This document shows, piece after piece, positions 1-35,768 of a stretch of 35,768 nt of DNA. The stretch is from contig SVPM01000017.1 of NCBI GenBank assembly GCA_015065865.1, positions 1 to 35,768 on the forward strand, given 5' to 3'. This stretch comes from Oscillospiraceae bacterium (GTDB lineage Bacteria > Bacillota > Clostridia > Oscillospirales > Acutalibacteraceae). The notes beneath the pieces are model-generated. The model did no database searches, was not told where the DNA came from, and was given only the letters and a program-made list of their open reading frames with translations. The translations under genes and the position numbers were made by a program. Position 1 is the first letter of the stretch. Every line of letters starts with the position of its first letter.

Positions 1-17
1 AAGGAGGAACATAGACT

Positions 18-953
18 ATGTATCGTATCGGAATTGATTTGGGCGGCACCAATATTGCCGTTGGCGTGGTGGATGACAACTATCAGATCGTCGGCCGTGC
101 CAAGTGCAAGACCGCACTGCCCCGCCCTGCGGAAGCGATCGTGGCGGATATGGTGAAGACCGCGTTTGAGGCGGTAAAGAACGCGAATCTCACGATGGAG
201 GATATCACCTCGGTGGGTGTGGGCTGTCCCGGTACCTGCAACGGGGATACGGGCGAAGTGGAATTTTCCAACAACTTGAAGTTTGATCATCTGCCGTTGG
301 TGGCGATGTTGAAAGAGGGCTTGCAGAAGCCCGTGTTTATGGATAACGATGCCAACGTCGCGGCGTTGGGCGAAGCGGTTGCCGGAGCGGCTAAGGGTGT
401 GAAGAACTGCGTATGCATCACGCTGGGCACCGGTGTCGGCGGCGGCGTTATCATCGACGGCAAGATCTACAGCGGTTCGAACTTTGCGGGTGCAGAACTC
501 GGCCACACCGTGATCGTGGTGGACGGTGAACCGTGCAACTGCGGTCGTAACGGTTGCTGGGAGGCTTACGCTTCCGCAACGGCGTTGATCCGCCAGACCA
601 CCCGCGCGATCGAAGCGAATCCCGATTCGCAAATGGCGAAGATGGCGGGCGGCAACGTGAGCGGCCGCACCGCGTTTGATGCGATGCGTGCGGGTTGTCC
701 CGTGGGTAAACAGGTGGTGGATACCTATATCCGTTACATCGCTGCAGGTCTGATCGATATGATCAATATCTTCCAGCCGGAAGTGCTGTGCATCGGCGGC
801 GGTATCTGTAACGAAGGAGAAACCTTGATGGCGCCATTGCGTGCACAGATCGAGAAAGAGCGTTACAGCAAGTACAGCAAGATCCAGACTCGTTTGTGCG
901 TGGCGGCGCTCGGTAACGATGCCGGTATCATCGGTGCCGCGGCGTTGGGTTGA
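18..953 (+). CDS. glcK: ROK-family glucokinase
   Basis: This protein of 311 residues is a cytoplasmic ROK-family sugar kinase, most likely ATP:glucose 6-phosphotransferase feeding glycolysis. The N-terminal phosphate-binding loop DLGGTN lies at residues 7-12. The catalytic-Asp motif NDAN is at 110-113, and the ROK zinc site is visible as His163 followed by C-x-C-G-x-x-G-C at 173-180. There is no N-terminal helix-turn-helix, so it is an enzyme and not a NagC/XylR-type repressor. The ribosome site AAGGAGG sits at the first bases of the window, 10 nt before the ATG, so any promoter lies outside. murB follows after 34 nt on the same strand. Glucose is inferred from the family; mannose or another hexose is possible. 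Confidence 0.9.
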   Translation: MYRIGIDLGGTNIAVGVVDDNYQIVGRAKCKTALPRPAEAIVADMVKTAFEAVKNANLTMEDITSVGVGCPGTCNGDTGEVEFSNNLKFDHLPLVAMLKEGLQKPVFMDNDANVAALGEAVAGAAKGVKNCVCITLGTGVGGGVIIDGKIYSGSNFAGAELGHTVIVVDGEPCNCGRNGCWEAYASATALIRQTTRAIEANPDSQMAKMAGGNVSGRTAFDAMRAGCPVGKQVVDTYIRYIAAGLIDMINIFQPEVLCIGGGICNEGETLMAPLRAQIEKERYSKYSKIQTRLCVAALGNDAGIIGAAALG

Positions 954-987
954 TTCTCGGTTGATTTTTTAAGAAGGAGTGTTGGGA

Positions 988-1890
988 ATGCGGTTTCGCG
1001 CATTGGAAACGGCGGCCTTGGCTGCAGGGTACGAGGTTACACGGGATCTGCCGCTCGCGGCGCATACCAGTTTTCACATCGGCGGTACGGCGGCCCTTGC
1101 GATATCGGTGCACGATGAAACGGCGTTGCCGACACTGCTTTCGATCTGTCGGGAGAGCGGGATCGCGTGGATGCCGCTCGGCCGCGGCAGTAATCTGTTG
1201 GTAAGCGATCGCGGGTTCGACGGGGCGGTGTTTTTCGCACCCGTCGGCTCGCCGACCGTTTGCGGTACGGATATCACCTGTCCTGCGGGCGTGCCGCTCA
1301 AAGAGTTGTGTCGCACGGCACGGGATGCGGGCCTTTCGGGGCTGGAATTTGCTTACGGTATCCCCGGCGCGGTGGGCGGCGGTCTGTTTATGAACGCGGG
1401 TGCGTATGACGGACAGTTGTCTGACGTGGTGACGGCGGCGGTGGCGGCGGATGCCGACGGTGTGCACGCCTTGACGGCAACGGAGATGGAACTCGGCTAC
1501 CGTCACAGTGTGTTTATGAAGACGCGGGATGCGCTCATTTTGTCGGTCACGGTGCACCTGACACCCGATAATCCTGCGGCGATCGGCGCGCGCATGGAGG
1601 AGTTCATGCGTCGTCGGCGTGAAAAGCAACCGCTGGAATTTCCCAGTGCGGGCAGTTACTTTAAGCGACCTGCGGGGCATTTTGCAGGTGCGCTGATCGA
1701 ACAATGCGGATGCAAGGGGCTTCGTGTGGGTGGTGCCGAAGTGAGCGAAAAACACGCCGGATTCGTTATTAATCGCGGCGGTGCGACGTGTGCGGACGTG
1801 TTGGCACTGGAAAACGAGGTGCGCCGTCGGGTGCAGGAAACATTCGGCGTTACGCTGGAGAGGGAAGTTCAGTTTATCGGGGAGGAATAA
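988..1890 (+). CDS. murB: UDP-N-acetylenolpyruvoylglucosamine reductase MurB
   Basis: MurB reduces UDP-GlcNAc-enolpyruvate to UDP-MurNAc with FAD and NADPH, the second committed step of peptidoglycan precursor synthesis in the cytoplasm. The 300-residue protein has the FAD-binding segment GRGSNLLV at 66-73 and the glycine-rich YGIPGAVGGG at 123-132. The proton-donor serine is at 223 within AGSYFKRP, and the C-terminal catalytic Glu is probably Glu293. It is a short type II MurB. The ATG at 988 is preferred over an in-frame GTG at 979 because AAGGAG (974-979) overlaps that GTG and lies 8 nt before the ATG. Only 3 nt separate its stop from rapZ, so the two are probably co-transcribed. Confidence 0.95.
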   Translation: MRFRALETAALAAGYEVTRDLPLAAHTSFHIGGTAALAISVHDETALPTLLSICRESGIAWMPLGRGSNLLVSDRGFDGAVFFAPVGSPTVCGTDITCPAGVPLKELCRTARDAGLSGLEFAYGIPGAVGGGLFMNAGAYDGQLSDVVTAAVAADADGVHALTATEMELGYRHSVFMKTRDALILSVTVHLTPDNPAAIGARMEEFMRRRREKQPLEFPSAGSYFKRPAGHFAGALIEQCGCKGLRVGGAEVSEKHAGFVINRGGATCADVLALENEVRRRVQETFGVTLEREVQFIGEE

Positions 1891-1893
1891 ACG

Positions 1894-2754
1894 GTGGAGT
1901 TCATAATCGTGAGCGGGTCATCGGGTGCGGGGAAATCCCGTGCCATAGACGCGCTGGAGGATATCGGCTTTTACTGTGTGGATAATATGCCGCCGAAACT
2001 GATCCCGAAATTTGCGGAACTTTGCCGTACCTCGCAAAGCGATATGTCGCAGGTAGCGGTGGTGGTGGATGCACGCGGCGGTGAATCCCTTCATGATATG
2101 GCGGGCGCACTGGAACTGCTGCAACAGCAGGCCGTGGCGTATAAGATCCTGTATCTGGAGTGTGATGCAGCGGTGCTGGCGCGGCGATATAAAGAAACGC
2201 GCCGCAAACATCCGCTCTCCGACCGTGCGGGCGGTTCCCTTTCCCGCGCGATCGAAGAGGAACGGGCTTTGCTCGGCAATATTCGCGAGCGGACGGATTA
2301 CTTGATCGATACTACCCATCTGTCGGCGGCGCAACTGCGGGAACGCATTGTCGCGCTCTTTTTGGGCGATGCCCGTATGGGGATGCCGGTGCAGTGTATG
2401 TCTTTTGGGTTTAAGTACGGATATCCGGCCGAAGCGGATATGGTAATGGACGTACGTTGCTTTAAAAATCCGTTTTACGTGGAAGAATTGCACCACAAGA
2501 CGGGGTTGGATGCGCCTGTGCGCGATTATGTGATGACTTCCGACGGTGCGGCGGAATTTGCCGAAAGACTGTGCGATATGGTGGATTTTCTGATTCCGCG
2601 GTACGCCGAGGAGGGGAAAAGCCAGTTGGTGATCGCTATCGGGTGTACGGGCGGTAAACATCGCTCGGTCACGTTTGCTCAGCATTTGGCAGGGCATTTG
2701 CAAGAGGCGGGGCAACGGGTGATCATCAACCATCGCGATATTCAAAAACCGTGA
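1894..2754 (+). CDS. rapZ: RapZ / YvcJ-type RNase adapter P-loop protein
   Basis: RapZ-family proteins are nucleotide-binding proteins. In enterobacteria they adapt RNase E to the GlmZ small RNA and so control GlcN6P synthesis; in Firmicutes the homologue YvcJ hydrolyses nucleotides and its exact role is less clear. The 286-residue protein has a Walker A motif GSSGAGKS at residues 7-14. It also has the conserved middle block around NPFYVEELHHKTG and the C-terminal signature IGCTGGKHRS. It starts with GTG, supported by GGAGGA at 1881-1886 overlapping the murB stop. The order murB-rapZ-whiA is a conserved Firmicute arrangement linking cell-wall precursor supply and division. Confidence 0.94.
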   Translation: MEFIIVSGSSGAGKSRAIDALEDIGFYCVDNMPPKLIPKFAELCRTSQSDMSQVAVVVDARGGESLHDMAGALELLQQQAVAYKILYLECDAAVLARRYKETRRKHPLSDRAGGSLSRAIEEERALLGNIRERTDYLIDTTHLSAAQLRERIVALFLGDARMGMPVQCMSFGFKYGYPAEADMVMDVRCFKNPFYVEELHHKTGLDAPVRDYVMTSDGAAEFAERLCDMVDFLIPRYAEEGKSQLVIAIGCTGGKHRSVTFAQHLAGHLQEAGQRVIINHRDIQKP

Positions 2755-2788
2755 TAATGAAACAAAAGACACGGGGGGTGAGTGAAAG

Positions 2789-3682
2789 GTGTCGTTTTCG
2801 TCGGAAGTAAAAGAAGAATTGTGTGAAGTCACGTGGCAGCCGTGTTGCCGTGCGGCGTTTACCTACGGATTGTTGGAAACGGGACGTGCGTTTTCCGCCG
2901 CGGCGGTGACGATGCAGACCGAACGATCATCGGTGGCACGGCTGTACCGTGAGTTGATAGACGAAGTTTGCGGTGTATCGACGGTATGCGAAAGTGAGCG
3001 AGAGGGCGGTTTTCACTTGCTTTCGGTGACGGGGACAGAAGACCGCGCACGGGTGCTGTCCCGTTTCGGCCACGCGGCGGGCGAAGTGTCCCTGCGGCTG
3101 AATCGTGCGAATTTTGAGTGTGAAAACTGCGCCGCCGCCTATTTGGCAGGGGCGTTTTTGGCATGCGGGGCGGTGACCGACCCGCAGGTGGATTACCATT
3201 TGGAATTTCATCTGCCGCAATACAATTTGAGCCGCGACCTGCTCGCGCTGTTGCGGGAGTTGAATCTGCGGCCGAAATTTATGAACCGTAAGAGCAACCA
3301 CGTGATCTACTTTAAGGAAAGCGAACAGATCGAAGATTGTTTGACGCTGATGCGTGCTACCGGTGCCTCGCTTGAGTTAATGAGTGTGAAAATGGTGAAG
3401 GATATTCGCAACAACGCCAATCGTTTGGCGAATTGTGAAAGCGCGAATATTGACAAGACCGTGGCGGCGGCCGCCGCACAGGTGGAGGCGATCCGCCGTA
3501 TTGAACGGTGCGGGGCACTGGATTCACTGCCGGTTGAGTTGCAGGAACTGGCTCGTTTGCGGTTGGAAAACCCCGAAATGTCGCTTCGCGAACTGGGGGA
3601 GGCTTTGGCCGAGCCGATCAGCCGTTCGGGGGTCAACCATCGCTTGCGGCGTATTGCCGAGTTTGCCGAAAATATGGAGTAA
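2789..3682 (+). CDS. whiA: WhiA sporulation/cell-division DNA-binding protein
   Basis: WhiA is a DNA-binding protein found across Gram-positive bacteria. It regulates sporulation septation in Streptomyces and affects division and chromosome segregation in Bacillus. This 297-residue copy opens with the family's SFSSEVKEEL start. It carries the degenerate LAGLIDADG homing-endonuclease-like domain around residues 110-210 (the segment with YLAGAFLACG). It ends in a helix-turn-helix with the pattern SLRELGE...SGVNHRLRR near 265-290. The GTG start is supported by a GGGGGTGA stretch at 2774-2782. It follows rapZ by 34 nt and precedes dnaE by 19 nt. Length and context are normal for the family. Confidence 0.95.
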   Translation: MSFSSEVKEELCEVTWQPCCRAAFTYGLLETGRAFSAAAVTMQTERSSVARLYRELIDEVCGVSTVCESEREGGFHLLSVTGTEDRARVLSRFGHAAGEVSLRLNRANFECENCAAAYLAGAFLACGAVTDPQVDYHLEFHLPQYNLSRDLLALLRELNLRPKFMNRKSNHVIYFKESEQIEDCLTLMRATGASLELMSVKMVKDIRNNANRLANCESANIDKTVAAAAAQVEAIRRIERCGALDSLPVELQELARLRLENPEMSLRELGEALAEPISRSGVNHRLRRIAEFAENME

Positions 3683-3701
3683 ACGCAAGGAGGGAAGTAC
3701 G

Positions 3702-6700
3702 GTGGGATTTGTTCATTTGCATATTCACAGCGAATACAGTTTGCTGGACGGTGCCTGCCGTATTGAAGGTCTGCTTGCCCGTGTAAAGGCGTTGGGACAG
3801 ACGGCCGTTGCGGTGACCGACCACGGTGTGATGTACGGTATTGCGGAGTTTTATGAGGCCGCAAAGCGTGAAGGTGTTCAGCCTATTTTGGGGTGTGAAG
3901 TATATGTTGCGCCGCGCCGCCGCACCGATAAAGAGCACGGTGTGGACAGCGAGAGCGGACACTTGGTGTTGTTGTGCGAGAACGAAACGGGATACCGTAA
4001 TTTGATGCAGATGGTGTCTGTCGCGTGGACCGAAGGATTTTACAGCCGTCCGCGTGTGGACAGGGAGTTGCTTGAAAAGTATCACGAAGGATTGATTGCG
4101 TTGTCGGCCTGTCTTGCGGGGGATATTCCCCGTGCATTGCGGCAGGGAGAATACGAAAAAGCACGACAGACCGCGTTGTATTACGACCGCGTGTTTGGGC
4201 GGGGTAATTTCTTTTTGGAGCTGCAGGACCACGGCTTGGCGGAGCAACAGGCGATCAATCCGCAGTTGTTGCGACTGTCGGCGGAAACGGGGATCCCGCC
4301 CGTGTGCACCAACGATGCACACTACCTTACCCGTGAAGATGCCGAAATGCAGCGGGTATTGATGTGTATTCAAACGGGTACGACGTTGGAAGATCCGACT
4401 CCGATGGCCTTTTCGACCGAGGAGTTTTACGTAAAATCCGAAGAAGAGATGCGTGCGCTGTTCCCGCAGGTGCCCGCCGCATTCGATAACACGGTGGAGA
4501 TCGCTCGTCGCTGTCGGGTGGATCTGGTGTTCGGTCAAACGCATTTGCCTGCGTTCGATGCCCCGAACGGGGACAGCACGGCGTATTTTCGCCGTCTGTG
4601 CACCGAAGGATTGCATCGCCGTTACGGGGATACCCCGTCGGCCGAGGCAATGGCACGGCTTCACTATGAGATGGACACCATCGAGCAGATGGGATATGTG
4701 GATTACTACCTTATTGTGAACGACTTCGTGCAGTATGCGAAAAGCGTGGGTATTCCCGTGGGGCCCGGCCGTGGCAGCGGCGCGGGCAGCTTGTGTGCGT
4801 ATTGCATCGGTATTACGGGTATTGACCCGCTGAAATATAACTTGCTGTTTGAACGGTTTTTGAATCCCGAACGGGTGAGTATGCCCGATTTCGATATTGA
4901 TATCAGTGACGAGCGGCGCTCGGAAGTGATCGATTACGTGATCCGAAAATACGGTGAAGACCGCGTGGCGCAGATCGTGACTTTCGGCACCATGAAGGCA
5001 CGTGCCGCCGTGCGTGATGTAGCGCGTGTGATGGCCGTGCCGTATGCCGTGGCGGATACGGTGGCGAAACTGGTGCCGTATGATTTGAAGATGACGCTCG
5101 ACAAGGCGTTGGAAAGTGCGCCGCGTCTGCGCGAAAAATACGATGAAGATCCCACCGTGCGCCGCCTTGTGGATATGGCGCGCCGCGTGGAGGGGATGCC
5201 GCGGCACGCCTCTACCCATGCGGCGGGCGTGGTGATCACCGCGCGGCCCGTCAGCGAATATGTGCCGCTGTGCCTGAACGGTGAGGCAGTTGCTACCCAG
5301 TATACTATGACGGCACTGGAAAAGCTCGGTCTTTTGAAAATGGACTTTTTGGGGCTTCGCAATCTTACGGTCATTGCGGAAGCGGAAGCGGAGATACAGC
5401 GTGAAGCCCCCGCGTTTCGGGTGGCGGATATCTCGCTTTCGGAAGATGCGGTATACCGTATGCTTTCGGCCGGAAACAGCGAAGGGGTGTTTCAACTCGA
5501 ATCTGCGGGTATGAAACGGGTGCTGCAAAATCTGAAACCCGAGCGGTTTGAGGATATTATTGCCGTTATCTCGTTGTTTCGTCCCGGTCCGATGGATTCC
5601 ATCCCGACCTATATCTATAACCGTCACCACCCTGCGGCGGTGCGGTACGCTCACCCGCGTCTGGAACCGTTCTTGAACGTGACCTACGGGTGTATCGTGT
5701 ATCAAGAGCAGTTGATGCAGGTGTTTCGCGAACTGGCGGGGTATTCGCTGGGACGTGCGGATATCGTGCGGCGCGCGGTATCGAAAAAGAAGGCGGACGT
5801 GATGGAGCACGAACGCCGTATCTTCATCGACGGTCTGGTACGGGAGGACGGCACGGTGGAAGTGGAGGGCTGCGTGCGGCGCGGTGTTCCCGCCGACGTC
5901 GCGGCCAAGATCTTTGAAGATATGTCCTCCTTCGCGTCTTATGCGTTTAACAAATCCCACGCGGCGGCGTATGCGCTGGTGGCGTATCAGACCGCGTACT
6001 TGAAATGTCGCTATCCCCGTCAGTATATGGCGGCGCTCTTGACCAGCGTGTTGGACGGCGACAAGGTGGCGGGATATATCCGTGAGTGCCAGCGTATGGG
6101 CATTGCGATCCTGCCGCCTACCGTGAACGAAAGCCGTTCGGGATTTACCACCGAAGGGGAGAATATCCGCTTCGGTCTGCTTGCGGTGAAGAATTTGGGG
6201 CGGAATTTGATTGCCGATCTGGTGCGCGAACGCGAACAGAACGGGCGATTCCCCTCGTTTTATGAATTTTGTCGGCGTATGTCGGCGTATCGCGACTGTA
6301 ACCGCCGCGCGGTGGAAAGTTTGGTGAAATGCGGTGCGCTGGACGGTCTGGGGGCAAACCGCCGCCAGATGTTGGAAAGTATGGATACCATACTTGCGGG
6401 GTTGGAGGAGGACCGACGCCGTAACATTGACGGACAGATGGGATTTTTTGATGATCCCACCTTTGAAGAGACCGAACCCACCCTGCCCGCCACAGAGGAG
6501 TTTTCGCATACCGATCGTATGGCGATGGAAAAAGAGGTGACGGGGTTGTATTTGTCGGGTCACCCGCTGACACCGTTTGCCGCGTGGTATGACACGCCCG
6601 ATGCCGCACGGATCGATCGCATTTTGCAATCATTTGAAGAGGCGGCGGGTGACTATCACGACCGTGACAGCGTGCGGGTGATGGGCTTGGTATCTGCTTT

Positions 6701-7196
6701 ACGCACCAAACAGACCAAACGCGGTGAAACGATGGCGTATGCCACGGTGGAGGATCTGTTCGGTACGTTGCCGCTGCTGATCTTCCCCAAAACACTGGCA
6801 CGTTACGGCAAACTCTTGGAATCGGGTGAACCGTTGGTGCTCGGCGGACGTTTGAACGGCGGGGACGAGGAACCCCCGACCTTGTTGGTGGAGGACGTGA
6901 GCGAGGTGTCGCGCACGCCCGCACCGCCCAAACCCGCGTCCAAAGCACCCGCCCCCAAATCCTCTGCGGCCAGACGCGGGTTGTATTTGCGGGTGGCGGA
7001 TGAGGCCGATCCCCGATACCGACAAGCACGACGGCTGATACGGGTGTTCGACGGCGAATTCCCCGTGTACGTGCGCTTTTGTGACAGCGGGAAGATGGTG
7101 CGTCTGCCGAGCAGTGAATTCGTTCAACCCAATGCGGTGCTGACTGAAGAACTGAAACGTGTGTTAGGTGCAGAGAATGTGGCGGAAATTTGGTGA
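3702..7196 (+). CDS. dnaE: DNA polymerase III alpha subunit DnaE
   Basis: This is the C-family replicative polymerase DnaE, 1164 residues. The N-terminal PHP domain begins with HLHIHSEYSLLDGA (residues 5-18). It keeps the His/Asp/Glu metal residues one can see (H7, H9, D16, then DHG, GCE, SGH and NDAHY), so a metal-dependent nuclease or structural metal site looks intact. The palm domain has GRGSGAGS, the first two catalytic aspartates in PDFDID (Asp398, Asp400) and the third, Asp548, in LLKMDFLG. A C-terminal OB-fold starts near residue 990. The reading frame stays open upstream into whiA, but GTG at 3702 is the start: AAGGAGGG lies at 3687-3694 with a 7-nt spacer and the family N-terminus begins there. 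It is a DnaE and not a PolC, since no exonuclease domain is inserted. Confidence 0.96.
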   Translation: MGFVHLHIHSEYSLLDGACRIEGLLARVKALGQTAVAVTDHGVMYGIAEFYEAAKREGVQPILGCEVYVAPRRRTDKEHGVDSESGHLVLLCENETGYRNLMQMVSVAWTEGFYSRPRVDRELLEKYHEGLIALSACLAGDIPRALRQGEYEKARQTALYYDRVFGRGNFFLELQDHGLAEQQAINPQLLRLSAETGIPPVCTNDAHYLTREDAEMQRVLMCIQTGTTLEDPTPMAFSTEEFYVKSEEEMRALFPQVPAAFDNTVEIARRCRVDLVFGQTHLPAFDAPNGDSTAYFRRLCTEGLHRRYGDTPSAEAMARLHYEMDTIEQMGYVDYYLIVNDFVQYAKSVGIPVGPGRGSGAGSLCAYCIGITGIDPLKYNLLFERFLNPERVSMPDFDIDISDERRSEVIDYVIRKYGEDRVAQIVTFGTMKARAAVRDVARVMAVPYAVADTVAKLVPYDLKMTLDKALESAPRLREKYDEDPTVRRLVDMARRVEGMPRHASTHAAGVVITARPVSEYVPLCLNGEAVATQYTMTALEKLGLLKMDFLGLRNLTVIAEAEAEIQREAPAFRVADISLSEDAVYRMLSAGNSEGVFQLESAGMKRVLQNLKPERFEDIIAVISLFRPGPMDSIPTYIYNRHHPAAVRYAHPRLEPFLNVTYGCIVYQEQLMQVFRELAGYSLGRADIVRRAVSKKKADVMEHERRIFIDGLVREDGTVEVEGCVRRGVPADVAAKIFEDMSSFASYAFNKSHAAAYALVAYQTAYLKCRYPRQYMAALLTSVLDGDKVAGYIRECQRMGIAILPPTVNESRSGFTTEGENIRFGLLAVKNLGRNLIADLVREREQNGRFPSFYEFCRRMSAYRDCNRRAVESLVKCGALDGLGANRRQMLESMDTILAGLEEDRRRNIDGQMGFFDDPTFEETEPTLPATEEFSHTDRMAMEKEVTGLYLSGHPLTPFAAWYDTPDAARIDRILQSFEEAAGDYHDRDSVRVMGLVSALRTKQTKRGETMAYATVEDLFGTLPLLIFPKTLARYGKLLESGEPLVLGGRLNGGDEEPPTLLVEDVSEVSRTPAPPKPASKAPAPKSSAARRGLYLRVADEADPRYRQARRLIRVFDGEFPVYVRFCDSGKMVRLPSSEFVQPNAVLTEELKRVLGAENVAEIW

Positions 7197-7257
7197 AAAT
7201 GGTGAAAATGCAGTAATATTCTGCCAATTTCGTTGTATTTGTCGTCAAAATGTCAAC

Positions 7258-7287
7258 TTGATATTTTCGGTCGATTTGTAGTATAAT
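7258..7287 (+). promoter_or_regulatory. Promoter of pfkA
   Basis: A TTGATA -35 box (7258-7263) and a perfect TATAAT -10 box (7282-7287) are separated by 18 nt in an AT-rich gap of 152 nt between dnaE and pfkA. Transcription would start near 7294, leaving a leader of about 55 nt. No terminator is visible after dnaE, so read-through from the upstream genes is also possible. Confidence 0.75.
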
Positions 7288-7348
7288 ATATACTGACTTT
7301 TGAAAAGAAGTACTCAGTATAGTTTCCAACGCAAAGGAGCGAATATTA

Positions 7349-8317
7349 ATGGCTATTAAGAAGATCGCGGTGCTGACCAGCGGCGGCGATGCACCCGGTA
7401 TGAACGCGGCGGTGCGTGCGGTGGCTCGTACCGCTTTGGCGAAAGGTATGGAAGTCTGCGGTGTGTATCGCGGTTACGACGGCCTGATCAACAACAATCT
7501 GTTATCGATGGATCTGCGTACCGTGTCGGATATCATTCATCGCGGCGGTACGGCATTGTATACCGCCCGCAGTGAAGAATTTCGCACGTTGGAAGGTCAG
7601 AAGAAAGCGGCGGAGAATTGCCGCAAGAACGGCATTGAAGGCGTGGTCGTCATCGGCGGCGACGGTTCTTTCCGCGGTGCACAGGATCTCACCCGTCAGG
7701 GCATTCCCTGCATCGGTATTCCCGCGACCATCGACAACGATATCTCCTGCTGTGAATATACCATCGGTTACGATACCGCGCTGAACACCTGTATGCACAT
7801 GATCGATAAACTGCGCGACACGTCCCAGTCGCACGACCGTTGCAGTGTGGTGGAAGTTATGGGTCGCCGTGCGGGTTATCTCGCGCTGAACGTTGGTATC
7901 GCCGTGGGCGCGACCACCATCGTGGTGCCGGAAGTGCCGTTTGATTTCAAACGCGACATTCTTGACCGTATCAAGGCGACTTATGAAACCGGTAAACGTC
8001 ACTTTATCATTATTGTGGCGGAAGGTATCGGCGGCGTGTCGGAAATGGCGAAGGAGATCGAAGAAGCCACGGGTATTGAAACTCGCCCGACTGTGCTCGG
8101 TCACGTACAACGCGGCGGCTCGCCCACCGTGCGTGATCGCGTGCTTGCCAGCCGTATGGGTAACGCCGCTGTGGAACTGCTGTGCAAGGGCCTCAGCAAC
8201 CGCGTGGTCGCGATGCAGATGAACTCCATTGTGGATTTCGACATTGACGAAGCACTGGCGATGAAGAAACCGTTCGACCGTGCAATGTACGAAGTGGCAC
8301 ATCAGATCTCGATCTGA
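7349..8317 (+). CDS. pfkA: ATP-dependent 6-phosphofructokinase
   Basis: PfkA phosphorylates fructose 6-phosphate to fructose 1,6-bisphosphate, the committed step of glycolysis. The 322-residue protein is the usual bacterial length. The ATP-binding SGGDAPGMN is at residues 11-19, GGDGS at 103-107, and the catalytic TIDND at 127-131 (Asp129 is the probable base). Glycine rather than aspartate in GGDGS indicates ATP rather than pyrophosphate as donor. The ATG is preceded by AAAGGAG at 7333-7339. Its promoter and strong terminator make it a single-gene transcript. Placement next to dnaE is common in Clostridia. Confidence 0.96.
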   Translation: MAIKKIAVLTSGGDAPGMNAAVRAVARTALAKGMEVCGVYRGYDGLINNNLLSMDLRTVSDIIHRGGTALYTARSEEFRTLEGQKKAAENCRKNGIEGVVVIGGDGSFRGAQDLTRQGIPCIGIPATIDNDISCCEYTIGYDTALNTCMHMIDKLRDTSQSHDRCSVVEVMGRRAGYLALNVGIAVGATTIVVPEVPFDFKRDILDRIKATYETGKRHFIIIVAEGIGGVSEMAKEIEEATGIETRPTVLGHVQRGGSPTVRDRVLASRMGNAAVELLCKGLSNRVVAMQMNSIVDFDIDEALAMKKPFDRAMYEVAHQISI

Positions 8318-8328
8318 TCGATAACAAC

Positions 8329-8363
8329 AAAGCGGAGAAATCGTAGGATTTCTCCGCTTTTTC
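8329..8363. terminator. Bidirectional intrinsic terminator after pfkA
   Basis: A perfect 14-bp stem (8329-8342 with 8347-8360) closes a 4-nt loop. A-residues begin the left arm and T-residues end the right arm, so it can stop pfkA on the + strand and the converging small gene on the - strand. Confidence 0.92.
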
Positions 8364-8364
8364 A

Positions 8365-8631
8365 TTACAGTGACAGTATGGCGACACTGATCAGTGCACC
8401 GATCGCCGCACCTGTCACACCCCACAACAGGCGAATACGCCGTGCGCGGCGACGGTTACGATCCAGTGCGGTATACCCGCCTGCCGCACTTAACATACGT
8501 CGCGCTTCTTCTTGCATATGGCTGATATCACGGTCGGTACAATCGGGCCGTAACACAAAAAAAGCCCGTTCAAAATACGGGTTGTCCGCCGTGCAAAGTT
8601 CGATCATTTGGTGATTGATACCTTTCAGCAT
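8365..8631 (-). CDS. Small hypothetical membrane protein (88 aa)
   Basis: I do not recognise the family. The protein has a soluble N-terminal part of about 45 residues. A strongly basic stretch (RNRRRARRIR) near residues 58-67 precedes one hydrophobic segment at about 68-87, consistent with a C-terminally anchored protein whose bulk lies in the cytoplasm by the positive-inside rule. It is likely real: GGAGGA lies upstream of the ATG, there is an extended -10 promoter, and it ends exactly at a shared terminator. It converges with pfkA. No function is proposed. Confidence 0.75.
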   Translation of the reverse strand: MLKGINHQMIELCTADNPYFERAFFVLRPDCTDRDISHMQEEARRMLSAAGGYTALDRNRRRARRIRLLWGVTGAAIGALISVAILSL

Positions 8632-8664
8632 ACAACAAATCCTCCGCTACGATTTTCTTCTTTC

Positions 8665-8695
8665 AGTATAGCACGGAAAATGGATAATTATGCAA
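8665..8695 (-). promoter_or_regulatory. Promoter of the 88-aa membrane protein gene
   Basis: Reading the - strand, TTGCAT (8695-8690) and TATACT (8670-8665) are separated by 19 nt, and a TG dinucleotide one base before the -10 makes it an extended -10 promoter. The spacer is longer than ideal. Confidence 0.55.
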
Positions 8696-8795
8696 GTGAA
8701 AAAGGATAATTCTTGCCCGAAAAACACCTGTTTTTGTTACAAAATTGCCTATCGGTGACAAGGACATACTACTGTTTGTAATACCGAACGGGCGG

Positions 8796-8894
8796 ACGGT
8801 TTTCCCCGAAATTGTTGAAAACTCGGTGGAAAGTGTGGATAAATCACGCGTTATCGTGGGTTTTCAACCCGCAAAACCGTGGAAAACCATTTTT
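8796..8894 (+). ncRNA. Candidate structured RNA or DnaA-box region in a gene-free stretch
   Basis: The 420 nt between the two small - strand genes hold no convincing ORF. Nested complementary segments are visible: GGTTTTCC (8798-8805) with GGAAAACC (8881-8888), GTTGAAAAC (8814-8822) with GTTTTCAAC (8860-8868), and GATAA (8838-8842) with TTATC (8851-8855). A T6 run follows the outer stem. ACGGTTTT (8796-8803) can pair instead with AAAACCGT (8873-8880), so two outer folds compete. The inner part also contains TGTGGATAA (8834-8842), a perfect DnaA box, and TGTGGATGT lies at 8948-8956. Whether this is an RNA, a DnaA-binding region or neither cannot be told from the sequence alone. Confidence 0.35.
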
Positions 8895-8979
8895 TGGAAG
8901 CTTTTTTTGTAAAAAAAGGGCTACAGATTGTAGAATTTGTCAAATCGTGTGGATGTATAGTTTTTCGCCAAAACAAGTA

Positions 8980-9016
8980 AAAAACCACCGCGTGTTGTAA
9001 ACGCGGTGGTTTTGAT
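8980..9016. terminator. Bidirectional intrinsic terminator
   Basis: AAAACCACCGCGT and ACGCGGTGGTTTT form a perfect stem with a 7-nt loop, flanked by A- and T-rich ends. It ends the - strand PQ-loop gene and could also end a + strand transcript from the structured stretch at 8.8 kb. Confidence 0.88.
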
Positions 9017-9057
9017 TATTTTTGCATAAAATCGACAACGATCCGCCCGAGAATATC

Positions 9058-9363
9058 TTACGTATCGGCGGTTTCCTCTTTTTTATCCAGTCGATAGTTG
9101 CGTGCATACAACACGAGATCCGCACCCACCATCACGAGATTCAACACGTAGAAGAACAGTACGTACCATTTTTCGGCAACGGATGCCATATACGCTTCGT
9201 TCACGAGTTTGGAGGCGATACCTGCGATGTAACCGAAAAAGATCAAGCACAAAAACGGCAGGCTTTTGCCTTTGGCGGTGCGGGCACGCCACGATTTCAG
9301 CACGTTCAGCGGCCACGAAGCGCCAAAACTGACGATCATAATGATCTCGAGTAATTCTGCCAT
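9058..9363 (-). CDS. Small three-helix membrane protein, PQ-loop/SemiSWEET-like
   Basis: This protein of 101 residues has three hydrophobic segments at about 3-20, 36-55 and 66-86. The first is followed by a loop in which SWPLNVLKSWRARTAKGKSL resembles the PQ-loop pattern P-x-x-x-x-x-x-x-R-T-x-x-x-x-S-L of SemiSWEET and related small sugar or cofactor transporters. Length and three-helix layout fit a SemiSWEET half-transporter that would work as a dimer. The classic Pro-Gln pair is Pro-Leu here, so the assignment is tentative and the substrate unknown. The ATG follows a weak GAGGTG site. The gene has its own strong promoter and terminator and stands alone. Confidence 0.7.
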   Translation of the reverse strand: MAELLEIIMIVSFGASWPLNVLKSWRARTAKGKSLPFLCLIFFGYIAGIASKLVNEAYMASVAEKWYVLFFYVLNLVMVGADLVLYARNYRLDKKEETADT

Positions 9364-9389
9364 GGTAACACCTCATACGTTTTTGGAAT

Positions 9390-9418
9390 ATAATATACCC
9401 GCAACGCCGCTTTGTCAA
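9390..9418 (-). promoter_or_regulatory. Promoter of the PQ-loop protein gene
   Basis: On the - strand a perfect TTGACA (9418-9413) and TATTAT (9395-9390) are separated by 17 nt. The -35 lies in the loop, and part of the spacer in one arm, of the inverted repeat at 9396-9433. Confidence 0.8.
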
Positions 9419-9433
9419 GTGCCGTTGCGGGTA
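9396..9433. repeat. 11-bp inverted repeat over the promoter
   Basis: TACCCGCAACG (9396-9406) and CGTTGCGGGTA (9423-9433) are perfect inverted copies around a 16-nt loop. The element lies just past the stop of the lyase-like gene (ends 9439) and covers the -35 region of the next gene. It may be a terminator without a good U-tract, an operator, or both. Confidence 0.6.
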
Positions 9434-9438
9434 TGGTG

Positions 9439-10485
9439 TTAAAACACATCCGAAACACGGACGATACCGATGGTGACCTGTCCGTCTTTCAAATCGTGGA
9501 AGATGACTTGTTCGGAGGAGGGGGAGAAGGTGGGATGCGGGTGCGCGGGATGTTTCCAGATGAAGCCTGCGCGGTATACTTCCGCCTCTTTGCCTGTTTC
9601 TTTATCGATCACTACCACACTGCTGTAGCCGGGGCCTTGCGTGTCGGCGGTGAGATAGCGGTTGTTCGGTGCACAGCACACGTGCCAATAAGGATAAGCC
9701 GCATACTGCACGTTGGTCTGTTTACCATCCACCCCCGCAAAGCACAGCCCGCGCGGCGGGAGGGGTGAGCAGGGATACTTCACAAACCACAAACCGCTGC
9801 CGTCGGGCACCCAGCACTCGTGTCCGAAGCAGTCGCCCAGATTGCCCTCCTCGTCCAGCCGCTGTTTGGCCATGCAGTGCATGCCGTTTTCTTCATCGTA
9901 CAGCCACAGGCGGTTGGAAACATAGAAGGTGTCGCCTTCGTGGGCGAAAAACACCTGTCTATGGTTTTGCGGGTTAACCATAAAATGGTTGGCGGTGGGG
10001 AAAGGGGCTTGGAACCGTTTGCGGAACAATTCGACCGCTTCACCGGTCTGCAGATCCAACCGTTTGCAGTTAGAACCGTCGCCGCCGTCGTATACGTAAT
10101 ACCGTCCGTCGGCGGTAACGGTGCTGTCGGCAAGATACTTGTCGCGATGCAGGTCACGGCTTTCACCGCTTGCGATATCCACGCACACGAGGGTGGGCAT
10201 ATCCTCATCGCGGCGAATGATGTATGCCTTCGTGCCGTGCACCATCGCGACGTTCGAGTGCGGCACAAGCAGCGTTTCGGTTTCGTTTTGAAGATCGACC
10301 AATACCGACTCCGCATTTGCGTAAAATTCTCTGTCGCTGCCATCGAACTTGGGGCTGCGATTGAGCACCAAGCGGTGTTCGTCCACCCAGTTGTTGGTGG
10401 CATAGTAACCGAATGAGTAGTGGTAGGTATCGTCCGCGATGCGGACGAGGGGCAAGCCGCCCACGGTTTCGTGTGTGATGTTCAT
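9439..10485 (-). CDS. Oligogalacturonate lyase-like beta-propeller enzyme (copy 2)
   Basis: The 348-residue protein resembles oligogalacturonate lyases (Ogl, PF14583), seven-bladed propellers that cleave short uronides by metal-dependent beta-elimination in the cytoplasm. Visible landmarks are GHECWVPDG (His222, matching the Ogl base), YWHVCCAPN (His268) and HPAHPHP (His312, His315, His317). From memory the Yersinia enzyme coordinates Mn2+ with Gln-x-x-His-x-His at this last site, so the Gln appears replaced by His312. No signal peptide is present, so it acts on imported or internal substrate. AAGGAG precedes the ATG, 14 nt after the preceding gene. It is a clear paralogue of that neighbour. 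The true substrate may not be a pectin fragment. Confidence 0.8.
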   Translation of the reverse strand: MNITHETVGGLPLVRIADDTYHYSFGYYATNNWVDEHRLVLNRSPKFDGSDREFYANAESVLVDLQNETETLLVPHSNVAMVHGTKAYIIRRDEDMPTLVCVDIASGESRDLHRDKYLADSTVTADGRYYVYDGGDGSNCKRLDLQTGEAVELFRKRFQAPFPTANHFMVNPQNHRQVFFAHEGDTFYVSNRLWLYDEENGMHCMAKQRLDEEGNLGDCFGHECWVPDGSGLWFVKYPCSPLPPRGLCFAGVDGKQTNVQYAAYPYWHVCCAPNNRYLTADTQGPGYSSVVVIDKETGKEAEVYRAGFIWKHPAHPHPTFSPSSEQVIFHDLKDGQVTIGIVRVSDVF

Positions 10486-10499
10486 ATAGGAACTCTCCT

Positions 10500-11597
10500 T
10501 TATTCCGCAATGTCAGTCGTGCGTACAAGACCCAGTGCCACCTTTTCATTTTTCCATTCGTGGAAAATGAGCAGTGATGAATCCAAACTAAACGAGGGGT
10601 GCGGATGGGTGGGGTGTTGCCACGTGGTGCCTGCTTGGTGCACCAATGTTTCCTGACCCGTTGCGGTATCTACAAAGCAAACTCCGCTATAGGAATCGCT
10701 TTGTGTGTCGGCGGCGAGGAACCGCCCGTTCGGTGCACAGCAAACGTGCCAGTATGGATACTTTTGATACTGCACATCGGTTTGTTCGCCCTCGATGCTT
10801 ACATAGCAGATGCCGCGCGGCGGCGTGGGCGAGCAGCGGTACTTAATAAACCACAAACCTTTGCCGTCGGGAGCCCAGCATTCGTGGCCGAAACAATCGC
10901 CGAGATTCCCCTCTTCGTCCAATCGCTGTTTTGCCAACGGGAACATCCCTTTGTCTTTCGTATACAACCACAGGCGATTGGAAATGTAGAACGTGTTGCC
11001 CTCGTGGCAGAAGAAGACGGTGTCGGGGTCAGTGGGGGAGATCATAACGTGTGTGACCTCGGGCAACGGCTTTTGAAAGCGCTTTCGGAACAGGATCTCG
11101 CTCTCGCCGCTTGCGGTATCCACCCGCACGCACGTATACTCCTCACTGTCGTTCGCCGGATGAATCTCCAAATTGAGAAAACGGCCGTCTGCTGTGATAT
11201 GCGGAAAATAAAGGTCATTCGGGTGGGCGTACAATTTGCGCGGTTTGCGTGTTTCCACGTTCATATGCCACAAACTGTCGCCGTTTTCACCTTTACACAG
11301 ATAATAAAGGTCGCAGCCGTTCACGACGTATCCTTCGGTGTACCCCGAGCCGTAGGCGCGGTCGGGTGAGGGAGGCAGAGTGCAGAGAAACGTTTCGGTT
11401 TCTTTCTCAACGTCCACCAACACCAATTCGGCGTGTTGGCTAAACTTTTTCAGTTCCGGTTCGGTGCTGCGTACCAACACCAAACGGTGGTCATCCACCC
11501 ATTTGTTGGCGCTGTAGTATCCGAAGGAATAGTGATAGGTATCGTCGGTGATGTAACGGATGGGGTAGCCATTCACTACATCGTTTATGATCTTCAT
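10500..11597 (-). CDS. Oligogalacturonate lyase-like beta-propeller enzyme (copy 1)
   Basis: This 365-residue protein is the tandem paralogue of the following gene. It shares YHYSFGYY near the N-terminus, then GHECWAPDG, YWHVCCAPN and a C-terminal HPTHPHP metal motif, in the order seen in oligogalacturonate lyases (PF14583). As in its partner, His stands where Ogl has the metal-binding Gln. The start is the ATG at 11597: GGAG lies 8 nt before it, and the start overlaps the stop of the upstream oxidoreductase gene as ATGA, so translation is coupled. An ATG six bases earlier is too close to the ribosome site. Two divergent copies in one operon suggest two related substrates or a hetero-oligomer. 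No secretion signal is seen. Confidence 0.8.
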   Translation of the reverse strand: MKIINDVVNGYPIRYITDDTYHYSFGYYSANKWVDDHRLVLVRSTEPELKKFSQHAELVLVDVEKETETFLCTLPPSPDRAYGSGYTEGYVVNGCDLYYLCKGENGDSLWHMNVETRKPRKLYAHPNDLYFPHITADGRFLNLEIHPANDSEEYTCVRVDTASGESEILFRKRFQKPLPEVTHVMISPTDPDTVFFCHEGNTFYISNRLWLYTKDKGMFPLAKQRLDEEGNLGDCFGHECWAPDGKGLWFIKYRCSPTPPRGICYVSIEGEQTDVQYQKYPYWHVCCAPNGRFLAADTQSDSYSGVCFVDTATGQETLVHQAGTTWQHPTHPHPSFSLDSSLLIFHEWKNEKVALGLVRTTDIAE

Positions 11598-12664
11598 ACG
11601 CATAGCTCCAGTGCACGGTTTTGTGCTTTGATGCAAAGTTCCATGGTGGTGAGTGTTTCCGCGAGCGGCAGGGCGGTGTCGGTGCGATGCACCACGTCCC
11701 ACAGCACGCGGTGGAAGAAGGAGGAACCGATCTTGCCTTGCACGCTTTCGTGGAAGGTGCCGTCTTCGGTCACCAAAAAGACGTGTTCGCCGGTTTTGTC
11801 CACTCCGATATTGACGTTTTTACGCAGTTCGATATACCCTTTTTCCGCCTCGATGATGAGGCGCGGATCCCCCCACGTGCCGAGCCCTTTGGGAAAGTCC
11901 CACGAAATGTGCAAAAAGCCGGTAGCACCGTTTTCGCCGGTGAGCAGGATATCACCCACCTCATCAAATTCCGCATATTGCGGATAGCGCAGATTCGCCA
12001 CCCGTGCGGCGGTAACGGAGGCGGTGGTATTGCCTGTCAGTTTCAAAAACTGATGTACCTGATGGGAGCCGATGTCAATGAGCACGCCACCCGTATCTTC
12101 CCGCCTGAAAAACCACGCGGGACGGGAGGGGGCGTTCAGCACGTGCGGGGCGGAGATGATGACACTGTTTACCCGTCCGAGCATGCCGCGAGAAAGCCTA
12201 TCATAGATAAAGGTCATGGATTCCGAATCCATACTCTCTCCGAAATAGGTGATGAATTTTTGACCCGTTTCGGCGCACGTAGCTTTAATATCCTCGAGTT
12301 GCGACAGGGTGGTACAGGGAGCTTTGTCGGACAAAAAGTCTTTGCCTGCCCGCATTACGCGCACACCCAGCGGCGCGCGGCGCGCGGGAATATCCGCCGA
12401 AGCGATCAGACGCACGGCAGGATCTTGTAAGATATCCTCTTCGCTTGCCGCGGCCTGTGCGGTGGGAAATTCCTTCAAAAAGCGTTCCACCAGTGCGGGG
12501 TCGCGGTCAAACACAAAACCGAGAACGGCACCGGCGCGGAGAAGCCCGTGACACATACCGTAAATATGGCCGTGCGCGAGACCGATCGCGGCAAAAACGA
12601 TCGGTTCATCGGGGACGGGGGGGACGGTGAACGCTGAGTAATCAAAAAATTTGTCCCGTGTCAT
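11594..12664 (-). CDS. Gfo/Idh/MocA-family oxidoreductase
   Basis: The 356-residue protein belongs to the NAD(P)-dependent Gfo/Idh/MocA family, which oxidises or reduces sugar or inositol hydroxyls. The N-terminal Rossmann segment is atypical: IGLAHGH near residues 27-33 replaces the usual GxGxxG. The catalytic-lysine motif EKP appears as DKAPCTT, keeping the Lys. The substrate domain has GGVLIDIGSHQVHQ, the usual D-x-G-x-H block. The ATG overlaps the preceding stop as ATGA, and the stop overlaps the next start in the same way. It therefore sits between another oxidoreductase and two lyase-like proteins in one translationally coupled operon. Substrate unknown. Confidence 0.85.
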   Translation of the reverse strand: MTRDKFFDYSAFTVPPVPDEPIVFAAIGLAHGHIYGMCHGLLRAGAVLGFVFDRDPALVERFLKEFPTAQAAASEEDILQDPAVRLIASADIPARRAPLGVRVMRAGKDFLSDKAPCTTLSQLEDIKATCAETGQKFITYFGESMDSESMTFIYDRLSRGMLGRVNSVIISAPHVLNAPSRPAWFFRREDTGGVLIDIGSHQVHQFLKLTGNTTASVTAARVANLRYPQYAEFDEVGDILLTGENGATGFLHISWDFPKGLGTWGDPRLIIEAEKGYIELRKNVNIGVDKTGEHVFLVTEDGTFHESVQGKIGSSFFHRVLWDVVHRTDTALPLAETLTTMELCIKAQNRALELCV

Positions 12665-13812
12665 GTCATATCCACCAACTCTCTGTATTCTTCATAATCC
12701 GAAAGCAAGTGTTCTTCATCGTAGCACCGCATCATCAACTCATATAGACCGTCGGCATAGAGAAAACGGTCTCTGATTTTGATCTTCTCGGTCTTCACGG
12801 GGCGGATGGGGTGCTGTTGAACGGCTTCGATGCACCGCACCTGTGCCGCGGCGGCGGAAACGCCGCACGGCGGGATATAGTCGGGGACTTGCACGGCGGC
12901 GATCGCCTCAAAGATCTTTTCGTTTACGTCGGCGGCGGGATTGCCGTAACGGTATTCTTTTCCGTCGGTGGTCACACCCACGATCTCTTTGCCGTCATAA
13001 GAAACGGTGCCGTTTTCAAAGCGGTAGCAAAACAGCGGATCTTGCAGTTTTTCGGTTGCGTGGGAAACCAAACACAGTGCCGTGGCACCGTTATCCAGTG
13101 TAAAACGCGCCGCAGCGGTATCAAAGTTTTCGATCGCATTTACACGGGAAAGGTCGCATTCGGTCGTCACAGCTTCGGCAGCACGGCCCACGGCACCGCC
13201 CGTGACGTACAGCATATTATGCAGATAATGGGCGGTCGCGTTGTTGAGGACACTGTCGTTCATCACGGTGCCGTCGGGGGCAAGACACTTGCCGCCCCAA
13301 CCCGTGCCGCGCGTGAAGTATTCCTGCGGGCGCGGCCACAACACCAACGTTTTCAAGAACTGCGGTTTGCCGTAAACCCCCGCCGTAATATCGGCCTTCA
13401 GTGTGTTGATGGCCGAGGCGTAACTCCACTGATAACCCACCATCACGAATTTGCCCGCTTTTTGTGCCGCCTCGTTGATCACCGCTTCATCAGCGGAAAC
13501 ACCGCTGAGTGGTTTTTCCACCATTACGTGGGAGCCGTTTGAAAGCGCGCACAGCACCTGACGGGTATGCAAAAAGATGGGGGTGGTGATGATGGCGAGG
13601 TCGGCCGTATGTGCGGCATAAAATTCCTCCATCGTGGGGAACAGCGGCACGCCCGCCGCCGCAAGCGTAGGATAATGCTTGCATCGCTCGGGCATTACTT
13701 CCACCATACCGACGATTTCAAAATCGGGTTCCTCTTTTGCCAGCAGCGCATTCAAATACACCTCGGCATAGCCGCCGATACCTACGCACAGCAGTTTGAC
13801 TTTGTTGTTCAC
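12661..13812 (-). CDS. Gfo/Idh/MocA-family oxidoreductase, first gene of the lyase operon
   Basis: The roughly 383-residue protein has a clear Rossmann start (KLLCVGIGGYAEVY, with GxGG), VEKPLSG as the catalytic-lysine motif, and a C-terminal alpha/beta domain typical of NAD(P)-dependent sugar dehydrogenases. In the substrate domain the usual aspartate-histidine block is altered to NNATAHYLHN. The GTG at 13812 is chosen because AAGGCGG lies 8 nt before it; the ATG at 13818 is a close alternative. It is the first gene after the AraC regulator. It is followed by a 4-nt overlap with the second oxidoreductase, indicating strong co-expression. Known relatives include enzymes that make 3-keto-glycosides, which would suit a downstream elimination enzyme, but that is inference. 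Confidence 0.85.
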   Translation of the reverse strand: MNNKVKLLCVGIGGYAEVYLNALLAKEEPDFEIVGMVEVMPERCKHYPTLAAAGVPLFPTMEEFYAAHTADLAIITTPIFLHTRQVLCALSNGSHVMVEKPLSGVSADEAVINEAAQKAGKFVMVGYQWSYASAINTLKADITAGVYGKPQFLKTLVLWPRPQEYFTRGTGWGGKCLAPDGTVMNDSVLNNATAHYLHNMLYVTGGAVGRAAEAVTTECDLSRVNAIENFDTAAARFTLDNGATALCLVSHATEKLQDPLFCYRFENGTVSYDGKEIVGVTTDGKEYRYGNPAADVNEKIFEAIAAVQVPDYIPPCGVSAAAAQVRCIEAVQQHPIRPVKTEKIKIRDRFLYADGLYELMMRCYDEEHLLSDYEEYRELVDMT

Positions 13813-13831
13813 ACACATCACCGCCTTACAG

Positions 13832-13879
13832 GTAATACTATTACAAAAGAAAAGTACCACACCCCCTTGTATTTTGCAA
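13832..13879 (-). promoter_or_regulatory. Weak promoter and palindrome ahead of the oxidoreductase/lyase operon
   Basis: On the - strand TTGCAA (13879-13874) lies 17 nt from TACTTT (13856-13851), a poor -10 that would fit activator dependence. Just downstream, at the likely transcription start, is the perfect palindrome GTAATACTATTAC (13832-13844), a possible operator. The AraC-linked motif at 13894-13920 lies 14 nt upstream of the -35. Confidence 0.45.
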
Positions 13880-13893
13880 GGCGGTGCGGCGGG

Positions 13894-13920
13894 AAAAGCG
13901 GATTTTACATATTTTTTGCA
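13894..13920. promoter_or_regulatory. Shared AraC-linked motif, site 1
   Basis: The segment AAAAGCGGATTTTACAT followed by ATTTTTTGCA is almost identical to site 3 at 23012-23037 and similar to site 2 at 16907-16923. It lies between the AraC gene and the oxidoreductase/lyase operon, upstream of the weak promoter. A binding site for an AraC-family activator is the simplest reading. Confidence 0.55.
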
Positions 13921-13963
13921 AAAACGGGCGATTTGCTTCGGGTGGGCGGAAAAGGTCGGGTGC

Positions 13964-14713
13964 TTACATAATGGATCGCTTGCGAAAATCGCGTGGGGTC
14001 TGTCCGGTCACCATGCCGAACACTTTGCGGAAATAGGAGGCGGAACTAAACCCCAGTTGTTCGCTGATCGCTTCGATCGACAGATCGGTGGTTTGCAACA
14101 GGTCGATCGCACGGCGACAGCAGAGTTCCTGTCGCGCCGCATTGGGTGTTTTGCCCAGCGCACGGCGAAAAATTTGGTAGAGCGCCGATTCACTGATGCC
14201 GCAGGCATCGGCCACTTCGCTCATAGAGGCGGTGAGATGTTCCGTCATATATTGCATGGCCGTGTAGGGAATGGGATGATAGGTTTGCGGATGATCCACC
14301 GCCATAGTGGGGAGGGTCAGCCCCAGTGCGGTATAGAGCAGACCGACGGTGTAGGCGCTCACGGTATCGGTATCTGTGAGTTGTGAAAACAGTGCCGCCG
14401 CTTGTGTGTCGGGGTGCAAGACCTGCAATGCATACGGACACTTGCGATCACGCGGAAGATAGGCAAAGCCGAGCGATTGAAATACGCAGTCCTCGCCGCG
14501 CCAATAGGAGTGGTAGCGGCATCCCTTAGGAATATAGAAGATATCTCCTGCTTTTACCTCAATACGGGTAATGTCGGAAACAAGAAGTCCGTGTCCGCTT
14601 TTTAGAATACCGATGAAATGTGTGGGAGCACCGTGACTGTTATCGGTGTGATGGTGTTGGTGAATATGTATTTGTATAAAGCGAAATGTGGTGAAGAATT
14701 CTTGGTCATTCAA
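13964..14713 (-). CDS. AraC-family transcriptional regulator (AraC1)
   Basis: The 249-residue protein has an N-terminal cupin-like sensor domain (HFIGILKSGHG...GDIFYIPKGCRYHSYW). Its C-terminal double helix-turn-helix of AraC/XylS type spans roughly residues 150-245 and includes ISEQLGFSSASYFRKVFG near the end. It probably activates the oxidoreductase/lyase operon that begins 151 nt downstream on the same strand. The start is taken as TTG at 14713, because AAGGTGG lies 8 nt before it and the frame upstream gives no family-like sequence; a GTG at 14725 overlaps that ribosome site. The sensed ligand is probably a sugar or glycoside fragment. Confidence 0.85.
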   Translation of the reverse strand: MNDQEFFTTFRFIQIHIHQHHHTDNSHGAPTHFIGILKSGHGLLVSDITRIEVKAGDIFYIPKGCRYHSYWRGEDCVFQSLGFAYLPRDRKCPYALQVLHPDTQAAALFSQLTDTDTVSAYTVGLLYTALGLTLPTMAVDHPQTYHPIPYTAMQYMTEHLTASMSEVADACGISESALYQIFRRALGKTPNAARQELCCRRAIDLLQTTDLSIEAISEQLGFSSASYFRKVFGMVTGQTPRDFRKRSIM

Positions 14714-14758
14714 CGGTAAAACCACCTTTTTAATGCAGAATATTACCTCTTTTTGTGC

Positions 14759-14787
14759 AGTATAGCATATTGCGTTCGTGCGGTCAA
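14759..14787 (-). promoter_or_regulatory. Promoter of AraC1
   Basis: On the - strand TTGACC (14787-14782) and TATACT (14764-14759) are 17 nt apart, with TG one base before the -10. It overlaps the outward-facing promoter at 14770-14799, so the two cannot easily be occupied at once. Confidence 0.75.
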
Positions 14788-14799
14788 GCGGTTTATAAT
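14770..14799 (+). promoter_or_regulatory. Promoter towards the quinone-oxidoreductase-like gene
   Basis: TTGCGT (14770-14775) and a perfect TATAAT (14794-14799) are separated by 18 nt. Transcription would start near 14806, run through the oxidoreductase fragment and reach the gene at 15003. It interleaves with the AraC1 promoter on the other strand. Confidence 0.6.
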
Positions 14800-14813
14800 A
14801 AGTTAAGAGTGTG

Positions 14814-14984
14814 ATGGCATATGGCAAAACGCATTTTGTTTGCCTTGCCGCTGTTGCATCTGGCGGATGCCGCCGTCAGTTGGTCGTTGCAGGTACCGAA
14901 GGCGTGGTGGAGATCCGCCCGTTGGAGTGCGGAGAGTATCCGCCCGACTACTATGCGAATGCGCGCGGCGTAAGGCGGGAATGA
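14814..14984 (+). pseudogene. C-terminal remnant of a Gfo/Idh/MocA oxidoreductase
   Basis: An open frame of 56 codons from ATG 14814 encodes a segment including GCRRQLVVAGTEGVVEIRPL, followed by a short tail with tyrosines and arginines. This resembles the C-terminal part of Gfo/Idh/MocA dehydrogenases, where G-x-x-R-R-Q-L-x-V-x-G-x-x-G-x-x-E-I-x-P-L-E is common. The N-terminal Rossmann domain and the EKP motif are absent, so the fragment cannot be an active dehydrogenase by itself. It sits directly between the divergent promoters and the gene at 15003. The simplest explanation is a deletion that removed most of an ancestral gene of this sugar island. It may still be translated as a leader peptide, though its ribosome site is weak. 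Confidence 0.6.
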
Positions 14985-15002
14985 TATAAAGGAGATGAGG
15001 AT

Positions 15003-15986
15003 ATGAAAGCAATCTTAGTGAATGACGATCGCACCTTGCGGTGGGATAACGTGCCCGATCCGGTGGTGGGAGCAGAGGATTGTTTGGTGAAAATTGAGGC
15101 GGCGGCACTTAACCGTGCCGATCTGATGCAGCGCGAGGGTGACTATCCACCCCCGCCCGGCTGTCCCGAATGGATGGGACTCGAGATCGCGGGCACTATT
15201 GCAAAAGTGGGTGAGCAAGCGGCCGCAAAGTCGCAGTGGAAAGTGGGCGACAAGGTGTGCGCGTTGCTCGGCGGCGGTGGTTACGCCGAATACGCCAATG
15301 TGAAATACGATATGTTGATGCCGGTTCCCGCCGGTTGTTCCATGGTGGAGGCAGCGGCGATTCCCGAGGCGTTTGCCACGGCGTATTTGAACCTGTTTTT
15401 GGAAGGTGGCTTGAAAGAGGGGGATACCTTGCTTATGAACGCGGGTGCGAGCGGGCTTGCCAGTGTGGTCATCCCGATGGCGAAAGCGTTCGGTGCCAGA
15501 GTGATCACTACCGTGTTGTCGGATGAAATTGCTGCTTCTATTCGTCATTTGAATGCCGATGTGGTGGTGAATACCGCCAAAGAGGATATCGTGGACGTTC
15601 TGAAACAGCAGTTGGAGGAAGGCCACCCCGTGGACGTGGCTATTGATTGCCTCGGCGGTGAGGTGATGGGACGTTGTATCCATTACTTAAAGCACGGTGC
15701 GCGCTGGATCATGATCGCGGCACTGGCGGGGCAGTTAACACAGATCGATCTTAAAAACATCTACGTGCGTAATGTGCGTATCATCGGCAGTACCCTGCGT
15801 TCCCGCACCCCCGCGGTGAAGGCGCAGATCTTGGCGGAACTGGTGGAAAAGGTGTGGCCCAAGGTGGAAAGCGGGGAAGTGAGACCCACTATCTACAAGG
15901 TGCTTCCCATCACCGAAGCCGAAGCCGCACACGACATTTTGTATCGAGGCGAAAACGTGGGCAAAGTGGTGCTCACGGTAGGGTGA
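15003..15986 (+). CDS. Zinc-free MDR quinone oxidoreductase (PIG3/QOR-like)
   Basis: The 327-residue protein is a medium-chain reductase of the quinone oxidoreductase type, which reduces quinones or enones with NADPH in the cytoplasm. The N-terminal GroES-like domain includes ALNRADLMQREGDYPPPPG, very typical of the TP53I3/PIG3 subgroup. The cofactor domain has NAGASGLASV near residues 145-154, where relatives have GGASGVG. Zinc-binding cysteines of alcohol dehydrogenases are lacking. AAAGGAG at 14988-14994 supports the ATG. Its last codons and stop lie inside a palindromic repeat (15979-16023), and a strong terminator follows. Link to the neighbouring sugar genes is unclear; it may be a stress or detoxification enzyme. 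Confidence 0.85.
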   Translation: MKAILVNDDRTLRWDNVPDPVVGAEDCLVKIEAAALNRADLMQREGDYPPPPGCPEWMGLEIAGTIAKVGEQAAAKSQWKVGDKVCALLGGGGYAEYANVKYDMLMPVPAGCSMVEAAAIPEAFATAYLNLFLEGGLKEGDTLLMNAGASGLASVVIPMAKAFGARVITTVLSDEIAASIRHLNADVVVNTAKEDIVDVLKQQLEEGHPVDVAIDCLGGEVMGRCIHYLKHGARWIMIAALAGQLTQIDLKNIYVRNVRIIGSTLRSRTPAVKAQILAELVEKVWPKVESGEVRPTIYKVLPITEAEAAHDILYRGENVGKVVLTVG

Positions 15987-16023
15987 GCAGTTAAACCCGC
16001 ACTCCGTTTCACTGCTCGCTCTA
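15979..16023. repeat. Dispersed palindromic repeat, copy A
   Basis: TAGGGTGAGCAGT and ACTGCTCGCTCTA are imperfect inverted arms around a 19-nt centre containing TAAACCCG and ACTCCGTTTC. The reverse complement of the centre matches copy B at 27255-27305, so the two copies lie in opposite orientation. The left arm supplies the final codons and stop of the preceding gene. Confidence 0.7.
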
Positions 16024-16034
16024 GGATAAAAGTA

Positions 16035-16073
16035 AAAGGCAACGGCAAGCGAATTCCGCTTGCCGTTGCTTTG
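16035..16073. terminator. Bidirectional terminator between converging genes
   Basis: GCAACGGCAAGCG (16039-16051) pairs perfectly with CGCTTGCCGTTGC (16057-16069) around a 5-nt loop, with A-residues on the left. It separates the quinone-oxidoreductase-like gene from the converging AraC2 gene. The T-run on the right is short. Confidence 0.8.
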
Positions 16074-16082
16074 CATTCACTC

Positions 16083-16871
16083 CTATTGCTTTTGTGCTTT
16101 GCGCCAGACGGTGGGGCTGATACCATACAGCGTTTTGAACGCGTGGGAAAAGACAAAGGTATCTTCATATCCCACCGAGCGGGCGATGCGGGCGATGTCG
16201 TAATCGGTGGCGAGAAGATAGCCGCACGCGGCCTCCATCTTCATTTTCAAAATGTACTGCTGTGTGGAGATGCCGTGATGCTTTTTGAACAAAGCGGTAA
16301 GGTAACTCCGGTCGATATTCAAATACGCGGCGATATCCGTGACCGTAACTTTTTTGTAAAGCGAACGGCGCAGGTATTCTTCGGCACGTTCCACGTATGC
16401 CTTGTCGCCCGCCGCGTGGGGCAGAGGAACATTTTCCGCCAGCGCCTGCAAAAATGCATACGCCAGCGAAACTGCCCCGCACGGGTGGATATTTTCACCC
16501 TGCTTCGAAAGGGTGTCCAGCACGCGGGGGACGGTGGGGGAAACGGCCCGTACAGGGGTGTGGGAGGTTAGTCCGGCGGCGGCGTAGACCTCGTCCAGTC
16601 CGCTGCCGTAAATGCTGAGCCACTGATAATCCCACGGGTCTTCGCGGTCGGCTTCGTAATAGGTGCTGATATACGGCGGGATGAAGAATACCTCTCCTGC
16701 GTGCACTTCGTAATCGGTGCCGTGAATGCGAAAGAAACCGTGTCCCGAGCGTACGTAGTGCACCAGCCAGTGGTCGCGGATAAAGGGACCGAAAGAGTGG
16801 CACGGGGCGCACGCTTCTTCGCCGTATTGTAATCCGCTGATTTTCACATTGGTGGTTATATCAAAATGCAT
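16083..16871 (-). CDS. AraC-family transcriptional regulator (AraC2)
   Basis: The 262-residue regulator has an N-terminal cupin sensor (HYVRSGHGFFRIHGTDYEV...GEVFFIPPYISTYYEAD). The C-terminal AraC DNA-binding domain has two helix-turn-helix units, VTDIAAYLNIDRSYLTALFKKH and IARIARSVGYEDTFVFSHAFK. It is divergent from the GH4 glycosidase gene and most likely activates it in response to a galactoside. The ATG at 16871 is preferred over an upstream TTG at 16892 because the protein-family start fits and GGTG lies 7 nt before it, although this ribosome site is weak. Confidence 0.87.
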   Translation of the reverse strand: MHFDITTNVKISGLQYGEEACAPCHSFGPFIRDHWLVHYVRSGHGFFRIHGTDYEVHAGEVFFIPPYISTYYEADREDPWDYQWLSIYGSGLDEVYAAAGLTSHTPVRAVSPTVPRVLDTLSKQGENIHPCGAVSLAYAFLQALAENVPLPHAAGDKAYVERAEEYLRRSLYKKVTVTDIAAYLNIDRSYLTALFKKHHGISTQQYILKMKMEAACGYLLATDYDIARIARSVGYEDTFVFSHAFKTLYGISPTVWRKAQKQ

Positions 16872-16895
16872 TGTATCACCGTCTTTCTTCAAAAC

Positions 16896-16964
16896 AGAAT
16901 ATCACATTTTCACATATTTTGCAAGCATTTTCGCATAGACGAGAAAAGGCGCGTTCGCTATACT
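16896..16964. promoter_or_regulatory. Divergent promoters and shared motif site 2
   Basis: On the - strand TTGCAA (16924-16919) and TATTCT (16901-16896), 17 nt apart, form the AraC2 promoter. On the + strand TAGACG (16936-16941) and TATACT (16959-16964), 17 nt apart, form the GH4 promoter with a poor -35. The motif TTTTCACATATTTTGCA (16907-16923) ends 35 nt before the GH4 -10 and overlaps the AraC2 promoter. A protein bound there could activate GH4 and repress araC2. Confidence 0.6.
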
Positions 16965-16989
16965 GAAAGCAACGAAAGGAGTGTTTTTT

Positions 16990-18333
16990 ATGAAAATTAC
17001 CTTTATGGGTGCGGGCAGTACGGTGTTCGCCAAAAACGTGCTCGGGGACTGTATGTTGTCCGACGTGATGCACGACTGCGATATCGCGCTCTACGATATT
17101 GACAAAGACCGTTTGGAGGAAAGCGCGTTGCTTATCACCAAACTGAACGAGAATATTAACCAAAACCGTGCACATATCCGCTCGTATCTTGGTGTGGAAA
17201 ACCGCAAAGAAGCGTTGCGCGGTGCGGATTTTGTGGTGGATGCCATTCAAGTCGGCTTATATGAGCCGTGTACGGTGATCGATTTTGAGGTGCCGAAAAA
17301 GTACGGTCTGCGCCAGACCATCGGCGATACGCTGGGGATCGGCGGTATCTTCCGCACGTTGCGTACCATCCCCGTGTTGCGGGATTTTGCGGAGGATATG
17401 GCAGAGGTGTGCCCCAATGCGTGGTTTCTCAATTACACTAACCCGATGGCGATGTTGGCGGGATATATGCAACGGTACACCCCCATCAAAACGGTGGGGC
17501 TCTGCCACAGCGTGCAGGTGTGCGCCAACGCGGTGCTGAACAGTCTTGGCATGACCGAATACGTGGATAAGACCACCGACTTGATCGCGGGTATTAACCA
17601 TATGGGGTGGCTCTTGGAGATCCGTGATGCCGCGGGGAACGACTTGTATCCCGAGATCCGCCGCCGCACGGCGGAGTTGTTCGCCCGCATGGAGGCGGGT
17701 GAACAACTTGAGCACCGTGACCTCGTGCGTCTTGATTACGTCCGCCGTTTCGGTTACTACTGCACCGAAAGCAGCGAGCACAACGCGGAGTACAATCCCT
17801 TCTATATTAAGGCGAAATACCCTGAATTGATCGACCGTTATAACATTCCGCTGGATGAGTATCCCCGCCGTTGCGTGAATCAGATCGCCGGTTGGAAGAA
17901 ACAGAAGGAGGAACTGTTCCAAGGCGGTGAGATCTCGCATACCCGCACGCACGAATACGCTTCGCACATTATGGAGGCGATGATCACCAACAAGCCGTAT
18001 AAGATCGGCGGTAACGTGCTCAATCGCGGCCTTATCACCAACTTGGTGAAGGATGCGTGTGTCGAGGTGCCGTGTTTGGTGGACGGTATGGGCGTTCACC
18101 CGACCGTGGTGGGCGACCTGCCGGTGGCCTTGGCGGGCATGAATATGACCAACATCAACACCCAACTTGCCACCATCGAGGCGGCGGTGACCCGCCGTCG
18201 CGAGGATATCTACCGTGCGGCGATGCTGGAGCCACGCTGTGCGGCGGAACTCTCTATTGACGATATCGTTTCGATGTGCGACGACTTGATCGAAGCGCAT
18301 CAGGCGGTAGGATTTATGAAAGAGTACGACTGA
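16990..18333 (+). CDS. GH4 glycosidase, probably MelA-type alpha-galactosidase
   Basis: GH4 enzymes hydrolyse glycosides through an NAD+- and Mn2+-dependent oxidation-elimination mechanism. This 447-residue protein has the dinucleotide fold start MKITFMGAGSTVF, then QTIGDTLGIGG (109-119), LNYTNPMAM (147-155), CHSV at 172-175 and GINHM at 201-205. Cys172 and His204 are the expected Mn2+ ligands. The CHS pattern points to alpha-galactosidase rather than a 6-phospho-glycosidase (CN/CD-x-P), so the substrate is probably unphosphorylated; alpha-galacturonidase is an alternative. AAAGGAG 8 nt before ATG 16990 decides the start over a GTG at 16981. No signal peptide is seen. It is a single-gene transcript divergent from AraC2. 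Confidence 0.88.
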   Translation: MKITFMGAGSTVFAKNVLGDCMLSDVMHDCDIALYDIDKDRLEESALLITKLNENINQNRAHIRSYLGVENRKEALRGADFVVDAIQVGLYEPCTVIDFEVPKKYGLRQTIGDTLGIGGIFRTLRTIPVLRDFAEDMAEVCPNAWFLNYTNPMAMLAGYMQRYTPIKTVGLCHSVQVCANAVLNSLGMTEYVDKTTDLIAGINHMGWLLEIRDAAGNDLYPEIRRRTAELFARMEAGEQLEHRDLVRLDYVRRFGYYCTESSEHNAEYNPFYIKAKYPELIDRYNIPLDEYPRRCVNQIAGWKKQKEELFQGGEISHTRTHEYASHIMEAMITNKPYKIGGNVLNRGLITNLVKDACVEVPCLVDGMGVHPTVVGDLPVALAGMNMTNINTQLATIEAAVTRRREDIYRAAMLEPRCAAELSIDDIVSMCDDLIEAHQAVGFMKEYD

Positions 18334-18356
18334 ATCTATACATATCCCACAGAATA

Positions 18357-18398
18357 AAACGACCGCCCGAAGGTTTCGGCCTTCGGGCGGTCGTTTTG
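18357..18398. terminator. Strong bidirectional terminator
   Basis: An 18-bp perfect stem, from AAAACGACCGCCCGAAGG to its complement with a 6-nt TTTCGG loop, ends in a T4 run. It lies between the converging GH4 and aldose epimerase genes. Confidence 0.92.
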
Positions 18399-18424
18399 TT
18401 GTGTCGGTGGTGAAAAATTGCGGT

Positions 18425-18489
18425 TGACAACCCCTCCGATTTTCGGCCGTTTTCACGGCCAAAAATCACCTCCCCTTACACAGGGGAGG
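18425..18489. repeat. Intergenic hairpin repeat with CCTCCCCT/AGGGGAGG
   Basis: After TTGACAACCCCTCC there is a first hairpin (18438-18450 with 18455-18467, one mismatch, core GGCCGT/ACGGCC). A second, CCTCCCCT (18469-18476) with AGGGGAGG (18482-18489), follows. The earlier CCCCTCC can also pair with the last arm. Repeats built as TTGACAACCCCTC...CTCCCCT...AGGGGAG are, from memory, common between genes in gut Clostridia. Only one copy is in this window. Confidence 0.55.
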
Positions 18490-18509
18490 CGATGTTTCGC
18501 GGTTCGGTG

Positions 18510-19391
18510 TTAGCCCACCGTAATATCAAAGGTGTTTTCGTATTCGTCGAGCGGTGCCAAATGAATCATCAACTGCTTGGTGGAAAGATCGTCCACCTCG
18601 CCGTCGTAGGACGGGACACTGTACCACGGTTCGATGCAGATGTACGGCGCATCGGTGCGCGGTTTGTGCCAGAAGCCCAGTGCGTTCATATCGGGGTAGT
18701 AGAGATGCACGAACTTGTCGCTTTTACGTGAACGCAGGGTGATGCCGTCGCTCATATAGGTGAGGAAGATGGCGTCTATGTTGAACAGATCGTGCCGCAG
18801 AGAGAGGCGGTTGCCCTCTTCCATCGGGAAGGGACGGCGATGACCCGTATCAAAGCAGGTGTCGCTCATTTCCACCAGTTGCGGTTGCTTGTCGCTGTCG
18901 AACTCTACGTAGTAATCCTCAAACGACTCGCCTTCGGTGAGCGGCACGTTGAAACCGGGGTGGCCGCCCACTGCAAAGATGAGGGTGTTTTCACTGTCGG
19001 TATTTTCCACACGGAAGGTGTGATGAACGGTGTTGCCCTCGAGTGAATAGGTCACCGTGATGCGAAAACGGAAAGGGTATTGTGCCAACGTTTCGGCATT
19101 TTCGGTGAGTTCAAACGACACGGCGGTGGCCGTCTGCGCGCTCACGCGGGTGGTGCTGTTACGCAAAAAGCCGTGCAAACGCATCTCGTAGGTCTCGCCG
19201 TTGTAGGTGTATTTCCCTTCGAACAAACGGCCGCAGATGGGGAAGAGGTTGATGGCACGGCCGCTCCAATAGGTGGCATCCCCCTGCCACAGATATTCGC
19301 AGTTATCGGTTTTGGTCTGCACCGACCACAATTCCGCGCCGAGGTCGTTCACCTGCACGCGCAGGGTGTCGTTTTCGATGGTGTACAGCAT
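18510..19391 (-). CDS. Aldose 1-epimerase-family protein (LacX-like)
   Basis: The 293-residue protein belongs to the aldose-epimerase fold family and probably interconverts alpha and beta sugar anomers for the operon's isomerase or kinase. The catalytic residues expected for mutarotases are visible: His73 in LHGFLRN, His144 in GGHPGFN and Glu254 in CIEPW. Length and motifs match the LacX-type branch found beside sugar-catabolism genes. AAGGAGG lies 7 nt before the ATG. It is the last gene of the operon that starts with the HTH-kinase fusion, 19 nt after the aldolase. Confidence 0.85.
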   Translation of the reverse strand: MLYTIENDTLRVQVNDLGAELWSVQTKTDNCEYLWQGDATYWSGRAINLFPICGRLFEGKYTYNGETYEMRLHGFLRNSTTRVSAQTATAVSFELTENAETLAQYPFRFRITVTYSLEGNTVHHTFRVENTDSENTLIFAVGGHPGFNVPLTEGESFEDYYVEFDSDKQPQLVEMSDTCFDTGHRRPFPMEEGNRLSLRHDLFNIDAIFLTYMSDGITLRSRKSDKFVHLYYPDMNALGFWHKPRTDAPYICIEPWYSVPSYDGEVDDLSTKQLMIHLAPLDEYENTFDITVG

Positions 19392-19410
19392 AGTGTACCT
19401 CCTTCTCTAC

Positions 19411-20247
19411 TTAATACTTACCGTCCGAGCCGAACAAGCGGATCTTTTCCATCACCGTCTGCTTGATGAGTTCCACCTTGCGGTTGCGGATATCGAGGTA
19501 GGCAAGGCCTTCTTCGAGGCCCTGCTTCATCGCGGTGTTACCCGCCACGCACAGGTCGGTGAAGATGTTGACCTTCGCGATGCCTTCGCGGATGGTGTTG
19601 CGGAAATCGTCATCCGACAAGCCGGAACCGCCGTGCAACACCAGCGGGGTATCCAGTGCGGCACGGATCTCTTTCAGACGGTTGATATCCAGTTTCGGCT
19701 TAGACTTGTAGGCGCCGTGGGCGGTGCCGATGGCGATCGCGAGAGCATCCACACCCGTTTCACGCACAAATTCCACCGCTTCTTCGGGGGTGGTATATTG
19801 GTCGGAAGTTTCGTTGTCGCCCGTGTCGGCTTGACCGACGTGGCCGATCTCGCCCTCCACCGTCACACCCATGGCGTGGGCGATCTTCACCATTTCGCGG
19901 GTGTTTTCAAAGTTCTTCGCGGGGTCGCCTGCCGAACCGTCGAACATAATGCTGGAGAAACCGAGTTTCAAAGCTTCGATGCAACGCTCGAAGGTGAGAC
20001 CGTGGTCGTAGTGCACCACCACCGGCACGGTGGCGCGTTTGGCCGCCGCGATGATGGAGGGGGCGATCAACTTCAGTTCACCGTGGGGCAACAGCACTTC
20101 CGCCGTACCGATGACGATGGGGGAGCGCAGTTCTTCCGCCGCGGCAATGGCGGCTTCCAGCATATCGGTATCGGTGGTGTTGAACAGGCCGACACCGTAG
20201 TGATTCTTTTGGGCGTCTTTCAAGACGTCGTTCAAATTAACTAACAT
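19411..20247 (-). CDS. Class II (Zn-dependent) ketose-bisphosphate aldolase
   Basis: This 278-residue TIM-barrel aldolase cleaves a ketose phosphate into dihydroxyacetone phosphate and an aldehyde. Zn2+ ligands can be seen: His82 in YDHG, Glu133 in EGEIG, His177 in GTAHG and His205 in LHGGSG. The active-site acid is probably Asp81. The short form resembles GatY/KbaY and Bacillus-type FbaA. In this operon, after a lyxose isomerase and a PfkB kinase, its substrate may be a ketose 1-phosphate or 1,6-bisphosphate made by the neighbours rather than the glycolytic intermediate. GAGGAG precedes the ATG, and only 5 nt separate it from the isomerase gene. Confidence 0.9.
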   Translation of the reverse strand: MLVNLNDVLKDAQKNHYGVGLFNTTDTDMLEAAIAAAEELRSPIVIGTAEVLLPHGELKLIAPSIIAAAKRATVPVVVHYDHGLTFERCIEALKLGFSSIMFDGSAGDPAKNFENTREMVKIAHAMGVTVEGEIGHVGQADTGDNETSDQYTTPEEAVEFVRETGVDALAIAIGTAHGAYKSKPKLDINRLKEIRAALDTPLVLHGGSGLSDDDFRNTIREGIAKVNIFTDLCVAGNTAMKQGLEEGLAYLDIRNRKVELIKQTVMEKIRLFGSDGKY

Positions 20248-20252
20248 AGCAA

Positions 20253-22000
<1,748 letters not shown>

Positions 22001-22025
22001 ATTGCTCCCCGTCCTTTCTGTTTCC

Positions 22026-22057
22026 ATTATAATGCAAAAGGCACGGTTTCGTAAACC
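22026..22057 (-). promoter_or_regulatory. Promoter with palindromic operator of the kinase operon
   Basis: A perfect TATAAT lies at 22031-22026 on the - strand. The -35 region is poor (TTACGA, 17 nt upstream) and is covered by the palindrome GGTTTCGTAAACC (22045-22057). Its place over the -35 is right for a repressor site. The obvious candidate binder is the XRE domain encoded immediately downstream. Confidence 0.55.
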
Positions 22058-22108
22058 TATACTTTCGAGATATTAGGCGTAGAATTTTGTGCTTTTTGCC
22101 TTTGGGTT

Positions 22109-22930
22109 CTACGATTCGTAGAGTTGCTGTTCCGCATTGCGGCGATACACCGCGGGTGTGCATCCGACCCGTTCACGGAAGGTGCGAATGAAGTTGTTCA
22201 CGTCGCCGAACCCGCATCGTGCGGCGATCTGAGCCACGCTGTGCTCGGTGGTGAGCAACAGCTCCCGTGCAAACGACAGGCGGCAGAGCACCAGATACTG
22301 TTTGGGGCTGTAACCCGTCCAATCCCGAAAGGCATGCGAGAGGTAGGACGGACTCAGATAGAAATCCCGTGCCAAGGTTTCGAGCGAGATATCCTCGCTG
22401 AAATGAGCATCCAGATACGACTGGATCCGCAACACCGTTTCGCTGACACGGTGGGCGGGGAGGGGGAACTGTTCGCGCTTCAGTCGGTAACAGGTGATGA
22501 GCAACAGTTGAAGCAGAGCGGCGATACGATGCCGTTTGAACGAGCGAGGTGCCGTGTCTTCATCTGCGATCTGTTGCAGGGTGCGTTCCACCTCTTCGGC
22601 GACGGTATCTACGTAAAACACGTGACAAAAATCATCGGGGCGGCGGTCGAACACGGCACGCAGACGCGGTTCATCCACGGCGGCGGCAAGCTGTTCGGCG
22701 GTGATACGCATCCACCAACGATGATAGGGGGTATCCAGCACGGTGACGCTGTGTTCTTCCAAGCGGCTGATGAAGATCAGCGCGTGTTCACCCGCCTCAT
22801 ACGTTGATTTCCCGATACGAATACGGATGCGCCCTTTTTTGACATAGATCAGTTCGTGCGTGTTATGAAAATGTTGCTCGATGGAATCGGTGCTATCCGA
22901 ATATACACAGACGATGCGTTCTTCCGCCAC
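22109..22930 (-). CDS. AraC-family transcriptional regulator (AraC3)
   Basis: The 273-residue protein has a cupin sensor domain (HFHNTHELIYVKKGRIRIRIG) and a C-terminal AraC DNA-binding domain. The two helix-turn-helix units are ETLARDFYLSPSYLSHAFRDW and VAQIAARCGFGDVNNFIRTFR. The GTG at 22930 is the start, since AAAAAGGAG lies 9 nt before it and the frame further upstream gives no family-like sequence. It is divergent from the OYE/SDR/FAD operon, which it probably controls. The downstream kinase operon on the same strand has its own promoter, 108 nt away. Confidence 0.86.
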   Translation of the reverse strand: MAEERIVCVYSDSTDSIEQHFHNTHELIYVKKGRIRIRIGKSTYEAGEHALIFISRLEEHSVTVLDTPYHRWWMRITAEQLAAAVDEPRLRAVFDRRPDDFCHVFYVDTVAEEVERTLQQIADEDTAPRSFKRHRIAALLQLLLITCYRLKREQFPLPAHRVSETVLRIQSYLDAHFSEDISLETLARDFYLSPSYLSHAFRDWTGYSPKQYLVLCRLSFARELLLTTEHSVAQIAARCGFGDVNNFIRTFRERVGCTPAVYRRNAEQQLYES

Positions 22931-22967
22931 GATACAGCACTCCTTTTTGATTAAAAACGTCATATTC

Positions 22968-22996
22968 ATTGTACCACGACCCGCGATGTCGCGCAA
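22968..22996 (-). promoter_or_regulatory. Promoter of AraC3
   Basis: On the - strand TTGCGC (22996-22991) and TACAAT (22973-22968) are 17 nt apart. The shared motif at 23012-23037 starts 15 nt upstream of this -35, matching the 14-nt gap at site 1. Confidence 0.6.
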
Positions 22997-23011
22997 GGCG
23001 AAAAAACGAAA

Positions 23012-23077
23012 AAAAGCAGATTTTACATATTTTTGCACAGAACCTGCCGACTTTCGCAAAGTCGTATATGCTACAAT
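23012..23077 (+). promoter_or_regulatory. Shared motif site 3 and promoter of the redox operon
   Basis: TTTTACATATTTTTGCA (23021-23037), preceded by AAAAGCAGA, is the third copy of the AraC-linked motif. The + strand promoter is an extended -10 (TGC then TACAAT at 23072-23077) with no recognisable -35, as expected when an activator is needed. The motif ends 34 nt before the -10, against 35 nt at the GH4 promoter. Confidence 0.6.
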
Positions 23078-23112
23078 GATAGCGGAGAAATTCGCCTATG
23101 GGAGAGTGCAGT

Positions 23113-24441
23113 ATGGAACACAGAGAGTTTCACTATACCTCAATTAACGACGTACAAGCGGAGGCGGCCGCATTGGGTGTGGCACTGCCGCTGTCGGAAA
23201 ATACGGCGGTGCTGAAAAAACCGCTTGCGGTGGGGGGCGTTACCTTGCCGAATCGTTTGGCAATTCAGCCTATGGAAGGATGCGACGGCACGGCGGACGG
23301 TGCGCCCGATGAACTGACTTTGCGGCGGTATCGCCGCTTTGCGGCAAGCGGTGCGGCGCTGATCTGGGCAGAGGCAACGGCGGTGGTGCCCGAAGGACGC
23401 GCGAACCCGCGCCAGTTGATGCTGACTGCCGATAATCTGGATGCCTACAAATTCATGGTGGAGGAAATGCGCGAGATATGTCTGCGTGAAAACGGATTTT
23501 CACCGTTTATCGTGTTGCAGATGACCCATTCGGGGCGGTATTCCAAACCGCAGGGCACCCCCGCACCGTTGATCGCTTATAACAACCCGATTTTTGAAAA
23601 GAGCGCACCGATCGATCCTTCACGGGTGGTGAGCGACGACTATTTGGCCGCTCTTCCCGCACGGTATGCCGAAACCGCTCGCTTGGCGGCACAAGCGGGG
23701 TTCGATGCGGTGGATATCAAGTGCTGTCACCGCTATTTGATGAGTGAGTTGCTTTCGGCCTATGAGCGAGAGGGACGGTACGGCGGCGACTTTGCGGGGC
23801 GTACCCGTTTGCTGTGTGAAACGGCAGAGGCGGTGAAGGCTGCGGCACCCGCTTCCTTGATGGTGTCTTCGCGCCTCAATTTGTACGACGGGTTTCCTTT
23901 TCCATACGGATTCGGCGTGACGGCAGAGAGCGGGCTTACTCCCGTGCTTGACGAGGCAAAACAGGTGGTAACGCTGTTGCACGAACGGTACGGTATGCCG
24001 CTGCTTGATTTTACCATCGGCAACCCCTACGTCAACCCGCACGTCAACCGCCCGTACGACAAGGGCGGATATCTGCCGCCCGAGCACCCGCTCGAAGGGG
24101 TGGCGCGTATGATGGATTGTGTCGGCGAAGTGCGCCGTGCCTTTCCGAATCTGACGGTCATCGGTTCGGGATATTCCTATCTGCGGCAGTTTGCACCGCA
24201 ACTGGCGGCCGGCGCGGTGGAAAGCGGCGTGTGCGATATGGCGGGCTTCGGCCGCGAAGCGTTTGCTTACCCGACTTTTGCACGGGACATTGCGGAAAAC
24301 GGCAGGATGGATCCGAAAAAGTGCTGCATTACCTGCGGTAAATGCACCGAGCTGATGCGTGCGGGCAGTGTGGCGGGGTGCGTTCCGCGGGACGGCGCGG
24401 TATACGCACCGATCTATCGGCGTGACGTGTTGAAGAAATAA
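23113..24441 (+). CDS. Old Yellow Enzyme-like NADH:flavin oxidoreductase with Fe-S cysteine motif
   Basis: The 442-residue protein is an OYE/2,4-dienoyl-CoA-reductase-type TIM barrel that would bind FMN and reduce an activated C=C bond. Visible are PNRLAIQPMEG near the start, QMTHSGRYS in the middle, and KCCHRYLMSELLS followed by GRYGG, which replaces the usual H-x-A-H-G-Y-L block. Near the C-terminus C405-x2-C408-x2-C411-x11-C423 can hold a 4Fe-4S cluster, as in dienoyl-CoA reductase and BaiCD. The second, pyridine-nucleotide-binding half of those proteins is missing, so electrons must come from another protein. GGGAGAG before ATG 23113 decides the start over ATG 23098. It is first in an operon with an SDR and a FAD protein. 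Confidence 0.82.
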   Translation: MEHREFHYTSINDVQAEAAALGVALPLSENTAVLKKPLAVGGVTLPNRLAIQPMEGCDGTADGAPDELTLRRYRRFAASGAALIWAEATAVVPEGRANPRQLMLTADNLDAYKFMVEEMREICLRENGFSPFIVLQMTHSGRYSKPQGTPAPLIAYNNPIFEKSAPIDPSRVVSDDYLAALPARYAETARLAAQAGFDAVDIKCCHRYLMSELLSAYEREGRYGGDFAGRTRLLCETAEAVKAAAPASLMVSSRLNLYDGFPFPYGFGVTAESGLTPVLDEAKQVVTLLHERYGMPLLDFTIGNPYVNPHVNRPYDKGGYLPPEHPLEGVARMMDCVGEVRRAFPNLTVIGSGYSYLRQFAPQLAAGAVESGVCDMAGFGREAFAYPTFARDIAENGRMDPKKCCITCGKCTELMRAGSVAGCVPRDGAVYAPIYRRDVLKK

Positions 24442-24454
24442 GGGGGATATGAAT

Positions 24455-25225
24455 ATGAAAGTGGCATCGGTTACGGGATCGCGGCGCGGCATCGGTTTGG
24501 CGATCGCACGGGAATTGGCGCGTGACGGCTATACCGTGGTCTTGTCGGATATTATCGAAAAGGCAGAGACGGCACCCCTGCTGGAAGAACTCACCGCCGA
24601 AGGGCTTACGGTGGATTATTTCCGCTGTGATATCAGCAACACGGCCGACCGTGCGGCGTTTTTTGCGTACATTGATGAAACCTACGGGCGGCTGGACGTG
24701 CACGTGAACAACGCGGGGGTTGCCCCGCGGGTGCGGTTGGATATTTTGGAAACCACCGAGGAGAGTTTTGATTTTCTTATCAACGTGAATCTGCGCGGCA
24801 CCTTCTTTATGTGTCAAGCGGCGGCCAATTTGATGCGAGGGTATCAGGCGCGTGGGGTGGAAGATTACACCCCGCGTATCGTAAACATCGCCTCTATGTC
24901 GTCCTACACGTCATCCACCAACCGCGGAGAGTATTGTATTTCCAAAGCGGGCATCTCGATGGTGACCCAACTGTTTGCGGATAAATTGGCCGAGGACGGC
25001 ATTCCTGTGTTTGAGGTGCGTCCCGGTATCATTCAAACCGATATGACCGCAACGGTGACCGAAAAGTATCAAAAACTTATCGACGGCGGTGTGACCCCCA
25101 TTCGTCGTTTCGGTCAGCCCGAGGACGTGGCAAATTGCGTGATGGCGGCGGTGAGCGGTCGCTTGGATTTTGCCACGGGACAGGTGCTCAATGCGGACGG
25201 CGGTTTTCATATCCGTCGTCTGTGA
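24455..25225 (+). CDS. Short-chain dehydrogenase/reductase (SDR)
   Basis: The 256-residue classical SDR oxidises or reduces a hydroxyl/ketone with NAD(P). It has TGSRRGIG at residues 7-14, NNAG at 85-88 and the catalytic set Ser147, Tyr160, Lys164 (in YCISK). Asp32 after the second strand favours NAD(H) over NADP(H). The second ATG (24455) is preferred because AGGGGGAT lies 8 nt before it, while the ATG at 24449 is only 2 nt from it. It lies 13 nt after the OYE-like gene and 9 nt before the FAD-protein gene. A substrate handled by both an ene-reductase and a dehydrogenase is likely. Confidence 0.88.
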   Translation: MKVASVTGSRRGIGLAIARELARDGYTVVLSDIIEKAETAPLLEELTAEGLTVDYFRCDISNTADRAAFFAYIDETYGRLDVHVNNAGVAPRVRLDILETTEESFDFLINVNLRGTFFMCQAAANLMRGYQARGVEDYTPRIVNIASMSSYTSSTNRGEYCISKAGISMVTQLFADKLAEDGIPVFEVRPGIIQTDMTATVTEKYQKLIDGGVTPIRRFGQPEDVANCVMAAVSGRLDFATGQVLNADGGFHIRRL

Positions 25226-25234
25226 GGTGAGAGT

Positions 25235-27187
25235 ATGCAGTGGAATGTGAACGGCGTTTCGGTGCCGGTGCGCGTGTTGGATACGGCGGTGGTCGGTTCG
25301 GGCTGTGCCGGTTTTAACGCGGTGGATTGGCTGTGGACGCTCGGACGGCGGAATATTGCACTTATCACCGAAGGGGTGAATTGCGGCACGAGCCGTAACA
25401 CGGGCAGTGATAAGCAGACGTATTACAAACTGTCGCTGGGCGGTGACGGTGCGGACAGCGTGGCGGCCATGGCGGCCGACCTTTTTGACGGTGAAGCGGT
25501 GGACGGCGACACGGCACTTTGCGAAGCGGCGGGTTCGGTGCGCGCGTTCATGAAACTCAGCAATCTCGGCGTGCCGTTTCCGTGCAATGAGTATGGCGAA
25601 TACGTGGGGTATAAGACCGACCACGATCCCCGTCAGCGGGCAACCAGTGCAGGCCCGCTTACCAGTCGGTTTATGACCGAACGGTTGGAAGAAGCGGTGA
25701 ATGCAAAGGGGATTCCCGTATGGGACGGTATGTCGGCTGTGAAACTGTTGGTGGCCGATGGCGCGATAGAGGGGTTGCTTTGCTTGGACCACACCGCTTT
25801 GAATACCCCGTCGCACGGACTTACGGTGGTGAAAGCAAGACAGGTGATACTCGCGACCGGCGGACCGGCGGGATGCTATTTGCGTAGCGTGTACCCCGAA
25901 AGCCAGACGGGAATGTCGGGTATGGCGTTGGAGGCGGGCGCCAAAGCCGCCAATCTTGACCAGTGGCAGTACGGATTGGCATCGCTTGGGTTCCGTTGGA
26001 ACGTGTCGGGCACGTATCAGCAGGTGTTGCCGCGATACATCTCCATCGACAGCGAGGGCGTGGAACGGGAATTTTTGCTCGATTATTTTGATTCGCCTAC
26101 CGAAGCGCTGGATCGTGTGTTCTTGAAGGGATATCAGTGGCCGTTTGATACCACGAAAATACAAGGCTCTTCGCTTATCGACTTGATCGTGCACCACGAA
26201 ACGGCGGTGCTCGGTCGGCGGGTGTATATGGACTATCGCACCGACCCCACGGGGTTGGAGAACGGGTTCGATAAACTGGCACAGGAAACCTACTGTTATC
26301 TTGCCAATTCGGGTGCGTTGACGGCCACGCCGATCGCGCGACTTCAAAAAATGAATCCGCCTGCGATCGAACTTTACCGTCAGCACGGTATCGATCTGTA
26401 TACCGAACCGTTGGAGATCGGCGTGTGTGCACAGCATCACAACGGCGGTTTGTGGGTGGATGCCGATTGGCAGACATCGGTACGCGGGTTGTATGCCGCA
26501 GGTGAAGCGGCGGGTACTTTCGGGTTGCACCGTCCTGGCGGCAGTGCGCTTAATTCCACACAGGTCGGCTCGATGCGGGCGGCGGAGCACATTGCCGCAA
26601 CGACCGATGAGGATATCGTTGTAACCGCAACGTTTGAAGCGACGGCGCGTTGCGCGGTTTGCGAGATGTTGGTGCACCTTGCGGCGGTGACGGCGCGCAC
26701 CCCGCGGGAGGCCGCGGAGAAGAGCCGTGTGGTTGCTCAGCGCGAAATGAGCGATGCGGCGGCACATCTGCGTAACCCTGTTGCCATGGCGGCGTTGGCC
26801 GAAAACGAGCGAGCGGCGCTGCAACGGTTTTGGGATACAGCGGCGGCTGCGCCTGCCGAACTGCCCGCGCTGTTTAAGAATCGCGACCTTATGATCACAC
26901 GCTGTGCGGTGCTGTCGGCTATGTGTACGGCGGCGGACACGGTGGGCACGTGCGGTTCGGCACTGGTGCTTTGTGAGGACGGTGTGCCGCTTTCGGCGGC
27001 ATTGCCGAATCTGCGCTACGCAGTGCCGAAACCCTACCCCGCAGGACGGCGGCTGATCACCACCCAAACGGAGAGCGGCGGTTTTACTTCACGGTATGAG
27101 CCGGCGCGCCCGATGCCGCAGGCAGACGGGTGGTTTGAAACGGTGTGGGAGGCTTACCGCCGACGTATGCAACGTATTACGGAATAG
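25235..27187 (+). CDS. FrdA/SdhA-like FAD-dependent oxidoreductase
   Basis: The 650-residue protein has the FAD-binding start LDTAVVGSGCAGFNA, with G21, G23 and G26 forming GxGxxG. The late AAGEAAGTFGLHRPGGSALNS block is typical of the succinate dehydrogenase/fumarate reductase flavoprotein superfamily. There is no signal peptide, haem motif or FMN-attachment domain, so it is not a secreted respiratory reductase of the UrdA type. It is last in the operon with the OYE-like and SDR genes and may supply or take electrons, or reduce an unsaturated acid itself. GAGGTGAG precedes the ATG. A strong terminator follows. Substrate unknown. Confidence 0.8.
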   Translation: MQWNVNGVSVPVRVLDTAVVGSGCAGFNAVDWLWTLGRRNIALITEGVNCGTSRNTGSDKQTYYKLSLGGDGADSVAAMAADLFDGEAVDGDTALCEAAGSVRAFMKLSNLGVPFPCNEYGEYVGYKTDHDPRQRATSAGPLTSRFMTERLEEAVNAKGIPVWDGMSAVKLLVADGAIEGLLCLDHTALNTPSHGLTVVKARQVILATGGPAGCYLRSVYPESQTGMSGMALEAGAKAANLDQWQYGLASLGFRWNVSGTYQQVLPRYISIDSEGVEREFLLDYFDSPTEALDRVFLKGYQWPFDTTKIQGSSLIDLIVHHETAVLGRRVYMDYRTDPTGLENGFDKLAQETYCYLANSGALTATPIARLQKMNPPAIELYRQHGIDLYTEPLEIGVCAQHHNGGLWVDADWQTSVRGLYAAGEAAGTFGLHRPGGSALNSTQVGSMRAAEHIAATTDEDIVVTATFEATARCAVCEMLVHLAAVTARTPREAAEKSRVVAQREMSDAAAHLRNPVAMAALAENERAALQRFWDTAAAAPAELPALFKNRDLMITRCAVLSAMCTAADTVGTCGSALVLCEDGVPLSAALPNLRYAVPKPYPAGRRLITTQTESGGFTSRYEPARPMPQADGWFETVWEAYRRRMQRITE

Positions 27188-27195
27188 AAATGAAC

Positions 27196-27222
27196 AAAAC
27201 TCGCGCTCGGCGCGAGTTTTTT
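27196..27222 (+). terminator. Terminator of the redox operon
   Basis: AAAACTCGCGC and GCGCGAGTTTT pair perfectly over 11 bp around a TCG loop, followed by further T-residues. Confidence 0.9.
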
Positions 27223-27254
27223 GTTTAAAAAGGGGGTGGGACGTCTATACTGGA

Positions 27255-27305
27255 TAGGGTGAGCAGTTAAACCAAAACGGAGTTCGGGTTTGACTGCTCA
27301 CCCTA
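27255..27305. repeat. Dispersed palindromic repeat, copy B
   Basis: TAGGGTGAGCAGT and ACTGCTCACCCTA are perfect 13-bp inverted arms around 25 nt containing AAACGGAGTTCGGGTTT, which matches copy A (15979-16023) in reverse. It lies just after a possible -10 (TATACT, 27246-27251, no good -35) and ends 6 nt before the GH2 ribosome site. Its hairpin would form in the GH2 leader. Confidence 0.72.
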
Positions 27306-27323
27306 CAGAAAAGGAGGATGCTT

Positions 27324-29534
27324 GTGCGACACTGTATACCATGGAACGAAGATTGGACGTTTTTAAAAGATACGGCCGATGTGACGGCAAGCGGCGGTGA
27401 ATGCGTAACGTTACCGCACACGTGGAATGCAACCGACGGTCAAGACGGCGGCAACGACTATTTTCGCGGTACTTGCGTGTATAAGAAGCGGCTGAACAAG
27501 GCAGATCTGCCGGTTGCCGATTGCTACTTTTTGGAGATCAAGGCCGCCAATTCCTCGGCGGATGTATATGTGAACGGCCATCTTTTGGCTCATCACGACG
27601 GGGGATACTCCGTCTGGCGTGCAGAACTTACGGAGGCGCTGGAAGAACACAACGAGATCGCGGTGATCGTGGATAATGCACCGAACGACCGTGTGTATCC
27701 GCAGATGGCGGATTTTACTTTTTACGGCGGATTGTATCGCGGTGTGGACATTATAGTGGTAGATCGCACGCATTTTGCTTTGTCCTACTACGGTGCCGAG
27801 GGTTTGCAGATCACGCCCGTTGTGACGGGGGCGGATGCGAAGATAGCCGTGGCGGCACACATTGAAAATGCCAAGGCGGGAGATACCGTTACCTATACCG
27901 TGACAGACCGTGAGGGGCGTGTGGTGACCACCGCCGCGCATGCCGATACGTCCGTGACGTTGACGATCAACGGGGTGCATTTGTGGAACGGACGAAAAGA
28001 CCCGTATTTATACACCCTGCGTGCGGTACTTTCACGCAACGGCGCGGTACTGGATGAGGTATCGGCTCGATTTGGGTGCCGCACCTTTGCCATTGACCCT
28101 GCACGGGGATTTCTATTGAACGGAGAAGAGTATCCGTTGCGCGGTGTATCGCGTCATCAAGATCGGCTCGGCATCGGTAACGCATTGCTTCCCTGCCACC
28201 ATGAGGAGGACATTGAACTCATTACCGAGGTGGGAGCCACGGCCGTGCGATTGGCGCATTATCAACACGATCGCCGTGTATACGATCTGTGTGACGAAAA
28301 AGGCTTGGTGGTATGGGCGGAGATCCCGTATATCTCCAAACATTTGCCGAACGGTTATGAAAACACGGCTTCGCAAATGAAAGAGCTGATCTTACAGAAT
28401 TACAATCATCCGTCCATCGTCGTGTGGGGATTATCCAACGAGATCACGATGAACGGTGCGAAGGATCCGCATCTGCTTCAAAATCACCGTATGTTGAATG
28501 AAATGGTGCATACGATGGATCCTACACGTAAAACAGCGGTGGCAGTGGTGTCGATGTGCGGTATAGATGAGGAGTACGTGCACATTGCGGATGCGGTGGC
28601 GTACAATCACTATTTCGGATGGTACGGCGGCGATACCTCTATGAACGGTCCGTGGTTTGACAAATTCCACGCGAAGTACCCCGATAGACCGATCGGTGTC
28701 AGCGAATACGGGTGTGAGGGCTTGAACTGGCACACTTCGCATCCCGTGCAAGGGGATTATACCGAGGAGTATCAAGCGTATTATCACGAGGAACTGATCA
28801 AGCAGTTGTTCAGCCGCCCGTATTTGTGGGCGACGTTTGTGTGGAATATGTTCGATTTCGGCGCGGATGCACGTGCGGAGGGCGGTGAACACGGACAGAA
28901 TCACAAGGGACTTGTGACGATGGACAGAAAATATAAGAAAGACGCGTTTTATGCGTATAAGGCGTGGCTATCGGATGAACCGTTTGTGCATCTGTGCGGT
29001 AAACGCTATGTGGAACGCACGGAGGAGATCACCCGCGTGACGGTGTATTCCAATCAGCCGACGGTGGAATTGTTTCAAAACGGCAAAAGTTTGGGTGAAA
29101 AGCAGGCAGAGGATCACTTTTTCCGCTTTGACGTGCCGAACGTGGGGGAATCCACGCTCGTTGCGGTGGCGGGAAACTGTCGGGATGAAGCAAACCTTTG
29201 TAAAGTGAAAGAGCCGAACAGTGCTTACGTTTTGAAAGAGAAGGGAGCGGTTCTGAATTGGTTCGACGTGGAAGCGCCTGCGGGACGTTTCTCATTGAAC
29301 GATACGGTGGGGGATATTTTGGGAACTCCGCAGGGAGCGGCGTGGTTTTCAAAATTCGCGAAAAAACTGAAGCATAATGAGGCGGCAGGGTTTACGGTGA
29401 CAAATGAGATGATGGCCATGCTGAACGGTTTTACGGTGCTGCGGTTGACAAGTATGGTCGGTGTAATGGGAGCGAACTTTACAAAAGACGAGCTTATCGC
29501 CATGAACCGTGAGTTGAATCAAATTGAAAAATAG
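27324..29534 (+). CDS. GH2 glycoside hydrolase (beta-galactosidase/beta-glucuronidase type)
   Basis: The 736-residue enzyme has the GH2 order: an N-terminal sugar-binding jelly roll, an immunoglobulin-like domain, then the catalytic barrel. RGVSRHQD opens the barrel. The acid/base is Glu373 in GLSNEIT and the nucleophile Glu461 in VSEYGCEG, 88 residues apart as is usual. A second Ig-like domain follows near 560-640. The last 80 residues (from FSLNDTVGDILG) form an extra domain I cannot name that is seen in some Clostridial GH2 proteins. There is no signal peptide, so it acts in the cytoplasm on imported oligosaccharides. The GTG at 27324 is the start because AAAGGAGG lies 6 nt before it and directly abuts the ATG at 27318. 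The exact glycoside cannot be told. Confidence 0.88.
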   Translation: MRHCIPWNEDWTFLKDTADVTASGGECVTLPHTWNATDGQDGGNDYFRGTCVYKKRLNKADLPVADCYFLEIKAANSSADVYVNGHLLAHHDGGYSVWRAELTEALEEHNEIAVIVDNAPNDRVYPQMADFTFYGGLYRGVDIIVVDRTHFALSYYGAEGLQITPVVTGADAKIAVAAHIENAKAGDTVTYTVTDREGRVVTTAAHADTSVTLTINGVHLWNGRKDPYLYTLRAVLSRNGAVLDEVSARFGCRTFAIDPARGFLLNGEEYPLRGVSRHQDRLGIGNALLPCHHEEDIELITEVGATAVRLAHYQHDRRVYDLCDEKGLVVWAEIPYISKHLPNGYENTASQMKELILQNYNHPSIVVWGLSNEITMNGAKDPHLLQNHRMLNEMVHTMDPTRKTAVAVVSMCGIDEEYVHIADAVAYNHYFGWYGGDTSMNGPWFDKFHAKYPDRPIGVSEYGCEGLNWHTSHPVQGDYTEEYQAYYHEELIKQLFSRPYLWATFVWNMFDFGADARAEGGEHGQNHKGLVTMDRKYKKDAFYAYKAWLSDEPFVHLCGKRYVERTEEITRVTVYSNQPTVELFQNGKSLGEKQAEDHFFRFDVPNVGESTLVAVAGNCRDEANLCKVKEPNSAYVLKEKGAVLNWFDVEAPAGRFSLNDTVGDILGTPQGAAWFSKFAKKLKHNEAAGFTVTNEMMAMLNGFTVLRLTSMVGVMGANFTKDELIAMNRELNQIEK

Positions 29535-29545
29535 AGCACAAAAAT

Positions 29546-29577
29546 ATGCCCCCTATATCCTTGGGGGCGTGTTTTTT
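29546..29577 (+). terminator. Terminator of the GH2 gene
   Basis: ATGCCCCC (29546-29553) pairs with GGGGGCGT (29563-29570, one G-T pair) around a 9-nt loop, followed by a T6 run. Confidence 0.85.
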
Positions 29578-29640
29578 GCTTTTTTCGCGGCGCTTTCGGC
29601 GTGTGGCCATCGGTAGTTTGGAAAATAGTGGATTTTGCAC

Positions 29641-29668
29641 TTGCTTTTTCAAAAAAATATGGTATACT
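29641..29668 (+). promoter_or_regulatory. Promoter of the riboswitch transcript
   Basis: TTGCTT (29641-29646) and TATACT (29663-29668) are 16 nt apart. The start would fall near 29675, a few bases before the aptamer. Confidence 0.7.
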
Positions 29669-29678
29669 ATACGATGAT

Positions 29679-29797
29679 AAAAGGGAGTAGCCGGTGCGAT
29701 ATGCGCGGCAAGCGGCGTCATGACGGGTAAATACCCCGCTGTTTGTCTGAAACGGCAAGACTTTTGCCGTGGTGTGCGCGGTGAAAGTCTTTTTTTG
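29679..29797 (+). promoter_or_regulatory. yybP-ykoY-like (Mn2+) riboswitch with attenuator
   Basis: The leader begins AAAAG-GGAGTAG and its aptamer ends GCAAGA-CTTTT. The outer AAAAG/CTTTT strands can pair as P1, as in the yybP-ykoY family, where the conserved GGAGUAG and GCAAGA follow and precede P1. Between them is an arm AGCGG/CCGCT (around 29711-29740) with an internal CGTCA and a GGGTA/TACCC hairpin, again the family layout. The 3' P1 strand overlaps the 5' half of an intrinsic terminator (29757-29797), so P1 formation should prevent termination and turn the gene on. Known members bind Mn2+. The family call is from remembered consensus, not a covariance search. Confidence 0.75.
29757..29797 (+). 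terminator. Riboswitch-controlled intrinsic terminator
   Basis: AAGACTTTTGCCG (29757-29769) pairs with CGGTGAAAGTCTT (29779-29791), 13 bp with two G-T pairs and a 9-nt loop, followed by a T-run. It ends 40 nt before the decarboxylase beta start codon. Confidence 0.88.
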
Positions 29798-29836
29798 TTT
29801 ATTCCCTTGTAAATTTAAAAGAAAGGTCGTTTCAAA

Positions 29837-30970
29837 ATGGAAATCATCGAAAAACTCGGGTTTCTTGTGGAAAACGTCAGTATGCTCGGCGATTGGCGTT
29901 ATCTTGCGATGTGGATCATCGGCGGCGTGCTGATCTACCTTGCCATCCGTCACGATATGGAACCCACCCTCTTGTTGCCGCTCGGTTTCGGCACTATCTT
30001 GGTCAACCTGCCGCTTTCGGGTGCGATCGGTGAGCACGGACCGCTCACGACCCTGTTTAATGCGGGTATCGCCAACGAGCTGTTCCCGCTGATCCTCTTC
30101 ATCGGTATCGGTGCGATGATCGATTTCGGTCCCTTGCTTTCCAATCCGAAACTGATGATCTTCGGTGCGGCGGCCCAGTTCGGTATCTTTGCTACCTTGA
30201 CGATCGCCTCGATGTTCTTTGACATCAAAGCGGCGGCCTCCATCGGTATCATCGGTGCGGCGGACGGCCCGACGGCTATCGTTGTGGCAAACCAACTGCT
30301 TGGTCCGACCAGTCCTATCACAGGTGCCATCATGGTGGCGGCGTATTCATATATGGCGTTGGTGCCGATCATTCAGCCGCCCGTTATCAAGTTGCTCACC
30401 ACTAAAAAGGAGCGTATGATCCGTATGCCGTACGCGCCGCAAAAGGTTTCCAAACTGACCAAGATCTTGTTCCCCATCATCATCACGATGATCGCGGGCG
30501 TTGTGGCACCGGAATCGGTGGCGCTGGTTGGTTTCTTGATGTTCGGCAACCTTATTCGTGAGTGCGGTGTGTTGAATTCGCTGTCGGAAACGGCACAGAA
30601 CGTGCTCGCCAACCTCATCACCATCTTCCTCGGCATTACCATCGCATGCCGTATGCAGGCAGAGGAATTCCTCAACCCCGCAACGCTGTTGATCCTCGGT
30701 CTGGGCTTGGTTGCGTTTATTTTCGATACCGCGTTCGGTGTGGTGTTTGCAAAGTTCTTGAACATCTTCCTGCCTGCAGACAAGAAGATTAATCCCATGA
30801 TCGGTGCGGCGGGCATCTCCGCTTTCCCGATGTCGGGACGTGTGGTGCACAAGATGGGCTTGAAGGAAGATCCGCAGAACTTCCTGCTTATGCATTCCAT
30901 CGGTGTTAACGTATCCGGTCAGATCGCTTCGGTTATTGCCGGCGGTTTGATCCTCGCGTTCTTTAAGTGA
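29837..30970 (+). CDS. Na+-transporting decarboxylase beta subunit (OadB/GcdB/MmdB-like)
   Basis: The 377-residue integral membrane protein matches the beta subunit of biotin-dependent Na+-pumping decarboxylases, which couples decarboxylation of carboxybiotin to Na+ export. It has about nine to eleven hydrophobic segments. NAGIANELFPLILFIGIGAM and GIIGAADGPTAIV hold the family's most conserved regions; Asp143 matches the essential membrane Asp (Asp203 in Klebsiella OadB). The C-terminal NVSGQIAS segment also fits. AAAGG precedes the ATG. A gamma-like protein follows, but no carboxyltransferase alpha or biotin carrier gene is nearby, and the leader is a probable Mn2+ riboswitch. It may pair with an alpha subunit encoded elsewhere or have a separate cation-transport role. 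Confidence 0.9.
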   Translation: MEIIEKLGFLVENVSMLGDWRYLAMWIIGGVLIYLAIRHDMEPTLLLPLGFGTILVNLPLSGAIGEHGPLTTLFNAGIANELFPLILFIGIGAMIDFGPLLSNPKLMIFGAAAQFGIFATLTIASMFFDIKAAASIGIIGAADGPTAIVVANQLLGPTSPITGAIMVAAYSYMALVPIIQPPVIKLLTTKKERMIRMPYAPQKVSKLTKILFPIIITMIAGVVAPESVALVGFLMFGNLIRECGVLNSLSETAQNVLANLITIFLGITIACRMQAEEFLNPATLLILGLGLVAFIFDTAFGVVFAKFLNIFLPADKKINPMIGAAGISAFPMSGRVVHKMGLKEDPQNFLLMHSIGVNVSGQIASVIAGGLILAFFK

Positions 30971-30990
30971 TAAGGGGAGGAAAAACAGTT

Positions 30991-31143
30991 ATGAATATTC
31001 AATTTCGACTTGACCAACTTCCCGAAAGCCTGACGGTTTTGGCGGCGGGTATGATCAGCATCTTTGCCGTTATCGGTGTCATCATTGTGGCAACGATAGC
31101 ACTGAACAAGATCTTTTCGGACGACAAGAAAACGGACGAATAA
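30991..31143 (+). CDS. Small single-pass membrane protein, OadG/decarboxylase gamma-like
   Basis: A 50-residue protein starts 20 nt after the beta subunit gene, with GGGGAGG before the ATG. It has one hydrophobic helix at about residues 14-39 (VLAAGMISIFAVIGVIIVAT), then a short polar tail (NKIFSDDKKTDE). Size, topology and position match the gamma subunit of Na+-pumping decarboxylases, an assembly factor that anchors the complex. The usual long Pro/Ala-rich and C-terminal His tail of OadG is missing, as in the short MmdD/gamma forms. It is probably co-translated with beta. Sequence alone is too short for a firm family call. Confidence 0.72.
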   Translation: MNIQFRLDQLPESLTVLAAGMISIFAVIGVIIVATIALNKIFSDDKKTDE

Positions 31144-31151
31144 GCAAAACG

Positions 31152-31184
31152 AACAGCCGCTCCAACGTTGTTGGGGCGGCTGTT
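31152..31184 (+). terminator. Probable terminator of the beta/gamma operon
   Basis: AACAGCCGCTCCAAC (31152-31166) pairs with GTTGGGGCGGCTGTT (31170-31184) over 15 bp with one G-T pair. The following sequence has few T-residues, so efficiency is uncertain. The next 145 nt to the promoter hold no gene I can support. Confidence 0.65.
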
Positions 31185-31329
31185 GCCGTTTGCTGCAAGA
31201 CCTTTTGCAGGCCAATAAGAGGGAGGGGTTGCGTTGTTTCAAAAGGTGCAAAAGCACTCGGGTTGCAAGAAAATGATAAATACCACGTCCCACAGTAAAA
31301 AAGGACAAAATAAAAAGCGAGTTTAAACC

Positions 31330-31358
31330 TTGTCAATTATAATCGAATGTGGTATAAT
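31330..31358 (+). promoter_or_regulatory. Promoter of the third oxidoreductase gene
   Basis: TTGTCA (31330-31335) and a perfect TATAAT (31353-31358) are 17 nt apart. The transcript would start near 31365, which excludes the in-frame TTG at 31361 as a start codon. Confidence 0.8.
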
Positions 31359-31393
31359 ACTTGCGTTATTTTTTCAATCTTGGCGGTGAATGG

Positions 31394-32614
31394 ATGAAAA
31401 CGTGTATTGTTATCGGTGCGGGCGGTCGCGGTAAGGACTGTTATGCACCGTACATTCAAAGCAAAGGTCTTTTTAAGATCACGGGTGTGGTGGAACCCGA
31501 CACGCAAAAACGTGAGCAATTCCGCGACACCTATGCGATTGAAGAGGATATGTGCTTTGCCGACTATAAAGAGATGTTTGCCAAGGGGCGGCTGGCGGAT
31601 GCGGTGCTGATCTGCACGCAGGACAGAATGCACATGGAGCCGACCTTGCTTGCGAAAAAATGTGGGTATCACATTTTGTTGGAAAAGCCGATCGCGCCGA
31701 CACTCCGCGAAGTGAAGCGGCTTGAAAAAGAGTTTCGCAATTACGATAAAGTGTTTATGACGGGCTTTGTGTTGCGGTACACCCCGTTCATCCGTAAAAT
31801 CAAGGAAATATTGGCGGAAGGGCTGATCGGAGACATCGTCACTATGCAGCTCAACGAAAATGAAGGGTTTTGGCATCACGCCCACAGTTATGTGCGCGGT
31901 CCGTGGAGTCAGAGCAAGACCTCTTCGCCGCTGATCGTGGCGAAATCCAGTCACGATATGGATCTTATGATGTATCTGGTGGGGGCTTCGGGTAAGTACA
32001 TTTCTTCGTATGGCGATAACACCTATTTCCGTTTTGAAAACGCACCGGGCGCGGACGTGCCTGCGCGTTGCACCGACGGATGCCCGTATGCGGATACGTG
32101 CACTTACAATGCGGTGGAGCAGTATACCAACGGAAAAGCCCGCTATTTCGTGCACAAATTTGAGTGCGGTGAGGATAGAGAAGCGATCATTGAAGCGCTG
32201 AAAACCAATCCTTACGGCCGCTGTGTGTATCGGTGCGACAACGACGTGTGCGATCATCAAGTGGTGTCGATGGAGTTTGAAAACGGCGTGACGGCGATGT
32301 TTACCGTGAGTGCGTTTTCGCTCGAGAATAATCGCACCTTGAAGCTGATGGGCACCAAAGGTGAGATCGGCGGATGTATGGAAACGGGGGAGATCGTGGT
32401 CAAGAGTTTCCGCGATATGTCCGAGGTGAAGTACGTTGTGACCCACGACGGCACCAAGCATTGCGGCGGCGACGGCGGGTTGATGGATGAGTTTGCCCGT
32501 GCGGTGTACGACGAGAGTGGGGCCACGCGTGTGGATCCGTGGATGTTTGAAGCGCACAAGATCGTGTTTGCCGCGGAGGAAGCGCGTGAGCGCCGCGAGC
32601 GTATCAAGTTATAA
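31394..32614 (+). CDS. Gfo/Idh/MocA-family oxidoreductase with cysteine-rich insert
   Basis: The 406-residue protein has the Rossmann motif VIGAGGRG (residues 6-13), the catalytic-lysine motif LEKPIAPT and a substrate-domain block SSHDMDLMMYL. Between about residues 220 and 290 it carries a cysteine-rich stretch, including C-x3-C-x5-C and later C-x3-C-x4-C, which might bind a metal. Such inserts occur in a subgroup of Firmicute MocA proteins. The ATG at 31394 fits the family start, with a weak GGCGGTGA site. It is a single-gene transcript with its own promoter and terminator. It is not in an operon with the two oxidoreductases at 11.6-13.8 kb. Substrate unknown. Confidence 0.86.
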   Translation: MKTCIVIGAGGRGKDCYAPYIQSKGLFKITGVVEPDTQKREQFRDTYAIEEDMCFADYKEMFAKGRLADAVLICTQDRMHMEPTLLAKKCGYHILLEKPIAPTLREVKRLEKEFRNYDKVFMTGFVLRYTPFIRKIKEILAEGLIGDIVTMQLNENEGFWHHAHSYVRGPWSQSKTSSPLIVAKSSHDMDLMMYLVGASGKYISSYGDNTYFRFENAPGADVPARCTDGCPYADTCTYNAVEQYTNGKARYFVHKFECGEDREAIIEALKTNPYGRCVYRCDNDVCDHQVVSMEFENGVTAMFTVSAFSLENNRTLKLMGTKGEIGGCMETGEIVVKSFRDMSEVKYVVTHDGTKHCGGDGGLMDEFARAVYDESGATRVDPWMFEAHKIVFAAEEARERRERIKL

Positions 32615-32616
32615 CG

Positions 32617-32660
32617 AAAAACAAGAGGCTGTCGTTTTATATACGACAGCCTCTTGTTTG
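32617..32660. terminator. Bidirectional terminator between converging genes
   Basis: A 17-bp perfect stem, from AAACAAGAGGCTGTCGT to its complement at 32643-32659, has a 7-nt loop and A/T-rich ends. It serves the oxidoreductase gene and the converging MBL-fold gene. Confidence 0.92.
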
Positions 32661-32669
32661 ATATTTCCG

Positions 32670-33530
32670 TTATTTCAGCAGATAGTCCCCGTATGCGTGG
32701 GGACAGGAAACCTGCACGCCGAGTTCTTCCATCCAACCGCGGGTGACCACCGTTTGCCACGGGCCGGTGTTGAAGCCGTCACCCGCATCGTTATCCCACA
32801 GCCAGTCGGGGGCGGTATAAAGACACACTTTCGGTTGTACCGCTTCGTAAAACTCCCGCGTGGCACCGCCTTGCCCGTGATGTGCCATCTGCACGATATC
32901 GCACCGCAGTTTGTCGTGCGGACAAGTGTTCAGCAGATCAAGGGAGGCTTCGGGGCCGAGGTCGCCCAAAAACAGCACGTCGCGTTTGGGGAAGTGTACC
33001 CGCAGGGCACAAGTTGTGTCGTTGATGCTCGGGTATTTCGCATAATTACGCGCATCGGACAGCACTTCGATCGTAACGCCGCCGCAAGATATCACATCGC
33101 CTTGTCGGAGCGGCGTGACGGGAAGGGCGGCGTGTTCCACTCGCTGCAAAAAATTGGTTACGTCTGCGAAACTTCCGCCGTTTTCCACCGTTTGGAGCCA
33201 TTCCATCGGTGGGAAATCAAATCGCAGGTCGCCAATGTCGATATCGAACGGCTGCACGTTTTTCAGCAAATATTGAAGGCAGCCGAAATGATCTTTGTGT
33301 GCGTGGGTGATAAGCCACAGGTCCACCCGCTTGCCGCGCTCGCTGAGGAGTGCATAGGTGTCTTGTGCTTCCAAACCTTGATAGTGCTCGCCGTACCAGC
33401 CACCGTCGATGACGATGGTTTTACCGTCGGGCGTTTCCAAAATATAGGACATCGTTTGCGGGTGCTCGCGGTTGGCAAGCTGCAGCACACTGCCGCCGCC
33501 GAGACCAACGTATACAGTGTTTTGTTGCAT
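32670..33530 (-). CDS. MBL-fold metallohydrolase, ComEC C-terminal-like
   Basis: The 286-residue protein has the metallo-beta-lactamase signature THAHKDH (His76, His78, Asp80, His81), then FLGDLG and QMAHHGQGG. These are the metal ligands of the ComEC/Rec2-type hydrolase branch. It has no membrane segments and no signal peptide, so it is a free-standing cytoplasmic enzyme. Such proteins may cleave phosphoesters or nucleic acids; here the substrate is unknown. AAGGGGG lies 7 nt before the ATG. It has its own consensus promoter and is divergent from the permease gene. Confidence 0.87.
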   Translation of the reverse strand: MQQNTVYVGLGGGSVLQLANREHPQTMSYILETPDGKTIVIDGGWYGEHYQGLEAQDTYALLSERGKRVDLWLITHAHKDHFGCLQYLLKNVQPFDIDIGDLRFDFPPMEWLQTVENGGSFADVTNFLQRVEHAALPVTPLRQGDVISCGGVTIEVLSDARNYAKYPSINDTTCALRVHFPKRDVLFLGDLGPEASLDLLNTCPHDKLRCDIVQMAHHGQGGATREFYEAVQPKVCLYTAPDWLWDNDAGDGFNTGPWQTVVTRGWMEELGVQVSCPHAYGDYLLK

Positions 33531-33559
33531 AGTCTTGCCCCCTTTTTCTCTCTGTGACC

Positions 33560-33588
33560 AGTATACACTTTCCATAAAAGATTGTCAA
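33560..33588 (-). promoter_or_regulatory. Promoter of the MBL-fold gene
   Basis: On the - strand a perfect TTGACA (33588-33583) and TATACT (33565-33560) are 17 nt apart. Confidence 0.88.
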
Positions 33589-33608
33589 TAATCGGGAGTT
33601 ATTTTTTC

Positions 33609-33637
33609 TTGCTTTTTCGCGGTGTCCGTGATATACT
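33609..33637 (+). promoter_or_regulatory. Promoter of the permease gene
   Basis: TTGCTT (33609-33614) and TATACT (33632-33637) are 17 nt apart. Its -35 lies 20 nt from that of the divergent MBL-fold promoter. Confidence 0.75.
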
Positions 33638-33669
33638 CATTTTCGGTTTGTAAAAAGGAGGGGAGCGGC

Positions 33670-34848
33670 ATGCAGATGCATGGACAAGCGATGTATCATC
33701 CGCGGCATCGACTGCGTGTGATGGGGCATCACCTGCGGCAAGATGTCGGGTACATCGTCGATTTTTTTAAGCGCAACGCGGTGATGACGGTGGCGCTTTC
33801 GGCGGCACTGCTCACGATGGTGGCTGTTCCTCCCGATGCACAATATCTCGCCTATTTCGACGTGAAAACGCTCACCTGCCTGTTTTGCGTGTTGGCGGTG
33901 GTATGTGCGCTTAAAAATATCCGCTTTTTCTATATCTTGGCACAAAGAGTGGTGCAGTGTTGCAAGAATGTACGTATAAGCGTGTTGGCGTTGCTGTATA
34001 TTACCTTTATCGGGTCGATGCTGATCGCCAACGATATGGCGTTGCTCACCTTTTTACCGCTGGGGTATTTTGTGTTATCCGCGACAGGCAAGGAAAAATA
34101 CATGGCGGTCACCTTTATTTTGCAGAATATTGCCGCCAATCTCGGCGGTATGCTCACCCCGTTCGGCAATCCGCAAAACCTGTATTTGTACACCAAGTAC
34201 GCCATTCCCACGGGCGAGTTTATGGGAATCATGGCGGTGCCGTTTGCGGTGTCGGTGCTGTTGCTTACGCTGTGTGCATTGGTGTTTGTGAAGGCAGAAC
34301 CGCTCATGGTATCGGCAGAGGAAACACCCTTGCCGCGTGGGCGCACGGCGTTGTATCTTTTGCTGTTTGCGTTGTCCATCGCGATCGTGTTTCGCGGCAT
34401 TCCCTATTGGTTGGGTTTGGCGGTGATCCCCGCAGTACTGTGGTTTGCCGATCGCGAAGCGCTCAAAGCGGTGGACTATCCGCTGCTTCTCACGTTCGTG
34501 TTCTTCTTTATCTTTTCGGGGAATATGGCGCGCATCGACGCGGTGCGCGAGTTCTTCTCCTTTCTGCTCAGCAAAAGCACGTTGCTGTTCAGCGTGCTCT
34601 CCTGTCAGTGTATCAGCAACGTTCCGTCTGCTGTTTTGCTCTCACAGTTTACCGAAAACTACCGTGACCTGCTTCTCGGTGTGAACATCGGCGGTGCGGG
34701 CACGCTGATCGCCTCGCTGGCAAGTTTGATCACGTTTCGTGAATACACCCGCCACAACCCCCAAAAAACGGGTGCGTATATCAAGACTTTTTCGGCGTTC
34801 AATTTCGGTTTTTTAGCGGTGCTTACGCCGGTGTGTTTGTTGGTGTAA
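33670..34848 (+). CDS. ArsB/CitT-type (ion transporter superfamily) permease
   Basis: The 392-residue protein is an integral membrane transporter with about ten hydrophobic segments after a basic, His-rich cytoplasmic N-terminus of about 35 residues. The block IAANLGGMLTPFGNPQNLYLY is the hallmark re-entrant region of the ArsB/NhaD/SLC13 superfamily. The earlier LIANDMALLTFLPL is the matching first repeat. Substrates in the family are anions such as citrate, other dicarboxylates, or arsenite, or Na+ in exchange for H+; none can be chosen here. AAGGAGGGG lies 6 nt before the ATG. A hairpin terminator follows. It is the only clear carbon or ion permease in the window. Confidence 0.85.
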   Translation: MQMHGQAMYHPRHRLRVMGHHLRQDVGYIVDFFKRNAVMTVALSAALLTMVAVPPDAQYLAYFDVKTLTCLFCVLAVVCALKNIRFFYILAQRVVQCCKNVRISVLALLYITFIGSMLIANDMALLTFLPLGYFVLSATGKEKYMAVTFILQNIAANLGGMLTPFGNPQNLYLYTKYAIPTGEFMGIMAVPFAVSVLLLTLCALVFVKAEPLMVSAEETPLPRGRTALYLLLFALSIAIVFRGIPYWLGLAVIPAVLWFADREALKAVDYPLLLTFVFFFIFSGNMARIDAVREFFSFLLSKSTLLFSVLSCQCISNVPSAVLLSQFTENYRDLLLGVNIGGAGTLIASLASLITFREYTRHNPQKTGAYIKTFSAFNFGFLAVLTPVCLLV

Positions 34849-34853
34849 GGGAT

Positions 34854-34892
34854 AAGAGAGGTCAAGTCGTTGCGACTTGGCTTCTTGTTTTT
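34854..34892 (+). terminator. Terminator of the permease gene
   Basis: GTCAAGTCG and CGACTTGGC-type arms with flanking AAGAG/CTTCTT form a stem around a TTG loop, followed by a GTTTTT run. Confidence 0.82.
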
Positions 34893-35260
34893 CAATCCCG
34901 ATCTTTGAAAAACCAAAAGAGCACCCCTGTGGGGAGTTAGGGGGTGGATGGATGTTACAGAGATTTTTGGGTTGCCACACAAGCCGAGGGGATTCTTAAG
35001 GGTCGGTAGACCCTTAAGCCGCTCGGGAGGGGTGTGGGGAACCTATCGGAAAGGTTCCCCACGTTCTTTGCGACTTTCTTGTGAAGAAAGTCGTGCCTGC
35101 GCGGCATGAGCGCGAATCGACGATGAAAAATGTTTGAAAGACGCATTTTATCGTTGTTTGAAAATTACGTAACAATTTTCAAACAACATCGCCGGCAGAA
35201 AGGTGTTGAGGGCTTTTCAGCACTATTTTGGAAAATTACAAATCCACAAAAGGAATTTCT
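34893..35260. other. Gene-free stretch with several strong inverted repeats
   Basis: No ORF here looks like a protein. At 34893-34935 is a diverged part of the tandem repeat unit (CCCGATCTTTGAAAAACC, then AGAGCACCCC). Further on are four hairpins in a row: CTTAAGGGT/ACCCTTAAG near 34995, GGGGAACC/GGTTCCCC near 35037, GACTTTCTT/AAGAAAGTC near 35072, and GTTGTTTGAAAATT with AATTTTCAAACAAC near 35152. None is followed by a T-run. Confidence 0.6.
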
Positions 35261-35768
35261 GCTGACCGGGCTCACCCTTGGAGTTCGTTTCAAGCCCGGT
35301 CTTTAAAAACCAAAAGAGTACCCCTGTGGGGTACTCTTTTGGTTGGTGCCGCTGACCGGGCTTTCTTCTCACGAGCGAAACAGTCCACCGGACTGTTTCT
35401 GCCAAGGCTTTGCGGTCGAGGCCCGCTCACCCTTGGAGTTCGTTTCAAGCCCGGTCTTTGAAAAACTAAAAGAGTACCCCTTTGGGGGTACTCTTTTAGT
35501 TGGTGCCGCTGACCGGGCTTTCTTCTCACGAGCGAAACAGTCCACCGGACTGTTTCTGCCAAGGCTTCGCGGTCGAGGACCGCTCACCCTTGGAGTTCGT
35601 TTCAAGCCCGGTCTTTGAAAAACTAAAAGAGTACCCCTTTGGGGGGTACTCTTTTAGTTGGTGCCGCTGACCGGGCTTTCTTCTCACGAGCGAAACAGTC
35701 CACCGGACTGTTTCTGCCAAGGCTTCGCGGTCGAGGACCGCTCACCCTTGGAGTTCGTTTCAAGCCCG
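35261..35768. repeat. Tandem array of 157-158 bp repeats
   Basis: Units begin with GCTGACCGGGCT at 35261, 35351, 35508 and 35666. The first is 90 bp and lacks about 67 internal bases; the next two are 157 and 158 bp and nearly identical; the last runs off the window. Each full unit has outer arms GACCGGGCTT and AAGCCCGGTC, an inner ACAGTCC/GGACTGT hairpin, and a long hairpin of AACTAAAAGAGTACCCC with its complement. Short open frames through the array shift with each unit and are not genes. Confidence 0.9.

Follow-up and report, generated by a model that had tools for sequence, protein, structure and literature searches.

Four coupled genes encode two oxidoreductases and two beta-propellers

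Within the window, a 35,768-nt stretch of an Oscillospiraceae genome (contig SVPM01000017.1), direct reading of the open reading frames and their junctions revealed a minus-strand operon in the order GFO1, GFO2, OGLa, OGLb, with a regulatory gene upstream on the same strand:

AraC-family regulator, 13964..14827, minus strand: upstream of the operon (PF12833)
GFO1, 12661..13818, minus strand: Gfo/Idh/MocA oxidoreductase, clade A of a conserved pair (PF01408, 56 bits)
GFO2, 11594..12664, minus strand: Gfo/Idh/MocA oxidoreductase of the 2p2s/3u3x family, clade B (PF22725, 64 bits)
OGLa, 10500..11597, minus strand: Ogl/PL22-like beta-propeller (PF14583, 46 bits)
OGLb, 9439..10485, minus strand: paralogue of OGLa that keeps its catalytic and metal residues (PF14583, 48 bits)

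The GFO1 stop and GFO2 start lie in a common ATGA (12661-12664), as do the GFO2 stop and OGLa start (11594-11597), giving two 4-nt overlaps. Between the end of OGLa (10500) and the start of OGLb (10485) lie 14 nt that carry AAAGGAG along with the OGLa stop. The start codon of GFO1 is either ATG 13818 or GTG 13812, a choice that leaves the operon unchanged, and GC content by codon position agrees with coding in all four frames. Junctions of 4, 4 and 14 nt and the family profiles together uphold the initial annotation of a coupled operon of two Gfo/Idh/MocA enzymes and two Ogl-like propellers. The operon itself includes neither a transporter nor a pectinase, and no kdu, kdgM or pectinase genes were found at the window's locus.

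G504 (loci L030 and L068), the one other genome of this genus, retains all four genes in identical order. The GFO2/OGLa ATGA is kept there, while the GFO1/GFO2 and OGLa/OGLb gaps are 1 nt and 13 nt. The encoded proteins are 68-88% identical to those of the source genome (G000), and dN/dS values of 0.09-0.24 indicate purifying selection. Phylum-wide sampling recovered nothing past the source genome itself, and a scan of named genomes returned six loci only. The combination of Gfo and Ogl-like genes in this gut-type bacterium is genuine, rare and conserved. The AraC-family regulator has no counterpart beside the operon in G504 and is thus probably local to this locus. Also near the operon in G504 is a large secreted ORF (1559 aa) with dockerin and Big_3 domains and no catalytic family match.

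OGLa and OGLb share the Ogl fold with altered conserved residues

OGLa and OGLb (52% identical) both exceed the curated PF14583 cut-off of 30 bits and have no NCBIfam assignment. An AlphaFold2 model of OGLa (pLDDT 86.8, pTM 0.88) gave 3pe7, the YeOgl structure, as its best PDB match in Foldseek (TM 0.78, E 2e-20), with TolB the next fold at about 0.5. Profile and model together demonstrate that the two propellers are true Ogl-fold homologues, although identity to the PL22 enzymes YeOgl and VpOgl (3c5m) is only ~20% over the structural match.

Alignment to Ogl places a putative base at His238 of OGLa, along with Arg208, and putative metal ligands at His284, His328, His331 and His333. The positions of YeOgl His207, Arg217, His242, His287, His353 and His355 are conserved, and the first three are fully conserved across the clade that contains OGLa and OGLb (hereafter the OGL clade). 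We take His242 and Arg217 to be the catalytic positions. The PL22 metal site, made up of three His and a Gln, is altered: the three His are retained, whereas the Gln350 position is His throughout the OGL clade (His328 in OGLa). Several residues conserved in true Ogl are replaced clade-wide (K41N, R196S/C/N, K259C/V and Q350H, with H184F in most members and R169 variable). Because several conserved Arg, Lys and His residues have been exchanged, the substrate is probably not digalacturonate.

GFO1 and GFO2 are distant from characterized glycoside 3-dehydrogenases

GFO1 and GFO2 are scarcely similar to one another (BLASTP E = 0.02). Both have the predicted hallmarks of the Gfo/Idh/MocA family, namely a Rossmann domain, a C-terminal domain, and the catalytic residues Lys and His. 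GFO1 has Lys100 in an EKP motif and His195 (numbered from GTG 13812), while GFO2 has the glycine loop GLAHGH, Lys114 in SDKAP and a retained DIGSH motif. In each protein one Pfam domain scored above its cut-off and the other below it (the C3 domain of GFO1, 25.1 of 27; the Rossmann domain of GFO2, 18.7 of 24). GFO2 matched 2p2s strongly (E=5.8e-79, 268 bits), and the best PDB match of GFO1 was 3q2i (58 bits), with DgpA at 38 bits. Against the characterized glycoside 3-dehydrogenase families (BT_2158, BT_2159 and levoglucosan dehydrogenase), GFO1 reached 16-29 bits where the cut-offs are 650-750, and GFO2 had no match among these curated profiles. A weak NCBIfam match suggested an Agrobacterium two-component beta-galactosidase, on which a literature search gave nothing useful.

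The propellers and the Gfo pair are separable modules

Phylogenetic analysis placed OGLa and OGLb in a clade of 11 members (support 100/100), outside the clade of characterized-type, enterobacterial Ogl (100/99), as the proposed separation from true Ogl had predicted. The expectation that such propellers always travel with Gfo pairs and never with pectin genes did not hold. Most OGL clade members elsewhere lack Gfo genes, and sister propellers (38-41% identical to OGLa) have GH88-family genes for neighbours; by sequence, two of these genes are YteR-like GH105 (about 307 bits to 1nc5). One sister neighbourhood (L032) contains KduI (440 bits, cut-off 250) and a gluconate-5-dehydrogenase/KduD-type SDR (499 bits, cut-off 369), and a remoter Paenibacillus relative (30%) also adjoins a GH88-family gene. 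Outside the genus, a Gfo pair accompanies the propeller in G648 only and not in G276, G258, L032, G186 or G815, so we rejected the pair as diagnostic of this propeller subgroup. G648 has a single propeller and a second Gfo of the c2 type, as opposed to the GFO2 type of this genus; the union of Gfo pair and propeller arose at least twice independently. By eye, the conserved-column table held no conserved pocket residue that splits Gfo-linked from GH105-linked members.

Nor is the Gfo pair tied to propellers, since it occurs without them in rhizobia, Rhodobacterales and Clostridia. Relatives 33-44% identical to GFO2 in rhizobia and Rhodobacterales have a second Gfo beside them as in the operon, but with sugar ABC or TRAP transporters and sometimes uxaC/uxuA in place of propeller genes; the pair frequently has transporters and no lyase nearby. 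In 9/9 annotated records surveyed that surround a GFO2 homologue the two genes are adjacent, as they are in Paenibacillus (by our own ORF calling). Every readable record examined has a second Gfo next to the GFO2 relative except Subdoligranulum, where a GFO1-type gene lies 12 kb off. In the Rhodobacterales, uxaC and/or uxuA accompany the pair in 3/3 records seen. The two halves of the pair (clades A and B) fall on separate sides of the tree. Both halves of the operon are therefore modular.

KduI and GH88/GH105 enzymes are the usual takers of unsaturated uronate, and none was found in G000 or G504. Both genomes have UxaC, UxuA, a D-mannonate-oxidoreductase-type SDR and KDPG aldolase; in G504 these lie on the operon's own contig. 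An RpiB-type isomerase, as found in a Rahnella Ogl neighbourhood, could stand in for KduI in these genomes.

The operon may serve the catabolism of a uronic-acid-containing glycoside

We tentatively favor, at slightly less than even odds, a module for the catabolism of a uronic-acid-containing glycoside, in which the propellers eliminate from a uronide and the Gfo enzymes form an accessory couple. This reading draws on the conserved Ogl catalytic residues, on Ogl being by far the nearest fold, on the sisters that adjoin GH88-family/YteR-like GH105, KduI and KduD-type SDR genes, and on the association of the pair with uxaC/uxuA and of both operon genomes with the genes from UxaC to KDPG aldolase. 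The related genes elsewhere suggest that the targets of the propellers are still acidic sugars (uronic acids). Set against it are the missing GH88/GH105 and KduI, the clade-wide Arg/Lys/His replacements and the lack of a transporter or pectinase in the operon.

We observed the order of the genes, the propeller fold, which residues are conserved, how modular the neighbourhoods are, and which pathway genes are present or absent; the substrate, metal, order of reactions and oxidized carbon in the following scheme are inferred. OGLa and OGLb would be beta-eliminases with the Ogl (PL22-like) fold, Mn2+-type and His-based, and would keep carboxylate-activated chemistry: His238 of OGLa would abstract the proton adjacent to a carboxylate held by the metal, and the sugar or substituent next to it would depart. 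The Gfo enzymes would be an NAD(P)-linked redox couple that existed before the operon and was drawn into it. They would oxidize a ring carbon and then reduce it again, either in the uronide or in the uronate or deoxy-uronate that is released, fitting substrate or product to the UxaC-UxuA-UxuB/KDPG-aldolase pathway of the genome.

Uronide elimination seems somewhat likelier than the lyase-fold cleavage of a keto-glycoside proposed in the initial annotation, which we regard as possible but doubtful. The 3-keto-glycoside operons compared here do cleave with other enzymes, as that annotation held. The Bacillus smithii levoglucosan cluster (LgdA/LgdB1/LgdB2/LgdC) combines two oxidoreductases, with LgdC annotated as Gfo/Idh/MocA, and two lyase/hydratase proteins annotated as sugar phosphate isomerases/epimerases (PMC7676230), and the A. 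tumefaciens operon GlycDH/AtOGE/AtHYD/Gfo likewise has two oxidoreductases and two lyase-like proteins (PMC10628242). In a propeller version of LgdA/B1/B2/C, one Gfo would oxidize a glycoside (possibly a glucuronide), a propeller would eliminate the aglycone while the metal holds the keto-enolate, the second propeller would hydrate the enone, and the second Gfo would reduce the keto sugar and recycle NAD. The shared gene plan (with one propeller supposed to be a hydratase), the coupling of all four genes under purifying selection and the repeated union with different second Gfo subfamilies favor this route, as do the absence of KduI and GH88/GH105 and the presence of glucuronate-pathway genes able to take intact uronate. 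Against this, sister propellers whose conserved pocket residues are the same occur among ordinary uronate/pectin genes, rhizobia and others conserve the Gfo pair with no eliminase adjacent to it, G648 has one propeller only, both Gfo proteins fall below the cut-off of every characterized 3-dehydrogenase family, and the two propellers may both be eliminases. The oxidize-then-eliminate logic, Mn2+ eliminase and Gfo reductase would be shared with the Agrobacterium operon and with DgpA plus CGE, but those eliminases have other, sequence-unrelated folds and no Ogl homologue, LgdB1/B2 are not propellers, and activity is demonstrated for Lgd whereas the present operon is known from its genes. Given the failed neighbourhood test and the lack of a residue that separates Gfo-linked members, we therefore keep keto-glycoside elimination as a proposal.

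Alternatively, the Gfo enzymes might work autonomously as a redox (epimerizing) pair on a free sugar acid or polyol, with propellers past elimination chemistry acting on the same ligand as metal-dependent isomerases, hydratases or hydrolases, so that no glycosidic bond is eliminated. The lyase-free Gfo pairs beside transporters, the placement of their halves on separate sides of the tree and the clade-wide Gln350-to-His change would suit this idea. We consider it unlikely, since full conservation of the His242, Arg217 and His207 positions and the GH105/KduI neighbours argue that elimination persists. An ordinary oligogalacturonate lyase operon for pectin is more improbable still: the PF14583 scores and nearest fold fit, but the position outside the characterized-type clade and the missing kdu, kdgM and pectinase genes at the locus, and KduI and GH88/GH105 in the genome, disfavor it.

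If the keto-glycoside route were correct, the cleavage of keto sugars would be a new use of a polysaccharide-lyase fold. The small set of known keto-glycoside eliminases would gain a fold, and the name 'oligogalacturonate lyase' for PF14583 proteins would need caution. OGLa and OGLb would then be the first eliminase/hydratase pair built on beta-propellers to act on a keto-glycoside that a neighbouring Gfo had made, a convergent solution probably feeding glucuronides into the glucuronate pathway, which we think rather less probable than otherwise; new sugar-cutting chemistry by the propellers is possible. If the favored uronide route is correct, a Firmicutes clade of Ogl-like proteins whose metal site is altered would be recognized and a widespread Gfo pair identified, each with a clue to uronate, and the four enzymes would offer a direct experimental handle on that route.

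Two oxidoreductases and two Ogl-like propellers form a conserved operon

The initial annotation described four coupled genes encoding two Gfo/Idh/MocA oxidoreductases (GFO1 and GFO2) and two β-propellers resembling oligogalacturonate lyase, Ogl (OGLa and OGLb), and we found that coordinates, junctions and Pfam matches all agree with this description. GFO1 and GFO2 share an ATGA at their junction, as do GFO2 and OGLa, while the 14 nt between OGLa and OGLb contain an AGGAG ribosome site.

Operon genes and the neighboring regulator in the window
13818 or 13812 to 12661, minus strand: GFO1, Gfo/Idh/MocA by Pfam
12664-11594, minus strand: GFO2, Gfo/Idh/MocA by Pfam
11597-10500, minus strand: OGLa, PF14583 (46 bits, cut-off 30)
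10485-9439, minus strand: OGLb, PF14583 (48 bits, cut-off 30)
13964-14827: AraC-type regulator, upstream of the operon

Both propellers are present in 2/2 genomes of the genus in our collection. The second genome, G504 (L030 = L068), retains the order GFO1-GFO2-OGLa-OGLb: GFO2 and OGLa again overlap by ATGA, 1 nt separates GFO1 from GFO2, and 13 nt separate OGLa from OGLb; no counterpart of the AraC-type regulator adjoins its operon. Protein identities between the two genomes (GFO1 87%, GFO2 88%, OGLa 83%, OGLb 68%) and dN/dS values (0.093, 0.095, 0.114 and 0.237, respectively) indicate that all four genes encode maintained proteins. Propeller relatives are rare, occurring in 9 of 391 class genomes sampled (own included), 7 of 300 for the family and 6 of 394 for the order; a phylum sample of 399 genomes yielded none outside the own genome at E 1e-25. 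A named-genome scan found six such loci in 84,980 genomes, two with titles naming ruminant caecum.

Elsewhere in the window, a PfkB sugar kinase (20786-22027, minus strand) carries an N-terminal HTH_3 in the same open frame, both domains exceeding the Pfam cut-off, and the next genes on its strand encode a D-lyxose-isomerase-like protein, a class II aldolase and an aldose epimerase; the arrangement resembles a sugar operon in which kinase and regulator may be fused. Three successive redox genes (23098-27187, plus strand) encode an old-yellow-enzyme-type FMN oxidoreductase, an SDR and a FAD_binding_2 protein related to aspartate oxidase/fumarate reductase.

The propellers retain Ogl residues but form their own clade

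A model of OGLa built on a nine-sequence alignment (pLDDT 86.8, pTM 0.88) best matched both solved oligogalacturonate lyases (3pe7, TM 0.78; 3c5m, 0.76), with TolB far behind (about 0.5). Numbering by Klebsiella Ogl, which agrees with 3pe7 (YeOgl) at the compared sites, His207, Arg217, His242, His287, His353 and His355 are retained in OGLa, OGLb and all clade members. In YeOgl, His242 is the proposed base, and His287, His353 and His355 bind Mn2+ together with Gln350; true Ogl has this Gln350, whereas OGLa, OGLb and the whole clade have His. Several other basic or polar residues common to true Ogls are replaced in the clade as a whole: K41 by N, R196 by S, C or N, K259 by C or V and H184 mostly by F, with R169 variable. 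D35, R43, N207, K252 and W283 (OGLa numbering) are gained, with exceptions at R43 and N207.

The expected separation from true Ogl was borne out in a 32-row tree, where window-type propellers formed an 11-row clade (support 100/100) apart from characterised-type Ogl (100/99). Gene neighbors vary within this clade.

Neighbors of clade propellers
Own genus: Gfo pair
G648 (same family, other genus): c2-type Gfo, GFO1-type Gfo and OGL consecutive, 1-nt gap before OGL
G276, G258: GH88-family gene immediately before OGL; in G258, rhamnosidase-family gene slightly farther on
L032 (water-buffalo Clostridia): GH88-family gene, OGL, KduI, gluconate-5-dehydrogenase/KduD-type SDR, AP_endonuc_2
G186: GH53-like, OGL, MFS, esterase
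G815: GDSL esterase and URO-D-like near OGL; without Gfo

The suggested test, that this subgroup should always travel with a Gfo pair and never with pectin genes, thus fails, because G276, G258 and L032 have GH88-family neighbors and G815 lacks Gfo. The GH88-family neighbors in L032 and G276 (L034) are YteR-like GH105 proteins (about 307-309 bits to 1nc5); YteR is an unsaturated rhamnogalacturonyl hydrolase. With KduI and KduD-type neighbors also present, the clade taken together retains a link to pectin/uronate chemistry. Outside the clade, a GH88-family gene also adjoins the propeller relative from Paenibacillus castaneae.

Several other loci were observed. One OGL homologue (L107, G897:C466) has an in-frame TAA and is probably a decaying copy. 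PF14583-like domains distant from the window clade lie within frames ranging from roughly 300 to 1600 aa, with as many as several in a single genome, at large-protein loci (L023-L029; G237, G327, G107, G289). L069 of G648 contains a 1537-aa frame (8574-13187, minus strand) joining FGGY kinase, D-2-hydroxyacid dehydrogenase, SCP2 and class II aldolase domains, and an 1124-aa frame joining radical-SAM and PFL-like domains; these are either unusual fusions or assembly artefacts.

The Gfo pair is an independent unit

GFO1 homologues occur in 23 of 245 class genomes (own included). At most loci examined, a second Gfo of the c2 subfamily is directly adjacent, often with a GH38 mannosidase; OGL is missing from the examined loci except in G648. 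By a 268-bit match, GFO2 falls in the 2p2s/3u3x family, which was found in 171 plasmid records, mostly rhizobial. A second Gfo gene directly adjoins the GFO2 homologue in 9/9 annotated records examined (S. meliloti, N. galegae, A. tumefaciens, Rhizobium Pop5, Sinorhizobium B11, Aureimonas, Paracoccus, Thalassococcus, Ketogulonicigenium) and, by our own ORF calling, in Paenibacillus; Subdoligranulum has its GFO1-type gene at a distance of about 12 kb. In all three Rhodobacterales among these records uxuA is within a few genes of the pair, joined in Thalassococcus by uxaC. In the Gfo tree, adjacent partners lie on the side of GFO1, the remaining proteins on that of GFO2 and c2. These findings mark the Gfo pair as an independent unit.

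The tandem occurs widely on rhizobial megaplasmids, frequently beside sugar ABC transporters (e.g., L137, L138, L144), and the annotations consulted assign it no function. A third Gfo/Idh/MocA protein in the window (31361-32614, plus strand) does not group closely with the pair in the tree (maximum identity 21%).

Two readings of the operon's chemistry

The operon-bearing genomes (92.6% and 93% complete) both lack GH88/GH105 and KduI; among four compared genomes, KduI occurs in all and GH88 exceeds the cut-off in three. The genus lacks the enzymes that classically process Ogl's 4-deoxy product. Both genomes have UxaC and KDPG aldolase, clustered with UxuA and a D-mannonate-oxidoreductase-type SDR, so the genus is equipped to use glucuronate in intact form. 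In G504, the uronate cluster and a PfkB kinase share the operon's contig, at distances of roughly 7-13 kb.

Two readings fit, uronide elimination and a keto-glycoside route. Because the Ogl residues are conserved and sister propellers sit in pectin/uronate contexts, we tentatively favor the first, in which the propellers would cleave a uronide by elimination and the Gfo couple would work either before or after this step. The initially proposed route, oxidation followed by propeller elimination of a keto-glycoside, is somewhat less likely, and three observations speak for it. KduI and GH105 are missing from the operon-bearing genomes. Gfo pair and OGL have united twice independently, an improbable accident since we roughly estimate odds near 1e-3 per ~2,000-gene genome that chance would place a single-copy OGL next to a single-copy Gfo pair. 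Finally, the plan of two oxidoreductases and two lyase-like proteins is shared with an A. tumefaciens operon (PMC10628242) and with the levoglucosan operon, in which LgdA, LgdB1, LgdB2 and LgdC respectively carry out oxidation, elimination, hydration and reduction (PMC7676230). A non-eliminating role for the propellers is improbable, and a plain pectin Ogl very improbable.

A search of a limited literature collection, judged by titles and abstracts, found no description of an Ogl paired with Gfo enzymes. Each part of the operon belongs to a known family, while the union of Gfo and Ogl is, as far as we could see, new.

Follow-up and report, generated by a model that had tools for sequence, protein, structure and literature searches.

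The window analysed here, a stretch of 35,768 nt from an Oscillospiraceae bacterium, contains two consecutive genes on the forward strand, one for a homologue of the beta subunit of oxaloacetate decarboxylase (OAD) and one for a 50-aa protein resembling its gamma subunit, with a structured leader upstream of the beta gene (Table 1). No alpha subunit or biotin carrier is encoded next to the pair, in line with the initial annotation, which had described the controlled genes as beta and gamma without these adjacent partners. The leader has a folding energy of -51.7 kcal/mol (z = -4.27 relative to shuffled sequences). The probable promoter in front of it was placed by eye; a consensus promoter scanner made no call at 29641-29668.

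Table 1. Features of the leader and of the two genes that follow it (positions in the window).
Feature	Position	Strand	Basis or remark
Probable promoter	29641..29668	+	-35 TTGCTT 29641-29646, 16-nt spacer, -10 TATACT 29663-29668; placed by eye
Aptamer assigned to the yybP-ykoY (Mn2+) riboswitch class	29676..29773	+	R1 76.4 bits; R2 75.7 bits; RF00080 16.3 bits, E = 0.0099; covariation
P1 5' strand ATAAAAG	29677..29683	+	Partner 29761-29767; P1 covaries in the alignments
L1 metal-site loop GGAGTAG	29684..29690	+	Present in every aligned leader (the search pattern demanded it)
L3 CGTCA	29716..29720	+	A29720 equivalent to the Mn2+-contacting invariant adenosine (A41, L. lactis)
GCAAGAC element	29755..29761	+	
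P1 3' strand	29761..29767	+	Doubles as part of the terminator 5' arm
Intrinsic terminator	29757..29796	+	15-pair stem 29757-29791, then T run; excludes P1
OAD beta homologue of the alpha-less clade (W-type), 377 aa	29837..30970	+	PF03977, 8.3e-144; tree; AlphaFold model matching 6iww
Short gamma-like subunit of 50 aa with a single helix; AP linker and alpha-binding tail absent	30991..31143	+	NF040909, 20.6 bits

The L1 GGGAGUAG and L3 UCA metal-site elements and the GCRAGAC motif are all present in the leader, and the GGAGTAG, CGTCA and GCAAGA elements and P1 strands that the initial annotation had read there were each found in place. In the L. lactis riboswitch, N7 of the L3 adenosine A41 (UCA-A-U-U-C) contacts Mn2+ (PMC6754395). 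The UCA-AUAC of the L3 in our group of leaders resembles this UCA41-AUUC, and the contacting adenosine is kept (A29720).

Searched at the gathering level, the whole window gave no Rfam match. In an E-value search of 29600-29850, the yybP-ykoY model (RF00080) aligned from end to end and scored 16.3 bits (E = 0.0099) against a gathering score of 45 bits, and SSRC10 (RF02617) matched 29679-29796 at 19.3 bits. With one CRISPR repeat model, these made up the entire list at E <= 10, and the Na+-I (DUF1646) riboswitch and other ion riboswitch classes gave no match at E up to 10 in this interval. The 45 bits are a threshold set by the library and correspond to no biological property of the class. The verified mntP riboswitch of E. 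coli K-12 (L242, 2962-3058) scores 41.6 bits, under the gathering score; RF00080 gave approximately 24 bits on the leaders of a GDT1/UPF0016 gene (L216) and a P-type ATPase gene (L098). Because E. coli mntP is missed as well, RF00080 is too insensitive, its low score on the window is no argument against membership, and Rfam was rejected as the sole judge of class. SSRC10 was likewise rejected as a competing class, since its consensus has the same elements and its Streptococcus pyogenes member is a transcript just upstream of a "putative calcium transporter" gene (PMC3675131). That position fits a terminated Mn2+-riboswitch leader, and SSRC10 is probably a terminated yybP-ykoY leader and not a separate trans-acting sRNA. 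The family also matches L104 1502-1622 and L110 743-861.

Homologous leaders provided the basis for models of our own. Among 80 homologous beta loci drawn from public genome records, a strict pattern found the full motif directly upstream of beta in 28. A covariance model (R1) was built from 19 homologous beta leaders; its match at 29676-29773 is the only one in the 1.74-Mb genome, with a score that is partly by construction because the window leader was itself used in training. R1 matched 31 of the 80 beta loci (18 of these 31 being training members) as well as 11 sites found independently by RF00080 in other genomes of the window's order, and across 719 kb it matched nothing beyond these loci, the window and the 11 sites. 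The alignment of the 19 leaders has compensatory changes in all helices; double-changed cells number 58, compared with 22.8 in shuffled alignments. In a combined alignment of 42 sequences, double changes occur in 25 of 27 pairs and total 252 cells, against 81.7 in shuffled and 10-62 in slid controls; 91% of cells are paired, and the junction fold of P1, P1.2, P2 and P3 is supported. The model derived from this alignment (R2) located the E. coli mntP riboswitch in the right place (23.2 bits, E = 0.0004), as it did, weakly, E. coli alx (14 bits, E = 0.15). On sequence, structure and covariation, membership of the leader in the yybP-ykoY (Mn2+) riboswitch class, as proposed in the initial annotation, is near certain. 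While the Rfam check that it suggested was formally negative at the gathering level, the call holds on the homologous leaders, the covariation, the RF00080 sites and the E. coli mntP match. The ligand is presumably that of the class, Mn2+.

The genes that follow this RNA in other genomes are mostly those of transporters. R2 matched in 183 of the 295 genomes of the window's order, where no genome reached the RF00080 gathering score, and in 191 of the 399 genomes of a phylum sample; most riboswitches of this type in this bacterial group escape the Mn2+ model of Rfam. At 89 of the best R2 sites within the order, the gene that follows encoded OadB (31 sites), MntP (25), a P-type ATPase (23), a Ca2+-exchanger-like protein (4) or an unclassified product (6). 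These last six, named by eye from sequence, were Ca2+-exchanger-like (2), Na/Pi-like (3) and SLC13-like (1). The share of OadB among the top R1 and R2 matches is inflated, since OadB leaders made up most of their training material; one OadB locus (L094) was picked up by RF00080 before R1 or R2 was applied there. Targets outside the order were GDT1/UPF0016, MntP, P-type ATPases, a TerC-like protein, Ca2+-exchanger-like proteins and one OadB (L239). Six genomes carry the RNA before OadB and also before MntP or a P-type ATPase. The leader also occurs in Gemmiger formicilis ATCC 27749 (L057), where it scores 36.8 bits. The Na/phosphate-cotransporter-like genes (L152, L164, L166) and the SLC13-like gene (L148) downstream of the RNA are further, unusual candidates for Mn2+-regulated transporters. 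Between the latter and the CitMHS/NhaD-like gene downstream in the window (33622-34848), no similarity was found.

Each of the 29 leaders that match the pattern has a hairpin with a T run after it, and this hairpin overlaps the P1 3' strand; that of L067 is weak (-5.8 kcal/mol). In the window, the shared segment is 29761-29767, which bears out the competition between terminator and P1 noted in the initial annotation. This overlap points to an antitermination platform, for which the ligand, presumably Mn2+, is predicted to turn expression ON, as it does in L. lactis.

The protein under this control belongs to a distinct group of beta homologues. In a tree, these split into canonical (C-type) proteins and the window's W-type with SH-aLRT support of 100; the C-type set is small (n = 19) and consists of the best PF03977 matches. 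The window beta is approximately 50% identical to canonical betas and has a median identity of 77% to W-type members. Its AlphaFold model (mean pLDDT 80) matches 6iww at TM 0.78; its matches to NapA/NHE antiporters and CitS are weak. The NapA/NHE and CitS folds work as secondary transporters. D203, S382, N412, E40, Y229, N373, G377 and R389 (Salmonella numbering) are invariant in the W-type, and the first three are Na+ sites in Salmonella OadB. In that protein, R304A and N311A impaired decarboxylation and affected Na+ binding little (PMC7274780). Position 304 is R in 100% of canonical betas and S in 88-89% of the W-type, R being kept in 3% of riboswitch-linked members; position 311 is K in 66-80% of the W-type, with N kept in a minority of the clade. 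The window beta has E, S and N at positions 40, 304 and 311, respectively. Relative to the C-type, the W-type also differs at positions beside ion-site residues in sequence (G201A, S378A, P411V, A414S, V416Q and G418A), and these clade-specific changes suggest altered ion handling.

The gamma-like protein is reduced as well. In working pumps, the gamma subunit has an Ala/Pro linker besides its helix, and its C-terminal segment binds alpha (PMC7145394). W-type gammas have 40-60 aa and end soon after the helix, and an equivalent small ORF lies downstream of beta in nearly all W-type loci. The NCBIfam model NF040909 (OadG_rel_small) describes short OadG-like helix proteins of this kind, as an OadG-related small transporter subunit. 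The window's 50-aa ORF scores below its cut-off of 25 bits, and the family members tested straddle or miss this cut-off.

The initial annotation had suggested a genome-wide search for the alpha subunit and the biotin carrier. Both are present elsewhere in the genome, in which the canonical pump is split (L087, L088): one contig (C3) encodes an OadA alpha (PYC_OADA), a PF01039 carboxyltransferase and a biotin carrier, and another (C37) encodes a canonical beta with a full-length gamma. Across genomes, an alpha, a biotin carrier and/or a full-length gamma lies beside beta in 17 of the 19 canonical loci, a count that includes gamma; 10 of these loci have an alpha and/or a biotin carrier, and the remaining flanked loci have a canonical-type gamma alone in the stretch read. 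Beside W-type betas, the same search found such a neighbour in 1 of 111 loci. It found none in the 61 of these loci that bear the riboswitch; alpha, beta and gamma genes together behind this leader, which the initial annotation had named as a case against the orphan pair, were looked for and not found there. OadA occurs somewhere in 31 of the 34 genomes with a riboswitch-linked beta. A search for OadA-type alphas found none in G040 (99% complete), whose sole beta is the riboswitch-linked one, or in G132 (100% complete). The one W-type beta with OadA and a biotin carrier nearby (L070) is in an Erysipelotrichaceae genome; it has no leader and is possibly an intermediate form.

Taking these observations together, we favor, with somewhat better than even confidence, a reading in which an antiterminating yybP-ykoY Mn2+ riboswitch controls a divergent OAD beta and a tiny gamma-like helix, and in which the pair is a secondary transporter independent of alpha and biotin, most likely exporting Mn2+. 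At high cellular Mn2+, the aptamer would dock and stabilise P1 (29677-29683 with 29761-29767). Stabilised P1 would block the terminator at 29757-29796, and the beta/gamma pair would be made. The pair would then work without alpha and biotin as an elevator-type transporter that keeps the Na+ sites of OAD beta, most likely moving a divalent cation (Mn2+) out, with Na+ or H+ moving in as the drive. The export step itself is proposed through guilt by association with the other targets of the RNA. The recurrence of the RNA with the pair in dozens of related bacteria without the motor suggests that this half-pump has turned into a transporter that helps remove excess Mn2+. Some observations count against this explanation. 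E40, needed for carboxybiotin decarboxylation, is conserved, and OadA is encoded elsewhere in most of the leader genomes. An extra exporter is also not obviously needed, because MntP is present in 268 of the 295 genomes of the order, including that of the window; for the same reason, we rejected the idea that the beta replaces MntP.

In the main rival explanation, a normal Na+-pumping decarboxylase uses the pair as an alternative, Mn2+-regulated membrane part and receives alpha and the biotin carrier from other loci (contig C3). This explanation stays alive because E40 is conserved and OadA is widespread, and the alpha, PF01039 protein and carrier on C3 and the full set of invariant residues are in keeping with it. 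Nevertheless, we consider it unlikely. Against it stand the gamma, which has neither the alpha-docking tail nor the AP linker, the loss of Arg304 (and often of Asn311) and the dedicated canonical beta, which with its gamma already occupies C37. Alpha and carrier are moreover absent near 110 of the 111 W-type loci, and OadA was not found in G040, with its single, riboswitch-linked beta, or in G132. Of the two readings in the initial annotation, a beta/gamma pair working without alpha is consequently the better supported; a metal-regulated complex with alpha elsewhere fares less well, given the separate alpha-less clade, the changed decarboxylation residues and the absent gamma tail.

The invariance of all Na+-site residues, together with fold relatives among Na+/H+ antiporters and CitS, would also suit a Na+ (or Na+/H+) transporter that adjusts ion gradients at high Mn2+ and so helps other exporters without moving Mn2+ itself. 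This has a lower probability still, in that nearly all other identified targets of the RNA come from transporter families with Mn2+ or Ca2+ exporters and that the substitutions beside the ion-site residues suggest altered ion handling. A different proposal concerns the RNA, which might be a yybP-ykoY-like variant for another ion, such as Ca2+ or Na+. A streptococcal yybP-ykoY RNA binds Ca2+ besides Mn2+ (review PMC9495176), and L3 types differ among targets, with CGUCA in 26 of 32 OadB leaders, UCAACA in 34 of 35 MntP leaders and a mixture in P-type ATPase leaders. However, the CGUCA type also occurs before P-type ATPases and in the L. lactis Mn2+ structure (PMC6754395), and no Na+-riboswitch family was detected at E up to 10 in 29600-29850; we regard a switch of ligand as quite improbable. 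That the leader is a mere terminator or attenuator and resembles yybP-ykoY by chance would be in keeping with the lack of an Rfam match at the gathering level, but this idea is opposed by recurrence, the E. coli mntP match and model specificity, and the 252-cell covariation refutes it in practice.

Compared with known systems, the leader resembles the members of the yybP-ykoY class (RF00080; L. lactis yoaB, E. coli mntP and alx, streptococcal mgtA) in its GGGAGUAG L1, the UCA in L3 with the Mn2+-contacting A, the P1 switch helix, GCAAGAC, the terminator platform and exporter-type targets; unlike them, it scores low on RF00080 and has an OAD beta/gamma pair as its target. The Na+-I riboswitch (DUF1646 motif) is a similar case of an ion riboswitch occasionally associated with oxaloacetate decarboxylase genes, for instance before pycB in Acetivibrio cellulolyticus (PMC9337991). 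However, it is another RNA class, without a match in the window leader, and its decarboxylase is described as an active Na+-exporting enzyme (PMC9337991), whereas the window pair is alpha-less. With the decarboxylase Na+ pumps OadB, GcdB and MmdB (PF03977, 6iva/6iww), the pair shares the beta fold, the invariant ion-site residues and a gamma-like helix encoded with beta; it differs from them in lacking a neighbouring alpha or biotin carrier, in the loss of Arg304, in the changes around the ion-site residues and in a gamma cut down to the helix. The new part is the association of the riboswitch with the alpha-less beta/gamma clade, the riboswitch itself being of a known class. No report of a Mn2+ riboswitch with an OAD subunit was found among the open-access papers covered, although an earlier mention in subscription gene-association tables is possible. 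The only open-access paper found to name riboswitch, yybP-ykoY and oxaloacetate decarboxylase together concerns the Na+-I RNA (PMC9337991).

In evolutionary terms, a clade of OAD betas may have parted from the biotin-dependent decarboxylase and, retaining a gamma of one helix, evolved into a separate family of Mn2+-exporting secondary transporters under direct Mn2+-riboswitch control, a scenario on which we are evenly divided. If Mn2+ is exported, the known Mn2+ efflux families would gain a new one, and the clade would be a clear case of a biotin-driven pump subunit turned stand-alone transporter, which would bear directly on the coupling of Na+ to the reaction in the beta subunit. In many gut Clostridia, the proteins annotated as "oxaloacetate decarboxylase beta subunit" probably do not belong to a decarboxylase.

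Not all of the W-type clade is under Mn2+ control, since 61 of the 111 loci have the leader and 50 do not, and since the leader is patchy on the W-type tree, with 24 changes that are clustered more than in shuffles. No leader was found upstream of beta in the 19 canonical loci, and a search for other known RNAs before leader-less W-type genes returned nothing relevant in 18 loci. A TTAACA-N-(T/A)-rich repeat lies 80-150 nt upstream of beta in 6 of the 50 leader-less loci (L013, L018, L023, L029, L030 and L032), against 0.18 expected in shuffles, and may be a protein operator that takes the place of the riboswitch.
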